Positions 1 through 59,324 of a DNA stretch of 59,324 nucleotides are shown here, one piece after another; position 1 is the first letter of the stretch, and every line of letters begins with the position of its first letter. Both the position numbers and the translations under genes were made by a program. Location: positions 1 through 59,324 of the forward strand of contig PUNJ01000053.1 in the NCBI GenBank assembly GCA_003551705.1. Reading direction: 5' to 3'. The DNA is from Chloroflexota bacterium. Its GTDB lineage: Bacteria; Chloroflexota; Dehalococcoidia; UBA2247; RBG-13-53-26. A model generated the notes under the pieces. It was not told the origin of the DNA, did not search any database, and worked only from the letters and a program-made list of their open reading frames with translations.

Positions 1-40
1 GAGGCTGAGGTCGTGGGTTCGAGACCCACCAGGCGTGCCA
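1..40 (+). tRNA. 3' part of a tRNA gene, isotype not resolved
   Basis: The 3' half of a tRNA cut by the window edge. The T arm is a 5-bp stem (13-17 with 25-29) around TTCGAGA, followed by the 3' acceptor strand 30-36, discriminator G37 and an encoded CCA at 38-40. Only the last bases of the anticodon loop are inside, so the amino acid cannot be read. The next tRNA begins 3 bases later, so the two are probably cotranscribed. Confidence 0.8.
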
Positions 41-43
41 TGA

Positions 44-117
44 GGGCGATTAGCTCAGCGGTTTAGAGCGCCTGCCTTACACGCAGGAAGTCAGAGGTTC
101 AAATCCTCTATCGCCCA
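44..117 (+). tRNA. tRNA-Val (anticodon TAC)
   Basis: Full cloverleaf. Acceptor strands 44-50 and 110-116 pair perfectly, the D arm is GCTC/GAGC, and the anticodon stem CCTGC/GCAGG encloses the loop CTTACAC with anticodon TAC, which reads valine GUA/GUG codons. The T arm is AGAGG-TTCAAAT-CCTCT. Discriminator A at 117 is followed by TTT, so CCA is not encoded, unlike in the tRNA just upstream. Confidence 0.96.
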
Positions 118-358
118 TTTTTCCTTCCCTGATTGGTATTGCTGCTTCCCACCACCTCCCAGGTCACATTTTCAGATGATACTGTTCTGGGCAGGGGGCA
201 AGCCAATGCCGCCATCACAAAAGGAGTAGCCCCGGACGTCATCTGGATTGCGATGTACGGTGGGGGCAACGACAGGCCTAGGGCGCAACACCCAGAGCAG
301 AAGCGCCAGCTCCGCCGTTTGCGATCACAAACGAAAACACTCCCAAGATCGCGCCACC

Positions 359-2062
359 TCAAAGTCCGCTACGTATTATAGAGACCACCAGCCCCAGTCC
401 CAGCAGTGCGGAGATCACGAAACCGGCTATGCCTATAACCGGAACTCCCGCCACAAACGGTGGCAGGTTCGCCAGAACAACCAGCGAGGACCCCAGCAAT
501 ACTCCCGCCAGAATGATGGCCAAGGCTATCCGGTTCGATAACCGGTCCATCGTTCTACGCATGGGCTCCAGCCCGCTGTGCTCGAATTCCACCTTGAGCC
601 GCCCTTCCTTGATCTGGCGAAGGACATCCGCAGTCTCATACGGCAAGTCTTTCAGCATTGCCGCAAAATCGAGGGCGGACTCACCCATTTCCCTGGCCTG
701 GCCCAAGGGGCCGGCATGCCGCCGGAAAATACTGTTCATGTAGGGTCTTACGGAGTCGATCATATTGAAGTCGGGGTACAGCCGGCGAGCCACGTCCTCT
801 ATGGTAGCCACACCCTTAGCCAGCCATACCAGGTTGGACTTGAAACGGAGATCATGAGTCTGAATAAGTTGTCGCAGATCATTGACTACGTCACCCAAAT
901 GCAGCGATTCAAGCTTCATATGCGCATATTGCTCTATCAGGACAGCGATGTCCGCCTCAAGGTCCTCCATGCACACAGTGCCGCCGGTCTCCGTAATCTC
1001 GAGTACGGCCTTGGCCGTGCCCTGTGTATCCTTCATCAAGGTCTTGTAGGCCAGCTTGACCAGGCTGTCCCTCTCCCGGTCCGACAGCCTCCCTACCATG
1101 CCGAAGTCAAGGAGGCACATTACGTTACCGGGCAGGACGAATATGTTGCCGGGGTGCGGATCAGCGTGGAAAAAGCCATGCTCGAAGATGGACTTCATGG
1201 CAACATCGACACCGCTAGTGGCGATCCGGCGCAGGTCATAGCCTCCGGCCCGCAGCTTGTCTATGTCTGATATATTTATTCCGTCCATGTATTCCATGAC
1301 CAGAAGGCGGCGGGAGCACATGTCTTCGTATACTTCGGGCACGTGCAGGTAAGACACGCCGGCAAAATTGGCGGCGAAGCGGCGCATGTTGATGGCCTCT
1401 GTTCTGAAGTTAAGCTCCCTTCTGATGTTGGTTGCGAACTCACTCACCAAGGCCTCCAGGTTCATCAATCGGGCCTGCTCTGTGTGGCGCTCGAAGGCGC
1501 CCGCCAGGGACATCATTATCTCGATGTCGGCTTCGATGACATCCTTGATACCGGGCCTCTGCACCTTGACGGCCACCATCGCCCCATCCTTGAGGGTAGC
1601 TTTATGTACCTGTGATAGCGAAGCAGCGGCGATGGGGATATCGTCGAAGGAGGCGAATACATCATCGATATTACGGGCGAGTTCCACCTCGATAATCTCC
1701 CTCGCGGTGGCGCTGGGCATATGTTTGGCCCGGCTCTGCAGGTTCTCCAGTTCGGCAATGATGTCGGGAGGGACGAGATCGGGACGCGTGCTCAGAAACT
1801 GGCCGACCTTCACAAACGTTGGCCCAAGCTCCTCCAGGGCCAGGCGGATTCTCTGTGCCTGGGTCCTCTGCTCTTTCTCGTCCACACCATGGGACTGCGC
1901 AGTCTTGCGTGACAGCTTCTCCCAGAACTTCATCTCGCCGAGGAGTTGGCCGAACCCATATTTTGCCAGCACCTGGATCACCTGGTGGTAGCGCTGGATG
2001 TTGCGGTAACGAGTGCGGTTAGAGACAAAACTTCGGAATGCGCTGCTTATGCTGGAAGACAT
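359..2062 (-). CDS. UbiB/ABC1 (AarF) family atypical protein kinase
   Basis: A 567-residue member of the UbiB/ADCK family, membrane-associated atypical kinases linked to isoprenoid lipid and quinone biology. Visible motifs: the family KxGQ signature (KVGQ, residues 85-88), the Ala-rich nucleotide loop (AAAS, 145-148), the ATP lysine in AVKVQRPG (K166), the catalytic stretch HADPHPGN (299-306) and DFG (319-321). The C-terminus from about residue 505 has two hydrophobic segments, the usual membrane anchor. The ATG at 2062 lies 6 nt past a TATAAT box, with no room for an SD sequence, suggesting a leaderless transcript. It is divergent from the acyl-CoA dehydrogenase. The substrate cannot be told from sequence. 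Confidence 0.93.
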   Translation of the reverse strand: MSSSISSAFRSFVSNRTRYRNIQRYHQVIQVLAKYGFGQLLGEMKFWEKLSRKTAQSHGVDEKEQRTQAQRIRLALEELGPTFVKVGQFLSTRPDLVPPDIIAELENLQSRAKHMPSATAREIIEVELARNIDDVFASFDDIPIAAASLSQVHKATLKDGAMVAVKVQRPGIKDVIEADIEIMMSLAGAFERHTEQARLMNLEALVSEFATNIRRELNFRTEAINMRRFAANFAGVSYLHVPEVYEDMCSRRLLVMEYMDGINISDIDKLRAGGYDLRRIATSGVDVAMKSIFEHGFFHADPHPGNIFVLPGNVMCLLDFGMVGRLSDRERDSLVKLAYKTLMKDTQGTAKAVLEITETGGTVCMEDLEADIAVLIEQYAHMKLESLHLGDVVNDLRQLIQTHDLRFKSNLVWLAKGVATIEDVARRLYPDFNMIDSVRPYMNSIFRRHAGPLGQAREMGESALDFAAMLKDLPYETADVLRQIKEGRLKVEFEHSGLEPMRRTMDRLSNRIALAIILAGVLLGSSLVVLANLPPFVAGVPVIGIAGFVISALLGLGLVVSIIRSGL

Positions 2063-2067
2063 GGTAA

Positions 2068-2097
2068 ATTATAACAAACATAAAGGATACAAGTCAA
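2068..2097 (-). promoter_or_regulatory. sigma70-type promoter of the ubiB-like gene
   Basis: On the minus strand a -35 TTGACT (2092-2097) and a perfect -10 TATAAT (2068-2073) are 18 bp apart. Transcription would start at or within one base of the ATG at 2062, so the mRNA is predicted to be leaderless. Confidence 0.6.
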
Positions 2098-2220
2098 TAA
2101 TAATCGCTTGGGATATTAAGCCACTTGGCGTCCAGTGTCAGCCCCTTGAGACCAAGCGCTTATGCTGCAGCTTAGTTCTCCTTGGCGCCCGCCTGCGCCA
2201 CTTCCGTTCACATGCGATCC

Positions 2221-2250
2221 TTGACACACGATCCTGCCTGGGGGTAGACT
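2221..2250 (+). promoter_or_regulatory. sigma70-type promoter of the acyl-CoA dehydrogenase gene
   Basis: Consensus -35 TTGACA (2221-2226) and -10 TAGACT (2245-2250), spacer 18 bp. The predicted start near 2257 leaves a short leader with the SD AGGGGGAAGGA just before the ATG at 2284. Confidence 0.55.
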
Positions 2251-2283
2251 CAGACTGTACGCGACTATAGTCAGGGGGAAGGA

Positions 2284-3459
2284 ATGGACTTTCGGTTCGA
2301 CCAGGAAGCTGAGGATTTCCGGCAGGAAGTAAGAAAATTTATTGAACAGGAATTACCACCCGACTGGACGGGCACAGGACTCCTCCAGGAAGCCAAGGAC
2401 GGCCCCGAATGGGAATTCTCACGGGGCATGCTCCGGAAGCTCGGACAGAAAGGCTGGCATTCGCTCTCGTGGCCTAAGGAATACGGCGGCCAGGACTCCG
2501 TAACCAAGCAATTCATCCTCAGCGATGAAATGTACTACGCCGAATTGCCCGGCGTCGACCTCCAAGGCGCTCTCATGTGTGCTCCCACCCTGATTGAATA
2601 CGGCACCGAACAGCAGAGGAAGGAACACCTGACCAAAATCGCCGCAGGCGAGGCGGTATGGTGCCAGGGCTTTAGCGAACCCGGCGCAGGTTCCGACCTG
2701 GCGGCCGTAGCTACACGGGCTGTAGAGAAAGACGGCGACTTCATCCTCGACGGCCAAAAGGTCTGGAGTACCGGAGCCCATCGTGCCGACTGGACTTTCG
2801 TCCTGGCGAGGACCAACCCCGAAGCCCCCAAGAACAAGGGCATCAGTTTTTTCCTGGTGGACCTCAAGTCCCCCGGCATAACAGTTCGCTATCTTCCGAA
2901 CATCGTCGGCACTTATTGCGAAATATTTCTTGACGGCGTGCGCGTACCAAAGGAAAACATGGTCGGCAAGATAAATGAAGGCTGGAAGGTAACTGGCGCT
3001 GTGCTCGGCTACGAGCGCTCCGGCATCCATCGCATCGCGGCCGCTCGCCGAAACTTGACCCGTCTCATTGAATTCGCCAGAGAAACCAAGCGCAACGGCA
3101 AACCACTTTTTCAAGATCCCCTGGTCCGCTGCCGGCTCACCAACCTAATTGTCGAGAGTGAGGCTGTCAGACTTCTAGCCCATAGAATAGTCTGGATGCA
3201 GAGCACCGGTCAGTCCGTGGACCACCAGGCCTCCATGTCCAGGGTCGCAGGAGCCGAGTTCCAGCAGCATGTCGCTGAGGCCGCCATGCAGCTTCTCAAC
3301 CAGTACGGGCCGCTCGAAGAGGACTGCCACCAGGCCCCATTGAAAGGCTTCTTCTTGCGCCAGTACCTTTATGCCATGGCTTCTACAGTAGGTGCCGGCA
3401 CTGCTGAAGTGCAACGCAATATCATCGCCCTGCGCGGTCTGGGACTGCCCAGAGGATAG
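2284..3459 (+). CDS. acyl-CoA dehydrogenase family protein
   Basis: 391 residues, the usual length of FAD-dependent acyl-CoA dehydrogenases, which introduce an alpha,beta double bond in acyl-CoA and pass electrons to ETF. The N-terminal helical domain is followed by the FAD/substrate signature GFSEPGAGSDLA (about 129-140), the beta domain and the C-terminal helical bundle ending in GTAEVQRNIIALRGLGLPRG. In most family members a catalytic Glu sits just before GT(A/S)E(V/I)QRN. Here that position reads VGAG, so catalysis may use the Glu in the LGYERSG segment, as in the isovaleryl-CoA type. It is closest in style to FadE26/FadE34-like enzymes; the substrate is unknown. SD GGGGGAAGGA precedes the ATG. 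Monocistronic, between its own promoter and a terminator. Confidence 0.92.
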   Translation: MDFRFDQEAEDFRQEVRKFIEQELPPDWTGTGLLQEAKDGPEWEFSRGMLRKLGQKGWHSLSWPKEYGGQDSVTKQFILSDEMYYAELPGVDLQGALMCAPTLIEYGTEQQRKEHLTKIAAGEAVWCQGFSEPGAGSDLAAVATRAVEKDGDFILDGQKVWSTGAHRADWTFVLARTNPEAPKNKGISFFLVDLKSPGITVRYLPNIVGTYCEIFLDGVRVPKENMVGKINEGWKVTGAVLGYERSGIHRIAAARRNLTRLIEFARETKRNGKPLFQDPLVRCRLTNLIVESEAVRLLAHRIVWMQSTGQSVDHQASMSRVAGAEFQQHVAEAAMQLLNQYGPLEEDCHQAPLKGFFLRQYLYAMASTVGAGTAEVQRNIIALRGLGLPRG

Positions 3460-3475
3460 ATGGGACTGAGCCTTG

Positions 3476-3514
3476 AGGGGCCTGGAAGAACCAGGCCCCT
3501 TTCTTCTTTTTCTT
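3476..3514 (+). terminator. intrinsic terminator after the acyl-CoA dehydrogenase
   Basis: A perfect 10-bp stem, AGGGGCCTGG (3476-3485) with CCAGGCCCCT (3491-3500), encloses loop AAGAA and is followed by the T-rich tract TTCTTCTTTTTCTT. Confidence 0.9.
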
Positions 3515-3641
3515 CCCAAGCTTGCCCAGATTACACAATGCATTTCTTCCTTGGGTCGGGCTACAGGCACCGCACCGCTTTGTGCCAGGTTCGTAATATC
3601 TAACTATGCCCATGCCTGCTGGTTATTGTCGGATTGCTGCC

Positions 3642-3671
3642 TTGATCACAGGCGCCCCGTTAACGTAAAAT
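3642..3671 (+). promoter_or_regulatory. putative promoter of the methionine salvage cluster
   Basis: TTGATC (3642-3647) and TAAAAT (3666-3671) are separated by 18 bp, 43 nt before the mtnA ATG. The box quality is moderate. It is supported by position after the terminator and by the shared 18-bp spacing. Confidence 0.4.
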
Positions 3672-3713
3672 TCTTAGGTGTCTTTCGTCAATCAATAGTG
3701 AACGGAAAGAGGT

Positions 3714-4790
3714 ATGGAAGTCGTTAAGTGGACCGAGGGCAAAATCAGAATACTCGACCAGACGCGACTTCCTGCGGATGAGGTCTATCTCGATCTATCC
3801 ACGTATCAGGAAGTAGGCGCGGCCATAAAGGAAATGAAGGTCAGGGGGGCTCCAATCATAGGCATAGTAGCTGCCTACGGGCTCGCCCTCGGTGCCTTCG
3901 GACTGTCTACAAACAGGCAACAGGAGTTCGTTGACGGAGTGATTGACATTGCCAGGTCGCTACTGGCCACCCGCCCGACAGCAGTAAATCTTTTTCAGGC
4001 GATAGAGAGGATGACAGCGGTCTTACACAACGGTCCTGATCCGGAACTCGTAAGGCAGGCCCTCCTCGAGGAAGCCCGTCAAATACACAAGGACGAAGAA
4101 GATAACACCGTTATCATATCCAACCTCGGCGCGGAGCTTATCGAGGACGGCTACACCATACTCACCCATTGCAATGCCGGAGCTCTCGCCACGTCTGGGG
4201 ACCATGGTACCGCCCTTGGCGCGATCAAGGCTGCCCACCTGAAGGGGAAGCAGATCAAGGTCTTTGCAAATGAGACACGGCCACTATTACAAGGTTCGCG
4301 CTTGACCGCCTGGGAACTCCTTCGGGCAGGCATAGATACCACGCTGATTACCGACTCCATGGCTGGACATTTCATGAGCCAGAGCGCCATCGATTGCGTG
4401 GTGGTTGGTGCAGACAGAATTGCGGCCAATGGCGATGTCGCCAACAAAATAGGCACTTACTCGCTTGCGGTTTTGGCCAGAGCAAACCGAGTTCCTTTCT
4501 ACGTGGCAGCCCCAACCACAACTATTGATATGTCGACCAGGTCAGGCAAGCTCATTCCCATAGAGTACCGCAGCCCTGACGAGGTCACGCTCTTCCATGG
4601 AGTACAGACGGCCCCGGAGGATATCAAGGCAGCGAATCCCGCTTTTGACGTGACTCCCAACAGATACGTCACTGCTATCATTACCGAAAAAGGAATCGCC
4701 AGAAGGCCTTACCGGCAATCGCTCAGCCAGCTCAGACCGGCAAGACCGCTCAGCGTCGAAGCGCAAATAGAAGGAGGTCCACGTGGCTGA
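3714..4790 (+). CDS. mtnA: S-methyl-5-thioribose-1-phosphate isomerase
   Basis: 358 residues. Converts methylthioribose-1-phosphate to methylthioribulose-1-phosphate in salvage of the methylthio group and ribose of methylthioadenosine. The eIF2B-alpha-like fold signatures are intact: VRGAPIIG (43-50), the catalytic Cys in THCNAGALAT (C153), NETRPLLQGSRLTAWEL (from 186) and the catalytic Asp in GADRIAANGD (D234). The Cys/Asp pair argues for MtnA rather than a ribose-1,5-bisphosphate isomerase or a true eIF2B subunit, although a dual role on 5-deoxyribose-1-phosphate is possible. SD AAAGAGGT precedes the ATG. It overlaps mtnP by 8 bases, so translation is probably coupled. The downstream enzymes mtnB/C/D are not in the window. 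Confidence 0.95.
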   Translation: MEVVKWTEGKIRILDQTRLPADEVYLDLSTYQEVGAAIKEMKVRGAPIIGIVAAYGLALGAFGLSTNRQQEFVDGVIDIARSLLATRPTAVNLFQAIERMTAVLHNGPDPELVRQALLEEARQIHKDEEDNTVIISNLGAELIEDGYTILTHCNAGALATSGDHGTALGAIKAAHLKGKQIKVFANETRPLLQGSRLTAWELLRAGIDTTLITDSMAGHFMSQSAIDCVVVGADRIAANGDVANKIGTYSLAVLARANRVPFYVAAPTTTIDMSTRSGKLIPIEYRSPDEVTLFHGVQTAPEDIKAANPAFDVTPNRYVTAIITEKGIARRPYRQSLSQLRPARPLSVEAQIEGGPRG

Positions 4791-5643
4791 GGCAAAGGTA
4801 GGAATCATAGGAGGTACCAACCTCTACCAGATGGAAGGTCTGACCAACCTGAAGGAGGTACGGGTGGAAACCCCCTTCGGCAACCCCAGCGACGCCATCA
4901 CCCTGGGTGATTTGGCGAGCGTCAGAACAGCCTTCTTGCCCAGGCACGGCAGAGGCCACCCCATCAGCCCCGGCGAGTTGCCTGCCAGGGCCAACATCTA
5001 TGCCCTCAAGTCGCTGGGAGTCGAATGTATCATTGCGGTCGGGTCCTGCGGCAGTCTGCGAGAGGATGTTCACCCCCTGGACCTGCTGATACCCGATCAA
5101 CTTATAGACCTCACCAAGGGGCGTCATTCGACATTCTTTGGCGACGGGATCGTTGCCCATGTGGGCTTCTCTGACCCCTTCTGTAGCTCGCTTTCCGACG
5201 TCCTGTATCACACAGCCGTCGAAGCAGGGGCCACCGTCCATAAGGGTGGCACCTTCGTCGTCATGGAGGGACCGCAGTTTTCCAGCAAAGCCGAGTCCAA
5301 CGTCTACAGGAGTTGGGGGGCCAGCATTATAGGCATGACCGCCTTGCCCGAAGCCAAGCTGGCGCGGGAAGCGGAGATCTGCTATGCCACGCTGGCCCTT
5401 GTCACCGACTATGACTGCTGGCACGAGTCAGGCGAGATCGTGACTGTAGAGATGCTCATCGCCAATTCCAACCGAAACGCTGACATGGCCAAGAAGATAA
5501 TTGAGATGGCGGTCCCCAGGGTGTCTCAACGGCAATGCGCGTGCTCCAATGCCCTTGAGAATGCCATCCTGACAGCACCTGAGTTCATTCCGGCCATGCA
5601 AAAGAAGAAATTGGAGCTTCTGATTAAGAAATATGTCAAGTAA
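4783..5643 (+). CDS. mtnP: S-methyl-5'-thioadenosine phosphorylase (first copy)
   Basis: 286 residues, PNP/MTAP phosphorylase family. Splits methylthioadenosine with phosphate into adenine and methylthioribose-1-phosphate, the substrate of MtnA. Phosphate/ribose motifs are FLPRHGRGH, the loop AVGSCGSLRE, and VVMEGPQFSSKAES. TDYDCW carries the two Asp residues that select the 6-amino purine, so adenine rather than hypoxanthine is expected. GTG start with an excellent SD (AAGGAGGT, 4 nt spacing); it begins inside the mtnA stop region. A second copy lies at 7103-7966 with clear differences in the active-site loops, so one of the two may act on another 5'-deoxynucleoside. Confidence 0.94.
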   Translation: MAEAKVGIIGGTNLYQMEGLTNLKEVRVETPFGNPSDAITLGDLASVRTAFLPRHGRGHPISPGELPARANIYALKSLGVECIIAVGSCGSLREDVHPLDLLIPDQLIDLTKGRHSTFFGDGIVAHVGFSDPFCSSLSDVLYHTAVEAGATVHKGGTFVVMEGPQFSSKAESNVYRSWGASIIGMTALPEAKLAREAEICYATLALVTDYDCWHESGEIVTVEMLIANSNRNADMAKKIIEMAVPRVSQRQCACSNALENAILTAPEFIPAMQKKKLELLIKKYVK

Positions 5644-6688
5644 CATGCAAAGAGCCTCGGAGTCTAGATTCAACTGTCTGCCCACGATGATCGGCAGCAT
5701 GCCGCATACCGATGTCCAGGAGGCTTGGCGGACAGTGATGCGTTACCTTCCGGACATCCCTGCATGGCCCCAGTTGCCCAAACGGTCTTTCCTGGAGAAC
5801 ATGTATGTCCAATCCAGCCAGGGATTGCCGGGCGTGGCGATAGACGTGGTCCATGAGCGCATCCAGGTGGACCGCATTTCACCGGCGTTCGATCGATCCC
5901 TGGAGGCGCTCTATCTGGCCTATGAGGAGGGCGACTTCTCCAACTGCGGCATAACAGAAGAATATGCAACAGGACTTCACGAGATTCCGCACCTGGAGAC
6001 ACGTCCAAACCAGGCCCTCAAAGGGCAGATCACGGGGCCCATCAGCATGGGCCTGTCCATTACCGACGGTTCCCGTTTCATCATCTACGATGATGAACTG
6101 GCGGAAGCGCTGGCCAAGTCCCTGCACCTGAAGGCAGCCTGGATGGAGAATTTCCTCAGACATCAGGCAAGAAAAACCATCGTCTTCTTGGACGAACCCT
6201 ATTTGACCTCGCTGGGGACCTCCTTCGTTGCCTTGTCCGCAGATAAGGTGACCTCACTCATGACACGAACACTGTCGGGTATCAGCGGCCTTAAGGGATT
6301 GCACTGCTGTGGAAATGCCGACTGGTCCATGCTCCTCGGCTGGCCCCTGGATATTCTCAGCTTCGATACTTACAATTACGTGGACGCCCTCGGCCTCTAC
6401 CAGATTCAGACCGTCGACTTCCTCAATAGAGGCGGCGCTATTGCCTGGGGCATAGTGCCGAATGACGACGAAGCCGCCGTCAAGGAGAGTGTATCGTCTC
6501 TTAAGGACCGCCTTGAGGAAGCCATGGCGCCGTTGACCAGACATGGAATACCTTTCAAACAAGTCGTGGAGCAGTCACTGTTGACACCGTCCTGCGGGCT
6601 GGCTTCCCTGTCAATCGATGCGGCAGACAGGGTCCTCGAACTGCTTTCCGGACTATCTGCGTTTATGAGGAGGCTTTATGTCACCTAG
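5633..6688 (+). CDS. MetE C-terminal-like (UROD/MetE superfamily) methyltransferase, possible core methionine synthase
   Basis: 351 residues, about half of classical MetE: a single TIM-barrel matching the catalytic C-terminal half. Seen: GSMPHTD near the N-terminus, KGQITGPISMGLSI (130-143), FLDEPYL (185-191), HCCGN (224-228), LSFDTYN (242-248), AWGIVPND (271-278) and TPSCGL (318-323). H224, C226 and C321 match the His-x-Cys and C-terminal Cys zinc ligands of MetE, and D245 stands where MetE has a Glu ligand. Established knowledge: short core-MetE proteins make methionine from homocysteine using methyl-corrinoid proteins instead of methyl-folate. Inference: this protein does so, or another zinc-thiolate methyl transfer. 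The ATG at 5633 overlaps the mtnP stop; M5 at 5645 is an alternative start. Confidence 0.8.
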   Translation: MSSNMQRASESRFNCLPTMIGSMPHTDVQEAWRTVMRYLPDIPAWPQLPKRSFLENMYVQSSQGLPGVAIDVVHERIQVDRISPAFDRSLEALYLAYEEGDFSNCGITEEYATGLHEIPHLETRPNQALKGQITGPISMGLSITDGSRFIIYDDELAEALAKSLHLKAAWMENFLRHQARKTIVFLDEPYLTSLGTSFVALSADKVTSLMTRTLSGISGLKGLHCCGNADWSMLLGWPLDILSFDTYNYVDALGLYQIQTVDFLNRGGAIAWGIVPNDDEAAVKESVSSLKDRLEEAMAPLTRHGIPFKQVVEQSLLTPSCGLASLSIDAADRVLELLSGLSAFMRRLYVT

Positions 6689-6893
6689 TCAGGACAGGAG
6701 AGAGTGCTCTATATCGGAAAACAAATCGAGATGCACCTGCACCTACGAACCTTGCAGTCGCAAGGGACGTTGTTGCGAATGCATATCTTATCATCATGCC
6801 AAAAGACAGGTTCCGGGCTGCCTGTTTCCTACCGAGTTCGAAAAGACCTATGACCGCTCCGTGGCCAACTTCATTCGTTCACAAAACGGATGA
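6678..6893 (+). CDS. small Cys-rich protein, DUF6485-like
   Basis: 71 residues with eight cysteines (10, 19, 21, 26, 32, 33, 35, 48). The core CTCTYEPCSRKGRCCECI, followed by PGC and EKTYDRS, resembles the DUF6485 family of small proteins found mostly in anaerobes. The pattern suggests a metal (Zn or Fe-S) site, but the function is unknown. It overlaps the MetE-like gene by 11 bases and has an SD (GAGGAGG) in the upstream coding end, so it is probably coupled. Position in a methionine cluster hints at a role with the methyltransferase, for example metal or corrinoid handling; that is inference only. Confidence 0.8.
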   Translation: MSPSQDRRECSISENKSRCTCTYEPCSRKGRCCECISYHHAKRQVPGCLFPTEFEKTYDRSVANFIRSQNG

Positions 6894-6913
6894 ACTCTTT
6901 ATAGGAGGTACGT

Positions 6914-7012
6914 ATGAACAAGAGAAAGAACGTAGCCGTCAGAAAACACAGGCGAACAATCAAGAAACTGAAGGAACGCAGGAAGGCACTGGCTGCCGCC
7001 CGCGCAGAATAG
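6914..7012 (+). CDS. 32-residue highly basic protein
   Basis: The ATG at 6914 sits behind a near-perfect SD (ATAGGAGGT, spacing 4). The frame runs to TAG at 7010-7012 and encodes 32 residues, about half Lys, Arg or His, beginning MNKRKNVAVRKHRR and ending in an Ala-rich helix-like tail. Size and charge resemble tiny ribosome-associated proteins such as the AURKAIP1/COX24-domain group, but I cannot assign a family. It lies 20 bases after the DUF6485-like gene and 90 bases before the second mtnP, in the same direction, so it is probably part of the transcript. Easily missed by length cut-offs. Confidence 0.65.
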   Translation: MNKRKNVAVRKHRRTIKKLKERRKALAAARAE

Positions 7013-7102
7013 AGTTTTGAATCCAAAGCGCAAACGCCGGCGACACCATGAGGCGAGTTTGCTTAATCAACTCACCTTCGGCCGGCAAGAGAGAAGGTCC
7101 GT

Positions 7103-7966
7103 ATGATGAATGCCAGTATAGCGATTATGGGTGGGACCAACCTCTACCAGATGGAGGATCTGGACAGCTTACGCGAAGTAAGGATTGAGACTCCTTTCGG
7201 CGATCCCAGCGACGTTATTACCATTGGCGAGCTGTCCGGTGTCAGAGCAGCTTTTCTGCCCAGACACGGTAGAGGTCATCGTCTCCTCCCCAGCGAAATA
7301 CCGTCCAGGGCCAACATCTATGCTTTGAAGTCTCTGGGAGTAGAGTCAATCATCTCAATCAGTTCTGCGGGCAGCTTGCGGGAGGAGATCAAGCCCCTGG
7401 AGATCCTGATTCCCGACCAGTTGATTGACCGCACCAGGAACCGGCCCAGCAGCTTCTTCGGGGATGGTATCGTTGCCCATGTGGGTTTTGCCGAACCCTT
7501 CTGCAGTACCTTGTCCCAAGTCCTCTATCAGTCGTCTCTCGATGCTGGAGCAAGGGTCCATCTGGGCGGAACTTATGTGGTCATGGAAGGACCGCAATTC
7601 TCAACCAAGGCCGAATCAAACCTGCACAGAAGTTGGGGTGCCAGCATAATCGGCATGACCGCGCTGCCGGAAGCCAAGCTCGCTAGGGAAGCCGAGATAT
7701 GCTATGCCACCCTTGGTCTCGTGACCGACTACGATTGCTGGCACGCATCGGAAGAGGTGGTAACAGTAGACATGGTCATCAATAACCTTATCACGAATGC
7801 AGAGACGGCCCGCAAGATAATAGGGTTGGCATTGCCCAGGATCTCCCCTCAGCGGGACTGCGAATGCGCCCGGGCCCTGGAGAATTGCATTCTGACCGCA
7901 CCCGATTCAATAAGGGCGGAACAGAGGCGAAAACTGCACCTGCTTATCAACAAGCATGTCACGTAA
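7103..7966 (+). CDS. methylthioadenosine phosphorylase paralogue (second copy)
   Basis: 287 residues, collinear with the first MtnP over its whole length and clearly related, with long identical blocks such as FLPRHGRGH, SWGASIIGMTALPEAKLA and VTDYDCWH. It keeps the Asp pair for a 6-amino purine. Differences cluster in binding loops: GHRLLPSEIPS replaces GHPISPGELPA, and SISSAGSLRE replaces AVGSCGSLRE. This suggests a shifted 5' substituent, for example 5'-deoxyadenosine from radical SAM enzymes (inference). The DNA differs at many third positions, so the duplication is old. SD GAGAAGGT precedes the ATG. It belongs to the same plus-strand cluster. Confidence 0.9.
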   Translation: MMNASIAIMGGTNLYQMEDLDSLREVRIETPFGDPSDVITIGELSGVRAAFLPRHGRGHRLLPSEIPSRANIYALKSLGVESIISISSAGSLREEIKPLEILIPDQLIDRTRNRPSSFFGDGIVAHVGFAEPFCSTLSQVLYQSSLDAGARVHLGGTYVVMEGPQFSTKAESNLHRSWGASIIGMTALPEAKLAREAEICYATLGLVTDYDCWHASEEVVTVDMVINNLITNAETARKIIGLALPRISPQRDCECARALENCILTAPDSIRAEQRRKLHLLINKHVT

Positions 7967-8011
7967 GGTGTCCAGCATGGTTTTGCTCGTTCTTTCTTTT
8001 AGCAGCCTGTC

Positions 8012-8530
8012 ATGAAGCACATATACCTGCTCACCGGCCCTCCCGGAGTAGGTAAGACCACGCTCCTTAAGGAGGCCGTTTCCGCCTCGGAAAAGAGGGC
8101 TGGAGGTTTCATCACCAGCGAAATACGCATCCGGAAGTCAAGACAGGGGTTCGAAATACGCACCTTTCACGGCTCAAGCGGCGTTCTGGCCCACGTGGAC
8201 TTCGATAGTCCATTTAGGGTCAGCAAGTACGGTGTGAACATGGAAACGCTTAACGACATCGGAGTAGCCTCGCTACGCAGGGCAATAAGCAAAGACCAGG
8301 TCATCGTCATCGACGAAATAGGCAAGATGGAACTTCTTTCAATGTCATTCAGAGATGCAGTCCTGGAAACCTTTGATTGTGGCAAGAAAGTCCTGGGGAC
8401 CATAATGCTGGCCCCTCACCCATGGGCTGACAGGATCAAGAAGGATAGCCGGGTGAAATTGGTCACGTTGACCAAGACCAACTATCAGGACACTCTTGCT
8501 GACGTGAAGTTCTGGCTAGCCCGGGACTGA
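8012..8530 (+). CDS. THEP1-type nucleoside-triphosphatase
   Basis: 172 residues, NTPase_1/THEP1 family (archaeal and anaerobe NTPases that hydrolyse several NTPs). Walker A GPPGVGKTT (9-17), family motif GGFITSEIR (31-39), and Walker B region VIDEIGKMEL (99-108) are present. The C-terminus is consistent with a complete protein. ATG at 8012; the upstream region has no strong SD, which makes the start slightly uncertain. It lies between the second mtnP and ahcY. Its link with nucleoside and SAM metabolism is not established; clearance of nucleotide by-products is one possibility. Confidence 0.9.
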   Translation: MKHIYLLTGPPGVGKTTLLKEAVSASEKRAGGFITSEIRIRKSRQGFEIRTFHGSSGVLAHVDFDSPFRVSKYGVNMETLNDIGVASLRRAISKDQVIVIDEIGKMELLSMSFRDAVLETFDCGKKVLGTIMLAPHPWADRIKKDSRVKLVTLTKTNYQDTLADVKFWLARD

Positions 8531-8564
8531 CCTATTCCGCCACCATATAGTTCTACCTACCAGG

Positions 8565-8593
8565 TTGGATTTCGAGCACCATTACAGTATACT
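8565..8593 (+). promoter_or_regulatory. putative promoter of ahcY-metK
   Basis: TTGGAT (8565-8570) and TATACT (8588-8593) with a 17-bp spacer, shortly after the THEP1-type gene. It predicts an untranslated leader of roughly 157 nt before ahcY. Confidence 0.5.
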
Positions 8594-8599
8594 AAGCGG

Positions 8600-8756
8600 G
8601 GAAAAACGGTGTGATTGCCAGCCTTCCATGCCGCCACGGCGTCCCTGATCCAGGCTGCACCTCGTTTGTTCTGGTAGTTCCGCCGGTCTTCCATGAGCTT
8701 GCGCCGCCGATACACAGTTGCCGGCAGCCGATCAGTCTGGATTGAAAGGAGACTAA
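8600..8756 (+). promoter_or_regulatory. structured leader upstream of ahcY, no recognised class
   Basis: From the predicted start near 8600 to the ahcY GTG. A nested hairpin is visible: CAGCCT (8619-8624) pairs AGGCTG (8652-8657) and encloses GCCG (8630-8633) with CGGC (8637-8640). A further GCCGG/CCGGC pairing is possible nearer the gene. The SD is GAAAGGAG. I could not match SAM-I, SAM-II, SAM-IV or SAH riboswitch cores, so this is only a candidate regulatory leader. Confidence 0.3.
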
Positions 8757-10025
8757 GTGAGCCAACACTCTACTCAGTGCGACATCAAAGACGCGGCCCT
8801 CGCCCCTGAAGGCAAGTTGAGGATCGAATGGGCAGCCAGGGAGATGCCGGTACTGCGCTTGATACGGGACCGGTTCAGCAGAGATTTGCCTCTCAAGGGA
8901 GCTACAATAGCGGCCTGTCTTCACGTCACCACCGAGACGGCCAACCTCGTTCTTACTCTGCAGGGAGGCGGGGCCGAGGTAGCCCTGTGTGCTTCCAACC
9001 CCCTCAGTACGCAAGATGACGTAGCCGCCGCCCTAGTAGAGTACGGGATACCCACGTATGCAATAAAGGGCGAAGATAATGGTACCTATTACAAGCATAT
9101 TCACGCCACCCTTGACCATAGACCTCATCTCACGCTGGACGACGGGGCTGACCTGCTCAGCACCTTGCATACTGAGAGGACAGACCTCCTGCAGGGAATT
9201 ATCGGCGGCATGGAGGAGACGACCACAGGCATCATACGGCTGCGCAGCATGGCCAAAGCCGGCCAGTTGAAGTACCCGGTAATCTCGGTAAATGATGCCG
9301 ATACCAAACATCTCTTTGATAATCGCTACGGTACCGGGCAGAGTACTATTGACGGTATAACGCGTGCCACCAACATCCTCTGGGCAGGCAAGAAAGTCGT
9401 TGTCTGCGGCTATGGCTGGTGCGGGCGCGGGCTTGCCATGCGGGCAAAGGGCATGGGCTCACAGGTGATCGTCATGGAGGTTGACCCGATACGGGCTCTT
9501 GAAGCGGTCATGGATGGATACCAGGTGATGCGCATGATGGATGCAGCCAGGATCGGTGACATCTTCGTCACCATCACAGGCGGACTCAATACCATAGACA
9601 AACATCATATCGAGATCATGAAGGATGGCGCCATTCTGGCAAACAGCGGCCACTTCAACGTGGAGATCAATATCGATGCCCTGAAGGCCATGGCCATCCA
9701 ACAGCGCAAGATACGCACTTTCGTACAGGAATACACGCTCCCGGATGCAAGACGCATCTTCCTGCTCGGCGAAGGACGCTTGATAAACCTGACCGCTGCT
9801 GAGGGCCACCCGGCCAGCGTCATGGACATGAGTTTCGCCAACCAGGCATTATCGGCTGAGTATATGTTCAATCTGAAGACCAAGCTGCAGCCGGAGGTGT
9901 ACCCGGTACTCCGGGAGATTGACCAGGAAGTCGGGCGGTTGAAGCTGCATTCCATGGGCATTAACATTGACAAACTCACCCCAGAACAGGCACAATACCT
10001 CGAAAGTTGGGAGATGGGGACCTAA
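8757..10025 (+). CDS. ahcY: adenosylhomocysteinase
   Basis: 422 residues. NAD-dependent hydrolysis of S-adenosylhomocysteine to adenosine and homocysteine, relieving product inhibition of methyltransferases. The substrate domain has HVTTETANL and [13 protein letters not shown]; the NAD domain has [10 protein letters not shown]; the C-terminal lobe has NSGHFNVEI and [17 protein letters not shown], ending near the family's cofactor-binding tail. GTG start, 5 nt after the SD GAAAGGAG. metK follows 25 bases after the stop, so homocysteine release and SAM synthesis are probably coexpressed. The homocysteine could be remethylated by the MetE-like protein at 5633-6688. Confidence 0.97.
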
Positions 10026-10050
10026 ACACCAATGTATAAGGAGTCAATCT

Positions 10051-11301
10051 ATGAGTACCTTTTCAAGATCACCCCGTCACTTGATCACGTCTGAGTCCGT
10101 AACCGAAGGGCATCCGGATAAACTGTGCGACCAAATTTCGGACGGCATCCTGGACGCCATGGTGGCCCAGGACCCGTATGCGCGCGTAGCTTGCGAGACC
10201 GCAACTACGACCGGACTTGTACTAGTCATAGGTGAGATCACTTGCGATTGCTATGTGGAGATACCCGAGACCGTCCGAAGGGTAATCAAGGATGTGGGAT
10301 ATACCCATCCCGAATACGGATTCGATGCCGAGAGTTGCGGCGTGATGGTTTCAGTCAACGAACAGTCCAAAGACATCGCCATGGGAGTGGACGAATCATT
10401 CGAGACCCGCTCGGGACTGACGGAAAACGATATTTTGAACCGCCTGGGAGCTGGCGATCAGGGATTCATGTTCGGCTATGCTTGCAATGAGACACCCGAA
10501 TACATGCCCCTGCCCATATCTCTGGCCAACAAGCTTACTCACCGGCTGGCGCACGTACGCAAGACCGGAATTCTGCCTTATCTCCGACCTGATGGCAAGT
10601 CCCAGGTGACGGTGGAATACTCCCATGGAGTTGCCAGGCGAATTGACAGCGTGATCATCGGCGCCCAGCATGATCCGGTGGTAAGCCAGAACGTGATACA
10701 GCGAGATGTCATTGAGCATGTCATCAAGGCTGTCATACCACCTTCTTTACTCGACAAGAAGACAAATTATTATGTCAATAGCACCGGTCGCTTCGTAATC
10801 GGTGGTCCTGTAGGAGATGCAGGACTGACCGGGCGCAAAGTTGCTGTAGACACCTACGGCGGCATCTGCCGGCATGGCGGCGGAGCCTTCTCTGGCAAGG
10901 ATCCTACCAAAGTTGACCGCTCGGCAAGCTATGCATGTCGCTATATAGCTAAGAACATAGTGGCAGCGGGCCTTGCAGACCGGCTGGAGGTACAGGTATG
11001 TTACTCCATCGGCGTGGCACATCCTCTGGCCATTTCAATAGAGACTTTCGAGACGGCCAAGGTTGATGAGGAACTCATACTTAGGTTGATTCACGAGCAT
11101 TTTGACCTTCGACCCGAGTCCATAATCAGAACACTCGATCTGCGGCGTCCCATATACAGACAGCTTGCGGCCTACGGCCATTTTGGACGGGATGATCTAA
11201 ACCTCCCCTGGGAGAAAACCGACAAGGTGGCCATCCTACAGGCAGATGCCGGCCTGGCAAGCCTCCAAAATAGCCTGGAGAAGCCCGCGGGCAGCAACTA
11301 G
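10051..11301 (+). CDS. metK: S-adenosylmethionine synthetase
   Basis: 416 residues, three-domain MAT. Makes SAM from methionine and ATP. Family signatures: [26 protein letters not shown], and the phosphate-binding loop with [19 protein letters not shown]. The ATG at 10051 is preferred: it has SD AAGGAG and begins directly before the conserved [13 protein letters not shown], whereas an upstream in-frame start at 9967 lies inside ahcY. It completes the SAM cycle with ahcY upstream. Confidence 0.97.
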
Positions 11302-11305
11302 CCGC

Positions 11306-11401
11306 ATGCCCCAAGAAGACCATGTACTGGTGGGTAGCGCCCCGGCTATCCACCGGCTCGATTATGTCCAGAAGGTCGCTCACTACTTGGAGGGCAATTA
11401 G
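11306..11401 (+). CDS. candidate 31-residue ORF between metK and the phosphohexomutase gene
   Basis: ATG at 11306, five bases after the metK stop, reads 31 codons (beginning MPQEDHVLVG) and stops 2 bases before the next gene's ATG, so it fills the whole gap. It has no good SD of its own. The composition is ordinary for a soluble peptide. It could be a translational bridge or chance; unassigned. Confidence 0.3.
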   Translation: MPQEDHVLVGSAPAIHRLDYVQKVAHYLEGN

Positions 11402-11403
11402 CA

Positions 11404-12822
11404 ATGGAAATCAAGTTTGGTACGGATGGCTGGAGAGGCATTATAGCCGATGACTTCACGTTCCAGAATGTGCGTTATTGCGCCCAAAGTTACGCTGACT
11501 ACCTGAATGAGGCCGGCCTTGCGGAACACGGCCTGGTTGTCGGTTATGATACACGATTCGCTTCTGAAGACTTTGCCGCGGCGGCGGCCGAGGTCATAGC
11601 CGCCAATGGCATCAGGGTATACTTATGTTCTAAAACCGCCCCGACACCAGTGATCAGTTACGGCGTCCGCCATCTTCAAGCGGGCGGCGCAATCATTATC
11701 ACCGCTAGCCACAACCCAGCCAAGTGGAACGGCTTCAAAATCAAGTCCCCGGACGGCGCCAGTGCCCCAACCGCAGTTGAACGTGATGTCGAAGCACGTA
11801 TCCCCGGAGTCATATCCAGCGCAAGTACCATCAGCATACCGCTGCAAAGAGGGATAGCTGAGAACCTCATCCAAATGGTAGACCTGGACCCCCCCTATTT
11901 CGCCCAACTGGCCAAGCTGGTGGACCTCCCCGGCATTCGACAGGGGAGGTTTAGCATAGCCGTCGACTCCATGTTCGGAGCAGGCAGCGGCTACTTCCGC
12001 CGCCTTATGGAGGGGGGTACCACCACCGTCCATGAGATTAATGGCGAGCGCAACCCGGTCTTTCCCGGCATCCAGCCTGAGCCGATAGGCCGGCACCTTG
12101 CCAAGCTGGCAGAGACAATGAAGACCGGATCCTTCAGTATCGGACTGGCAACAGATGGCGACGCCGACCGGGTGGGAATGGTGGACGAAAGAGGAACGCC
12201 GCTAACGCCGCTTCAGATCTTTGCCCTACTGGCACTCTATCTACTCGAGGTCAAAGGTGAACGAGGTACCATAGTCAAGACAATAACCACAACGAATATG
12301 CTCCATGGCCTGGGAAAGCTTTATGGTGTGACAGTCCTGGAGACCCCCGTCGGTTTCAAGCACGTGGCCCCCAAGATGATGGAGCTTGATGCCCTGATCG
12401 GCGGAGAGGAGAGCAGCGGTTTCGGCTTTCGGGGACATGTTCCCGAGCGTGACAGCATAGTCGCCGGCCTCTATATGCTCGACCTCATGAAACAAAAGAA
12501 CATGAGCCCTTCGGAACTCATTGAATACCTCTATGGCAAAGTAGGCCCGCACCATTACTATCGCCTGGACCTTGAATTTCCAGCATCCGAACGAGACAGA
12601 ATAATGGACAATCTTACGAGCAAGACCATCGATAAACTGGCAAACATCCATGTAGTAAAATTAAACACCATGGACGGCTATCACTTCACCCTGGAAGACG
12701 GTTCCTGGCTTCTCTTCCGTTTCTCCGGAACAGAGCCTCTTCTCCGCATCTACTCAGAGGCAGGAAGCCTGGAAAGAGCGCGGGCGCTTGTGAGTGAGGG
12801 AAGACACCTTCTTGGGGTATAG
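11404..12822 (+). CDS. phosphoglucomutase/phosphomannomutase family protein
   Basis: 472 residues, alpha-D-phosphohexomutase superfamily, four domains. Interconverts hexose 1- and 6-phosphates. N-terminus KFGTDGWRGIIADDF; active-site phosphoserine loop ITASHNPAKWNG (Ser102); metal loop TDGDADRVGM (near 250); sugar-binding loop GGEESSGFGF; phosphate-binding C-terminal RFSGTEPLLRIYSEA. Glucose, mannose or glucosamine preference cannot be read. SD-like TTGGAGGG lies 11 bases upstream. The next gene, a phosphoglucose/phosphomannose isomerase, starts immediately after its stop, suggesting a glucose/mannose phosphate pathway unit. Confidence 0.94.
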   Translation: MEIKFGTDGWRGIIADDFTFQNVRYCAQSYADYLNEAGLAEHGLVVGYDTRFASEDFAAAAAEVIAANGIRVYLCSKTAPTPVISYGVRHLQAGGAIIITASHNPAKWNGFKIKSPDGASAPTAVERDVEARIPGVISSASTISIPLQRGIAENLIQMVDLDPPYFAQLAKLVDLPGIRQGRFSIAVDSMFGAGSGYFRRLMEGGTTTVHEINGERNPVFPGIQPEPIGRHLAKLAETMKTGSFSIGLATDGDADRVGMVDERGTPLTPLQIFALLALYLLEVKGERGTIVKTITTTNMLHGLGKLYGVTVLETPVGFKHVAPKMMELDALIGGEESSGFGFRGHVPERDSIVAGLYMLDLMKQKNMSPSELIEYLYGKVGPHHYYRLDLEFPASERDRIMDNLTSKTIDKLANIHVVKLNTMDGYHFTLEDGSWLLFRFSGTEPLLRIYSEAGSLERARALVSEGRHLLGV

Positions 12823-13884
12823 ATGATGTTTGACCTCGACAAGCAGGAGACCTATCAACTACTGGACCCTTCGGACATGCGTGCCCATATGCGCGCTCTA
12901 CCCAAACAGTGCCGTGAGGCGTGGACAAGGGCCTTGGCCTTCGAACTGCCGGACTACTACGGGAGTGTGGACAAGGCTGTAGTCCTCGGCATGGGAGGTT
13001 CTGCCATAGGTGGTGATTTCATCCGTGGAATCGCTATGCTGGAAAATGCCCTACCCGTATCTCTGCATAGGTGTTATGGTGCCCCCGGCTTCCTCGATGA
13101 AAAGACCTTGCTCATTGCCTCCAGCTACTCAGGCAACACTGAGGAAACCCTGTCCGCCTTTGCCGGTTGCCTCGAATCGCCGGCGAAGAAGCTGGTCGTG
13201 ACCGGAGGCGGCAAGCTCGCCGAAATGGCAGGAGAAGCTCGAGTACCATTATTCACCATCGACTATGATTCACCGCCCAGGGCTGCTTTCGCTCATAGCT
13301 TCGTCCCTTTGCTGGGCCTTTTTCACCGCCTCGGACTGCTTAAGGACAAGTGCGACGACATGGATGAAGCCGTATCAGTCATGGAAAACACACTGGCAAC
13401 AATAGACGAGACCGTACCTCTTCACTCCAATCCTGCCAAGCAACTGGCAGCCAGGTTGAAGGACAAGGTGTCCATCATTTATGGTGCAGGTCCCATGATT
13501 GAGGTTGCTCAGCGCTGGAAGGGTCAGATCAACGAGAACAGCAAGTCCTGGGCTTTCTACGAGGTTCTGCCCGAGGTAAACCATAATGCCGTGGTGGGCT
13601 ACCAATTTCCCTCCCAATTGAAAGAACAGATACATGTCGTTTTTCTACAATCTTGCCTTATTCATCCTCGCATCTCACAACGCTACCGGCTTACCAGCGA
13701 GCTACTTCAGCAAGCAGGCGTCGGCTTTGACTGCATCCAGGCCGCAGGTTCGAGTTGCCTGGCCCAAATGTTGGGCCTTGTACTCTATGGGGACTACGTA
13801 AGTTTGTACCTGGCCATGTTGTATGGAGCAGACCCCACTCCAGTCCTGTCCATTGATTTCCTCAAGGCCCGCCTGGCCGATTAA
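12823..13884 (+). CDS. bifunctional phosphoglucose/phosphomannose isomerase
   Basis: 353 residues, SIS-domain PGI/PMI family (archaeal, actinobacterial and Chloroflexota type), much shorter than classical PGI. Interconverts fructose-6-P with glucose-6-P and mannose-6-P. Signatures: LGMGGSAIGGD (55-65), SSYSGNTEET (100-109), a C-terminal SIS domain with ENSKSWAFYEVLPEVNHN containing the catalytic Glu/His region. Start ATGATG directly after the mutase stop. It feeds glucose-6-P toward the trehalose genes downstream and, via the mutase, sugar-1-phosphates. Confidence 0.94.
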   Translation: MMFDLDKQETYQLLDPSDMRAHMRALPKQCREAWTRALAFELPDYYGSVDKAVVLGMGGSAIGGDFIRGIAMLENALPVSLHRCYGAPGFLDEKTLLIASSYSGNTEETLSAFAGCLESPAKKLVVTGGGKLAEMAGEARVPLFTIDYDSPPRAAFAHSFVPLLGLFHRLGLLKDKCDDMDEAVSVMENTLATIDETVPLHSNPAKQLAARLKDKVSIIYGAGPMIEVAQRWKGQINENSKSWAFYEVLPEVNHNAVVGYQFPSQLKEQIHVVFLQSCLIHPRISQRYRLTSELLQQAGVGFDCIQAAGSSCLAQMLGLVLYGDYVSLYLAMLYGADPTPVLSIDFLKARLAD

Positions 13885-13971
13885 CGTTCCAAGTGAAGTA
13901 TAATGTAGATACCGGACATGATTACTCCCTGCTCGTACTCAGCCTAACAAAACCCTTTCAACGGTACAAGC

Positions 13972-15453
13972 ATGAAGACACGACTATCTCTGCAGGACCT
14001 GGTCAAGTCAAAGTTCGAAGACCACCTCTTTGTTGTTGTCTCCAACCGGGAGCCGTACGTTCATGAATGGGCAGGCGACAAGATCAAATGCGTGATCCCT
14101 GCCAGCGGACTGGTTACAGCCTTGGATCCTGTCATGATCTCGTGTGGAGGCACATGGATAGCCCATGGCAGCGGTTCTGCAGACCGGGACGTCGTAGACG
14201 AGCACGACATCGTGCAGGTCCCGCCAGAAAACCCCCGGTACAGGCTTCGAAGAGTCTGGCTTACCAAAGAGGAAGAAAACGGTTACTATTATGGTTTTTC
14301 AAATGAAGCAATTTGGCCGCTATGCCATGTAGCCTATACACGACCTTCCTTCAACCAGACCGACTGGGAAGCATACAGGCAAGTCAATAGAAAGTTTGCT
14401 GAGGTGACGGCGCAGGAAATCGGCGATCGCAAGGCTTTAGTATTCGTCCAGGACTACCAGCTGGCCCTTCTGCCGCGCTATATGAAGGAGCGGAATCCCG
14501 ATGTCATCGTCGCCCAGTTTTGGCATATCCCCTGGCCCAATCCGGAGGTTATGCGCATATGTCCCTGGCAGGAAGAAATACTGCAGGGTCTTCTGAGCAA
14601 CGACCTGCTCGGATTCCAGATCCGTTACTATTCTGACAATTTCCTGCACACCGTAAACGCCTGTCTTGAATGCATGGTAGACTGGGAAACCAACGAGGTA
14701 CACCGCCAGGGCATGAAGACAACGGTACAGGCCTTTCCCATCAGTGTAGATTTCGAAAACATATCAAGTGAGTCACGCCAAGCCAGGGTCACACACGAGA
14801 TGGAGAGGGTCAGACGTCAATTCGGGCTGACCGGTGAAATAGTAGGCCTCAGCATTGATCGCATCGACTATACAAAGGGCATGCCCGACCGACTACGTTC
14901 CATCGAGCGTTTCTTTGAGAAATACCCCGAGTACTTGAGACGGGTGGTCTTTGTTCAAGTAGCAGCATCAAGCCGCATTCATATAGGCAGCTATCGAAGG
15001 CTGCACGCCGAAGTAGATAACCTGATCGAAAAGATCAACTGGAGGTATTCGAGCGGCAACTGGAAACCATTGGTCTACCTGCGCGAGAATACATCCCAGC
15101 TGACCATCGCCGCCCTGCGTCGCATGGCACGCTTATGTATGGTATCCTCCTTGCATGACGGCATGAATCTGGTAGCCAAGGAGTTTGTGGCGTCCAGGTT
15201 CGATGAAGACGGAGTCCTTATTATCAGCCCCTTTACTGGAGCAGCCAGGGAGCTTACCGGGGCATTGATAGCCAATCCTTACGCCACAGACCAGATGGCG
15301 GAGACGATACGTGAGGCCATAGAAATGAATATCAAGGAAAGGCGGACCCGGATGCGGAGGATGCGAGCCGAAGTGGAGGAGAATAACATTTACAAATGGG
15401 CGGAGGACATAACTTCAACAATCCTGAAACTAGACTCCGGTAGAAGTCCGTAG
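13972..15453 (+). CDS. otsA: trehalose-6-phosphate synthase (GT20)
   Basis: 493 residues, glycosyltransferase family 20. Transfers glucose from an NDP-glucose to glucose-6-P. Seen: FVVVSNREPY, FVQDYQLALLPRYM, FWHIPWPNPEVMR, LLGFQIRYYSDNF, SIDRIDYTKGMPDR and the C-terminal DGMNLVAKEFVASR. The N-terminal nucleotide loop reads ASGLVTALDP followed by GGTWIAHGSG, unlike the E. coli GGLAVG loop and typical of a bacterial/archaeal subgroup, so NDP-donor or acceptor use (for example glucosylglycerol-phosphate) could differ. It has no clear SD; a TATAAT (13899-13904) lies about 68 bases upstream. otsB follows after 2 bases, supporting the trehalose role. Confidence 0.87.
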   Translation: MKTRLSLQDLVKSKFEDHLFVVVSNREPYVHEWAGDKIKCVIPASGLVTALDPVMISCGGTWIAHGSGSADRDVVDEHDIVQVPPENPRYRLRRVWLTKEEENGYYYGFSNEAIWPLCHVAYTRPSFNQTDWEAYRQVNRKFAEVTAQEIGDRKALVFVQDYQLALLPRYMKERNPDVIVAQFWHIPWPNPEVMRICPWQEEILQGLLSNDLLGFQIRYYSDNFLHTVNACLECMVDWETNEVHRQGMKTTVQAFPISVDFENISSESRQARVTHEMERVRRQFGLTGEIVGLSIDRIDYTKGMPDRLRSIERFFEKYPEYLRRVVFVQVAASSRIHIGSYRRLHAEVDNLIEKINWRYSSGNWKPLVYLRENTSQLTIAALRRMARLCMVSSLHDGMNLVAKEFVASRFDEDGVLIISPFTGAARELTGALIANPYATDQMAETIREAIEMNIKERRTRMRRMRAEVEENNIYKWAEDITSTILKLDSGRSP

Positions 15454-15455
15454 AG

Positions 15456-16313
15456 ATGGAATATCTCTTTGACGCCTGGCCGTATATCTCGACCAGGCTC
15501 GCTTTTCGGCATGGCAACCGGACCTCTCGCAGCAGCCAGTTGCCTACGCCGGGTACCCTATTGGTCCTCAGTGATTTCGATGGCACGCTCGCCCCCATTG
15601 TGCCAGTCCCAGATTATGCCTGCTTGCCCCCTGACACGCGGGATATCCTGCAGCAACTAGCGTCCAGGGAAGGGTACCTGCTGGGGATAGTGAGCGGCAG
15701 GGCACTTGCCGATCTGAAATCCAGGGTAGCGATCGATGGTCTTATCTACGCCGGAAATTATGGCCTGGAAATGGAAGGACCTTGGGGCAACCTGGTACAT
15801 CCGGAAGCACAGGCATTTCGTCACACCGTCGAAACGTTGCACGAACACTTGAAACACCGGTTGAACGGGATTGAACATGTTGTCATTGAATTCAAGGCCC
15901 TCAGCCTCAGCGTACATTACCGGCTGACATCCCCGGCCGACCATGGCCGGATCAAGAGAGAGATATTCGGGGCCTTGAAGGAATCCCAGGCGTGCAAGAG
16001 TATGCTTGTCTCACCCGGCAAGATGGTCTGGGAACTCATTCCCGCCGTCAGGTGGGACAAAGGCAACGCCATAGATTACCTGCTGTGCAAAACTCCCCTC
16101 ATTCACGGTCCAGTGTTACCCATTTTCCTCGGCGATGATAAGTGTGACGAGGCTGGATTCGCAGCCGTCAGAAGGTACGATGGCATTTCCATCTTCGTTG
16201 GCAATATACATGAAGCACAATCCATGGCCTGCTATTATCTGAATGGCACGAATGACGTGGCGGAGTTTCTTCGCAGATTGCTGGTGTTTCCCGAAAAGGA
16301 TCGTCTTACTTGA
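15456..16313 (+). CDS. otsB: trehalose-6-phosphate phosphatase
   Basis: 285 residues, HAD superfamily. Removes phosphate from trehalose-6-P. Motif I DFDGTLAPIV contains the nucleophile Asp. It also shows GIVSGRAL, the TPP motif YAGNYGLEMEGP, a basic motif in VWELIPAVRWDKGNA and metal motif GDDKCDEAGF. The first ~25 residues before LLVLSDFDG are not conserved, so a later start is possible. It lies 2 bases behind otsA, effectively one unit. Confidence 0.9.
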   Translation: MEYLFDAWPYISTRLAFRHGNRTSRSSQLPTPGTLLVLSDFDGTLAPIVPVPDYACLPPDTRDILQQLASREGYLLGIVSGRALADLKSRVAIDGLIYAGNYGLEMEGPWGNLVHPEAQAFRHTVETLHEHLKHRLNGIEHVVIEFKALSLSVHYRLTSPADHGRIKREIFGALKESQACKSMLVSPGKMVWELIPAVRWDKGNAIDYLLCKTPLIHGPVLPIFLGDDKCDEAGFAAVRRYDGISIFVGNIHEAQSMACYYLNGTNDVAEFLRRLLVFPEKDRLT

Positions 16314-16387
16314 CCAGACCACTCCGTGTGAATATCATGCCAACCCGTTCAGCCCTACTCCTTACCTGGTACCTGTTACTGCCAAGG

Positions 16388-16416
16388 TGGACATTGCAGT
16401 AGAAGAACGTTACACT
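16388..16416 (+). promoter_or_regulatory. weak putative promoter before the acyl-CoA synthetase alpha-type gene
   Basis: TGGACA (16388-16393) and TACACT (16411-16416) with a 17-bp spacer, giving a start near 16423 and leaving the SD GGAG before the ATG at 16471. Box matches are moderate. Confidence 0.3.
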
Positions 16417-16470
16417 CTATCCCACTGACAGCGCACCCCAACCTACGCGTGGTGCTGATGGAGCGACTCA

Positions 16471-17916
16471 ATGAGTGAATACCAAGAGAATTCCACTCTG
16501 GACCATCTCTTCAATCCGAAGACTATAGCTGTAGTAGGCCTCAGCACCGCCCCCGACAAAGCGTGGCTCAGTGAATGCTACATCACTCCCATGCTCGAAA
16601 TGGGCTTCCACGGCCGCCTGTTCGTTGTCAATCCCAAGGGCGGCCACATCGGAGGCATGGCTGCATACAGCAGTCTGCAAGAAGTACCCGGACCCGTCGA
16701 TTACGTTGTGTCGCTGGTACCGGCCCACCACACGCCTCAGCTTCTGGCTGACTGCACTGAGAAAGGCGTGAAAGCAGTCCAGTTCTACACCGCCGGATTC
16801 TCGGAGACAGGCGTTGACGAGGACGCGCATCTTCAAGCCCAATTGGTCGAGATGGCCCAGCGCTCTGGCTTGCGCCTGCTCGGTCCAAACTGCATGGGCA
16901 TTTATTGTCCAAAGTCAGGTATAGGTTTCTGTCCTGACTTCCCAAAAGAACCGGGGGAAATCGGTCTGCTTTGCCAGAGCGGCGGCAACACCGGGCACAT
17001 AGTCCGGACCGTGGCTGCCAGGGGACTTCGCTTCAGCAAGGTGGTCAGCTACGGGAATGCTTGCGACATCAATGAGCGAGACCTTCTCGATTACTTTGTC
17101 GAGGACAACGATACCCAGGCAATAGCTGCTTACCTGGAGGGCACTACAGATGGCCGTCGCCTGCTCCAGTGCCTAACCAGGGCAACTTCACACAAACCAG
17201 TGACCATCCTGAAGGGAGGTTGTACCGAGGCCGGGATCAGAGCAGCGGCTACCCATACAGGGTCCTTGGCTGGTACAGATGTTCTCTGGGACGGACTCTT
17301 CAAGCAGGCAGGGGTTGTTAGGGTCAGCACCCCTGAAGAAATGGCAGACTTCCTGGTGGCATTACTGCAGGTACGCCCTCCCCGGGGGCTGAATACCTGT
17401 GTAGTGGGAATAGGCGGGGGCGCAAACGTACTGGCGACTGATGATTGCGAACGAGCCGGCCTGACACTGCCACCCTTGCCGGACCACATATTGTCTCGAT
17501 TGAAGCACATTATTCCCCGCGCTGGAGCCATGTTGCGAAATCCAATCGACGCCTTCCCACTCATCGGCGCTCCCTCAAATTGGCGGCAGCTTGTGGACCT
17601 GCTTAACGAATGGGAGGGCCTTGACCTGGTCCTGTTTCAAAATGCCCTTGGCACCCCACCACTTCCGCCTCGGTATGAGAGTATAGCTCCTGCAATCGAG
17701 CCAATGCTGTCTGCCGTAGCGGAATGCCGGGTCCCCTTTGCACTCGTTTGGCATGCCATAACCAACGACGATTCGTGGCAAGCCTCGTTAAGGGTACAGG
17801 GAATGTCCGTGGACAGAGGCCTGCCCTTCTTCACGTCCATGCGGGGAGCTGCTTTGGCCATGAGAAGGCTCTTCAATCACCACGCCTCGATGCCCGGCAA
17901 CGTTGATTTGCAGTAG
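16471..17916 (+). CDS. NDP-forming acyl-CoA synthetase alpha-type protein (first copy)
   Basis: 481 residues, CoA-binding plus succinyl-CoA ligase-like domains, as in the alpha part of ADP-forming acetyl-CoA synthetases. These make ATP from acyl-CoA or activate acids, in the cytosol. Seen: Rossmann CoA-binding start TIAVVGLS (18-25), YTAGFSETG (106-114), LGPNCMG (137-143), QSGGN (169-173) and the phosphohistidine segment ATHTGSLAG (His262). The beta (ATP-grasp) part that phosphorylates this His is not fused and not adjacent. SD GGAG precedes the ATG. An equal-length paralogue is at 38446-39891, beyond the ribosomal operon. Confidence 0.88.
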   Translation: MSEYQENSTLDHLFNPKTIAVVGLSTAPDKAWLSECYITPMLEMGFHGRLFVVNPKGGHIGGMAAYSSLQEVPGPVDYVVSLVPAHHTPQLLADCTEKGVKAVQFYTAGFSETGVDEDAHLQAQLVEMAQRSGLRLLGPNCMGIYCPKSGIGFCPDFPKEPGEIGLLCQSGGNTGHIVRTVAARGLRFSKVVSYGNACDINERDLLDYFVEDNDTQAIAAYLEGTTDGRRLLQCLTRATSHKPVTILKGGCTEAGIRAAATHTGSLAGTDVLWDGLFKQAGVVRVSTPEEMADFLVALLQVRPPRGLNTCVVGIGGGANVLATDDCERAGLTLPPLPDHILSRLKHIIPRAGAMLRNPIDAFPLIGAPSNWRQLVDLLNEWEGLDLVLFQNALGTPPLPPRYESIAPAIEPMLSAVAECRVPFALVWHAITNDDSWQASLRVQGMSVDRGLPFFTSMRGAALAMRRLFNHHASMPGNVDLQ

Positions 17917-17999
17917 TACCTGCTCGAGACTAAAACCTTACTGGTAACTGTGGCCAATGCACCGCTACAGTTGCGATAGAATGGTTCCCAGCCACGAAC

Positions 18000-18036
18000 A
18001 AAAAACTGCTGACGGGCACATGGTACCCGTCAGCAG
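18000..18036 (-). terminator. intrinsic terminator of the ribosomal superoperon
   Basis: Perfect 11-bp stem, CTGCTGACGGG (18006-18016) with CCCGTCAGCAG (18026-18036) and a 9-base loop. On the minus strand it is followed by six T (18000-18005). It lies 22 bases beyond the rpsI stop and separates it from the convergent gene. Confidence 0.93.
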
Positions 18037-18058
18037 TCGAAACCTCTTAACGATAGCC

Positions 18059-18454
18059 CTAACGCTTCGTGTACTGAGGCGCTTTGCGAGCCCGCTTTAG
18101 ACCGTACTTCTTGCGCTCCTTGATCCGTGCGTCTCTGGTCAGCAAGCCATACTGCCGCATCAAAGGTTTAACCCCTTCATCCAGCTCAACCAGCGCCCGG
18201 GCGATTCCATGACGGATAGCCCCAACCTGGCCGGAAATGCCTCCACCCTCGACCTTGACGATAACATTGAATCTGTCCATCATGTTGGCCACGCGTAGAG
18301 CATCAAGGGCTTTCGACTGCAAATTGGGCAGCGGGTATGCCTCAGCCAGCGACCTCCCGTTTACGATCACACTGCCGGTGCCCGGAAACAACTTGACCCG
18401 AGCAATGGCGCACTTTCGTTTGCCAGTACCATAGAAATAGGCTTGGTCTGCCAC
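18059..18454 (-). CDS. rpsI: ribosomal protein uS9
   Basis: 131 residues. Small-subunit head protein whose C-terminal tail reaches the P-site tRNA. Typical start YFYGTGKRKCAIARV, middle GGGISGQVGAIRHGIARAL and end KKYGLKRARKAPQYTKR with the canonical KR tail. GTG start overlapping the rplM stop by one base (TAGTG), with the SD GGGAGG in the end of rplM. Last gene before the terminator. Confidence 0.98.
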   Translation of the reverse strand: MADQAYFYGTGKRKCAIARVKLFPGTGSVIVNGRSLAEAYPLPNLQSKALDALRVANMMDRFNVIVKVEGGGISGQVGAIRHGIARALVELDEGVKPLMRQYGLLTRDARIKERKKYGLKRARKAPQYTKR

Positions 18455-18882
18455 TAATCCCTCCCCTGTCCTTTCAGTTGGGCTTCATGTGGATGGCTGT
18501 CTCCGGCATAAACCTTGAGCCTTCTAAGCATTGCCCGGCCTCGTGGATTATGCGAAAGCATACCTTTTACAGCATGCCGTATAACCTTTGTGGGATCCTT
18601 CTTCATCTGATCAGAGAAATTGACCTCCCTGAGCCCGCCCGGATAGCCGGTATGCCGGTAATAGATCTTCTGCTTGGCTTTCTGGCCGGTGACCCTAACT
18701 TTGGACGCATTGGTGACTACCACGAAATCACCCACATCCATATGCGGTGAGTACATCGGTTTACCTTTGCCCTGTAACAACACTGCTATTTGGGTAGCCA
18801 CCCTGCCCAGCGTCATTCCGGACACGTCTACATGCCACCACTCACGTTTGATATCCGCAGCCCTTGTACTGTACGTCTTCAT
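18454..18882 (-). CDS. rplM: ribosomal protein uL13
   Basis: 142 residues, the normal length. Early-assembling large-subunit protein. Motifs WWHVDVSGMTLGRVAT, GDFVVVTNASKV and RHTGYPGG are standard, and the C-terminus ends in the usual PHEAQ segment. ATG at 18882 chosen: SD ATAGGAG is 9 nt upstream and the start matches the family, while the frame stays open upstream only by running back into truA. Confidence 0.98.
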   Translation of the reverse strand: MKTYSTRAADIKREWWHVDVSGMTLGRVATQIAVLLQGKGKPMYSPHMDVGDFVVVTNASKVRVTGQKAKQKIYYRHTGYPGGLREVNFSDQMKKDPTKVIRHAVKGMLSHNPRGRAMLRRLKVYAGDSHPHEAQLKGQGRD

Positions 18883-18893
18883 TAAACAAACTC

Positions 18894-19652
18894 CTATAAA
18901 ATGGGCGGAAAATCCCGATAATTGACCTTCATGAGGCACAAACCATGTGCGGGGGCAGCAGGGCCAACGACACCGGTCATCCCGGAGCGAGCCAATCGAC
19001 AGAAGTCGTCCACACTTGTCTGGCCCTGGCCGACCCTGATCAGGCCTCCTACTGTATTTCGTACCTGCTGGGGCAGGAACGAATTCGCTACCATATCGCA
19101 AATGACATTATCCTCTTCTCGATACACCTCGACCTTATGCACACGCCTTGTTGTTGACACATCGGTTGCCGTCGAGAAGGGGGCAAAGTCATGCGCGCCT
19201 ACAAGAACCTTGCAGGCGTCATTCATGGCTTCCACGTCAAGTCCATGCGGCACATGGTATGTGAAATGCCGAAGCCTGGGCGATCTCGCCGGCCGGTTGA
19301 GGATGCTGTACCGGTATTCACGGGTCACGGCATGACGCCTAACATCAAATCCTTCGGACCCGCAGTATGCCGCCCTTACGGCAATATCTTCATCCAGATA
19401 ATGGTTGAGCGCATTCACCCAAGTCTGCAAGGGATAGCCGGCACGTGTTCGCAGGCTAACGACCTGCCCAATGGCATGAACACCGGCATCGGTCCGACTC
19501 GCTGCCGAAATTCTTGTCTTTTCTCCCGTCAACTTGTACACGGCCTCTTCTATCTCTCCCTGTATAGTGCGCCCGTTTGCCTGGTACTGGGAACCGTGGT
19601 ACCGGCTGCCGTCATATTCCACTATGAACACGATGAGCGATTCTTTTGACAA
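18894..19652 (-). CDS. truA: tRNA pseudouridine synthase A
   Basis: 252 residues. Isomerises uridines 38-40 in the anticodon stem-loop of many tRNAs. N-terminal VEYDGSRYHGSQYQANGRTIQGE, catalytic Asp in SRTDAGVHA, and the later RREYRY-type and LPQQVRN segments are typical. The start is TTG at 19652 without a strong SD, so initiation may depend on coupling to rplQ, 27 bases upstream. Placement between rplQ and rplM is a common arrangement. Confidence 0.95.
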   Translation of the reverse strand: MSKESLIVFIVEYDGSRYHGSQYQANGRTIQGEIEEAVYKLTGEKTRISAASRTDAGVHAIGQVVSLRTRAGYPLQTWVNALNHYLDEDIAVRAAYCGSEGFDVRRHAVTREYRYSILNRPARSPRLRHFTYHVPHGLDVEAMNDACKVLVGAHDFAPFSTATDVSTTRRVHKVEVYREEDNVICDMVANSFLPQQVRNTVGGLIRVGQGQTSVDDFCRLARSGMTGVVGPAAPAHGLCLMKVNYRDFPPIL

Positions 19653-19679
19653 ACAGGTAACCCCAAACCACAGAGGAGC

Positions 19680-20036
19680 CTATTGCACCAATTCCATAAT
19701 CGACATGGAGGCACCATCACCTGGTCGGTTTCCGACCTTCAAGAGGCGCACATACCCTCCATTGCGGTCTGCATATCTCTTGGCCAGTTCATCAAAAAGC
19801 TTGTCAACTACCTTCTTGTCGCCTATTACCACCGAGGCCCGCCGCCGAGAGGCAAGACTGCCGTCCTTACCGAGAGTAATCATCTTCTCAGCTATGCCTT
19901 TGACCTCCTTCGCCTTTGGCTCGGTGGTCTTGATCTTCTCATGTTTCAACAAGTCCGCGACCAGGTTATGGTACATGGACAATCTATGGCTTGTCAGCCT
20001 CGAGAGCTTTCGCCCCGCAATTCTATGCCTCATCAT
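19680..20036 (-). CDS. rplQ: ribosomal protein bL17
   Basis: 118 residues, large-subunit protein near the exit tunnel. Family start MRHRIAGRKLSRLTSHR is complete, followed by HEKIKTTEPKAKEV and the C-terminal RPGDGASMSIMEL. Starts ATGATG, overlapping the rpoA end by 14 bases, which implies coupled translation. Confidence 0.97.
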   Translation of the reverse strand: MMRHRIAGRKLSRLTSHRLSMYHNLVADLLKHEKIKTTEPKAKEVKGIAEKMITLGKDGSLASRRRASVVIGDKKVVDKLFDELAKRYADRNGGYVRLLKVGNRPGDGASMSIMELVQ

Positions 20037-20973
20037 TCCCCTTCGTGTCTTTTATATCCAGGCCCATACTTGTCAGTCGCTCCTGCAATTCCTCCACCGA
20101 CTTGCGGCCCAACTTCTTTAGGGACAACAATTCCTGTTCGCTCATTTCCAGAAGCTGTCCCACCTTGCTTATCTTGTTGCGTCGTAGACAGTTGAAAACA
20201 CGAGGTGAAAGACCAAGTCGCTCCAGAGGCATGTCATATAACTCCGTTGAGACAGCACCTTGGGCCGGCATTCTTTCTTCCTCTTCTTCTTCATCAGAAA
20301 CAAGCGACGTAAACAACGCCAGCTGTTCTCTGAGTATCTGCGCACTTTCGATAACGGCCTCAATTGCTGTTATGCTTCCATCCGTCCAGACATCCAGCAC
20401 AAGTCGTTCATATTCCATAAACTCGGCCTCGCTGGCTGGTTCAATCAGGTAATTCACTTTGGTAACTGGAGAGAAAATGGCGTCCACTGGAATCACACCT
20501 ATGGGTAGACCGTTTTCATGGTTCCCAGGCAGGTAGCCTTTACCCAAGGTGACATTGAATTCCACCGAGATTCGGGCCTCATCGGAGTCCATGGTCAAAA
20601 GGTGCAGTTCGGGGTTTACTATTTCGAAGTCAGCGGACGGCCTGATGTCACCCGCCAACACCTCCTTTTCACCCTCGGCATCCAGAAACAGTTTCCCTTC
20701 CTGCTTTGTCAAAGAACGTAACCTGATATTCTTCACGTTAATGAGAAACTCAGTAGTATCTTCTTTAACGTGTGGGATGGTACTGAACTCGTGCTGTACG
20801 CCATCAATTCTTACCCAGGTTATTGCAGCCCCCTGAAGCGAACTCAGGAGAATACGTCTGAGCGCGTTGCCCAAGGTGATCCCGAAGCCTTTTTCCAAAG
20901 GTTCAGCCACGAAACGGCCGTAGTATTCGTCTGTTTCCACACAATCAACTTTTGGCATTACTAGATAGGACAA
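20023..20973 (-). CDS. rpoA: RNA polymerase alpha subunit
   Basis: 316 residues, normal length. The N-terminal domain (about 1-225) dimerises and nucleates core assembly; the C-terminal domain (about 245-305) binds UP elements and activators. Seen: PLEKGFGITLGNALRRILLSS, an acidic Glu-rich linker (residues ~228-235), and the CTD with LSPRVFNCLRRNKI and LGRKSVEELQERL. TTG start at 20973 with the SD GAAAGGAGG 8 nt upstream; the next in-frame ATG is five codons on. Confidence 0.98.
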   Translation of the reverse strand: MSYLVMPKVDCVETDEYYGRFVAEPLEKGFGITLGNALRRILLSSLQGAAITWVRIDGVQHEFSTIPHVKEDTTEFLINVKNIRLRSLTKQEGKLFLDAEGEKEVLAGDIRPSADFEIVNPELHLLTMDSDEARISVEFNVTLGKGYLPGNHENGLPIGVIPVDAIFSPVTKVNYLIEPASEAEFMEYERLVLDVWTDGSITAIEAVIESAQILREQLALFTSLVSDEEEEEERMPAQGAVSTELYDMPLERLGLSPRVFNCLRRNKISKVGQLLEMSEQELLSLKKLGRKSVEELQERLTSMGLDIKDTKGNDEA

Positions 20974-20994
20974 AACTGTGGCCTCCTTTCAAGG

Positions 20995-21624
20995 CTATCG
21001 GGAATAGTACTCCACGATCATTTTTTCGTCGAACTTGGCACCGGTCTCGTCGGGCGATGGTAGCGTGAGTACTTTGCCCACAAGGTTTTGCTTATCCAAT
21101 TCAAGCCAACTGGGCACCATTCTGGTCTCCGCCAGTTCCTGGGCAACCTTGAACGGTTCCTTACTCTTGGCCATCTCCCGCCATCCTATCTCTTCACCAG
21201 GTTTTGCGGAATACGACGGGATATCGACCTTCCTTCCATTAACCTGGATATGACCATGCCGGACAAGCTGTCGGGCTTGGCTTCGCGATTCTGCAAAACC
21301 CAGCCGGAAAACAACATTATCCAGCCGTCTCTCCAGCAATTGCTTCAGATTGTCACCAGTCAGACCCGGAGCCCTCTCCGCTTGTACGAACAGGCGATAG
21401 AACTGCCGCTCAAGCATTCCATAGTCGTAACGGGCCTTCTGTTTCTCTCTCAATCGTACCTCATAGTCGGAGAGTTTGCGTGGCCGACCCCCAGGACGCC
21501 TGCCCGGACCCGCGGCCCTTCTATCCAGAGAACACCTGGGTGTAGCACACCTCTCCCCCTTGAGCAACAGTTTCTCGCCGACGCGTCGGCATAGCCGGCA
21601 AACCGGTCCAGTATATCGGGCCAT
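20995..21624 (-). CDS. rpsD: ribosomal protein uS4, zinc-binding form
   Basis: 209 residues. Primary 16S rRNA-binding assembly protein and a translational repressor in many bacteria. The N-terminus carries the zinc-knuckle cysteines C9, C12, C26 and C31; the S4 RNA-binding domain lies near residues 100-160 (RLDNVVFRLGFAESRSQARQLVRHGHI). Six bases follow rpsK. Confidence 0.98.
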   Translation of the reverse strand: MARYTGPVCRLCRRVGEKLLLKGERCATPRCSLDRRAAGPGRRPGGRPRKLSDYEVRLREKQKARYDYGMLERQFYRLFVQAERAPGLTGDNLKQLLERRLDNVVFRLGFAESRSQARQLVRHGHIQVNGRKVDIPSYSAKPGEEIGWREMAKSKEPFKVAQELAETRMVPSWLELDKQNLVGKVLTLPSPDETGAKFDEKMIVEYYSR

Positions 21625-21630
21625 TAGCTC

Positions 21631-22029
21631 TTATACCCTCCTTCTCTTCCGGGGCCGGCAACCGTTGTGAGGTATGGGCGTTACATCGATGATGCCATTA
21701 ACATGCAGGCCGGCAATCTGCAAAGCACGAATCGCAGCCTCCCTGCCACTACCGGGCCCTCTCACAAATACCTCAACCTGGCGCAATCCCTGGTCCTTGG
21801 CTCGCCGAGCGGCACCCTCCGCCGCCATCTGAGCAGCATAAGGCGTCCCCTTCCGCGAACCCTTAAAACCAGCAGTCCCTGAACTTCCCCAAGAAATCAC
21901 ATTGCCTTGGGGATCCGTTAGTGTGATTATCACGTTGTTAAAAGTCGAATGGATAAAGGCCCGCCCTTGAGGTACAACCTTCTTTTCCCTTCTTCTGCTT
22001 TTCGGTTTGCCTTTCTTTTTGTCAGCCAT
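21631..22029 (-). CDS. rpsK: ribosomal protein uS11
   Basis: 132 residues. Small-subunit platform protein near the mRNA exit. Basic N-terminus ([14 protein letters not shown]), then [30 protein letters not shown] and the C-terminal [16 protein letters not shown], all standard. 12 bases after rpsM. Confidence 0.98.
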
Positions 22030-22041
22030 ATTTCCTCAACC

Positions 22042-22431
22042 CTACTTCTTGGCCATGCCACGTCGTCTGCCTCTGCCGGCAACTGTCTGCGGACGGCCAC
22101 GCTTGGTCCTTGCATTCGTTCGAGTCCTTTGACCTCTTACTGGCAACCTGTGACGATGACGGCTACCCCTGTATGACCCGATTTCCATCAACCTCGTAAT
22201 GTTCATGTTGACTTCTTTCCGCAGATCACCCTCAACCCGGCATTCTTTGTCGATATATTCGCGAAGCCGGTTTATCTCCTCTTCCGTCAGGTCATTAGCC
22301 TTCTTTGTTATGTCAATACCAGCTACGGTCAGCAGTTGCTCGCTCAAACTAGGTCCAACACCATAAATGTATTGAAGACTTACATTTACCCGTTTATTAC
22401 CCGGAATATCTACACCTGCTATACGTGGCAC
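22042..22431 (-). CDS. rpsM: ribosomal protein uS13
   Basis: 129 residues. Small-subunit head protein that contacts the P-site tRNA and the B1 bridges. Start [14 protein letters not shown], helix-hairpin region [14 protein letters not shown], and basic tail with [17 protein letters not shown] start, SD AAGGAG 6 nt upstream. Confidence 0.98.
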
Positions 22432-22441
22432 CTGTTTCTCC

Positions 22442-22555
22442 TTATCCCTGTCTCTGCTTGTGTTTGGGATTCTTGCATATTATTACAACCCGACCCTTTC
22501 GTTTCACGACTTTGCAGTCTTTACATCTCGGTTTTACCGAAGCCCGAACTCTCAT
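22442..22555 (-). CDS. rpmJ: ribosomal protein bL36
   Basis: 37 residues, easily missed. Start [20 protein letters not shown], with the zinc ligands C11, C14, C27 and H32 in the standard CxxC...C...H order, so it is the zinc-containing form. ATG at 22555 has the SD GGAGTGA. It lies between infA and rpsM, the conserved position. Confidence 0.96.
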
Positions 22556-22569
22556 TACTCACTCCAGTC

Positions 22570-22788
22570 CTATTTAAAACGGTATATGACCCTGCCCCTA
22601 GTCAGGTCGTAAGGTGAGAGTTCCACCCTCACCGTGTCACCGGGCAGAATCTTGATAAAGTGTCTCCTCATACGTCCCGAAATGTGCGCCAATACCTTGT
22701 GACCGCTGGGTAACTCAACACGAAACATCGCATTGGGCAAACACTCCAGGACCTTGCCTTCAACTTCCAGTCTTTCCTTCTTTGCCAT
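22570..22788 (-). CDS. infA: translation initiation factor IF-1
   Basis: 72 residues, a single S1-like OB fold that occupies the A site during initiation. Typical [20 protein letters not shown], followed by [29 protein letters not shown] and the C-terminal [13 protein letters not shown]. Eight bases after map. Confidence 0.98.
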
Positions 22789-22796
22789 ACTCTCAC

Positions 22797-23546
22797 TTAA
22801 ACCGCAGTGAGTATCTCCGGTTCATCCTCAGTAATCGCAATCGTATGCTCGAAATGGGCCGATAGACTGCCATCGGCAGTCACCACTGTCCACCCATCAG
22901 CGTTCACCTCAGTCCGCCAACCACCGATGTTCAGCATCGGCTCTATTGCAAGGGTCATCCCCTTGCGCAAGACAGGCCCCTGACCTTCATGGCCATAGTT
23001 CGGTATCTGGGGATCCTCGTGCATTTCACGTCCGATACCATGCCCCGTGTACTCCCGTACTACCGAATAATGCCTGGACTCAGCAAGTGACTGAATGGCC
23101 GCCGAAATGTCACCAAGGTGCCCGCCATGTCTAGCCCTGGATATCCCAGCCATCAAGGCATCGCGGGCAGCCTCCAGAAGCCTCTGTGCCTCTGGACTGA
23201 TTTCGCCCACTCCAACCGTAATCGCGGCATCTCCCTGGAAACCGCCTACGATTGCCCCCACATCCAAAGATACTATTTCACCTTCTCGGATTACTCGCTT
23301 CCCGGGTATACCATGTACGATTTCGTCATCGATCGATACACAAAGCGAAGCCGGATATCCACGATATCCCTTAAAGGAAGCCTTGGCGCCATGTCTTGCC
23401 AGTTCTTGCGCACAGATGCTGTCCAGCTCCGCTGTGCACATTCCTGGTCTTATCTGTTCAGCCAGTATCTGCAAAACTTCTGCTACGATCCTCCCTGCTC
23501 TGCGCATTGTGTCGATTTCAAAACGCGATTTTACTATTATACCCAT
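22797..23546 (-). CDS. map: methionine aminopeptidase, type I
   Basis: 249 residues. Removes the initiator Met from nascent proteins with a dinuclear metal site. The ligands lie in [19 protein letters not shown] (two Asp), [13 protein letters not shown] (His), [10 protein letters not shown] (Glu) and the final EHTIAITE (Glu). No N-terminal zinc extension, hence type Ia. Seven bases after adk. Confidence 0.97.
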
Positions 23547-23553
23547 TTACACT

Positions 23554-24183
23554 CTACGAGAGCAATTTAAGGATGTTTTCTTTGACCTCTTCAATCGATC
23601 TCTCGCCTTCAACCTCAAGCAACCGGCCGCTCTCTTTATAGTAATCGATCAACGGAGCCGTTTGCTCAAAATAGACCTCCAGCCTCTTCTGGGCCGTCTC
23701 CCTTGTGTCGTCTGCACGCTGGTATAGTTCACCACCACAAACATCGCATCGTCCCGCTATCTTCGGAGGAGACGAGACCATATGGTAAGGAGCTTGACAC
23801 TGCTTGCATATCCAACGCCCGCTGAGCCGTCGCAGCAACTCCTCACGTGAAACGTCGATATAGATGGCCTTGTCAATACCATCCTTATTCAGCGCTTTGT
23901 CCAAAGCCTGAGCTTGCTCCAAGGTCCTTGGAAAACCGTCAAGCATGAACCCTTGATCGATCTCGCTGATACGCTCCAGGATCATCTTGATGGTCACCTC
24001 GTCGGGTACCAGCAACCCCTTCTCCATGTATGACTTGGCCAGCTTTCCCAGCTCAGTGCCTTCCTTTTCCGCCTTGCGAAATAGGTCGCCGGAGGAAATG
24101 TGTACCAGACCCTTGGCCTCAGCCAAGCGCTCTGCCTGCGTACCTTTGCCTGAACCGGGCGCACCCAGCAATATCAACCTCAT
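23554..24183 (-). CDS. adk: adenylate kinase, zinc-LID form
   Basis: 209 residues. Interconverts ATP+AMP with 2 ADP. P-loop GAPGSGKGTQ (7-16), AMP-binding segment ISSGDLFRK, DGFPRTLEQAQAL, and a LID carrying two CxxC pairs (CKQC and CDVC) that bind zinc. Located between secY and map, a conserved position. Confidence 0.97.
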   Translation of the reverse strand: MRLILLGAPGSGKGTQAERLAEAKGLVHISSGDLFRKAEKEGTELGKLAKSYMEKGLLVPDEVTIKMILERISEIDQGFMLDGFPRTLEQAQALDKALNKDGIDKAIYIDVSREELLRRLSGRWICKQCQAPYHMVSSPPKIAGRCDVCGGELYQRADDTRETAQKRLEVYFEQTAPLIDYYKESGRLLEVEGERSIEEVKENILKLLS

Positions 24184-24198
24184 GAGAGTCTCCTAGTT

Positions 24199-25476
24199 CT
24201 ATTTCAGGAAGCCTTCGTACCGGCGCATAAGCAACTGAGACTCCAGCTGCTTCATGGTATCCAGGGCGACCCCCACCATAATCAGCATGGCCGTGCTGGA
24301 CAACGCCACCACCTGCACCCCTGTGATATGCCTTGCTACAAAAGGCATTATGGCAATCATTCCCAGGAATAGAGCGCCACCCCATGTGATTCTGGTCATC
24401 ACTCCACTCAGGTAGGAAAAAGTCGCCGGTCCCGGCCTCACGCCAGGCACGAAACCACCCTGCTTTTGAAGCGTATCCGCCAGTTGCATTTGCTCAAACA
24501 TTATCATCGTGTAGAAGAACGCAAAACCGACCGTAAGCAAGAAGAATACCATCCAGTAACTCCAGTGATTATCCCAGGCCTGGAAAAAGCTTGCCACGCC
24601 GCCGGTGAAGTAAGACGCTATGGTGGCCGGCAATATTACCATGGCCCCGGCGAAAATCAATGGGATCATGCCTGCGGTATTGACCCGCAACGGTATGTGT
24701 GTAGAACCGGACTGACGATACATTCGTCTTCCCCGGAAAACGCTTCTCGAATAGTGGACCGGAATACGCCGGTGTGCCTCAGTGAAGATCACAATCACCA
24801 CAATGGTAGCCAAAGCCAGAATTATGAAGCCGGTAAGACCGACAAACTGCTCCCTGGCAATAAATCCCTGCCCGACCATTTCGGGCAGACCGGCCACAAT
24901 ACCCGCAAAGATTATGAGCGAAACACCATTTCCGATCCCGCGCTCCGTTATCAGTTCACCAAGCCAAACCAGGAAAACGGTACCCGCTGATAAGGAAATA
25001 ACCATCGTCACCGTGGTCAGAGTATCGATCTCAACTATGGCCGCTCCTCTGGTCAGCCAGACTATCTGGCCGTACCCCTGCAGGGCAGCCAAAGGTACCA
25101 TCAGCCAATGGGTATACATGTTGATTTTGTTCCGACCTGCCTCCCCTTCTCTGGCCAGGGCCTGTAGACGGGGAACGACGGGTGTCATCAACTGCATGAT
25201 GATGGAAGCCGTTATGTACGGGTACACACCCATGGCAACAATGCTGAAGTTGCGCATGGCGCCGCCGCTGAACAAGTCAAGCATGCCCAGCAACTGGTTC
25301 TGATCGAACATATCCCGCAACGATGCAGGATCAACACCGGGAAGAGGTATGTGGGCTACAAAACGAAATATGACCAGGATCCCCAGAGTGAAGAGTATCC
25401 TGCGCCTGAGGTCAGGCAGGCTGAAGGCATCAATCAGCGCCTGTAGCAGGCGCGGTCTACCTCGCCTTTGCTGCAA
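24199..25476 (-). CDS. secY: preprotein translocase subunit SecY
   Basis: Channel subunit of the Sec translocon in the inner membrane, with ten predicted membrane helices. LFTLGILVIFRFVAHIPLPG, the plug region after LGMLDLFSGGAMRNFSI, ITERGIGNGVSLIIFAGI and NTAGMIPLIFAG are characteristic. I prefer TTG at 25476 (425 residues) because AGGAGG lies 6 nt before it and the N-terminus is then nearer the family length. A GTG at 25500 in the same frame also has a plausible SD. Either way it overlaps the end of rplO, as is usual for spc operons. Confidence 0.96.
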   Translation of the reverse strand: MQQRRGRPRLLQALIDAFSLPDLRRRILFTLGILVIFRFVAHIPLPGVDPASLRDMFDQNQLLGMLDLFSGGAMRNFSIVAMGVYPYITASIIMQLMTPVVPRLQALAREGEAGRNKINMYTHWLMVPLAALQGYGQIVWLTRGAAIVEIDTLTTVTMVISLSAGTVFLVWLGELITERGIGNGVSLIIFAGIVAGLPEMVGQGFIAREQFVGLTGFIILALATIVVIVIFTEAHRRIPVHYSRSVFRGRRMYRQSGSTHIPLRVNTAGMIPLIFAGAMVILPATIASYFTGGVASFFQAWDNHWSYWMVFFLLTVGFAFFYTMIMFEQMQLADTLQKQGGFVPGVRPGPATFSYLSGVMTRITWGGALFLGMIAIMPFVARHITGVQVVALSSTAMLIMVGVALDTMKQLESQLLMRRYEGFLK

Positions 25477-25924
25477 TTCCTGCCTCCTCAACAGTCCCAC
25501 CCGAGGCCTCTATCTTGTTTTTGGCAACAGATGAAAACCTCTCAGCCTTGACAACGAGACCACGGTCGATTTCACCACCGCCGAGGATCTTTACAGGCTT
25601 GCCAGCCGACTTGATCAGGCCCATTTGGACCAATTTCGCCTTGTCCACCACTTCCCCAGGTTCCAGAACATTCAAGCTGCCCACATTTACGACAGCATAA
25701 GTAATCTTGAATACGTTTACGAATCCCCGTTTCGTAGATAATCGCTGGACCAGCGGAAGCTGGCCACCCTCAAAATAGGGCCTGACGCCGCCGCCGCTAC
25801 GCGACTTCTGTCCTTTTAATCCCCTGCACGAATAGGTACCATGACCGCTACCTATACCCCGGCCAACACGCTTTCGCTTGCGCTTCGAACCTTCGGCAGG
25901 TGCAATATTATTCTGCATCACCAC
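25457..25924 (-). CDS. rplO: ribosomal protein uL15
   Basis: 155 residues. Large-subunit protein needed late in assembly. The basic Gly-rich N-terminus ([19 protein letters not shown]), [16 protein letters not shown] and the C-terminal domain are standard. GTG at 25924 with AGGAGG 9 nt upstream; an ATG two codons later is possible. Overlaps rpmD by 17 bases. Confidence 0.97.
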
Positions 25925-26108
25925 TATCGTTAACCTCCTCCACCTTGACCAGGTGCCGGACCTTCAGCAGCATACCGCGCATCGAAGGCGTATCGGCATG
26001 CTCCACACTCTGATGTAGACGGCGAAGCCCAAGAGCCCTTATCGTCTCCTTTTGGTCCTTGCTATAACCTATATCGCTCTTTTCCCAGATAATCCGCAAT
26101 CTACTCAC
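25908..26108 (-). CDS. rpmD: ribosomal protein uL30
   Basis: 66 residues in the chosen form. Small large-subunit protein. The conserved region is [27 protein letters not shown], with [18 protein letters not shown]. The GTG at 26108 is chosen over the GTG at 26120 because the SD AAGGAAGG is then about 11 nt away rather than touching the start codon, and the N-terminus fits the family better. Confidence 0.94.
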
Positions 26109-26131
26109 TGGCTTTCTCACCTTCCTTGGTA

Positions 26132-26614
26132 CTAGGACCTTCGCCTGGCCAGTTCCTTTTCCGGCACTCTCAACTGTGTAAGACCAGTCATCGTCGCTTT
26201 GACCAGATTGATGGGATTGGAACTACCCAGAGACTTGGTAAGAATATCCTTTACGCCTGCTACTTCCAACACTGCCCGCACGCTACCCCCTGCTATCACA
26301 CCTGTGCCCGGCATCGCCGGCTTCAACAGGACCCGGGCTGCTCCGAACCGGCCAATAACCTCATGAGGTATGGTAGTCCCGGCCAAGGGTATTGCCGCCA
26401 TGTTCTTTCTGGCCACTGTCCCAGCCTTCTGTATCGCCTGGGCGACCTCTTTGGCTTTTCCCATACCGATTCCTACATTCCCCGCGCCATCGCCGACAGC
26501 CACCACGGCGCTAAAGCTCAGGTTCTTGCCGCCCTTTACCACTTTCGCCACGCGGTTAACGTGGATAAGCTTCTCAATTAACTCTTCCCTATTCCTGAAT
26601 TCGTCCGGTTGCAT
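26132..26614 (-). CDS. rpsE: ribosomal protein uS5
   Basis: 160 residues. Small-subunit protein at the mRNA entry, involved in decoding accuracy. Double-stranded RNA-binding domain with [18 protein letters not shown] and [16 protein letters not shown]-terminal domain with [13 protein letters not shown] and [12 protein letters not shown]. Seventeen bases after rplR. Confidence 0.98.
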
Positions 26615-26631
26615 AAAAACTCCCCAAATCC

Positions 26632-26961
26632 TTAGAAATCTAGTCCTGCCTGCCTCGCAGCTTCAGCCAGAGCTTTGACCCGGCCATGGTACTTGAAACG
26701 GCGCCGGTCAAAACGCACCCGGGTTACGCCACTCTCCATGGCCCGTCTGGCTACTAATGAGCCCACGCGAGCAGCATCCTCTTTCTTCCCAAGATTGTCC
26801 TTCCGAATATCCGCATCCAGACTTGATGCCGCAGCCAAAGTTCGCGAATCTGCATCATCAATGACCTGGGCATAAATATGATTCAGGCTTCTGTATACGC
26901 TGAGCCGCGGTCTCGGCTCTTGTATGTGCTTCTTCCGTTTCAGAATATTCTCTCTGGCCAT
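26632..26961 (-). CDS. rplR: ribosomal protein uL18
   Basis: 109 residues. Binds 5S r[23 protein letters not shown] and the C-terminal [20 protein letters not shown] are canonical; the basic N-terminus is short, the usual form outside Proteobacteria. Two bases after rplF. Confidence 0.98.
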
Positions 26962-26963
26962 GC

Positions 26964-27518
26964 CTATTTCTTCTTGCCTCCTGCTCTACCGGCCTTGCCA
27001 GCCTTGATGCGGACCTTTTCACCAGCGTATCTTAGGCCCTTACCCTTATAAGCATCGGGTGGCCTGATAGCCCGTACCTTGGCCGCAGTCTCAGAGACCA
27101 ACTCCTTGTCAATCCCGCTAACTTTGAGCCGGTTTGGTGCTTCAGCCGTAATGGCAATGCCTGGAGGCGGGTTCACTTCTACCGGGTGAGAGTAACCTAC
27201 CTGCAATATGACCTTATTGCCTGATGCCTGAGCTCTGTATCCGACCCCAACAATGTCAAGATACCTGTCAAAACCCTTGGATACCCCCTCTACCATGTTG
27301 GCTGCCAGGCTTCTTGTCAGGCCATGCAATGCTCTATATAGCTTGGCGTCGCTGGGCCGGGAAACCAGCAATTGGCCGTCCTTGATCTCGAACTTCAAAT
27401 CCGGATTAAAGGACCTCTGCAACTCGCCCTTGGGCCCTTTTACCTTTAACTCATGTCCCTTGATCTCTACCTCAACTCCTTGAGGCAGTGGTATTGGAGA
27501 TTCGCCGACTCTAGACAT
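26964..27518 (-). CDS. rplF: ribosomal protein uL6
   Basis: 184 residues. Large-subunit protein near the factor-binding site, two repeated domains. Start [17 protein letters not shown], then VKGPKGELQ and the C-terminal [14 protein letters not shown]. The ATG at 27518 is chosen from family homology and a GGGTGG SD; the frame is open upstream but that part is non-homologous. Confidence 0.98.
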
Positions 27519-27544
27519 CGTTAAGCCACCCGATCGATTCAGAT

Positions 27545-27940
27545 TTACCAGACATAGCAAAGCAACTCGCCGCCCACATTCTGTTTCCACGCTTTCTGAC
27601 CTGTCATTATTCCCTTTGAAGTAGATACAATGGCCACACCGAGCCCTCCATAAACGCGTGGGATCTCGGACCTTCCCACGTACATACGCAGCCCAGGCCT
27701 GCTGGCCCTTTTGAGGCCGGATATGGCAGGTTGGTCCTTTTGGTAATACCGGAGGTAAACCTTGATTACGCGTCCAGGCTTGCCCTTCAGGATTTCGTAG
27801 TTGTTTATGAAGCCTTCCTCTTTGAGTATCTTCAGGATGGCCAGTTTCATCTTAGACCATGGCAGGACCACGAACTCCTGACGGACCATATTGGCATTTC
27901 TTATTCTGGTAAGCAGGTCAGCAATAGGATCAGTAATCAT
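27545..27940 (-). CDS. rpsH: ribosomal protein uS8
   Basis: 131 residues. Central-domain small-subunit assembly protein. [30 protein letters not shown] and the C-terminal [17 protein letters not shown] are standard. ATG at 27940 fits the family start and follows a GAAGAAG SD-like stretch; in-frame upstream codons are non-homologous. Confidence 0.98.
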
Positions 27941-27950
27941 AACTACTTCT

Positions 27951-28136
27951 TCACCAACTCGATTTTCTGACGCCGGCAATTTCGCCCTTGAGGGCTAATT
28001 CACGGAAGCATATGCGGCAGATACCGAACTTGCGCATGTATGCTCGAGGCCGGCCACACAGATGGCAGCGATTGTGCTGCTGAACAGGGAACTTAGGTGG
28101 GCGTTGTGACTTCACTACTTTTGATATTTTTGCCAA
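27951..28136 (-). CDS. rpsN: ribosomal protein uS14, zinc (type Z) form
   Basis: 61 residues, the short form with two CxxC pairs (C24/C27 and C40/C43) in [21 protein letters not shown]. Small-subunit head protein. TTG start at 28136 with GAGG about 8 nt upstream in the rplE end. The short Zn form is typical of Gram-positives, Chloroflexota and thermophiles. Confidence 0.97.
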
Positions 28137-28140
28137 AACT

Positions 28141-28701
28141 CTAACCTCTCACAAAAGGCATCCCCAGGAGCTCCAATAGCCGTCTGCCTTCTTCATCAGT
28201 GCGCGCACTGGTCACTATGGTGATTTGGAGTCCCCGAGCCTTGTCTATCTTACCGTATTCGATCTCGGGAAATGTTAGCTGGTCCTTCATTCCCAAGCTG
28301 TAGTTCCCTCGACCGTCAAATGCATTCCTTGGAATGCCCCGAAAGTCTCGGATGCGAGGTAGGACCGCATTGATCAGTTTATCAAGAAATTCGTACATGC
28401 GTCTACCTCTCAGGGTTACCATCAGCCCTACGGGCATCCCCTCTCTGAGCTTGAATGCCGCTACGGACTTCTTGGCACGCCTGATCACGGGCCGCTGGCC
28501 TGTTATGGTAGCCAAGTCTGTCTGAGCACTCTCCAGCGCTTTGGCATTCTGTATAGCTTCTCCCATACCAATGTTGATCACCACCTTGCTCAGGCGCGGC
28601 ACCTCCATGATATTCACATAGTTGAAATCGCTCATCAACGCCGGTACGGTTTCCTTCTCGTATCGCTCTCTAAGTCGAGGTAATGTCTTTACGGCTGTCA
28701 T
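28141..28701 (-). CDS. rplE: ribosomal protein uL5
   Basis: 186 residues. Binds 5S rRNA and forms the central protuberance. [51 protein letters not shown] and the C-terminal [20 protein letters not shown] are standard. Overlaps rplX by one base. Confidence 0.98.
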
Positions 28702-29009
28702 TAATCAATCACCTCTTTGCAGGCAGAACAGGTGCGTACTTTTCTGTCCTCCAGGATACGGAATTTAACTCTTGAAGCTTTGTCACACTTGTTACAAAAG
28801 AACTTCACTTTGGCAACATGGATGGGCGCCTCCATCTCGATGATGCCGGCCTGCCGCACTGCACGCCTGGCCCTGGAATGCCTCTTTACCATGTTTACGC
28901 CATCCACTATAAGCCGCTGGTCCGCCGGGTACGCTGATCTGACCTTCCCCTTCTTACCTTTGTCTTTCCCGGCTATTACCAGGACTGTATCATCCTTATG
29001 TATCTTCAC
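28701..29009 (-). CDS. rplX: ribosomal protein uL24, zinc-motif form
   Basis: 102 residues. Assembly-initiating large-subunit protein with a KOW motif ([15 protein letters not shown]). The C-terminal half has CNKC and CSAC, a CxxC pair arrangement seen in many Gram-positive and Chloroflexota L24 proteins. GTG start at 29009. Four bases after rplN. Confidence 0.98.
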
Positions 29010-29013
29010 TTCC

Positions 29014-29382
29014 CTATACTACCTCCGGAGCCAATGAGATGATCCTGGTAAAGTCCTTTTCCCGCAACTCTCTTGCTACAGGACCAAAAATGCGGGTGCC
29101 TCTCGGATTGTTCTGGTCAGTCAGAATGACTGCCGCGTTGTCATCAAACTGTATGTAGGAACCATCACGACGCCGGTACGATTTGGCGGTACGCACTATT
29201 ACGGCCTTCACCACGTCGCCCTCCTTCACCATCCCTCTGGGTATGGCATGTTTCACCGAAGCCACAATGATATCGCCTACCCTGGCATAGCGCCTCCTGG
29301 TACCACCCGGTACATTTATGCACATAATCTCCTTGGCACCACTGTTATCGGCTACTTTCAGTCTGGAGTAAGGCTGGATCAT
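29014..29382 (-). CDS. rplN: ribosomal protein uL14
   Basis: 122 residues, exactly the family length. Subunit-interface protein. [36 protein letters not shown] and the C-terminal [12 protein letters not shown] are canonical. Overlaps rpsQ by four bases (ATGA). Confidence 0.99.
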
Positions 29383-29651
29383 GAGATTTTGATCTCCTCT
29401 CCTTCCCCCTTGGTAATGATGTCCCTTACAACCCAGTGTTTGGTCTTTGAAAAGGGGCGGCTCTCTTCTATCCGCACGATATCTCCCACCCGGCAGCTGT
29501 TGGCCTCATCGTGTGCCCTGACTTTCGTCCGCCGCCGGACTATCTTCTTGTACAAAGGATGCGGAATCGGAGTTTCAATCACTACAGTTACTGACTTGTC
29601 TCCCTTGTTCCTTGTTACATGACCTACCATGGACCTTCTCTTATTCTCCAT
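29379..29651 (-). CDS. rpsQ: ribosomal protein uS17
   Basis: 90 residues. 16S rRNA-binding OB-fold protein. [38 protein letters not shown] and [19 protein letters not shown] match the family. 21 bases after rpmC. Confidence 0.98.
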
Positions 29652-29672
29652 TGACCAACCTCATTAGCGGAC

Positions 29673-29873
29673 TCAACCGGTCTTTATCAATTCTCGCTCA
29701 CGCATAATCGTCAAAATTCTAGCTATTTTCCGTCTTGTTCGCATCACTTCACGATGGTTCACCAATTGGCGGGTGGCCAAGCGAAAACGAAGATTGAACA
29801 ATTCCTGACGGGCCTCCTCAATCTGCTTTTTCAACTCAGCATCATTCAAAGACCGAATCTCGGTGGCCTTCAT
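29673..29873 (-). CDS. rpmC: ribosomal protein uL29
   Basis: 66 residues, two-helix protein at the tunnel exit where SRP and trigger factor dock. [20 protein letters not shown] and [17 protein letters not shown] are standard. Overlaps rplP by four bases (ATGA). Confidence 0.97.
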
Positions 29874-30286
29874 TCCAGCGTCTCCTTAGTGACGAACTTC
29901 GTTTTTATGGGCAGCTTGTTACCAGCCAGTCGCAAAGCTTCCTTAGCCTGCTCTTCCTTGACGCCACTGATTTCAAATATGATCCGTCCCGGCTTTACTA
30001 CCGCCACCCAATGGTCTGGGCTGCCCTTGCCGCTACCCATTCGCGTCTCGGCTGGCTTCTTGGTCACCGAAAGATCGGGAAAAACCCGGATCCAGACTTT
30101 CACACCGCGGCGCAGGTAGTGGACAATTGCCCGTCTAGCAGCCTCGATTTGCCTTGCTGTAAGCCAGACTGCCTCTGTGGACTTGAGTCCGTACTCACCA
30201 AAACTGATTGTGCTTCCTGACATGGCGGTACCTTTCAAGCTTAGCTTGTGGGTCTTGCGCCACTTCACCCTCTTAGGCTGCAGCAT
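29870..30286 (-). CDS. rplP: ribosomal protein uL16
   Basis: 138 residues. Large-subunit protein close to the A-site t[49 protein letters not shown] and the tail [10 protein letters not shown] are canonical. Starts 14 bases inside the rpsC end. Confidence 0.98.
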
Positions 30287-30977
30287 TGCTCTCTACCTCA
30301 CCGATTTCTAATTCACCAGTCGCCATTTCTTCCACCACTGGCTGGCGAAGCTCTGGAAGGACATCACCCTTGTAGATCCAGACCTTGATGCCAATGCGCC
30401 CCATCAGGGTAGCAGCCTCATATAGCCCGTAATCGATATCGGCCCGCAATGTATGCAACGGCACCCTGCCCTCGTGAAAGGTGACGGTGCGGGCGATTTC
30501 CGCTCCGCCTAGCCTACCGGAGCACATGACCTTGATGCCCTTGGCACCGGCCTGCATGGTCCGGGTAATTCCCCTCTTGATGGCACGCCTGAAGGCGATC
30601 TGGTGCTCTATTTGATTGGCTATGTTCTTGGCTACAAGGTAGGCATCCAGCTCCGGTTCGCGGACCTCCTGAATATTCAATCGAATCCTCTTCTGACACA
30701 GTGCTTCCAAGGCTTTTCGCAGTTCATCTACACGGGAACCGCCCCGGCCAATGATTATCCCCGGCCGGGCAGTATGAACGGTCACCACCACCTCATTGGC
30801 CCATCTCTCTATATCCACTTTCGAGATACCCGCTTCGGCACTGCGAGAGTTGATCAGCTTCCGTATGCGAACGTCTTCTTCAAAAAACTCTGCATAATTT
30901 TTCCTGGCGTACCATCTAGACCGCCAGTCATTGATCACACCTAATCTAAATCCTGTTGGATGAACTTTCTGTCCCAA
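30273..30977 (-). CDS. rpsC: ribosomal protein uS3
   Basis: 234 residues. Mouth of the mRNA entry channel. [15 protein letters not shown], the KH domain with [15 protein letters not shown], and the C-terminal [20 protein letters not shown] are canonical. TTG start immediately after the rplV TAA, with the SD GGAGG 5 nt upstream. Confidence 0.98.
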
Positions 30978-31313
30978 TTATTCCTCCGTATCCACCACAG
31001 CAGTGATATGGCTCGTCCTTCTCAGGATGGGATTTACCCTGCCGCGTGCCTGAGGGCGAGACCGCTTCAGCGTGGAACCCTGGTCTATGAAGATTCCGAC
31101 TATCTTCAAATCAGATATGGCCATTTGATTATTGTTCTCAGCATTGGAAGCCGCAGACTTTATGACCTTGGCAACGGCACGCGCCGAGGGCGTCGTATAG
31201 AACTGCAAAGTTGCCAGTGCATCCTCTACCTTTCTGCCCTTGACGGCATCAGCCACCAGCCTCAGCTTCCGATGCGATATCCCAACGTACTTCGCTACTG
31301 CCTTGACCTCCAT
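30978..31313 (-). CDS. rplV: ribosomal protein uL22
   Basis: 111 residues. Its beta-hairpin lines the exit tunnel. AVAKYVGISHRKLRLVADAV, KSAASNAENN and the hairpin KRSRPQARGRVNPILRRTSHI are standard. Start overlaps the rpsS stop by one base (TAATG). Confidence 0.98.
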   Translation of the reverse strand: MEVKAVAKYVGISHRKLRLVADAVKGRKVEDALATLQFYTTPSARAVAKVIKSAASNAENNNQMAISDLKIVGIFIDQGSTLKRSRPQARGRVNPILRRTSHITAVVDTEE

Positions 31314-31588
31314 TATCGCTTCCTGTCTGACTTGGCTACGTGTCCCTTAAACGTCCTAGTCGGCGCGAATTCGCCAAGCCTGTGCCCAACCATGTTCTCG
31401 GTAATGAAGATGGGTACGTGTCGTCGACCATCATGAACGGCTATAGTCATGCCAACCATTTCTGGTATGATCGTAGACGCGCGTGCCCATGTCTTAATTA
31501 CTTTTCTCTCCCCGGACGCAGCGATGGCATCGATCTTCTTCATCAACTTGGCGTCGACATAAGGGCCTTTCTTAATGGACCTTCCCAT
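31313..31588 (-). CDS. rpsS: ribosomal protein uS19
   Basis: 91 residues. Small-subunit head protein forming a complex with uS13. [37 protein letters not shown] and [18 protein letters not shown] are canonical. Three bases after rplB. Confidence 0.98.
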
Positions 31589-31591
31589 AGC

Positions 31592-32410
31592 CTATTTTCT
31601 CCGTTTCACTATGAATCTATCACTATCCTTGTTCTTGCGAGTCTTCGCACCCAGAGCAGGCTTGCCCCAAGGAGTCTTCGGACTCATGCCCCGTGGTGAC
31701 CGGCCTTCGCCACCACCATGAGGGTGATGCCGCGGACTCATCGCCGATCCTCGAACCGTCGGCCGGATACCTTTCCAGCGCTTGCGTCCCGCTTTGCCCA
31801 AGGTAATATTCTGGTGTTCCGGATTCCCTACCTGGCCGACCGTAGCTTTGCACGTATTCAGTATCTTCCGCACCTCATCCGAGGGCAATCTGACCAAGGT
31901 ATAGTTTTCTTCCCGTCCCAATACCTGGGCTACAACCCCGGCGCTGCGCATGATCTGTCCGCCTCTACCCGGTTTCAACTCGATGTTGTGAATATCTGTG
32001 CCACTGGGGATCCGTCCTAGGGGAAGAGAGTTGCCAACCTTGACATCTGCTTCCGGTCCTGATTCAATCGTATCGCCAACTTTCAGTCCTTTCGGAGCCA
32101 GAATGTAACGCTTCTCCTCCGGGTACTGAACCAGGGCTATGCGGCTTGAGCGATTGGGATCGTACTCGATTGCCACCACCTCGCCGGGAACACCAATCAG
32201 GTTCCGTTTGAAATCAATCATCCGTAACATCCGCTTGTTGCCCCCGCCGCGATGCCGCACGGTGATCTTACCCCGGAAGTTTCGTCCACCGCTCTTCTTG
32301 AGGGGTACCAGCAGGGATTTTTCGGGTTTCTTCTTCGTTATCTCCTCAAAGGTAGACCCGGTCATACCCCGTCTACCAGGAGATGTCGGTTTGTATACTT
32401 TCAATGGCAT
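31592..32410 (-). CDS. rplB: ribosomal protein uL2
   Basis: 272 residues. Near the peptidyl transferase centre. [35 protein letters not shown], and the C-terminal [19 protein letters not shown], containing the catalytic-centre His, are canonical. Three bases after rplW. Confidence 0.99.
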
Positions 32411-32413
32411 AGC

Positions 32414-32698
32414 TTATACACCTTCAAATATCTGGATCTTCTGTCCTGGAGCCAGGGTAACGATCGCCTTCTTCCATGATGCCGTCAGGACCTGACTGCG
32501 ACCCACTCTGCGTGTCTTTCCAGGGACCGAGATCATATTCACATCAAGGACCTTCACCTTGAAGGCCTTTTCCACAGCCTGCTTCACCTGGTTCTTGGAA
32601 GCTTTGCCCGCAACTTCAAAGACATACTTGTCCTGCTCCTGAAGCATGGTGCTCTTTTCCGTGATAAGTGGTCGGCGTAGTACTTCGTACAAATGCAT
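32414..32698 (-). CDS. rplW: ribosomal protein uL23
   Basis: 94 residues. Tunnel-exit docking protein. RRPLITEKSTMLQEQDKY, VKQAVEKAFKVKVLDVN and GKTRRVGR are canonical. One base after rplD. Confidence 0.98.
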   Translation of the reverse strand: MHLYEVLRRPLITEKSTMLQEQDKYVFEVAGKASKNQVKQAVEKAFKVKVLDVNMISVPGKTRRVGRSQVLTASWKKAIVTLAPGQKIQIFEGV

Positions 32699-32699
32699 T

Positions 32700-33347
32700 C
32701 TAGTTCGCCTCTTTCCCGCTCTTTTCCCGCCCCCAGATGTTCTGGACGCGGTCCACGCCTTCCTTACTAATGATGAGATACTTGTAAGAGAGCAGGTCCG
32801 CTACGTTAAGCAGCCCGGCAGGCAGTGTCCTGGTCCCTGGCAAGTTCCTAGCGGACTTGATCACGTTCTGCTCGGCATCAGCCGTAACAACCAGGGAACG
32901 CCCCTGAACATTCAAGGCCTTCAAGGCCGACGCAAAAGCTGCGGTATTAGGAGCGTCCAGCCCAAACCGGTCGACTACTATCAATTCGCTGGATGATGCC
33001 TTAGCGGACAGAACGGAACGCAACGCCAGCCGGCGCATCTTCTTTGGCATCTTCTGCCTATAACTGCGTGGATGCGGCCCGAAAGCAACACCACCACCCC
33101 GGAGTATGGACGCCCTTCTGCTACCCCGGCGCGCCCAACCTGTGTGCTTCTGCCTGTACATCTTCCTGGTGCTGGCGGCAATTTCGCTCCTGGTCTTGGT
33201 ATCGGCTGTACCCTGACGCGCATTGGCAAGTTGCCTTACCATGGCCTGGTGAACCACCGCTTCGTTGAAAGGCACCGCGAAGACCTCGTCTTCCAATTCA
33301 AATTGTTCTACAACTTCACCTGCGAGATTACGAACTGGGACCTGCAT
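32700..33347 (-). CDS. rplD: ribosomal protein uL4
   Basis: 215 residues. Its loop lines the exit tunnel; in some bacteria it also represses the S10 operon. VRQLANARQGTADTKTRSEI, TGWARRGSRRASILRGGGV, FGPHPRSY and a C-terminal alpha/beta domain are present. Start overlaps the rplC stop by one base (TAATG). Confidence 0.98.
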   Translation of the reverse strand: MQVPVRNLAGEVVEQFELEDEVFAVPFNEAVVHQAMVRQLANARQGTADTKTRSEIAASTRKMYRQKHTGWARRGSRRASILRGGGVAFGPHPRSYRQKMPKKMRRLALRSVLSAKASSSELIVVDRFGLDAPNTAAFASALKALNVQGRSLVVTADAEQNVIKSARNLPGTRTLPAGLLNVADLLSYKYLIISKEGVDRVQNIWGREKSGKEAN

Positions 33348-33985
33348 TACTTACGCCCACCCTTCGAGGTCTTTCTAATTTCGAGAACACCGTTGTCGGC
33401 ACCAGGAACAGCCCCCTTAAGCAATAGAAGGTTCCGATTGACGTCAGCCTCCACCACCTGCAAGTTGCGTACGGTAATTCGCGCATTACCCATGTGTCCT
33501 GCCATACGCTGTCCCTTGTATACTCTACCCGGATAGGTTGTCCCGCCTATGGAACCCGGAGCGCGTCCTCTGTCCGACTGGCCATGTGTCTTCGGACCAC
33601 CGCCAAAACCATGACGCTTCATACCTCCCTGAAAACCCCGCCCCTTGGATATACCAACGACGTCAACCCTGTCGCCAGGCTTAAATATACTCACATCAAT
33701 TGCGTGGCCTACCTCAACGCCCTCGATATCACTGACTCGAAATTCGCGAAGGTGTTTAAGCTGGCGGCCGGTTGACTTCAAATGCCCCTTCTCTGGAGAG
33801 TTGAGCTTCTTCGCCAACCCAAAGCCGATTTGAATTGCCGTGTACCCATCCTTGCCCACAGTCTTGACCTGGGCCACGTAGCAAGGTCCGGCCTCTACTG
33901 CAGTCACCGGCTGGAGGTTACCGGCATCGTCGAATATCTGGGTCATGCCCAGTTTCTTACCTATAATCCCTGCAATTTTTGCCAT
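33347..33985 (-). CDS. rplC: ribosomal protein uL3
   Basis: 212 residues. Assembly-initiating protein with an extension toward the peptidyl transferase centre. [38 protein letters not shown] and [20 protein letters not shown] are canonical. Overlaps rpsJ by one base. Confidence 0.98.
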
Positions 33986-34293
33986 TATAATTTTATCTCC
34001 ACATCTACGCCCGATGGAAGGTTAAGCCTGGTCAATGCCTCAATAGTCTTGGACGTTGGATCCAGGATATCGATCAGCCGTTTGTGGGTCCTGATTTCGA
34101 ACTGTTCTCTCGAGTCCTTGTCAATGAACGGAGACCTGATAACGCAAAACTTCTGGATGCGCGTCGGCAGCGGTACCGGTCCGGCCACTCTGGCACCCGT
34201 TTGCTCAGCAGTTTCCGTGATCTGGGCAGCCGATTGGTCCAATATCTTGTGATCAAAGGACCTCAGCTTGATTCGTATCTTCTGTTTCGGCAT
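33985..34293 (-). CDS. rpsJ: ribosomal protein uS10
   Basis: 102 residues, the family length. Small-subunit head protein and NusB partner in antitermination. [36 protein letters not shown] and the C-terminal SGVDVEIKL are canonical. It follows fusA by one base; the tuf gene often found between them is missing. Confidence 0.98.
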
Positions 34294-34294
34294 A

Positions 34295-36454
34295 TTATAC
34301 TAACCTTCCATCAGCTTTCACGATTTGCTCCATCATAGACCGGGGCAACTCCTCATAGTGCCGGAATTCGAGTGAATGGGTGGCCCTGCCTTGGCTAAGG
34401 GAACGCAAAGTTGTGGCATAGCCGAAAGCCTCTCTAAGCGGGATCAGGGCATGGATCACCCTGGTATTCCCCTGGGTATCTATACCCACAATCTGCGCCC
34501 TTCTGGAATCCAGGTCACCGAGGACATCTCCCAAAAACTGCTCAGGTGAAAAAATATCCAACTTCATTATTGGCTCGAGCAGTACCGGCTTGGCCCGTTT
34601 CACTGCATCCCTTAACGCAATCGACCCAGCCATTTTGAAGGCAATATCCGAGGAGTCTACCTCGTGGAAGCTACCGTCTACTAGGACGACCTTTATATCG
34701 ACAACTGGATAACTGGCTATTACGCCTCTTGCCAGTGCCTCTCTAATTCCCGCTTCAGTAGGAGGAATGAACTCCCTTGGAATTACTCCCTGCTTGATCT
34801 CATTGACAAATGAGAACCCCGTACCCCTCTCACCAGGTATAACCTTGATCTTCACATGTCCGTACTGGCCGCGACCACCGAACTGCTTTATGAACTTGCC
34901 CTCAGCCTCAGCAGGTGCAGTGATGGTCTCCTTATAGGCCACCTGAGGATTTCCCGTACGTACCTCAACCTTGAACTCCTGGCGCATTCTTTCCAGAAGT
35001 ACTTCGAGATGAAGTTCGCCCATTCCCGATATGACTGTTTGGCCCGTATCCGAGTCATAGTGCATTTCAAAAGTGGGATCCTCTTCGGTCAGCTTTGACA
35101 GAGCTTCGCCCAGCCGGTCCTGGTCTGCTTTGGTCCTGGGTTCAACGGCTACCGAGATTACCGGTTGAGGGAAGCGAATTGACTCTAGAAGGACCGGATG
35201 TTGAGGGTCGCATAGGGTGTCACCCGTGAAAGTGCTCTTCAAGCCCAACGCTGCTGCTATCTCTCCTGGTCCGACCTCTTCCACCTCTTCTCTCCGGTTC
35301 GCATGCATTCTGAGCAACCTACCCAGACGCTCCTTCCGTTCCTTGGCGGAATTGTATACCTGGGCCTTGGCCTTGATTTTGCCTGAATAAACACGAAAGT
35401 ATACCAGTCTGCCAACGAAGGGATCGGTAACTACTTTGAATGCCAGAGCTGCAAAAGGTGTTCTCTCTTCGGCAGTGCGTGCAGTAATCTGGCCGGTTTT
35501 CAGGTCCATACCTTCGACCGGACGGACATCCAGAGGCGAGGGTAGGAGGTCAACAATAGCATCCAAGAGTCTATGAACACCTTTGTTCTTCAAGGCGCTG
35601 CCGCACAGAACCGGTACTACACGATTGGCCAGGCAGGCCCTTCGGAGCGCTGCCTTAAGCTGTTCCACCGATGGAGAGCGCCCCTCCAGATATATGGTCA
35701 TCATTTCATCATCTTCTTCGGCAAGGCTCTCTATCAGCGAATCCCGCTGTGCGATTACCTGGTTCCGGTATTCCTCCGGTACGGGAATCTCCTCCGGCAA
35801 AACGTCGATTTCAGCAGAAAAGCGCCATGCCTTGTTCTCCAACACGTCGATCAGACCTGTAAATTCCCGCTCCTGACCAATTGGTATTTGCATGACCAGG
35901 GTTTTGGCCCCAAGAATAACCTTGATCATGTTTACAGTCCGGCCCAGATCGGCACCGATACGGTCCATCTTGTTAACAAAGCATATGCGAGGGACCTTGT
36001 AACTGTCGGCTTGCCTCCAAACCGTCTCCGACTGCGGCTCGACTCCGCTTACAGCATCCAAGACTACAACCCCACCATCGAGAACGCGGAGGCTGCGCTC
36101 AACCTCAGCCGTGAAGTCTACGTGACCGGGTGTGTCAATGATATCGATGCGGTAACCCGCCCAGAAGCAAGTTGTGGCCGCCGACGTGATAGTTATGCCA
36201 CGCTGTCGCTCCTGCTCCATCCAGTCCATAACCGCGGTCCCCTCGTCCACCTGCCCCACCTTATAAGTCCGCCCAGTCACAAAGAGTATGCGCTCGGTTA
36301 CGGTTGTCTTTCCCGCATCTATATGCGCAATGATTCCAATATTCCTGACGTGTTGCAATAGCGATTCGGACATTTCTTCCGTTTCATTCATGGAGGAACT
36401 GGAGGGACCTCCACGGGCACGATTTGCTTGTCTAACAGAAACCTTACTTACCAT
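34295..36454 (-). CDS. fusA: translation elongation factor G
   Basis: Up to 719 residues, five-domain translocase GTPase. G1 [10 protein letters not shown]2 [11 protein letters not shown]3 [10 protein letters not shown]4 NKMDR and G5 CGSALKNKG are visible; domain IV has the GRGQYGHVK segment. The maximal frame starts at ATG 36454, overlapping the rpsG stop by 7 bases, but the first ~27 residues are not EF-G-like and lack an SD. ATG codons at 36391 or 36373 give a family-like N-terminus, so the start is uncertain. Cytosolic; coexpressed with S7 and S12. Confidence 0.97.
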
Positions 36455-36918
36455 CTGAAATGAGCAAACGCCTTGTTTGCCTCTGCCATCTTGTGCGTAT
36501 CTTCGCGTTTCTTTATCGTCGAGCCTTGCCCGCGATAGGCATCTATCAATTCAGCCGAAAGTTTGCGCGACATGGACATGCCCTTGCGTGCTCTGGCTGA
36601 AGCCAGAAGCCAGCGAATGGCAAGCGTACTGCCACGGTCCCCCTTGACTTCAACAGGGACTTGATAGGTAGCTCCGGCTACACGCCTCGGCTTCACCTGA
36701 AGCAGCGGGGTGGCATTGCGAATCGCCTGCTCCAACACATCGGGCTGCGGTTTCTTCACTTCCGCAGAAGCCATATCCAGCGCAGTGTACACGATCCTCT
36801 CAGCCGTGCTCTTCTTTCCCCACCTCATGACCTTGTGGGTCACCTTGGTGATTAACTGGCTTCCATACCTGGCATCAGGCAGGACTTCTCTCTTGACAAC
36901 TTTACCTCTTCTCGGCAT
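36448..36918 (-). CDS. rpsG: ribosomal protein uS7
   Basis: 156 residues. Head assembly-initiating protein and mRNA exit contact. [48 protein letters not shown] and [19 protein letters not shown] are canonical. ATG at 36918 is preferred over one six codons upstream because GGAG lies 8 nt before it and it matches the family start. Confidence 0.98.
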
Positions 36919-36936
36919 ATTTATTCTCCGATTCAC

Positions 36937-37009
36937 AAAAAAAGACTCGGGCGCACACTCCCACCACCGAACAACCGCTGCCTACACTGTTAGCCTAGGC
37001 TCCCGAGCC
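36937..37009 (-). promoter_or_regulatory. possible hairpin plus T7 tract between rpsL and rpsG
   Basis: On the minus strand GGCTCGGG (37002-37009, within the last codons of rpsL) can pair with CCCGAGTC (36944-36951, one G-U), followed by seven T (36937-36943). The loop is about 50 bases, longer than in a normal terminator, so this is at most a partial attenuator or processing site. Confidence 0.25.
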
Positions 37010-37420
37010 CTTGACTTGCTTCGCACCGTATCTACTTCTGGCCTGCTTACGATCAGCAACTCCTCCGGTATCCAAGGTGCCACGCACAATGTGGTACCGC
37101 ACTCCGGGCAGGTCCTTGACCCTACCACCCTCTATTAGTACTACGGAGTGCTCCTGCAGGTTGTGCCCCTCCCCAGGGATATAGGCTGTGACTTCCATGT
37201 GATTGGTCAGCCGTACTCTGGCTATCTTCCTAAGTGCCGAGTTGGGTTTCTTAGGAGTCATCGTTTTCACCTGGACGCAAACCCCTCTCTTTTGCGGCGC
37301 GCCCTTGGTAAGGGTCACCTCACGCTTGAGCGTGTTGTAGCCCCGGCCTAATGCCGGAGACTTTGTCTTGCCTGGTTTCGGCTGGCGTCCTCGACGTACA
37401 AGTTGATTAACTGTTGGCAT
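36995..37420 (-). CDS. rpsL: ribosomal protein uS12
   Basis: 141 residues. Decoding-centre protein and streptomycin target. [36 protein letters not shown] and [18 protein letters not shown] are canonical; the Lys of [11 protein letters not shown] is wild type. ATG at 37420 has GGAG 6 nt upstream; an in-frame ATG 15 codons earlier gives a non-homologous extension. First gene of the superoperon. Confidence 0.98.
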
Positions 37421-37510
37421 CTGTTCTCCATTCCATAGACATACCGAATGAAAATCTACCATCAATCATGGTAAAAGTCAAGATATCATTAAGTTCCCGA
37501 ATGATGATTT

Positions 37511-37540
37511 ACTATACCAGAACCTGGGCACCGCTTGCAA
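37511..37540 (-). promoter_or_regulatory. promoter of the ribosomal superoperon
   Basis: On the minus strand TTGCAA (37535-37540) and TATAGT (37511-37516) are 18 bp apart, and the -10 is preceded by TGG (extended -10 pattern). The predicted start near 37504 leaves a leader of about 84 nt before rpsL. Confidence 0.6.
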
Positions 37541-37835
37541 CAGAGAAAGGATTTGCACTCTTCCCCAAACACGAACCAGCGAAGAACGCCATCTGAAATG
37601 AAACCATCGGGTCTTGTATACCGAGGTTCATATCTGCCATGATATCATCTCTGACGTTCAATTGTTTTTGTAACCGGCATTTCTGCGCAATTATTTACAA
37701 CCCGCGGGAGCGTTGTCTCGGCCATCCAGACCTCCGTGCGCTTGCGCATGGAGAGAAATGCACTTAGTGTCTTTGTTGTTCCCCGTCCAAGGTTACTAGC
37801 TAAGTCTAAACCTCCGTAGACAAAGATATGGTAAC

Positions 37836-37865
37836 TTGACAAGGGATATTTCGAAGGGTTAATCT
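37836..37865 (+). promoter_or_regulatory. promoter of the SRPBCC gene
   Basis: Consensus -35 TTGACA (37836-37841) and -10 TAATCT (37860-37865), spacer 18 bp. The predicted start falls at the GTG start codon (37873), so the transcript is probably leaderless. Confidence 0.6.
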
Positions 37866-37872
37866 TCATGCC

Positions 37873-38427
37873 GTGGCCAAAGAAGACCGAACCCATCCTC
37901 CGCGAATCGTTAAGCTGGCTCCCGAAGCAGTCACCACTGGTGAACCTGCGGGGCCACCATCGAAGCTGGGCACCAAGCGAGCCATTAATATCACCCGCAG
38001 CACCATAATACGTGCCCCGGTGGAACGCTGCTTCGATCTAATCACGCGGCAACTGGAGGAGACCCCTGAATGGGATCCCACCATCATGTGGGTCAACCCA
38101 ATCTCCCTGAAACATGTGCGCGTGGGCAGCATGAGCCGGGTCACCTTCAGCCTCGATGGCACCCGTGAAGAAGCCGTGGCCATGGTGCGTTCCTTTCAAC
38201 CAAACAAAGCAATACTATGGACATCCAACCACAGCACCCAGTTGCAAGAGGAATGGCATCTCCATGCCGAGCCTCACGGTACGGTGATCACGGTAACCCT
38301 GGGCTATAACCCTACCGGCTGGATCCTGGGCCGCCTTACAGACAAATTTGTGATGCGGAACAAGGTGGAGAAGGGCGTTACTGAAATGCTCGACAGGCTC
38401 CGGCATATAGCCGAATCACCGCGCTGA
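37873..38427 (+). CDS. SRPBCC (START/polyketide cyclase-like) family protein
   Basis: 184 residues. After ~35 variable residues the helix-grip fold begins: INITRSTIIRAPVERCFDLI, then TPEWDPTIMWV and a C-terminal helix (LTDKFVMRNKVEKGVTEMLDRL). Such proteins bind hydrophobic ligands in a deep cavity; some are cyclases or lipid carriers. The ligand is unknown. No SD is present; the GTG start coincides with the predicted transcription start. Convergent with the acyl-CoA synthetase alpha-type gene, 18 bases away. Confidence 0.8.
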   Translation: MAKEDRTHPPRIVKLAPEAVTTGEPAGPPSKLGTKRAINITRSTIIRAPVERCFDLITRQLEETPEWDPTIMWVNPISLKHVRVGSMSRVTFSLDGTREEAVAMVRSFQPNKAILWTSNHSTQLQEEWHLHAEPHGTVITVTLGYNPTGWILGRLTDKFVMRNKVEKGVTEMLDRLRHIAESPR

Positions 38428-38445
38428 CCACCCTCCTTCTGCGAG

Positions 38446-39891
38446 CTAAATACCGATGTCTTGGTGTCTAGTTCTGGCATGATGTTCCATCAGTTTCACA
38501 GTGACCCTTGCAGCCTGCCTTACTGAGCGAAATACAGGGACCCCTGCGTCAATACAGTAACGGGCCAGATGGCATGCTACTATATCGGCCTCCTGCACGG
38601 CGCCAGTACGAAAAACTATGGCCAGCGGCTTCCCCGAGTTTTGCCCCGCCTCCACAATGGCACGAACCTGGCCTTCCAATGCCTTTGCACCATGCTTGGC
38701 TCCATAAATCAGACCTAATACTACAAAGACCACGTCAACAGCTTCGCATCCGGCTGCCACAGCCACCGTCCTGCCAAAGAGCGACGGGTCCCAGTATACA
38801 TCCGCCGAGGTATCAACGGGATTGCCCAGGCTAATGCCGGCTTGAGGAGTGAACCGCCTTAGTTCCTGCCGGGTCCCGGCATCAAAGGCAGGTACGATAA
38901 GGCCTTCGATTTCACAATCATCAGCCGATTGCACACTGGCTCCACCGCCTACGCCGACCAGCGCCACGTTGGGACCCCGCGGCACCCCCATATGGGTGAA
39001 AGCAGATATCATGTCCACCATGTCTTCCAGGCTGTCCGCCTGGATAGCACCAGCCTGGCGACACAGGCTCTCCCAAAGCTCTGCATTGCCGGCCAGGACT
39101 CCCGTATGGGACGTAACTGCTCTCCTCCCTGCCACAGTCCTGCCGCCCTTCAAGACGATTACGGGTTTGGTCATACACGCCTCGACAAATAGACGGCGAA
39201 ACCGTTCCGGCTCCTTGAAGCCCTCCACATAGGCTGCTATAAGCTCAATGCCCGGGTCCGCAGCAAAGTGCTCCAAGAAGTCCGACTCGTTGAAGTCGCA
39301 GGCATTGCCGTAGCTGACCCCTTTGGCGAAAGCGATACCCCTCTCGGCCGCTACAATGATCAGATCTCGGGCGTTGCCCCCGCTCTGAAAAAGGAATGCG
39401 GCCCGCCCTGGCTCTGGCAGACTCGTTGATTCAAAAGAGACGCCCGATTCAGCGCAGTGCACACCTAGGCAGTTGGGACCTAATATGCGCACGCCCCCGC
39501 GTGCTGCAATCTCTGCCACAGTATTCTCCAAACGGCAACCTTCCACCTCCCCCGTCTCACTGAAGCCCGCCGTGTAAAAGGACACAACTCTGGTCCGTGC
39601 AGCTACGCATTCTTCCATGAATGCCGGCGTTTGAGCAGCGGGGATGGCACAGATGGCATAGTCCACCGGTTCTGAAATGTCACCCAAACAGCTGTAGACC
39701 TTGAGTCCCATAACCTCATGCAGTCTGGGATTAACCGGATAGATCCGGCCCTTGTAACCAAGTTTGAGTAGCGAGCCAAGGAAGTTCCTGTTGGCAAGGG
39801 CTTGCGGATTCGACGAGACTCCAACTATGGCTACCGACTTCGGTTTGAACAGATAATCAAGCCGGGCAAGACCTCGACTTGCAAGTCCCAT
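38446..39891 (-). CDS. NDP-forming acyl-CoA synthetase alpha-type protein (second copy)
   Basis: 481 residues, the same length as the paralogue at 16471-17916 and collinear with it. CoA-binding start SVAIVGVS (19-26), YTAGFSETG (106-114), LGPNCLG (137-143), SYGNACD (193-199) and the phosphohistidine segment SHTGVLAG with His262, exactly the same position. It lacks a fused or adjacent ATP-grasp beta part. Last gene of the pyr transcript, 3 bases after yjbQ, so it may be expressed with pyrimidine genes. Substrate unknown; the two copies have diverged enough to act on different acyl-CoAs. Confidence 0.87.
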   Translation of the reverse strand: MGLASRGLARLDYLFKPKSVAIVGVSSNPQALANRNFLGSLLKLGYKGRIYPVNPRLHEVMGLKVYSCLGDISEPVDYAICAIPAAQTPAFMEECVAARTRVVSFYTAGFSETGEVEGCRLENTVAEIAARGGVRILGPNCLGVHCAESGVSFESTSLPEPGRAAFLFQSGGNARDLIIVAAERGIAFAKGVSYGNACDFNESDFLEHFAADPGIELIAAYVEGFKEPERFRRLFVEACMTKPVIVLKGGRTVAGRRAVTSHTGVLAGNAELWESLCRQAGAIQADSLEDMVDMISAFTHMGVPRGPNVALVGVGGGASVQSADDCEIEGLIVPAFDAGTRQELRRFTPQAGISLGNPVDTSADVYWDPSLFGRTVAVAAGCEAVDVVFVVLGLIYGAKHGAKALEGQVRAIVEAGQNSGKPLAIVFRTGAVQEADIVACHLARYCIDAGVPVFRSVRQAARVTVKLMEHHARTRHQDIGI

Positions 39892-39894
39892 ACT

Positions 39895-40314
39895 CTATTC
39901 CCCCATGATCTGAAGTATTACTTCCCGAGACCGAGGTCGGTTATCGAAGTCGATATATACGATCTGCTGCCAGGTTCCCAGTGTCAACCTCTTGCTCACA
40001 ACCGGGATGGTTAGCGATGTCCCCGTCAGGGCGGACCGGAGATGGGAATGACCATTGCCGTCTCCCCATGCTTGATCGTGCCCGTAACCTGTTCTTGCCG
40101 GTACCAGCCTGTCCCAAAGGTCCTTGATATCGCCCACCAGGCCCGACTCATACTCGATCGTGGTTATCCCTGCTGTCGAGCCCACGGCGAACACCGTCAC
40201 CGTCCCATGGGTAATACTTGATTCCTGGAGGCTTTGCTGCACCCGGCCGGTAATATCGAGTACCTCAGCATTTCCACTGGTCTTGAATCTCAAGTTTCTG
40301 GTTTCCACCACCAT
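39895..40314 (-). CDS. YjbQ (UPF0047) family protein
   Basis: 139 residues, a single-domain YjbQ fold. Members have weak thiamine-phosphate synthase activity in E. coli; the physiological role is unsettled. Conserved: THGTVTVFAVGSTAGITTIE, the metal/ligand-site segment GDGNGHSHLRSAL, and the late TWQQIVYIDFDNRPR. Complete. ATG start; 12 bases after pyrK and 3 before the acyl-CoA synthetase alpha gene, so it is part of the pyr transcript, although no functional link is known. Confidence 0.92.
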   Translation of the reverse strand: MVVETRNLRFKTSGNAEVLDITGRVQQSLQESSITHGTVTVFAVGSTAGITTIEYESGLVGDIKDLWDRLVPARTGYGHDQAWGDGNGHSHLRSALTGTSLTIPVVSKRLTLGTWQQIVYIDFDNRPRSREVILQIMGE

Positions 40315-40326
40315 GACGATTGCCCC

Positions 40327-41085
40327 CTATATTAGTAGATCTGCCAGATCAAAAACCGGGCCATCGCTACATACCTGTTTCAATCCCAACCTGGTCTGCA
40401 CCGTGCAACCCAGGCAAGCTCCTACACCACACGCCAGGTTCGTCTCCAGCGAGACCTGTACCTTCCTGCTTGCACTTATGCCGCTGTCCACCATGGCCTT
40501 GTACATTGCTGCAGGACCGCAGGCACAGACCATGTCAAAATCGGATTCCAGCTCCGCAGCCAGGTCACTTACGAGGCCCCTTGTACCCTCAGAACCATCT
40601 TCCGTTACGACTTGGACCGATGCTCCCTCAGGCAGCAGCCTCTGTGGAAAACGCCAAGACGCTGTGGGAGTCCCCAATAGCAGTGTAACTCGACACCCAT
40701 CCGCCAGCGCCTCGTCAGCCAGAAAGGTCAAAGGGGCCACTCCCAGACCGCCGGCTACAAGAAGAAGATTGAGAGAACCACGTTCTATGTGAAATCCGTG
40801 GCCAAGCGGCCCCAGCATGTCAATGCTGTCACCTGCTTTGCAGGCAGCGAGTATGGTTGTACCCTTGCCCAGGACCTTGAAGACCACGGCAAGCCTTTCT
40901 CCCATCACCCGGTGAATGCTCATGGGACGTCTCAGGAAAGGGTCGTAGCTTGTACCACAACGTAACATGAGATACTGTCCCGGTTCAGTACCACTACCCG
41001 TAATTCCGGGGGCTTCCAGCCAGAGAAGATGCCCCCCTTCCATAATCTCCTCGTTGCTTAAGACCCTTGCCAGTTCCTGTTTCAT
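40327..41085 (-). CDS. pyrK: dihydroorotate dehydrogenase electron-transfer subunit
   Basis: 252 residues. FAD/[2Fe-2S] subunit that passes electrons from dihydroorotate oxidation (PyrD type 1B) to NAD+. FAD motif RRPMSI (52-57), NAD-binding GGLGVAPL (112-119), CACGP (187-191) and the [2Fe-2S] cysteines C219, C224, C227 and C239 in ACGVGACLGCTV plus VC. The catalytic PyrD partner is not in the window. It starts 2 bases after the carB stop. Its presence suggests NAD-linked, anaerobic-type pyrimidine synthesis. Confidence 0.95.
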   Translation of the reverse strand: MKQELARVLSNEEIMEGGHLLWLEAPGITGSGTEPGQYLMLRCGTSYDPFLRRPMSIHRVMGERLAVVFKVLGKGTTILAACKAGDSIDMLGPLGHGFHIERGSLNLLLVAGGLGVAPLTFLADEALADGCRVTLLLGTPTASWRFPQRLLPEGASVQVVTEDGSEGTRGLVSDLAAELESDFDMVCACGPAAMYKAMVDSGISASRKVQVSLETNLACGVGACLGCTVQTRLGLKQVCSDGPVFDLADLLI

Positions 41086-41087
41086 TT

Positions 41088-44000
41088 CTAACCGGCCTCC
41101 TCCGAGGACAGGCGATAATACTCTTGAAGCGCTTTTGGCGAAAGCTTCTGGGCTCTTACAGCCTCTATACCTTCCACGCTTGCCTGGGCTGCTGCCATGG
41201 TAGTTATGTAAGGCACTTTATACTGGATAGCCGTCTTGCGTATGTAACTGTCGTCATACATGCTGGCCTGGCCGGCAGGTGTGTTTATAACCAGATTAAT
41301 CTCCCGGTTCTTTATTGCGTCGGCAATGTTCGGCCTGCCCTCATGAAGTTTGCGAACGGACTGCACGGGTATACCGCTATCCCGAAGTAGACCGGCTGTG
41401 CCTTCAGTTGCAATTATGCTGAAGCCGAGCCTGATCAGCCTGTTCGCAATATCAGGCAGGTCCTCCTTGTCGCGTTCTGCAACCGTCAGCAATACTCGAC
41501 CCTCAACAGGGAGCCTGGAACCGGCTGCCTCCTCCGCCTTATAGAAGGCCAGGCCAAAGGTGTCTGCGATACCCATGACCTCACCTGTAGCCCGCATTTC
41601 CGGCCCCAATACGGGGTCCACTTCCGGGAACATGTTGAAGGGGAAGACCGCCTCCTTCACTCCGTAATATGTAAGCTGTTGCTTCCGTAGTTCCGGAAAA
41701 TCATCGATCTTCCTGCCCAACATCAGGTATGTAGCTATCCGAGCAATGGGTATGCCTGTAAGCTTGGAGACAACCGGCACCGTGCGCGAGGCCCTGGGAT
41801 TGGCTTCCAGGATGTAGACCTGCCCGTTGCAAATGGCATATTGGATGTTGATCAGCCCCACCACCCTGAGTTCACGGGCAATCCTCGCAGTATAGTCTTC
41901 TATGGTCCCTATATGGTCCTCCTTAAGAGTCCTGGTAGGAATTGCACAGGCGGAATCACCAGAATGAACACCCGCCAGCTCTATGTGTTCCATGATCGCA
42001 GCAACAAAGGTATTTTCGCCGTCACACAGGGCGTCAACCTCGGTCTCGATAGCTTGTTCCAGGAACCTGTCTATGAGCATCGGATATTCAGGGCTGACCT
42101 CGATAGCCTCCTCTGCATAGCGACGCAACATGTCTTCATCGTAGACGATTTCCATTCCCCGGCCGCCAAGGACAAAGGACGGTCGCACCATTAGCGGATA
42201 ACCTATGTCAGCCGCTATGGCCAGTGCCGCTTCCAAGGACCGGGCGGTGCCGCTCTCAGGCTGGGGAATATTCAAGGCAAACATCTTCTCGCGAAAGTGT
42301 TCCCTGTCCTCGGCCAGGCCTATGCTCTCCGGCGTAGTACCCAAGATCCGCACGCCGTTATCCTTCAGCTCCTGCGCAATATTCAGCGGCGTCTGGCCAC
42401 CAAACTGGACAATAACTCCATCAGGATTCTCCCTCTCATAAATGGCAAGGACGTCCTCCACTGTCAAAGGCTCGAAATACAGCTTGTCTGAAGTATCGTA
42501 GTCGGTGGACACGGTTTCAGGATTACAGTTGACCATGATAGTTTCGATGCCTTCATCTCGAAGAGCGAAGGCAGCATGGACGCACGTGTAATCGAACTCA
42601 ATGCCCTGCCCGATCCTGTTTGGACCGCCACCCAGGACCATTACTTTCCTTCTCTTCGACGGAGAGGTTTGCACCTTGTCCATCCCGGAATAAGTGGAAT
42701 AGTAGTAACATGCACCCTCAACGCCGCTGACCGGCACCACGTCATAGACACAGCTTATGCCGGCAACGGCCCTCCTCTGCCGCACAGTTCTTTCCTGCAC
42801 CCCGAATAGTCCAGCCAGGTAAATATCGGAGAACCCAAGCCCTTTTGCCCGGGCCAGTTGTTCATCCGGTAATTCGGCCCAATGCCTCTTGACTATTTCC
42901 TCCTCGAACTCAACGAGTTCTTTCATTTCGTTGATGAACCAGGTACCAATGTAGGTCAGTCGGTGCAATCTTTCCACAGACTCGCCCTTACGCAGAGCCT
43001 CGTACATCATGAATATCCGCTCGCTGGATGGGAAGGCAAGTTTCTGCCTCAGGTCCTCCAGCGTCAACGCCTGGAACTTACTGGCCCCACCCGGACCGTA
43101 ACGCTTTATCTCCAAGGAACGAAGTGCCTTCTGAAAGGCCTCCTTGAAGGTCTTGCCTATGCTCATGACCTCGCCTACGGCCTTCATCTGCGTTCCCAGA
43201 ACGTCTCTGGCCTGAGGAAACTTCTCAAAGGCCCAGCGAGCAAATTTGACTACCACATAGTCGCCCGTGAACTCATATTTATCCAGCGAGCCCTCTTTCC
43301 AGTAAGGGATCTCGTCCAGCCTCAGGCCGGCTGCCAGCTTGGTCGAGATGCGGGCAATGGGAAACCCTGTTGCCTTTGATGCCAGAGCCGAAGATCTTGA
43401 AGTGCGAGGGTTGATTTCAATAATGACTATGCGGCCATCAAGACGATTATGGGCAAACTGGACGTTCGTGCCACCCGTGACCCCGATTGCATCCACGATA
43501 CGATAAGCCATGTCCTGCAACCTGTCTTGTACCTCCTTGGGCACGGTAAGGATGGGAGCTACGCAGAAGCTGTCGCCAGTGTGGATCCCCATGGCATCCA
43601 CGTTTTCGATGAAACACACCGTTACCTTGCGCCCATCCCTGTCTCTGACCACCTCCAATTCCAATTCCTCCCAGCCAATGACCGATTCTTCTACCAGTAC
43701 CTGGCCTATGAGACTGGCTGCCAGGCCCCGGGCGGCTATGATACGCAGTTCCTCAACATTATAGGCTATACCTCCCCCCGTACCACCCAAGGTGTAGGCA
43801 GGTCTAAGAACCACGGGGTACCGCAAACGCTCAGCAATCTCCAAGGCTTCCTCGACGGAATAACAGGGCGCAGACTCCGGCATGGGTATACCCAGGCTGG
43901 CCATGGTCTCCTTGAAGACTATCCGGTCCTCACCCCGCTCGATGGCCTCAGCCTTGACGCCGATCACCTCGACACCATACCGTTCCAGAACACCGTTCTG

Positions 44001-44309
44001 ATACAAGCCACTCGCTAGATTAAGACCGGTCTGACCGCCAAGGTTGGGCAACATTGCATCAGGCCGTTCCTTGCCTATGATCTTCTCCAGACTATCCAAA
44101 GTGAGAGGTTCAATATATGTTCTATCGGCCATTTCAGGGTCTGTCATGATGGTGGCCGGGTTCGAGTTCACAAGGACGATTTCGTACCCCTCCTCACGCA
44201 AAGCCTTGCATGCCTGCGTCCCGGAGTAGTCGAATTCGCAAGCCTGTCCGATGATAATAGGGCCAGACCCAATTATTAGTATCTTGTGGATGTCATCCCT
44301 TTTTGGCAC
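41088..44309 (-). CDS. carB: carbamoyl-phosphate synthase large subunit
   Basis: 1073 residues, complete. Uses two ATP to build carbamoyl phosphate for pyrimidines and arginine. The two homologous halves each have an ATP-grasp domain: first half with IGSGPIIIGQACEFDYSGTQ and NPRTSRSSALASKATG, second half with GGGPNRIGQGIEFDYTC and NPRASRTVPVVSKLTG. The C-terminal MGS-like allosteric domain (about 935-1073) has NLVINTP. GTG start with perfect SD AGGAGGT. The glutaminase partner carA normally precedes carB; here pyrC lies only 81 bases upstream and there is no carA. Confidence 0.98.
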   Translation of the reverse strand: MPKRDDIHKILIIGSGPIIIGQACEFDYSGTQACKALREEGYEIVLVNSNPATIMTDPEMADRTYIEPLTLDSLEKIIGKERPDAMLPNLGGQTGLNLASGLYQNGVLERYGVEVIGVKAEAIERGEDRIVFKETMASLGIPMPESAPCYSVEEALEIAERLRYPVVLRPAYTLGGTGGGIAYNVEELRIIAARGLAASLIGQVLVEESVIGWEELELEVVRDRDGRKVTVCFIENVDAMGIHTGDSFCVAPILTVPKEVQDRLQDMAYRIVDAIGVTGGTNVQFAHNRLDGRIVIIEINPRTSRSSALASKATGFPIARISTKLAAGLRLDEIPYWKEGSLDKYEFTGDYVVVKFARWAFEKFPQARDVLGTQMKAVGEVMSIGKTFKEAFQKALRSLEIKRYGPGGASKFQALTLEDLRQKLAFPSSERIFMMYEALRKGESVERLHRLTYIGTWFINEMKELVEFEEEIVKRHWAELPDEQLARAKGLGFSDIYLAGLFGVQERTVRQRRAVAGISCVYDVVPVSGVEGACYYYSTYSGMDKVQTSPSKRRKVMVLGGGPNRIGQGIEFDYTCVHAAFALRDEGIETIMVNCNPETVSTDYDTSDKLYFEPLTVEDVLAIYERENPDGVIVQFGGQTPLNIAQELKDNGVRILGTTPESIGLAEDREHFREKMFALNIPQPESGTARSLEAALAIAADIGYPLMVRPSFVLGGRGMEIVYDEDMLRRYAEEAIEVSPEYPMLIDRFLEQAIETEVDALCDGENTFVAAIMEHIELAGVHSGDSACAIPTRTLKEDHIGTIEDYTARIARELRVVGLINIQYAICNGQVYILEANPRASRTVPVVSKLTGIPIARIATYLMLGRKIDDFPELRKQQLTYYGVKEAVFPFNMFPEVDPVLGPEMRATGEVMGIADTFGLAFYKAEEAAGSRLPVEGRVLLTVAERDKEDLPDIANRLIRLGFSIIATEGTAGLLRDSGIPVQSVRKLHEGRPNIADAIKNREINLVINTPAGQASMYDDSYIRKTAIQYKVPYITTMAAAQASVEGIEAVRAQKLSPKALQEYYRLSSEEAG

Positions 44310-44390
44310 TCACACCTCCTGTCCAATTGCTGCTAATCTCATCACCAACCTGACCTGGCCCACTATCTCACTTATGCCCCGGCCAATCGA

Positions 44391-45761
44391 TTACCAAGGC
44401 ATTTCAGTAGACTGCATCAGTTGTTTCCCACTAACTGGGGAACACCGGGGCCCTTCCCAGGCGTGCACCTTCTCGTCCACATATGCTACGTTGCCCGCTA
44501 CCATCGTAACCAGCACCTTTCCCCTGAGCACCTCGCCCAGCCAGGGATTATTCCTGCCCATTGAGGCAAGGCCTCCAGCATCCACAATCCACTCTGTGCC
44601 TGCGTCGAACACCGTAATGTCTGCCGGCGATCCTGTCTCGAGGCTGCCTAATGTGCGCAGGGCCGGGAACACATGCGCTGGGCCGTAAGTCAACCTCTCC
44701 ACCAGCTTCAACAGTGCCAACTCACCACGATGTACCAGTCCCAAAAGGACACCCAGGGCAGTCTCAAGTCCGCTGATGCCAAAGGCCGCATTTTCGAACC
44801 CTCCCGCCTTGTCCACTGCGCTATGGGGAGCGTGATCGGTCGCGATGGCGCTGATCAGTCCTTCATCCACTGCCTGGAGCAGCGCCTGCCTGTCCCTTTC
44901 GGTACGTAGAGGTGGGTTCATCTTCAGATTGGCATTTTCACCATTTATCATGTCTTCGGTCAGGCTGAGGTGGTGAGGAGTGACCTCCGCAGTGACCCGT
45001 ATTCCGGCCTTACTGGCCTCACGCAGGAGGGCCACCGACCCCGCCGTACTGACGTGCGCTATGTGCAGTGAAGCGCCTGTGGCTGCAGCAAGCTCGATAT
45101 CGCGCTTCATCATCGCTGTCTCCGCTTGCGCCGGGATGCCCATGAGTCCAAGCTGTGCTGCCTTATCACCCTCGTTCATGACACCATTCTTACTCAACGT
45201 CGGGTCCTCACAGTGGTCCGAAATGGGAAGCTCCAGCGCCTGGCAAATACTCATGGCCTTCCTCAGAAGATCTGCGTCCACTACCGATCTCCCATCTTCA
45301 CTCACGGCTACCGCACCGGCATCGGCCAGGTCCTTGAAAACAACGAGATCCCGCCCCTGCTGTCCCAACGTGATGGTCCCGATTGGAAAGACCCGAACAA
45401 GTCCGTCCCGGGCCGCAATCCACTTCACCCGCTCGATCCTGCTGGCAGAGTCAAGAGATGGTCGGGTATTCGGCATGCAACAGACACTGGTAAAACCACC
45501 CCTCGCTGCGGCCTGTGTACCGGTAGCAATAGTCTCTTTCTTCTCAAAGCCCGGTTCACGCAAATGTACGTGAAGGTCAATGAACCCAGGACATACAATC
45601 GCCCCGGCAGCAGATATGACGATGTCTGCCCCCCGGGCCACCATATCCAGGTCCTTGCCCAGGCCAGCAATCCTGCCACCACGCACCAGCATGTCGCCGG
45701 TCATGTCCAGGCGTCTGCCTGGATCGATGACACGGCCTCCTCTAATGAGAATGGTCTTCAA
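44391..45761 (-). CDS. pyrC: dihydroorotase
   Basis: 456 residues, type I dihydroorotase of the amidohydrolase family. Cyclises carbamoyl aspartate. Metal sites: DLHVHLREPG (His pair), the SDHCED segment, HIAHVST and ATDHAPH with the catalytic Asp. The metal-bridging lysine position is occupied differently from the class II enzyme, consistent with type I. The C-terminal ~30 residues (after VAGNVAYVDE) extend past the usual end. TTG start at 45761 after GGGGAGAGGAAG. Follows pyrB by 61 bases. Confidence 0.96.
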   Translation of the reverse strand: MKTILIRGGRVIDPGRRLDMTGDMLVRGGRIAGLGKDLDMVARGADIVISAAGAIVCPGFIDLHVHLREPGFEKKETIATGTQAAARGGFTSVCCMPNTRPSLDSASRIERVKWIAARDGLVRVFPIGTITLGQQGRDLVVFKDLADAGAVAVSEDGRSVVDADLLRKAMSICQALELPISDHCEDPTLSKNGVMNEGDKAAQLGLMGIPAQAETAMMKRDIELAAATGASLHIAHVSTAGSVALLREASKAGIRVTAEVTPHHLSLTEDMINGENANLKMNPPLRTERDRQALLQAVDEGLISAIATDHAPHSAVDKAGGFENAAFGISGLETALGVLLGLVHRGELALLKLVERLTYGPAHVFPALRTLGSLETGSPADITVFDAGTEWIVDAGGLASMGRNNPWLGEVLRGKVLVTMVAGNVAYVDEKVHAWEGPRCSPVSGKQLMQSTEMPW

Positions 45762-45822
45762 CTTCCTCTCCCCAGCACAGGAGGAAAGGTAGGCGGCCGA
45801 TGATTATCTTTCATATATATGT

Positions 45823-47232
45823 CTACTCGCTGACAGACCATCTGTTATATCTACTCGGTTTAAAACCAAGCGATTGCGCTTCGCCTTCGGAATCGAAAGC
45901 GATCAGGTTTTCCGGCCGTATCTTGCGCGCCATATGGCTGTCGGCACTATGGTACCTCTTCGCCTCAACAGTCCCGTTATGCCATTCCGTACTGGCGATA
46001 TACCTCGGGAAGGTTTCGTGTTCACAATACACACATCGCAGGGTCAGAGGCTTGCCATTAATGATCTGGAATTCCGCTCCGATATAGCCGGGCTCATTGA
46101 GGGCTACGCACTTCGGGTTCCGGCATCGTACCCCGATATCGCGGGAGTAGTGCGGATATTCGACCTTTCTCGAGAAACTTTCCGATGGTTGGGCTGCCGG
46201 CTCAGGGATGGTACCCAGCAGCAGGCTCATCAGCGCCATACGGACCGGCACGCCGCGTGCAGCCTGTTTGAAATACAGACTGCGCGGGTCGGCATCTACC
46301 TCACGGGCCAGTTCATCTACGCGGGGCAGGGGATGCATTACCAGAGTCTGTTTGAACTCTTTTCCCTTGAGAAGCCTGCGGTCGACCACGGGGTACTTCT
46401 TCTTGCCGCCGTCCCTGTCGGTACCGCTGGCATGCCTCTCCTTTTGGGCCCTGGTCACATACAGGGCATCGACCCCACCCTCCAGCTCAACCTCCAGTCC
46501 GATATCCGGCATCATGGCTAGCTGGTGCGGGCTGCTGGGAGGGGCGTAGACGGCATCAACTGCAAAAAGCCTTTCCTCGCCTGACTGCTCCGTTATATCC
46601 AGCTTCTTGATCTGGCCCTTGTACTCCGTGGAGAGTTTCCTCGATATATGATCGGGAAGCTCCAGCCCTGGAGCAGGACGGAAGAGAATAGTAGCGCCGA
46701 ACCTCGCCAGAGCACAGGCCAGGGAATGCACGGTCCGGCCGTACTTCAAGTCGCCCCATAGCGCTATTCGCAACCCTTTGATGGTATTTCGCTCCATCTT
46801 GATGGTATATAGGTCAAGCAACGTCTGAGTGGGATGCTCGTGCCCACCATCGCCGGCATTTATGACCGGCACACCGGCATACTCAGCAACCACCTTGGCA
46901 GCACCCTCCCAGGGATGCCTGATAACAATAATATCGGCATAGCTGCCTACAACCCTGGCCATGTCGGCTACACTCTCCCCCTTGGCCAGCGACGTAGCAC
47001 CCACATCCATGGCAGTGATTACCGTGCCGCCTAGCCGGTGCATGGCCGCCTCGAAGGAGAGGCGGGTCCGTGTACTGGGCTCAAAGAAGAGACTGGCCAT
47101 GATCATTCCCTGGCAGACGTGGCGTTGGTTGGTTATGTCAGCAGACATGTCGCTAGCGAGGGAGAATACCGCCTCGATCTCCTCGTTGGAGAGATCGTCG
47201 AGACTTACAAGACTTCTGTTGGCGAGGCTCAT
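45823..47232 (-). CDS. pyrB: aspartate carbamoyltransferase with C-terminal PyrI-like zinc domain
   Basis: 469 residues against about 310 for ordinary PyrB. Residues ~1-340 are the catalytic chain: FFEPSTRTRLSFE (49-61), the HPW segment (106-108), GDGGHEHPTQTLLD (127-140) and the catalytic-chain end with MHPLPRVDE (299-307). Residues ~350-410 contain C370-x4-C375 and C400-x2-C403, the same spacing as the zinc domain of E. coli PyrI (C109, C114, C138, C141). The nucleotide-binding allosteric half of PyrI is absent. A 60-residue tail of unknown nature follows. It overlaps pyrR by four bases (ATGA). Zinc presumably stabilises the assembly; CTP/ATP control is not expected (inference). Confidence 0.94.
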   Translation of the reverse strand: MSLANRSLVSLDDLSNEEIEAVFSLASDMSADITNQRHVCQGMIMASLFFEPSTRTRLSFEAAMHRLGGTVITAMDVGATSLAKGESVADMARVVGSYADIIVIRHPWEGAAKVVAEYAGVPVINAGDGGHEHPTQTLLDLYTIKMERNTIKGLRIALWGDLKYGRTVHSLACALARFGATILFRPAPGLELPDHISRKLSTEYKGQIKKLDITEQSGEERLFAVDAVYAPPSSPHQLAMMPDIGLEVELEGGVDALYVTRAQKERHASGTDRDGGKKKYPVVDRRLLKGKEFKQTLVMHPLPRVDELAREVDADPRSLYFKQAARGVPVRMALMSLLLGTIPEPAAQPSESFSRKVEYPHYSRDIGVRCRNPKCVALNEPGYIGAEFQIINGKPLTLRCVYCEHETFPRYIASTEWHNGTVEAKRYHSADSHMARKIRPENLIAFDSEGEAQSLGFKPSRYNRWSVSE

Positions 47233-47819
47233 GACACCTCCTTCCGTGGTAGGTCTTTGTTGGCATTGCCAGTGTTCTTATAGCCATCCGGTGGCAGCAA
47301 GGCGACCTCGTCACATCCGTCAACTTCAGTGAGCCTGACGGCGACGACCTCTTTCTTCGAGGTGGGCAGGTTCTTGCCTACGAAGTCCGGCCTGATCGGA
47401 AGTTCTCTATGGCCGCGGTCTACCAGAACAGCTAGTTGAATGTACAGCGGCCTGCCGAAGTCGATAACCGCGTCCATTGCCGCGCGAATGCTGCGCCCTG
47501 TGTAGAGTACGTCATCCACCAGCAGGATCGTCCTGCCCACGATATCCGCAGGGATATTGCTCGACCGGAGCACGGGCGGCAATTGAATATAGGGCAGATC
47601 ATCCCTATATGGGCCTATCTCCAAGGCGCCCACGGGCACCTCTACCCCTTCGAAGGATCTGATGAGTTGTGAGAGACGTTGGGCTATGGTGACACCGCGC
47701 GTGTAGATCCCGACGATTATCAGGTCCTCACACCCGTGGTTTTTCTCCAAGACTTCATGAGCGATCCTTGTAAGGGCTCGGCGCATGTCCGTAGCCGACA
47801 TTATGACTTTGTCAGCCAT
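47229..47819 (-). CDS. pyrR: PyrR bifunctional attenuator protein/uracil phosphoribosyltransferase
   Basis: 196 residues, PRTase fold. In uridine-nucleotide excess PyrR binds the pyr leader and promotes termination. The PRPP loop is TILLVDDVLYTGRSIRAAMD; LVDRGHRELPIRPDFVGKN and the start MSATDMRRALTRIAHEV are typical. ATG at 47819 is chosen: an earlier in-frame start lies inside the attenuator. Its SD (AAGGGG) is the 3' arm of the terminator hairpin, giving an extra layer of control. First gene of the pyr transcript. Confidence 0.96.
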   Translation of the reverse strand: MADKVIMSATDMRRALTRIAHEVLEKNHGCEDLIIVGIYTRGVTIAQRLSQLIRSFEGVEVPVGALEIGPYRDDLPYIQLPPVLRSSNIPADIVGRTILLVDDVLYTGRSIRAAMDAVIDFGRPLYIQLAVLVDRGHRELPIRPDFVGKNLPTSKKEVVAVRLTEVDGCDEVALLPPDGYKNTGNANKDLPRKEVS

Positions 47820-47821
47820 AC

Positions 47822-47850
47822 AAAAAACCCCTTGCCCGGCTGGCAAGGGA
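47822..47850 (-). terminator. pyr attenuator terminator
   Basis: On the minus strand CCCTTGCC (47842-47849) pairs with GGCAAGGG (47829-47836) around a 5-base loop, followed by six T (47822-47827). The T tract ends 2 bases before the pyrR ATG. The same 5' arm (47838-47850) is also part of the alternative antiterminator. Confidence 0.93.
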
Positions 47851-47896
47851 CTTTCGTACTAGAGGTTTGCTCGCTTCAGGCGATATTCCCGCCTCT

Positions 47897-47927
47897 TCCC
47901 TTGCCAGCCTCACTGGACTGACTTAAA
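47897..47927 (-). promoter_or_regulatory. PyrR-binding leader RNA element (anti-antiterminator)
   Basis: Minus-strand RNA contains the classical PyrR-binding pattern: TTTAA, then CAGTCCAGTGAGGCTGGCAA. Its 3' half GGCTGGCAAGGGA (47897-47909) is exactly complementary over 13 bases to 47838-47850, forming the antiterminator when PyrR is not bound. This gives the standard three-structure attenuator. Confidence 0.9.
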
Positions 47928-47943
47928 GGTACGATCTTGACCA

Positions 47944-47973
47944 ATTATATAACTTGTTTCCGGGAGAATACAA
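47944..47973 (-). promoter_or_regulatory. promoter of the pyr operon
   Basis: Minus-strand TTGTAT (47968-47973) and perfect TATAAT (47944-47949) with an 18-bp spacer. Transcription should start near 47937, ten bases before the PyrR-binding element. Confidence 0.65.
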
Positions 47974-48116
47974 GCTGCTTTTCGGTGCAATTCTGACTAT
48001 GAAGTTTTCCTTGGCCGGCTACCCTAGGCAGCAAAGCCCGCCTGGACAAGTTAATGTATAATTGGTGCTGGCCATCCGTCCAACAGCTTGGTAAAGAAGC
48101 AGCAGGAGGAAGACAC

Positions 48117-48707
48117 ATGTTCCGCAAAGGAAACATCCAAATCGCCGTCCGAAAAACCGAACACGCACCGGGAGACACGATATCCGGTAACCTCATCCTG
48201 ACCTTGGACAAGGCGATCGAGGCAAGAAATCTCAGCATATCTCTTATCGGGGAAAGGACCAGAAGGCAGAAAGCCCAGCGTGGCGGGACGACTGTCACGT
48301 CTACCGGTCGCCGGCATACGCTACGCATCTACGATTTCCGGCAGGAACTGGATGGGGAAAAGGAATACAACGTGACAAATGAGTACCAATTTGAACTGAA
48401 GGTGCCGGACGATATTCCGGGCGTGGCCTCCTTCAAGTCGGCGACGGGAGGCATGCTACTATCTTGTATCAGCCAACCTGGCCATGCTGGTATAATAGGA
48501 ACCAGTCATGACTGTCCCTGGGAATTGAATAACAGAAGGAGAAACCACAATGTTCGGCAAAGGGAAAATCGAGATTGCGCTGCAGAGGTCCAGCTTCGCA
48601 CCGGGCGACACCATCTCCGGGAATGTCATCCTGAAGATGAAGAAGCCGGTCACCGCAAGAAACCTGAGCATATCCCTGATTGGGGAGCACAAAACAAGGC
48701 GGGTTAG
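48117..48707 (+). pseudogene. truncated arrestin-like protein (first of a tandem pair)
   Basis: ATG at 48117 behind SD AGGAGGA. Residues 1-114 are clearly homologous to the next gene (shared TISGN, ARNLSISLIGE, RIYDF and ELDGEKEY), but after GGML (about 48458) the homology stops: the last ~48 residues of the intact copy, including the final beta-strand segment, are missing. The frame then reads through the second gene's promoter and 158 bases of that gene in another frame. Interpretation: an old tandem duplicate whose 3' end was deleted. A shortened functional protein is possible but less likely. Confidence 0.65.
48488..48496 (+). promoter_or_regulatory. extended -10 promoter of the arrestin-like gene
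   Basis: TGG followed by TATAAT (48491-48496) gives an extended -10; a TTGTAT lies upstream at a non-ideal 21 bp. The predicted start near 48503 leaves the SD AGAAGGAG before the ATG at 48550. Confidence 0.45.
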
Positions 48708-49038
48708 TGGGGGCATGATGGGCAACCGCAACCACAGGTCCACTTCCACACATACCATGCGCATCTACGATTTCAAGCACGAACTCGATGGGGAGAAGGA
48801 ATACAGCGAGGGACGCGAATACGCCTTCGAGATAAAGGTGCCGGAAGATATTCTGAGTGCTAAACCGGGCATGCCGCAAGCGGGAGGCATGCTGGGACAG
48901 GGTCTGAAGATTGCCCAGTCGGCAGCAGCCATGACTGGTGCGATTCCATTTCAGCAGACCAGATGGTACCTGCTGGCCAAGCTGGATATTCCCAGAGGAC
49001 TCGACGTCAGAAAGAGGGCCGATGTAATCATCGGATAG
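48550..49038 (+). CDS. arrestin-like (Spo0M-type) beta-sandwich protein
   Basis: 162 residues. A beta-rich protein that resembles the N-terminal arrestin/Spo0M domain: IEIALQRSSFAPGDTISGNV, RNLSISLIGE, and ELDGEKEY, ending LLAKLDIPRGLDVRKRADVII. In eukaryotes this fold recruits cargo to membranes; the bacterial Spo0M group is linked to cell-shape or sporulation control, but no function can be assigned here. The insert between residues ~105 and 135 is Gly/Ala/Met-rich. SD AGAAGGAG. Downstream copy of the tandem pair. Confidence 0.75.
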   Translation: MFGKGKIEIALQRSSFAPGDTISGNVILKMKKPVTARNLSISLIGEHKTRRVSGGMMGNRNHRSTSTHTMRIYDFKHELDGEKEYSEGREYAFEIKVPEDILSAKPGMPQAGGMLGQGLKIAQSAAAMTGAIPFQQTRWYLLAKLDIPRGLDVRKRADVIIG

Positions 49039-49184
49039 ACCGGACTACTGGGTTTTAAGACTAACCTCACCTTTGCGACTGGCTAGGTTTGGGCAGCTCT
49101 GCGGTTATGTTGAACCTTCTTCATCCAAGATTCTGCCAACAAGGGAACGAAAGATGCCGCGTTCGCACCTGTGCAGAAGGATGA

Positions 49185-49190
49185 TAATAT
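49185..49190 (+). promoter_or_regulatory. possible -10 element before the mutM-like gene
   Basis: TGA followed by TAATAT (49185-49190) forms an extended -10 pattern about 52 bases before the ATG at 49242. No clear -35. Low confidence. Confidence 0.3.
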
Positions 49191-49241
49191 GGAAGAAAAA
49201 GGTCCAGGTTCCAATAGTACCAACCCGGAAGGACGGAATTC

Positions 49242-50033
49242 ATGCCGGAATTGCCAGATGTCGTGGTTTTTCGAAAATACGTAGATGAGAAGGCATTACA
49301 CCGGCCCATTGAAGAGGTGCAGCTATTCGCCGAAGAAATCCTGGATGGCATCTCCCCGGCGCATTTGCAGTCCAAGACAGAAGGCCATAGATTCGAGTCC
49401 ACCGCCCGGCACGGCAAATATCTATTTGTGAACCTCGATGGCAGTGGCTGGATAGTTTTTCACTTCGGGATGACTGGATACTTCCAGTATTTCAAAGATG
49501 GCGAACAAGGCCTGAAGCACACTCGCGCCCTTTTCAGCTTTAACAATGGTCATCACCTGGCTTTTGTCCTTCAAAGGAAATTCGGCAGCATCGCATTTAC
49601 AGAGCATGTAGAGGACTTCGTAAGAGAGCGGCGGCTGGGCCCTGATGCGCTCGACAAGAGCTTGGACCTTGAAGTTTTCAAGGTCATAATCAAAAGAACA
49701 AGGGGCAATATCAAATCGGTATTGATGGACCAGCGGCGCATAGCGGGGATTGGTAACGTATACTCGGACGAAATACTTTATCAGTCGAAGATATTGCCTA
49801 AAGCAGAGGTGGGCCAGCTTGGTGATCGGGACTTGGAGAGAGTTTTCCGGGCGATGAAGGAAGTGCTCAATACAGCCATAGATAGCCAGGCCGATCCGGG
49901 GAAAATGCCCGAGCACTACCTGCTTCCCCATCGCAAGAAGGGCGGCAGGTGCCCGGTTTGTGGAGGTGACTTACGCAGCGACAAGATTTCGGGGCGCACC
50001 TATTATTACTGCCCCAATTGCCAGTTTGGCTAA
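49242..50033 (+). CDS. mutM: Fpg/Nei family DNA glycosylase
   Basis: 263 residues. Removes oxidised bases such as 8-oxoguanine and cleaves the abasic site. Start MPELPDV has the catalytic Pro2 and Glu3, with Asp instead of the usual Glu at residue 6. Lys in TARHGKYLF corresponds to the conserved Lys of the active site. The helix-two-turn-helix has GIGNVYSDEIL, and the zinc finger is complete (C237, C240, C257, C260). SD-like GGAAGGA precedes the ATG. Fpg rather than Nei is favoured by PELP and the GIGN motif, but the substrate range is not certain. Confidence 0.93.
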   Translation: MPELPDVVVFRKYVDEKALHRPIEEVQLFAEEILDGISPAHLQSKTEGHRFESTARHGKYLFVNLDGSGWIVFHFGMTGYFQYFKDGEQGLKHTRALFSFNNGHHLAFVLQRKFGSIAFTEHVEDFVRERRLGPDALDKSLDLEVFKVIIKRTRGNIKSVLMDQRRIAGIGNVYSDEILYQSKILPKAEVGQLGDRDLERVFRAMKEVLNTAIDSQADPGKMPEHYLLPHRKKGGRCPVCGGDLRSDKISGRTYYYCPNCQFG

Positions 50034-50067
50034 GTGTCGATAGCCATTCGACCAACTAAGATCCAAC

Positions 50068-50097
50068 TTGTCTTCAGACACGAATTTGCGATACAAT
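50068..50097 (+). promoter_or_regulatory. promoter of tRNA-Lys
   Basis: TTGTCT (50068-50073) and TACAAT (50092-50097) are 18 bp apart, placing the start about 12 bases before the mature tRNA. Confidence 0.55.
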
Positions 50098-50115
50098 GAT
50101 AGGGCTTTCATAATT

Positions 50116-50191
50116 GGGGCGCTAGCTCAACTGGCAGAGCAGCTGACTCTTAATCAGCCGGTTAGAGGTTCGAGTCCTCTGCGCCTCACCA
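50116..50191 (+). tRNA. tRNA-Lys (anticodon CTT)
   Basis: Cloverleaf with acceptor GGGGCGC (50116-50122) against GCGCCTC (50181-50187, one G-U), D stem GCTC/GAGC, anticodon stem GCTGA/TCAGC with loop CTCTTAA (anticodon CTT, codon AAG), and T arm AGAGG-TTCGAGT-CCTCT. Discriminator A, CCA encoded at 50189-50191. Confidence 0.96.
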
Positions 50192-50289
50192 TCAAAGTCC
50201 ATCCACTCTCCTGCTTCTCCTGCTGGTGTGGCTTTCGTGCTTTACGCCTGCGTGTTGCGCGGGTTTGTGATCAGATTGGAGGTTTGAGT

Positions 50290-50352
50290 ATGATTGAAAA
50301 ACGCCACATATGCCATACTCAGGCCCTCATCACGACTGAGCGTGAACCATGA
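50290..50352 (+). CDS. candidate 20-residue leader peptide upstream of the lipoprotein
   Basis: ATG at 50290 with the SD TTGGAGG 8 nt upstream (MIEKRHICHTQALITTEREP). Its stop TGA (50350-50352) overlaps the lipoprotein ATG at 50349 as ATGA. The main gene has no obvious SD of its own, so translation may depend on coupling. Unassigned. Confidence 0.4.
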   Translation: MIEKRHICHTQALITTEREP

Positions 50353-51518
50353 GAACACTTTCCAAGATCATGCTGCTTCTGGCCCTTCTCGGGCTCATCC
50401 TGGTTCTATCAGGCTGCTCGCCGGAAGGAGAACTGTCCGAGGAAGACCCACCCATCACTTCCGAACCTACCCTGCTGCCGGCGCTGGTCGGTGCCAATTA
50501 CTATCCTTGGTACGACTACGAACGCTGGGAGACGGAAGGATACACCAACTCCCCCTGGTTGGGTAAGTACGACAGCAGCAGTCCCAACGTCATCGACCAG
50601 CATATCCTCTGGGCAGCGGAAGCCGGGATAGATTTCTTCTCCATGGAATGGTGCGGCGAGCCGGGTTCTCCCACCGACCAGGTATTCCGCCAGATGATCA
50701 ACAGCACACACAGTGACAAAATCAAGTTCGCCATCTTCTACGATAGCGCCATCAACCTCGACCCCGGTTGGGAGTATGACGACCGCCCAGACTTCGATCA
50801 CATGTTTGATCACAGGACCAAGGGACAGAAGCTCATAGACGACGTGGCTTACATCGCCGGCGAATACTTCAACCACCCGCAATACCTGAGGATTGACGGC
50901 AGGCCTGTGGTCATCTTCTACCCCGTCGGGGGATGGCGGAATGCGGATCCCTGGCTCGACAGGCTGCAAGACGAAATGGGATCACTGGGACACGACATCT
51001 ACGCGATCGCTGACCTCATGGGCTGGGACAAGGACGATGTCGCTGACTACCCATGGGAAGACTGGAGCAGGCACTTCGATGCCATTACCGGCGGCCTCAT
51101 GCACTGCCAGGCGGTCTTCGATGACCCTGAAAGGGACGACTTCATGGTGGAACTGGAGAGACGGATCAAAGAGTATCACCATGAAGCACTGGACCGCGGC
51201 ATGGGCTTCATCCCTCCCATAATGGTCGCGTTTGACAACAGGGACCCCAACCTCACAGTAATACCCAGGGATGATGGGGCCACCATGCGCCGGTCATGGG
51301 AGATCGCCACCCAAACCCTGGACGATACAGCAATAGCGATGTTCATGACCTTCAATGAATGGCACGAGGGGACTGAGATCGAGCCTTCAAACGAATACGG
51401 TGCATTCTACCTGGACCTGCTCAGGGAGCTACGAGCAAGCAGCCCAAATGAAGGGGCAACCCGGTGTAACTTTTCCCTCGGGCCGGATTCTCCAGAAGTC
51501 GTTTCTTTTGCTTTCTGA
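50349..51518 (+). CDS. lipoprotein with GH99/WbsX-like glycoside hydrolase domain
   Basis: 389 residues. A signal peptide with hydrophobic stretch LLLALLGLILVLSGC ends in a lipobox (LSGC, Cys at 23), then an acidic linker. The catalytic-type (beta/alpha) barrel starts at GANYYPWYDYERW and includes IDFFSMEWCG, YLRIDGRPVVIFYPVGG, and FNEWHEGTEIEPS, resembling GH99 and the WbsX-associated GH99-like domain (endo-alpha-mannanase type). The acidic residues in EWHEGTE are candidate active-site residues. Predicted to be anchored on the outer face of the cytoplasmic membrane, acting on mannose-like polysaccharides. Substrate uncertain. Confidence 0.78.
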   Translation: MRTLSKIMLLLALLGLILVLSGCSPEGELSEEDPPITSEPTLLPALVGANYYPWYDYERWETEGYTNSPWLGKYDSSSPNVIDQHILWAAEAGIDFFSMEWCGEPGSPTDQVFRQMINSTHSDKIKFAIFYDSAINLDPGWEYDDRPDFDHMFDHRTKGQKLIDDVAYIAGEYFNHPQYLRIDGRPVVIFYPVGGWRNADPWLDRLQDEMGSLGHDIYAIADLMGWDKDDVADYPWEDWSRHFDAITGGLMHCQAVFDDPERDDFMVELERRIKEYHHEALDRGMGFIPPIMVAFDNRDPNLTVIPRDDGATMRRSWEIATQTLDDTAIAMFMTFNEWHEGTEIEPSNEYGAFYLDLLRELRASSPNEGATRCNFSLGPDSPEVVSFAF

Positions 51519-51528
51519 CATCAAAACA

Positions 51529-51550
51529 TGGTATAGAGAAGTCTATACCA
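51529..51550 (+). repeat. perfect 9-bp inverted repeat between two genes
   Basis: TGGTATAGA (51529-51537), GAAG loop, TCTATACCA (51542-51550). Lies 11 bases after the lipoprotein stop and 46 before the next gene. No T tract follows in either direction, so it is more like an operator or an RNA-stabilising hairpin than a terminator. Confidence 0.5.
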
Positions 51551-51596
51551 CACTCAACATCAACCGGTACCAGCTTCGACCCAAGGAGGGAGGATT

Positions 51597-52814
51597 TTGA
51601 GAACGAGACCAAGTAGGACAACGCCGATGCGAACAAGGCTGACCCATCTGCTAAATATCCAGTATCCCATTATTCAGGCCCCCATGGGACCCATTTCGAT
51701 CCCTCCACTCGTGGCCGCCGTTTCAAATGCCGGCGGACTGGGTATTCTGGCGGCTGGCCATTTCACTCCCGTAGAGGTCCGAGAGGATATCCGGCAGGTC
51801 CGTGCCCTCACCTCAAGGCCGTTCGGCGTCGCCCTTACCGCAGGCATACCTGGGTACGAGAAGCTGGCAGAGGTAATGATCGAGGAGAAGGTCCCCTTGA
51901 TAGTGCACGGTAGGGGAAACCCACGCTGGCTAATCGAGTCTTCAAGAGGCCAGGGCGTCCTGATTATGGCCCAAATCGGAGCTTTGAAGCATGCGCTGCG
52001 TGCTGAGGAGGATGGTGTTGATATTGTATGTGTGGCCGGGCACGAGGCAGGCGGCCATGTCAGTCCCGTCAGCACCCTCGTTTTGACTCCCCTGGTGGCC
52101 GGCAAGGTCAAGATACCGGTGGTGGCCGCTGGCGGCTTCTGTGACGGTAGAGGCCTGGTAGCCGCTCTAGCTTTCGGTGCCGAGGGCATCGCTCTGGGGA
52201 CCCGCTTCGCTGCCAGCCGGGAGAGTGGCATGCCGGACAGCGTCAAGCGTCGTTATGTGGAGGCAAGCGAGTCTGACACCCTGGTTACCAGTTCCATCAC
52301 CGGAAAAGGTCTCCGGGTTATCAGGAATGCATATATCAACAAGCTGGAGTCCAACAACAAGGGCTCGTCCGGCTGGCTCCAAAGAGTATCCAGCACCCTG
52401 GAAATGCGGCGCCAGCTTGACATCTCATGGTGGCGTTTCATCGCCGGTGGCTGGAGAATGAAGAAGGACTATGAAGCATCAGTATCCGAACTCGGGCAAC
52501 TGGCGACCGGTGCCTTGATCATTGACAAGGCCGCTAAGCACGGCGATACCGTCAACGGCGCCATGATCGCCGGGCAGGTCTGCGCCAGGATTGAGGATAT
52601 TCCACCAGCCGGAGAGATCGTCCGCCAAATAGCGTCGCAGGCACAGAGCCTTATGGGCCTGCTGGATAACAGGCTGCGGGCTCAGCCAGCCGACGAAGTA
52701 GCGCAGCAAGTGCCATCAGAAGGCAAAGTGGAGGTTAAGAAGAGACGCTACAGGCCGCGCAGGAGGTCTCCTCGTGGCAAGCAGCAGGACAGGCCGCAGC
52801 ATAGCAATCCCTGA
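51597..52814 (+). CDS. nitronate monooxygenase/2-nitropropane dioxygenase family protein
   Basis: 405 residues, FMN-dependent TIM barrel. Seen: IQYPIIQAPMGPISIPPLV, FNAGGLGIL-type segment SNAGGLGILAAG, GHEAGGHVSP, VVAAGGFCDGRGLVAAL and GAEGIALGTRFAAS (phosphate-binding loop). Family members also include enoyl-ACP reductase FabK and 2-nitropropane oxidases; the exact reaction is open. TTG at 51597 is chosen because AAGGAGGGAGGA lies just upstream; an ATG ten codons later is possible. Odd: residues ~380-405 form an Arg/Lys-rich tail (KKRRYRPRRRSPRGK) not typical of the family. Confidence 0.85.
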   Translation: MRTRPSRTTPMRTRLTHLLNIQYPIIQAPMGPISIPPLVAAVSNAGGLGILAAGHFTPVEVREDIRQVRALTSRPFGVALTAGIPGYEKLAEVMIEEKVPLIVHGRGNPRWLIESSRGQGVLIMAQIGALKHALRAEEDGVDIVCVAGHEAGGHVSPVSTLVLTPLVAGKVKIPVVAAGGFCDGRGLVAALAFGAEGIALGTRFAASRESGMPDSVKRRYVEASESDTLVTSSITGKGLRVIRNAYINKLESNNKGSSGWLQRVSSTLEMRRQLDISWWRFIAGGWRMKKDYEASVSELGQLATGALIIDKAAKHGDTVNGAMIAGQVCARIEDIPPAGEIVRQIASQAQSLMGLLDNRLRAQPADEVAQQVPSEGKVEVKKRRYRPRRRSPRGKQQDRPQHSNP

Positions 52815-53053
52815 CTATCACATGCCGTGATTGCCGGGATAATGGACGGCCTGGCAGAGTTCTTCCGCGGCACTCGACGCTTGAAGACGCATGGTCCTGC
52901 ATGCCTGCTTCCGGTTCGGTGGAGGATGGCCTCCACCTGTTCCTGGAACGTATGCGAACTGCGAAGGTTTCGAGGCACTGGCTCTTCATCTATCTTCCTG
53001 GCCATTGTACGTCCTCCAAAGATGCCGTTTGGGTATGATCAGGATAAAGAACC

Positions 53054-54025
53054 ATGCACAACCAAGATAGTACGGCTCGCAAGACTGTTTCCGACTTCGT
53101 CAAGGCATTCAGTTGTTCCTATGCCATGGCCGGCAATATGTCCAAGGTACTGGAACTCGAAAACCAAGAGGTTTTGTCAAGTTCCGTGATTGGTTTCGGC
53201 TCGGGGCTGGCCACCATGGGCGACACCTGCGGTGCCGTGAGCGCCGCCATAGCTGTGCTGGGCGCCAGGTTCCCCGAAACGCCCTTTGCCGAACTATGTT
53301 GCCTTGCCCATGATTTCTATACTGAACTCGAGCGGCGTGCAGGGGCAGCGACTTGCGGAGGCGTGCATGGCGGCAAACACCTGGCAAAGAACTTCAGGCG
53401 AGCCATACTCACAGGCAAGACAAGAGCCTGTACCAGGGTCATCCGAACAGGTGTCGAAATCCTGGCGGAGATCGACCATGACCATCAATCATTTGCGGCC
53501 ACCTGTAGCGACCGGGCCGGCATCAAAGCGATAGCCCGGCACTTTGAACAAGAATCATTCCATTGCTGCCGCACTACGGTCCTGGCCATCGGGCAAAGGC
53601 TGGACCTTCCGGTAGAGGGCCTGCTCGCACCATCTCAGGGGTTCTGTGGCGGTATCGGCTTCAATGGGACCATGTGCGGGGCCATATCCGGCGGTGTCCT
53701 TTGTCTCGGACTTGCGGCAAGCCTGGACCTGAGTTCCGCCAGACTGGACAATACGATGAGAATTGTCCTGCACGCGCTCATTAGGAGCGACGGCATCTTT
53801 CGGGACGAAAAACGTTTTCCCCCGGCCAAACTCTATGCCCAGTGCCGGGAAGTCTACCATGCTATCGAAAAAGACTACGGGTCCGCTCATTGCCGGCAAA
53901 TTCTGGGCCTGCAACTGGACATTGAGGAAGACGGAGAGCATTTCATCCGAGCAGGAATGCTCGACAGGTGCCGGAGCATATCAAGGACGGTGGCTGGAAC
54001 GGTGGCGGATGTGCTAACGTCATAG
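53054..54025 (+). CDS. tandem-domain C_GCAxxG_C_C family protein
   Basis: 323 residues with two copies of the Cys-rich C_GCAxxG_C_C-type domain, a family of putative redox proteins common in anaerobes. First copy: C21, GDTCGAVSAAIAVLG with C59, CC82-83, C101. Second copy: CC171-172, GFCGGIGFNGTMCGAISGG with C198 and C208, C217, C264, C280. The family is normally about 130-150 residues with one domain, so this is a fusion of two. Hydrophobic Gly/Ala segments fit a helix-packed fold. Function unknown; cysteines could bind Fe-S clusters or serve as redox thiols. AGGA lies before the ATG; no nearby redox partner seen. Confidence 0.8.
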   Translation: MHNQDSTARKTVSDFVKAFSCSYAMAGNMSKVLELENQEVLSSSVIGFGSGLATMGDTCGAVSAAIAVLGARFPETPFAELCCLAHDFYTELERRAGAATCGGVHGGKHLAKNFRRAILTGKTRACTRVIRTGVEILAEIDHDHQSFAATCSDRAGIKAIARHFEQESFHCCRTTVLAIGQRLDLPVEGLLAPSQGFCGGIGFNGTMCGAISGGVLCLGLAASLDLSSARLDNTMRIVLHALIRSDGIFRDEKRFPPAKLYAQCREVYHAIEKDYGSAHCRQILGLQLDIEEDGEHFIRAGMLDRCRSISRTVAGTVADVLTS

Positions 54026-54443
54026 TCCAGGCCCCGTACAGCCCAGAGTACGCACTACATTCCAGGGTACCGATATGCAGACCACTGTGGGCTTCATCAA
54101 GCAGCATCGTAGGGACCGGCACCACCTATGAGCCCGTCCCGACACGGAATACGGTTCAGGGCAGGCGATCCAAGCACAATATCTCACATGTCGTGCAAGA
54201 TTATAGTATGGTTCCAATAGGAGCGAAGGAAGCTAGCATGTTCGCTCAAAATGCCGGCATCGGTTACCTCCCCAATGCTAACATTGTGACCGATCGCAGA
54301 TCCGAGTTGCATTGCGCAGACACCTTCGAAGTCAACAGGCAGGTATTCAGCTTGACTTGATGCTCGCGAAATCGTAAATTGGCGATGGAAGCGCAGGACG
54401 AAGTATTAAGACACTGGCGCAAGCACTTGAAGGAGATGGTCGG
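54026..54443 (+). other. 418-bp region with no confident gene
   Basis: Between the C_GCAxxG gene and the pRiA4b ORF-3-like gene. The only candidate is a 40-residue frame from ATG 54238 (SD GAAGGA, 7 nt away) to 54360. A TATAGT-like box at 54202-54207 lacks a -35. No RNA, repeat or terminator was recognised. Confidence 0.5.
54238..54360 (+). CDS. candidate 40-residue ORF
   Basis: ATG at 54238, SD GAAGGA, reading 40 residues (MFAQNAGIGYLPNANIVTD...). Composition is unremarkable and no family is recognised. Kept only because of the good SD and its place in an otherwise empty region. Confidence 0.2.
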   Translation: MFAQNAGIGYLPNANIVTDRRSELHCADTFEVNRQVFSLT

Positions 54444-55457
54444 ATGGCTGCACCAGGCATTTTGAAGGTCGTTTACCGGCACTCCCTGTTGACCGGCTCT
54501 CAGAGAAAACAGAAGCCCGAAACATTCGTGCTTCCTAAGGAGGATTTATCAACCGATGTCGTGAATGCCATACACGATAACCACTTGCTTGCAGCTGGCG
54601 GTTATCACGGAATCACGGATAGTGGCGACGTTCTCCAAATAGACTCGCTGGATATCTGGCATGAATCTGGACATACAAGGATTACGCTCTACAACCTTGG
54701 TGTCATGCTTTTTGTCTCGGATGATGAGATCTATCAAGCCTTTAACCGTGTGGTCTGCGCCATCCGGCAACAAGGTATTAGACGGGTATCTCGCCATAAT
54801 GCTGGCAATCCAAGTCCTTTGACGGAAGGTTCGGTACACCAGATCAAGGTTACCTTAACGGGAACCAGCCCCCCTGTCTGGCGACGCTTCCTTATCCCTT
54901 CAAACGTGACCCTGCACCGTTTGCACCTGGTCATCCAGAAGGTCATGGGCTGGCAGAGTATTCACCTGTACAGGTTTCAAATAAGAAGAAGAGAATACGC
55001 CATACCTGAGCCAGATGATGCCGGCTATGATTCGAACTTTCTGAGTGCAAAAAGCGCCAAGCTCGGTCGCCTCCTGCCCAATAAGGGAGAGACCTTCGTA
55101 TATGAGTACCATTTCGGGAACAGATGGAACCACCAGATGATCGTCGAAGACATCTTCCAAGCTGACCCGCAGCAACAATACCCTATCTGTCTGACCGGCA
55201 GTCGTGCATGCCCGCCGGAGGAATGCGGCAGTACGCGCGGGTACGACGAGTTTATCGAAGCACTGAAGAGCCCCCGCACAAAGAGACAAAAGGACATGCT
55301 CAAGCGGATTGGCAGAGGTTTCGATCCGGAATTCTTCGACTTGGAGTTGGTAAACGATTTCCTGCGAGGAATGCAACGGCCACGGTCCAAACGCACACGA
55401 ATTGCTGACCAACCCTCTTTCGAGACCACCGACCCCGATAGACCGCTGGAGAGCTAA
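54444..55457 (+). CDS. plasmid pRiA4b ORF-3-like family protein
   Basis: 337 residues. Residues ~130-290 fit the PRiA4_ORF3 domain: HQIKVTLTGTSPPVWRR, then LHRLHLVIQKVMGWQSIHLYRF and YEYHFGNRWNHQMIVED, followed by a PPEECGSTRGYDEFIEAL-like segment. This domain is named from a plasmid gene and is often found near mobile elements but has no settled function. The first ~120 residues are a separate unassigned segment; the C-terminus is basic and low in conservation. SD AAGGAG precedes the ATG. No transposase or inverted repeats flank it here. Confidence 0.75.
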   Translation: MAAPGILKVVYRHSLLTGSQRKQKPETFVLPKEDLSTDVVNAIHDNHLLAAGGYHGITDSGDVLQIDSLDIWHESGHTRITLYNLGVMLFVSDDEIYQAFNRVVCAIRQQGIRRVSRHNAGNPSPLTEGSVHQIKVTLTGTSPPVWRRFLIPSNVTLHRLHLVIQKVMGWQSIHLYRFQIRRREYAIPEPDDAGYDSNFLSAKSAKLGRLLPNKGETFVYEYHFGNRWNHQMIVEDIFQADPQQQYPICLTGSRACPPEECGSTRGYDEFIEALKSPRTKRQKDMLKRIGRGFDPEFFDLELVNDFLRGMQRPRSKRTRIADQPSFETTDPDRPLES

Positions 55458-55526
55458 CGTCCTCCTAGGCATGAACTCCTGGATTTGACGCATAGCACAT
55501 CCATGGCTTAAGGTAGTAGCACGCTT

Positions 55527-55555
55527 GGTGTGGGGGCAGGCATTATCGCCACACC
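55527..55555 (+). repeat. inverted repeat upstream of the BcrA/D-type genes
   Basis: GGTGTGG (55527-55533) and CCACACC (55549-55555) flank a 15-base loop. No T tract follows. It lies about 70 bases before the next gene and after a weak TTGACG/TAAGGT promoter-like pair (55485-55514), so it would be in that leader. Confidence 0.3.
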
Positions 55556-55627
55556 CATACATCCCTACAGCCGATTGAATAGACCGGTCCAGACTCGGAC
55601 CTTGTCAAGGAAAAAAGGAGCCTCACC

Positions 55628-56458
55628 TTGATCTACGCCGGTTGCGATCTTGGCCTGGTAGCAGCCAAAACAGTAATAATCAAGGACACGGAGTTACTCG
55701 ACCTCGCAATCGTCCCGTACACATGCTTTCCTCGCGAGGCAGCCGCTCAGGCACTCGAAGCCGTCCTGTTCAGCTCGGGCATCTCCCGGCAGGACATCGG
55801 CCGATACCTGGCCACGGGGGCCGGTGCGGAGGCGGTCCCCAACGCTGACGGTACCGTTCCAGATACGGTGAGTTTGTGCCGGGCGATTCGAGAAATAGAC
55901 CCTGAAATAGGGACTGTTCTCGACGTGGGTGGCGCGACTTTCAATGCTTACACCATCGATCATGGCGGAATAATGCTGGAAACCGCCATCACTGACATGT
56001 GCACAGCCGGCAACGGCATTCTTCTCGAGACCATGGCGGCCACCTTGGAGATGTCGCTGGAGGAGATTATTGAGGCTTCACTTAATTCCACTAACCCTTT
56101 GCCCATTACGCACCAGTGCGTGGTCTTCGCCCAGAGTGAAGTGGTCTCTCTCTTGAACATCGGCCATGACCGGCAGGATATCTTCGCCGGTATAGCCTAC
56201 TATGTAGCCAACCGCATAGCCAGTGTTGCAGGCCGCACCGCCCCACTTGGCCGGATGGTCATGATCGGCGGCGTTGCCAAGAACGCCCTTGTAATGCGGT
56301 ATCTGGGCCAATGCGGCCTGAAGCTTACCAACCTGGGAAACCTGGATCCCCAGGCTGTAGTTGCTTATGGCGCAGCCCTTTTGGCAGCCGATCAGGCAAA
56401 CAGTCCTGGAAACACGAGAATCCAGTCGCACCGGCCGCAAGGAAAAGGCAAGACATGA
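55628..56458 (+). CDS. BcrA/BadF/HgdC-type ATPase, divergent nucleotide motif
   Basis: 276 residues, BadF/BadG/BcrA/BcrD ATPase family: acetate-kinase-like fold, homodimer or heterodimer with a bridging [4Fe-4S] cluster that drives ATP-coupled electron transfer to 2-hydroxyacyl-CoA dehydratases or benzoyl-CoA reductase. Cluster Cys candidates are C125 (DMCTAGNG) and C164 (THQCVVFAQSEV). The usual IGGQD(A/S)K ATPase loop reads DVGGATFNAY (99-108) here, so ATP hydrolysis may be weak or absent. TTG start 7 nt after AAAAAAGGAG. The stop overlaps the next gene's ATG (ATGA), so the two form a likely heterodimer. Confidence 0.85.
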   Translation: MIYAGCDLGLVAAKTVIIKDTELLDLAIVPYTCFPREAAAQALEAVLFSSGISRQDIGRYLATGAGAEAVPNADGTVPDTVSLCRAIREIDPEIGTVLDVGGATFNAYTIDHGGIMLETAITDMCTAGNGILLETMAATLEMSLEEIIEASLNSTNPLPITHQCVVFAQSEVVSLLNIGHDRQDIFAGIAYYVANRIASVAGRTAPLGRMVMIGGVAKNALVMRYLGQCGLKLTNLGNLDPQAVVAYGAALLAADQANSPGNTRIQSHRPQGKGKT

Positions 56459-57261
56459 TAGTAGCCGGATGCGACATCGGGGCCAGTACATGCAAGTCCG
56501 TTATCCTGCAAGACAGCGCCATAATTGGCTATGAAATCGCCCGGTCCAGGGCGGCAACTGTTCAGGCTGGCATAGCAGTGATGGACACACTACTGCAGCG
56601 CCTGGGACTGTCCTATATCGATCTGGACTGCTGTGTGAGTACGGGCTATGGCAGGAGAATCCTACCCTTCGCACATGACGACGTCAGCGAGATATCGTGC
56701 CACGGTCGGGGAGCATGGTTCCTGGTCCCCTCCATCAGAACCGTACTGGATGGCGGCGGGCAGGACTGTAAGGCCTTGAGGGTGGGCGAGAACGGTACAC
56801 TGGTCGATTTTCGCATGAACTCAAAGTGTGCAGCGGGTACAGGCCGGTCCCTCGAGGTAATGGCAAAGAGCCTCGGAGTGGATGTATCCGAACTAGGACC
56901 CCTCTCCCAGAAGTCCACTACACGGATTGCCTTGCAGAAACCATGCTGTGTCTTAACGGAGATCGAAATCCGGCACCTGGTCCTGCAGGGCAAGAATACA
57001 GCTGATATAGCCGCCGCCATAAACGATCTCATGGCCCGCCAGATACTGCACCTGGCCAGGGACTTGGACGAGATTGAAGAGCGAGTGGGTTTAACTGGGG
57101 GGATCGCCAAGAACGCAGGAGTAGTGCATTGCCTGGAGAGACTGCTGGGTACCACCCTGGTCAGATTCCCGGAAGACCCGCAGATCGTCGGTGCCCTGGG
57201 AGCGGCATTGTTCGCTGCAGACATGGTAAGGCAGGGGACCAACCAGCTTCGTCCAGGCTAG
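56455..57261 (+). CDS. BcrD/HgdC-type activator ATPase, complete motifs
   Basis: 268 residues, the same family as its neighbour. It keeps GCDIGASTCKSVI, the nucleotide loop DGGGQDCKAL (99-108), the cluster Cys C125 in KCAAGTGRSLEVMA and C164/C165 in KPCCVLTEIEI, and GGIAKNAGV. The ATG at 56455 is chosen (overlap ATGA with the preceding stop); an upstream in-frame start lies inside that gene. Together they look like the A/D heterodimer of benzoyl-CoA reductase rather than a HgdC homodimer, but the B/C catalytic subunits are not in the window. Confidence 0.87.
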   Translation: MIVAGCDIGASTCKSVILQDSAIIGYEIARSRAATVQAGIAVMDTLLQRLGLSYIDLDCCVSTGYGRRILPFAHDDVSEISCHGRGAWFLVPSIRTVLDGGGQDCKALRVGENGTLVDFRMNSKCAAGTGRSLEVMAKSLGVDVSELGPLSQKSTTRIALQKPCCVLTEIEIRHLVLQGKNTADIAAAINDLMARQILHLARDLDEIEERVGLTGGIAKNAGVVHCLERLLGTTLVRFPEDPQIVGALGAALFAADMVRQGTNQLRPG

Positions 57262-57301
57262 AGACCAGACCAAACTTAAAAGGCTGCAGCGCTGCCGGTG
57301 G

Positions 57302-57883
57302 TCATCTCGCCCGGGCAGGCCTCAATGGCCGGTAGTAGACTCTGGGTTCCGTATTAAGGTCCGGCTGCAACTGACGGGGGTGCCTGCCTGATACACCCGT
57401 CTCCTTCTCCTGCAACACCTCTGCCAAGTCCACAAAACGCAAAGCCTTCATTCCGCAACAAACTACACAGAAAGGCTCCAGGCCCTCATCAATCCGGCCC
57501 GCACACAGATCGCATTTCCATACTTTCGGTTTATCCGACAACTCCACCATTACCTCATAGACGCACGATTCCAGGCAAAGGCCGCAACCACTGCACCAGG
57601 TCTCATCAATAACGACGATCCCGTCATCCCGCCGGTATATGGCCGCATCGGGACAGGACTCGATGCACGGTGCGCGCTCACAGTGCATGCAGGGAATGGG
57701 TAAGAACTGCATATTCGCGTGCGGAAAACAGCCACCAGCCGTGTCACGCCCCACCCCTCCCAACGTGTCCACCCTGATCCCGGAGACGCCTTCCAGTCCA
57801 TGCTCCATACGGCAGGCCAAAACGCAAGTCTGGCAGCCTGTGCATCTCGCCATATCAATCACCAGTCCAAGCTTCTGCGGCAT
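57302..57883 (-). CDS. four-cluster ferredoxin subunit of a molybdopterin oxidoreductase
   Basis: 193 residues, DmsB/NrfC/PhsB-type electron-transfer subunit. Four groups of cysteines: C14/17/20/24, C65/68/73/77, C97/100/103/107 and C124/127/139/143, enough for four [4Fe-4S] clusters. It begins with the typical IDMARCTGCQTC motif. It has no Tat signal itself; such subunits are often carried by the catalytic partner. The start overlaps the upstream molybdopterin gene by one base (TGATG), so they form a complex. Confidence 0.93.
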   Translation of the reverse strand: MPQKLGLVIDMARCTGCQTCVLACRMEHGLEGVSGIRVDTLGGVGRDTAGGCFPHANMQFLPIPCMHCERAPCIESCPDAAIYRRDDGIVVIDETWCSGCGLCLESCVYEVMVELSDKPKVWKCDLCAGRIDEGLEPFCVVCCGMKALRFVDLAEVLQEKETGVSGRHPRQLQPDLNTEPRVYYRPLRPARAR

Positions 57884-59324
57884 CAGTGTCCCTCCCGTAC
57901 CTTTTCGACTTCCACCGCCACATCATACAGGGCGGCGTTCGGCTCATACACAGCCTTTTGCGCAGGGTTGATCACGGCATGAGTCAGGTCCTGATGGCTT
58001 CCCTCGGCGAAGTCCTCAGGCCACCATCCCTGGTTCACATTTACAACACCGGGCATTATACCCGCATGCACCCTGGCCCTCATCTGTGCACGGCCCCGGT
58101 CATTGAACACCCGCACCATGTCGCCATTCGCGATTTCCCTGCTTGACGCGTCTATCGGGTTCATCTCCAAGAGCGGTTCGGCGTCCAATACCCTCAAGGA
58201 TGCCACATTGGCAAACACCGAGTGCGTCCGGTAGCGTGTGTGCGCATTCAGAAATACAAGGGGGTACTTCTCGCCTGAAGCCTGTCTTCCTGCAGTGCTC
58301 TCCAAAGGTTCAATGTATACAGGCAGGGCCTGCCCCTGATCAACCAGTTTCTCGCTATAGAACTCCATCCGCCCCGATGGAGTCATGAAGGCCGGCACCT
58401 CAAAAGGTGGCAAGGACACCGGGCCCTGTTTCAAACTGTCAAGCGTCACACCGGCCATGGAAGGATATTCCGAAGCAAGCAGCACTTCTATGAAATCCTC
58501 ATCACCTTCCTCGAAATATTCCCCATACCCCATCCGCCTGCCAATTCCCCGGGCTATTTCCGTGTCCGTCCGGCAGTCCGGCAGGGGTTCTATAACGCGC
58601 TGCTGCAACTGCAGATAACTGTGGACGCCCGGCGATCCTCCCGGCGGCATGTGAAGATTGGTCTGCTCATAGAAAGAACAGGCAGGAAGCACTATGTCTG
58701 CATACTGAGCACTGGCATTCATAAAGAGGTCCGCCACCACAATAAACTCTATATTGGGAAAAAGCTGGTTTCTGATCCGGCTAGCCTCGGGTATCTGATT
58801 AAGCAGGTTGTGTTTGGCAATGAAGAGCGCCTTGACCGGATGCTGGCTTTCGCCCGCCATTGCATCGTACATCTCCAGCACGGGTACGAAAGTACACCTG
58901 CCGCCGGCCCGTATGAAGCCTTTGATGTTCGGTGCGAACGTCCGCGGATATTCGGGGACCATATTTCCGGTAACAGCCGCCAGAGTGCTGATGGCACGGA
59001 AGGTGATGTCACCGTGGAAGGTCCTCTGAAGTCCCATGCCTCTATAAGAAATGGCCGGTTTCATAGTGGCGTATTCAAATGCCAGATCTTGCACTGTCTC
59101 AGCGGGAACCCCCGTTATGGAGGCTACCCTGTCGGGCGTATATGGCCCAACCAGATCGGCCAGCAACTGGAATGCCGGACGGCATTCGATACCGCCGGCC
59201 TCAAAGACCCCGGTGAGAGATGGCGCGATCTCCTGGGAATCGTGCAGGCTGGGTCTTGCCGAGGCGTCGTCCCAGACCACATACTTCCCGCCATCAGTTG
59301 CCGATGTGATATCAGGCTCTCTCA
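57883..59324 (-). CDS. molybdopterin-dependent oxidoreductase catalytic subunit, C-terminal part
   Basis: The frame stays open to the window edge, so the N-terminal third or more (Tat signal, [4Fe-4S] motif) is missing; 480 residues are visible. DMSO-reductase family: QYADIVLPACSFYEQTNLHMPPG, a C-terminal dinucleotide-binding domain starting YPLVFLNAHTRYRTHS and ending with the MNPIDASSREIANGDMVRVFN beta-barrel motif. Substrate class cannot be fixed; acetylene hydratase, transhydroxylase, thiosulfate or polysulfide and DMSO reductase-like enzymes are all possible. It is followed by the four-cluster ferredoxin and lies convergent to the BcrA/D pair. Confidence 0.9.
   Translation of the reverse strand, partial: REPDITSATDGGKYVVWDDASARPSLHDSQEIAPSLTGVFEAGGIECRPAFQLLADLVGPYTPDRVASITGVPAETVQDLAFEYATMKPAISYRGMGLQRTFHGDITFRAISTLAAVTGNMVPEYPRTFAPNIKGFIRAGGRCTFVPVLEMYDAMAGESQHPVKALFIAKHNLLNQIPEASRIRNQLFPNIEFIVVADLFMNASAQYADIVLPACSFYEQTNLHMPPGGSPGVHSYLQLQQRVIEPLPDCRTDTEIARGIGRRMGYGEYFEEGDEDFIEVLLASEYPSMAGVTLDSLKQGPVSLPPFEVPAFMTPSGRMEFYSEKLVDQGQALPVYIEPLESTAGRQASGEKYPLVFLNAHTRYRTHSVFANVASLRVLDAEPLLEMNPIDASSREIANGDMVRVFNDRGRAQMRARVHAGIMPGVVNVNQGWWPEDFAEGSHQDLTHAVINPAQKAVYEPNAALYDVAVEVEKVREGH

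Follow-up and report, generated by a model that had tools for sequence, protein, structure and literature searches.

Activators of the HgdC type are as a rule homodimers, those with solved structures carry a GGQD motif, and a stand-alone homodimeric activator is encoded by a single gene beside its dehydratase. The gene pair described here lies in a window of 59324 bases (the whole stretch of DNA analysed, an entire contig of the Chloroflexota genome G000, contig C73). It has in common with HgdC (1HUX) and HadI (4EHT) the fold family, the two cluster cysteines and the phosphate-1 and adenosine motifs, but differs from them in that two genes encode it, one of the chains is degenerate and no client is encoded close by, the hydroxyacyl-CoA-dehydratase-like (HGD-D, PF06050) genes being found elsewhere. 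In the solved 3-methylbenzoyl-CoA reductase one chain of the MbdP (GGQT)/MbdQ (GGQD) dimer likewise lacks the GGQD aspartate. Class I benzoyl-CoA reductases combine an ATP-binding dimer, holding a bridging [4Fe-4S] cluster, with a catalytic dimer, and for the BZD type only a transient association between these dimers is assumed (PMC11971306); by analogy, the window pair may work like this ATP-binding dimer. Compared with MbdP/MbdQ, BzdP/BzdQ and BcrA/BcrD, however, the pair occupies another branch of the activator tree, adjoins no catalytic genes and includes a chain type that has lost more (GGHS, GGHT or GGAT in the loop, together with R69, K109 and F121 in HgdC numbering).

Tandem GAEx/GGQD pairs from the same class (L052, L072, L102, L117 and the fused L120) also contain one degenerate chain, but their loop reads GAE, they are mostly linked directly to HGD-D genes and they form a separate clade. 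In L120 (4999-6747) one frame of 583 amino acids, located behind two HGD-D genes, joins an activator of GAEG type to one of GGQDCK type, which is natural evidence that pairs of the GAEx/GGQD type act as one unit. The double-cubane cluster protein reductase (DCCP-R, 7YYL) resembles the proposed role of the window pair as an ATP-driven reductase of an HGD-D-family protein, but is encoded by a single gene with an intact GGQD and is more distant in sequence. A limited literature search found no description of an orphan activator pair of this kind.

The two genes lie on the forward strand about 2 kb from the contig end. ORF1 (55628-56458) begins with TTG, 7 nt downstream of an AAGGAG box (55615-55620) that could serve as a Shine-Dalgarno sequence, and ORF2 (56455-57261) begins with ATG. 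The frames overlap by 4 nt (ATGA, 56455-56458) to form a two-gene unit, the true start of ORF2 being 56455 rather than the 56311 of the mechanical ORF listing. Both proteins belong to PF01869 (BcrAD_BadFG; 93.6 bits for ORF1 and 168.4 for ORF2, cut-off 31.5) and to TIGR00241 (acyl-CoA dehydratase activase; 128.5 and 207.2 bits, cut-off 125.4), and their best solved relatives are HadI, HgdC and MbdQ. A scan of genome contigs with ORF1 gave a single match, at 29% identity. The sequence-only reading had described two overlapping ATPases that both keep C125 and C164, the first with a GGAT loop; sequence, profiles and alignment to HgdC, which puts the cysteines at HgdC C127/C166, bear this out. The nucleotide loop reads DVGGATFNA in ORF1 (degenerate phosphate-2 loop DVGGAT, 55922-55939) vs DGGGQDCKA in ORF2, so that GGQD is found only in ORF2; K14 and the loop glycines are intact in ORF1. 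An AlphaFold2 model of ORF1 built from a two-sequence alignment reached a pLDDT of 38 and was not used as evidence.

The first reading also stated that ORF1 had lost GGQD, which stands, except that more than the loop is gone. Five residues (R69, Q106, D107, K109 and F121, HgdC numbering) are invariant across a reference set of 54 activators chosen by GGQD; all five are kept in ORF2 and none in any of eight aligned ORF1 rows (family f1). Although GGQD was itself the criterion by which the reference set was selected, the loss in ORF1 is not chance, since R69, K109 and F121 have gone as well. ORF2 has lost a different set (D125, F169 and R198), while cysteines 127 and 166 are present in 8/8 ORF1 and 9/9 ORF2 rows. 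Seven of these first eight ORF1 rows read GGH[ST], the window copy alone reading GGAT. Over all ORF1-type genes, families f1 and f23 show GGHS, GGHT or GGAT in the loop, G540 and G482 show GGQS or GGQC, and the aspartate is gone from every one. A decaying, non-functional ORF1 would fit two traits of the window copy, a long branch (0.7-0.8 changes per site) and a GGAT shared with no other copy, but the frame is open and preceded by a ribosome-binding box, the cysteines are conserved and the gene is kept in 12 genomes. Moreover, dN/dS is well below 1 among orthologues (0.16-0.19 in three orthologue comparisons of ORF1, the window copy being too diverged for a dS estimate), indicating purifying selection, and spans 0.08-0.23 for ORF2; we consider decay extremely unlikely. 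ORF1 is probably a pseudo-ATPase required for structure and cluster binding, completing a cluster-bridging heterodimer.

Conservation of the pair was followed in ten genomes of the window's family and then in 393 genomes of the class; the assemblies are 63-100% complete, so that absence calls are soft, and ORF boundaries at other loci were called mechanically. Six genomes of the family have ORF1 orthologues (45-49% identical) at a total of seven further loci, an ORF2 orthologue following each time, and a seventh genome, G002, has an ORF2-type fragment at a contig end. The class-wide search added five genomes from two other families, bringing the count to 13 ORF1-type genes in 12 of the 393 genomes, and all 13 have a codirectional ORF2-type neighbour, while none adjoins a catalytic gene (the G531 pair has a second gene that runs into a stretch of N). 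Dehalococcoidia is the probable identity of the class, given that two complete small relatives each contain more than 20 reductive dehalogenase matches. Other neighbours of the pair are conserved only among close relatives, for example panE in G007, G009 and G002, and a Rieske-like gene and others in G001 and G008. The earlier observation that no catalytic genes lie nearby holds in the window and at each orthologous locus examined (two of the contigs concerned span only 3-4 kb). Two independent homodimeric activators that are neighbours by chance, with ORF1 a functional homodimer of altered ATP loop, would agree with the homodimeric rule for HgdC-type activators and with the intact loop glycines and K14 of ORF1. 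Adjacency in 12/12 genomes with frames overlapping or nearly abutting, the different residue sets lost by ORF1 and ORF2, an operon-linked relative described below (L134) and the fusion in the parallel GAEx/GGQD pair argue against this reading, which appears seriously doubtful.

In a tree of 75 activators ORF1 and ORF2 form two clades, each with support of 100/100, that sit inside a 27-row group (97/97) whose remaining rows are single activators, each encoded immediately after a pair of HGD-D genes (type I operons; types I to VI are HGD-D group labels used in this analysis only). The MbdP/MbdQ and GAEx/GGQD tandem pairs are placed elsewhere. The sister relation between ORF1 and ORF2 is moderately supported (89/84), and this support was not retained after addition of L134 and other sequences. 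Three changes are needed on the tree to explain the loss of D107. An AU test rejects ORF1 grouped with MbdP (p = 0.010), but rejects neither a grouping of ORF1 and the GAEx subunits (p = 0.075) nor one that unites the whole pair and MbdPQ (p = 0.061), so that an origin of the asymmetry independent of the benzoyl-CoA reductase pairs is favoured, not proven.

These results bear on whether the pair is a class I benzoyl-CoA reductase A/D module (BcrA/BcrD, BzdP/BzdQ or MbdP/MbdQ) for aromatic degradation, split from its B/C subunits. The family is right, and the asymmetric division of labour that the first reading had likened to A/D pairs is indeed of the same kind as MbdP GGQT/MbdQ GGQD. Predicted benzoate pathways with bzdNOPQ operons have been published for deep-sea Chloroflexi (PMC5736913), which makes the general setting a known one. 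Against this, ORF1 and ORF2 fall far below the cut-offs of the A/D equivalog profiles (TIGR02259, TIGR02261 and TIGR03192), with 81 and 181 bits for BzdQ (cut-off 380), 73 and 140 for BcrA (cut-off 578) and 59 and 113 for BcrD (cut-off 313). The HGD-D proteins of the genome likewise score below every benzoyl-CoA reductase equivalog cut-off, no B/C (N/O) genes lie in the window neighbourhood up to the contig end at 59324 or at the orthologous loci, and the AU test separates ORF1 from MbdP, though not the pair from MbdPQ. The sequence-only reading had proposed kinship with BcrA/BcrD and had named grouping with stand-alone activators as the outcome that would speak against it; both proteins group there, and the kinship is not supported. 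An A/D module is thus quite improbable. Annotation also calls for caution: matches to bcrA/bzdQ in Dehalococcoidia genomes have been interpreted as capacity for aromatic ring reduction (for example PMC10570749), yet some of these ATPases, this pair included, belong outside the benzoyl-CoA reductase line and adjoin no catalytic genes.

An operon-linked relative of the pair, L134 (genome G471, contig C61), encodes in one row two HGD-D proteins, a GGQDCK activator, a GGQSIR activator, a CdhC-like protein and a CooC/MinD-like ATPase. Its first activator is sister to the ORF2 clade (100/96) and its second to the ORF1 clade (91/96). L134 differs from the window in being linked to two HGD-D genes and in its less degenerate ORF1-like chain (GGQS, with R69 and N124 kept). 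Apart from its doubled activator, L134 has the gene order of the type I operon (L017: HGD-D, HGD-D, single activator, CdhC-like, CooC-like), and its HGD-D subunits belong to the clade of types I, V and VI (SH-aLRT 97 per subunit). L134 likely shows the ancestral state of the pair, and the simplest history would be that the activator was duplicated in tandem within the operon, that one copy degenerated and that linkage was lost later.

The other strand of the contig end carries a DmsB/NrfC-like Fer4 iron-sulfur subunit (57302-57883) and a DMSO-reductase-family molybdopterin oxidoreductase of which the contig end leaves only the C-terminal part (57883-59322), both convergent with the pair. The first reading had pointed to this enzyme beside the pair and thought an electron donor for another enzyme possible, and a role in feeding electrons to a different enzyme of this sort would accord with two observations, that the sister pair L040 also adjoins a Mo oxidoreductase and that G005 has two pairs while its single HGD-D pair already has an activator. 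However, the two Mo oxidoreductases are only 26% identical, that of L040 has a twin-arginine-like N terminus and would be exported, and no Mo oxidoreductase was found near the other pair loci; with 22 PF00384 matches in the genome, proximity to such an enzyme is not rare. Service to a different enzyme is very unlikely, and on the grounds of convergent orientation, lack of conservation and abundance of PF00384 the Mo oxidoreductase was rejected as client, both its genes being judged outside the system. Upstream of the pair the window also encodes a 323-residue protein in which a C_GCAxxG_C_C redox domain is duplicated (53054-54025); a comparison of neighbours found no homologue beside other pairs.

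A catalytic partner, which the first reading had not found nearby, is not missing from the genome, where PF06050 gave 11 matches, 10 of them above cut-off. HGD-D genes with an activator beside them are those of type I (contig C54, 15204-17535) and type II (C54, 57373-59663), whereas two pairs on C186 (27828-30180 and 71633-73943) and single genes on C65 and C202 have none directly adjacent. One of the C186 pairs, type V (71633-73943), is the sister of type I and adjoins no activator in any genome of the family, so that a pair of the right clade without its own activator is present. Type I/V HGD-D genes occur in 12/12 genomes with the activator pair vs 23/393 overall, a co-occurrence confounded by descent. 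The client is likely an HGD-D protein of the type I/V clade acted on in trans. Type V has roughly even odds of being the client and is the best single candidate; it is named only as a candidate, because the co-occurrence is confounded, because type V is absent from four of the 12 pair genomes (G005, G482, G510 and G540), because in G005, which has two orphan pairs, the sole HGD-D pair is of type I and already has an activator, and because in G505 type V lies in one row with a type I operon and its activator. Type V as sole partner is weakened by the pair genomes that do not have it and by G505.

Separation of activator subunits has a precedent in the same genome, in which a GAES subunit lies with the type II HGD-D genes on C54 and the GGQD kind on C22; in G002 and G009 the same GGQD kind directly adjoins the GAES subunit. 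At C54 (L018, 7549-8361) the GAES subunit of the type II operon is without its usual GGQD neighbour, and at C22 (L019, 8313-10466) that GGQD type adjoins a GAET subunit and no HGD-D genes, a second separated activator pair.

On sequence evidence, we consider it reasonably probable that the window genes encode a heterodimeric activator with a pseudo-ATPase chain, an HGD-D client encoded elsewhere and an origin by duplication. ORF1 and ORF2 would assemble as an HgdC/BcrAD-family electron activator of ASKHA fold, driven by ATP, with each chain supplying two cysteines (125 and 164) to one subunit-bridging [4Fe-4S] cluster. ATP would be bound and hydrolysed on ORF2, while ORF1, without the catalytic residues, would complete the cluster and the docking surface. 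A ferredoxin would reduce the bridging cluster, and ATP hydrolysis on ORF2 would push the electron into an HGD-D-type dimer (2-hydroxyacyl-CoA dehydratase or benzoyl-CoA-reductase-like), most likely a member of the type I/V clade and, as best candidate, the C186 pair at 71633-73943. The activator may have arisen from a single operon activator that was duplicated in tandem, one copy degenerating before the pair was separated from the catalytic genes. Since G005 has two pairs and one HGD-D pair, we also weighed an independently arisen half-pseudo-ATPase heterodimer with no fixed client that serves as a shared low-potential electron donor for several HGD-D enzymes, which seems rather unlikely. 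The loss of D107 on three activator branches (GGQT, GAEx and GGHS/GGAT) suggests that a single working ATP site is enough for a bridging-cluster activator.

ORF2-type chains also differ behind the second cluster cysteine, where [LM][TA][QE] stands in place of the FAE motif and most chains have a CC doublet. This segment, expected to lie close to the cluster, may indicate that the docking surface is a different one. A single HGD-D gene in G004 (L086, 5037-6344; contig C9, 35043-36083) scores higher with PF06050 (421.7 bits) than any other in the order and has no activator in the 12-kb stretch that contains it; it is possibly a double-cubane-type protein. Finally, operons of HGD-D and activator genes in this class (L134, 6595-12632; L017, 6659-11680; L138, 5195-12685) also encode a CooC/MinD-like ATPase and a small CdhC-like protein (PF03598), and in L138 proteins resembling these two accompany type I and type V HGD-D pairs in one row.
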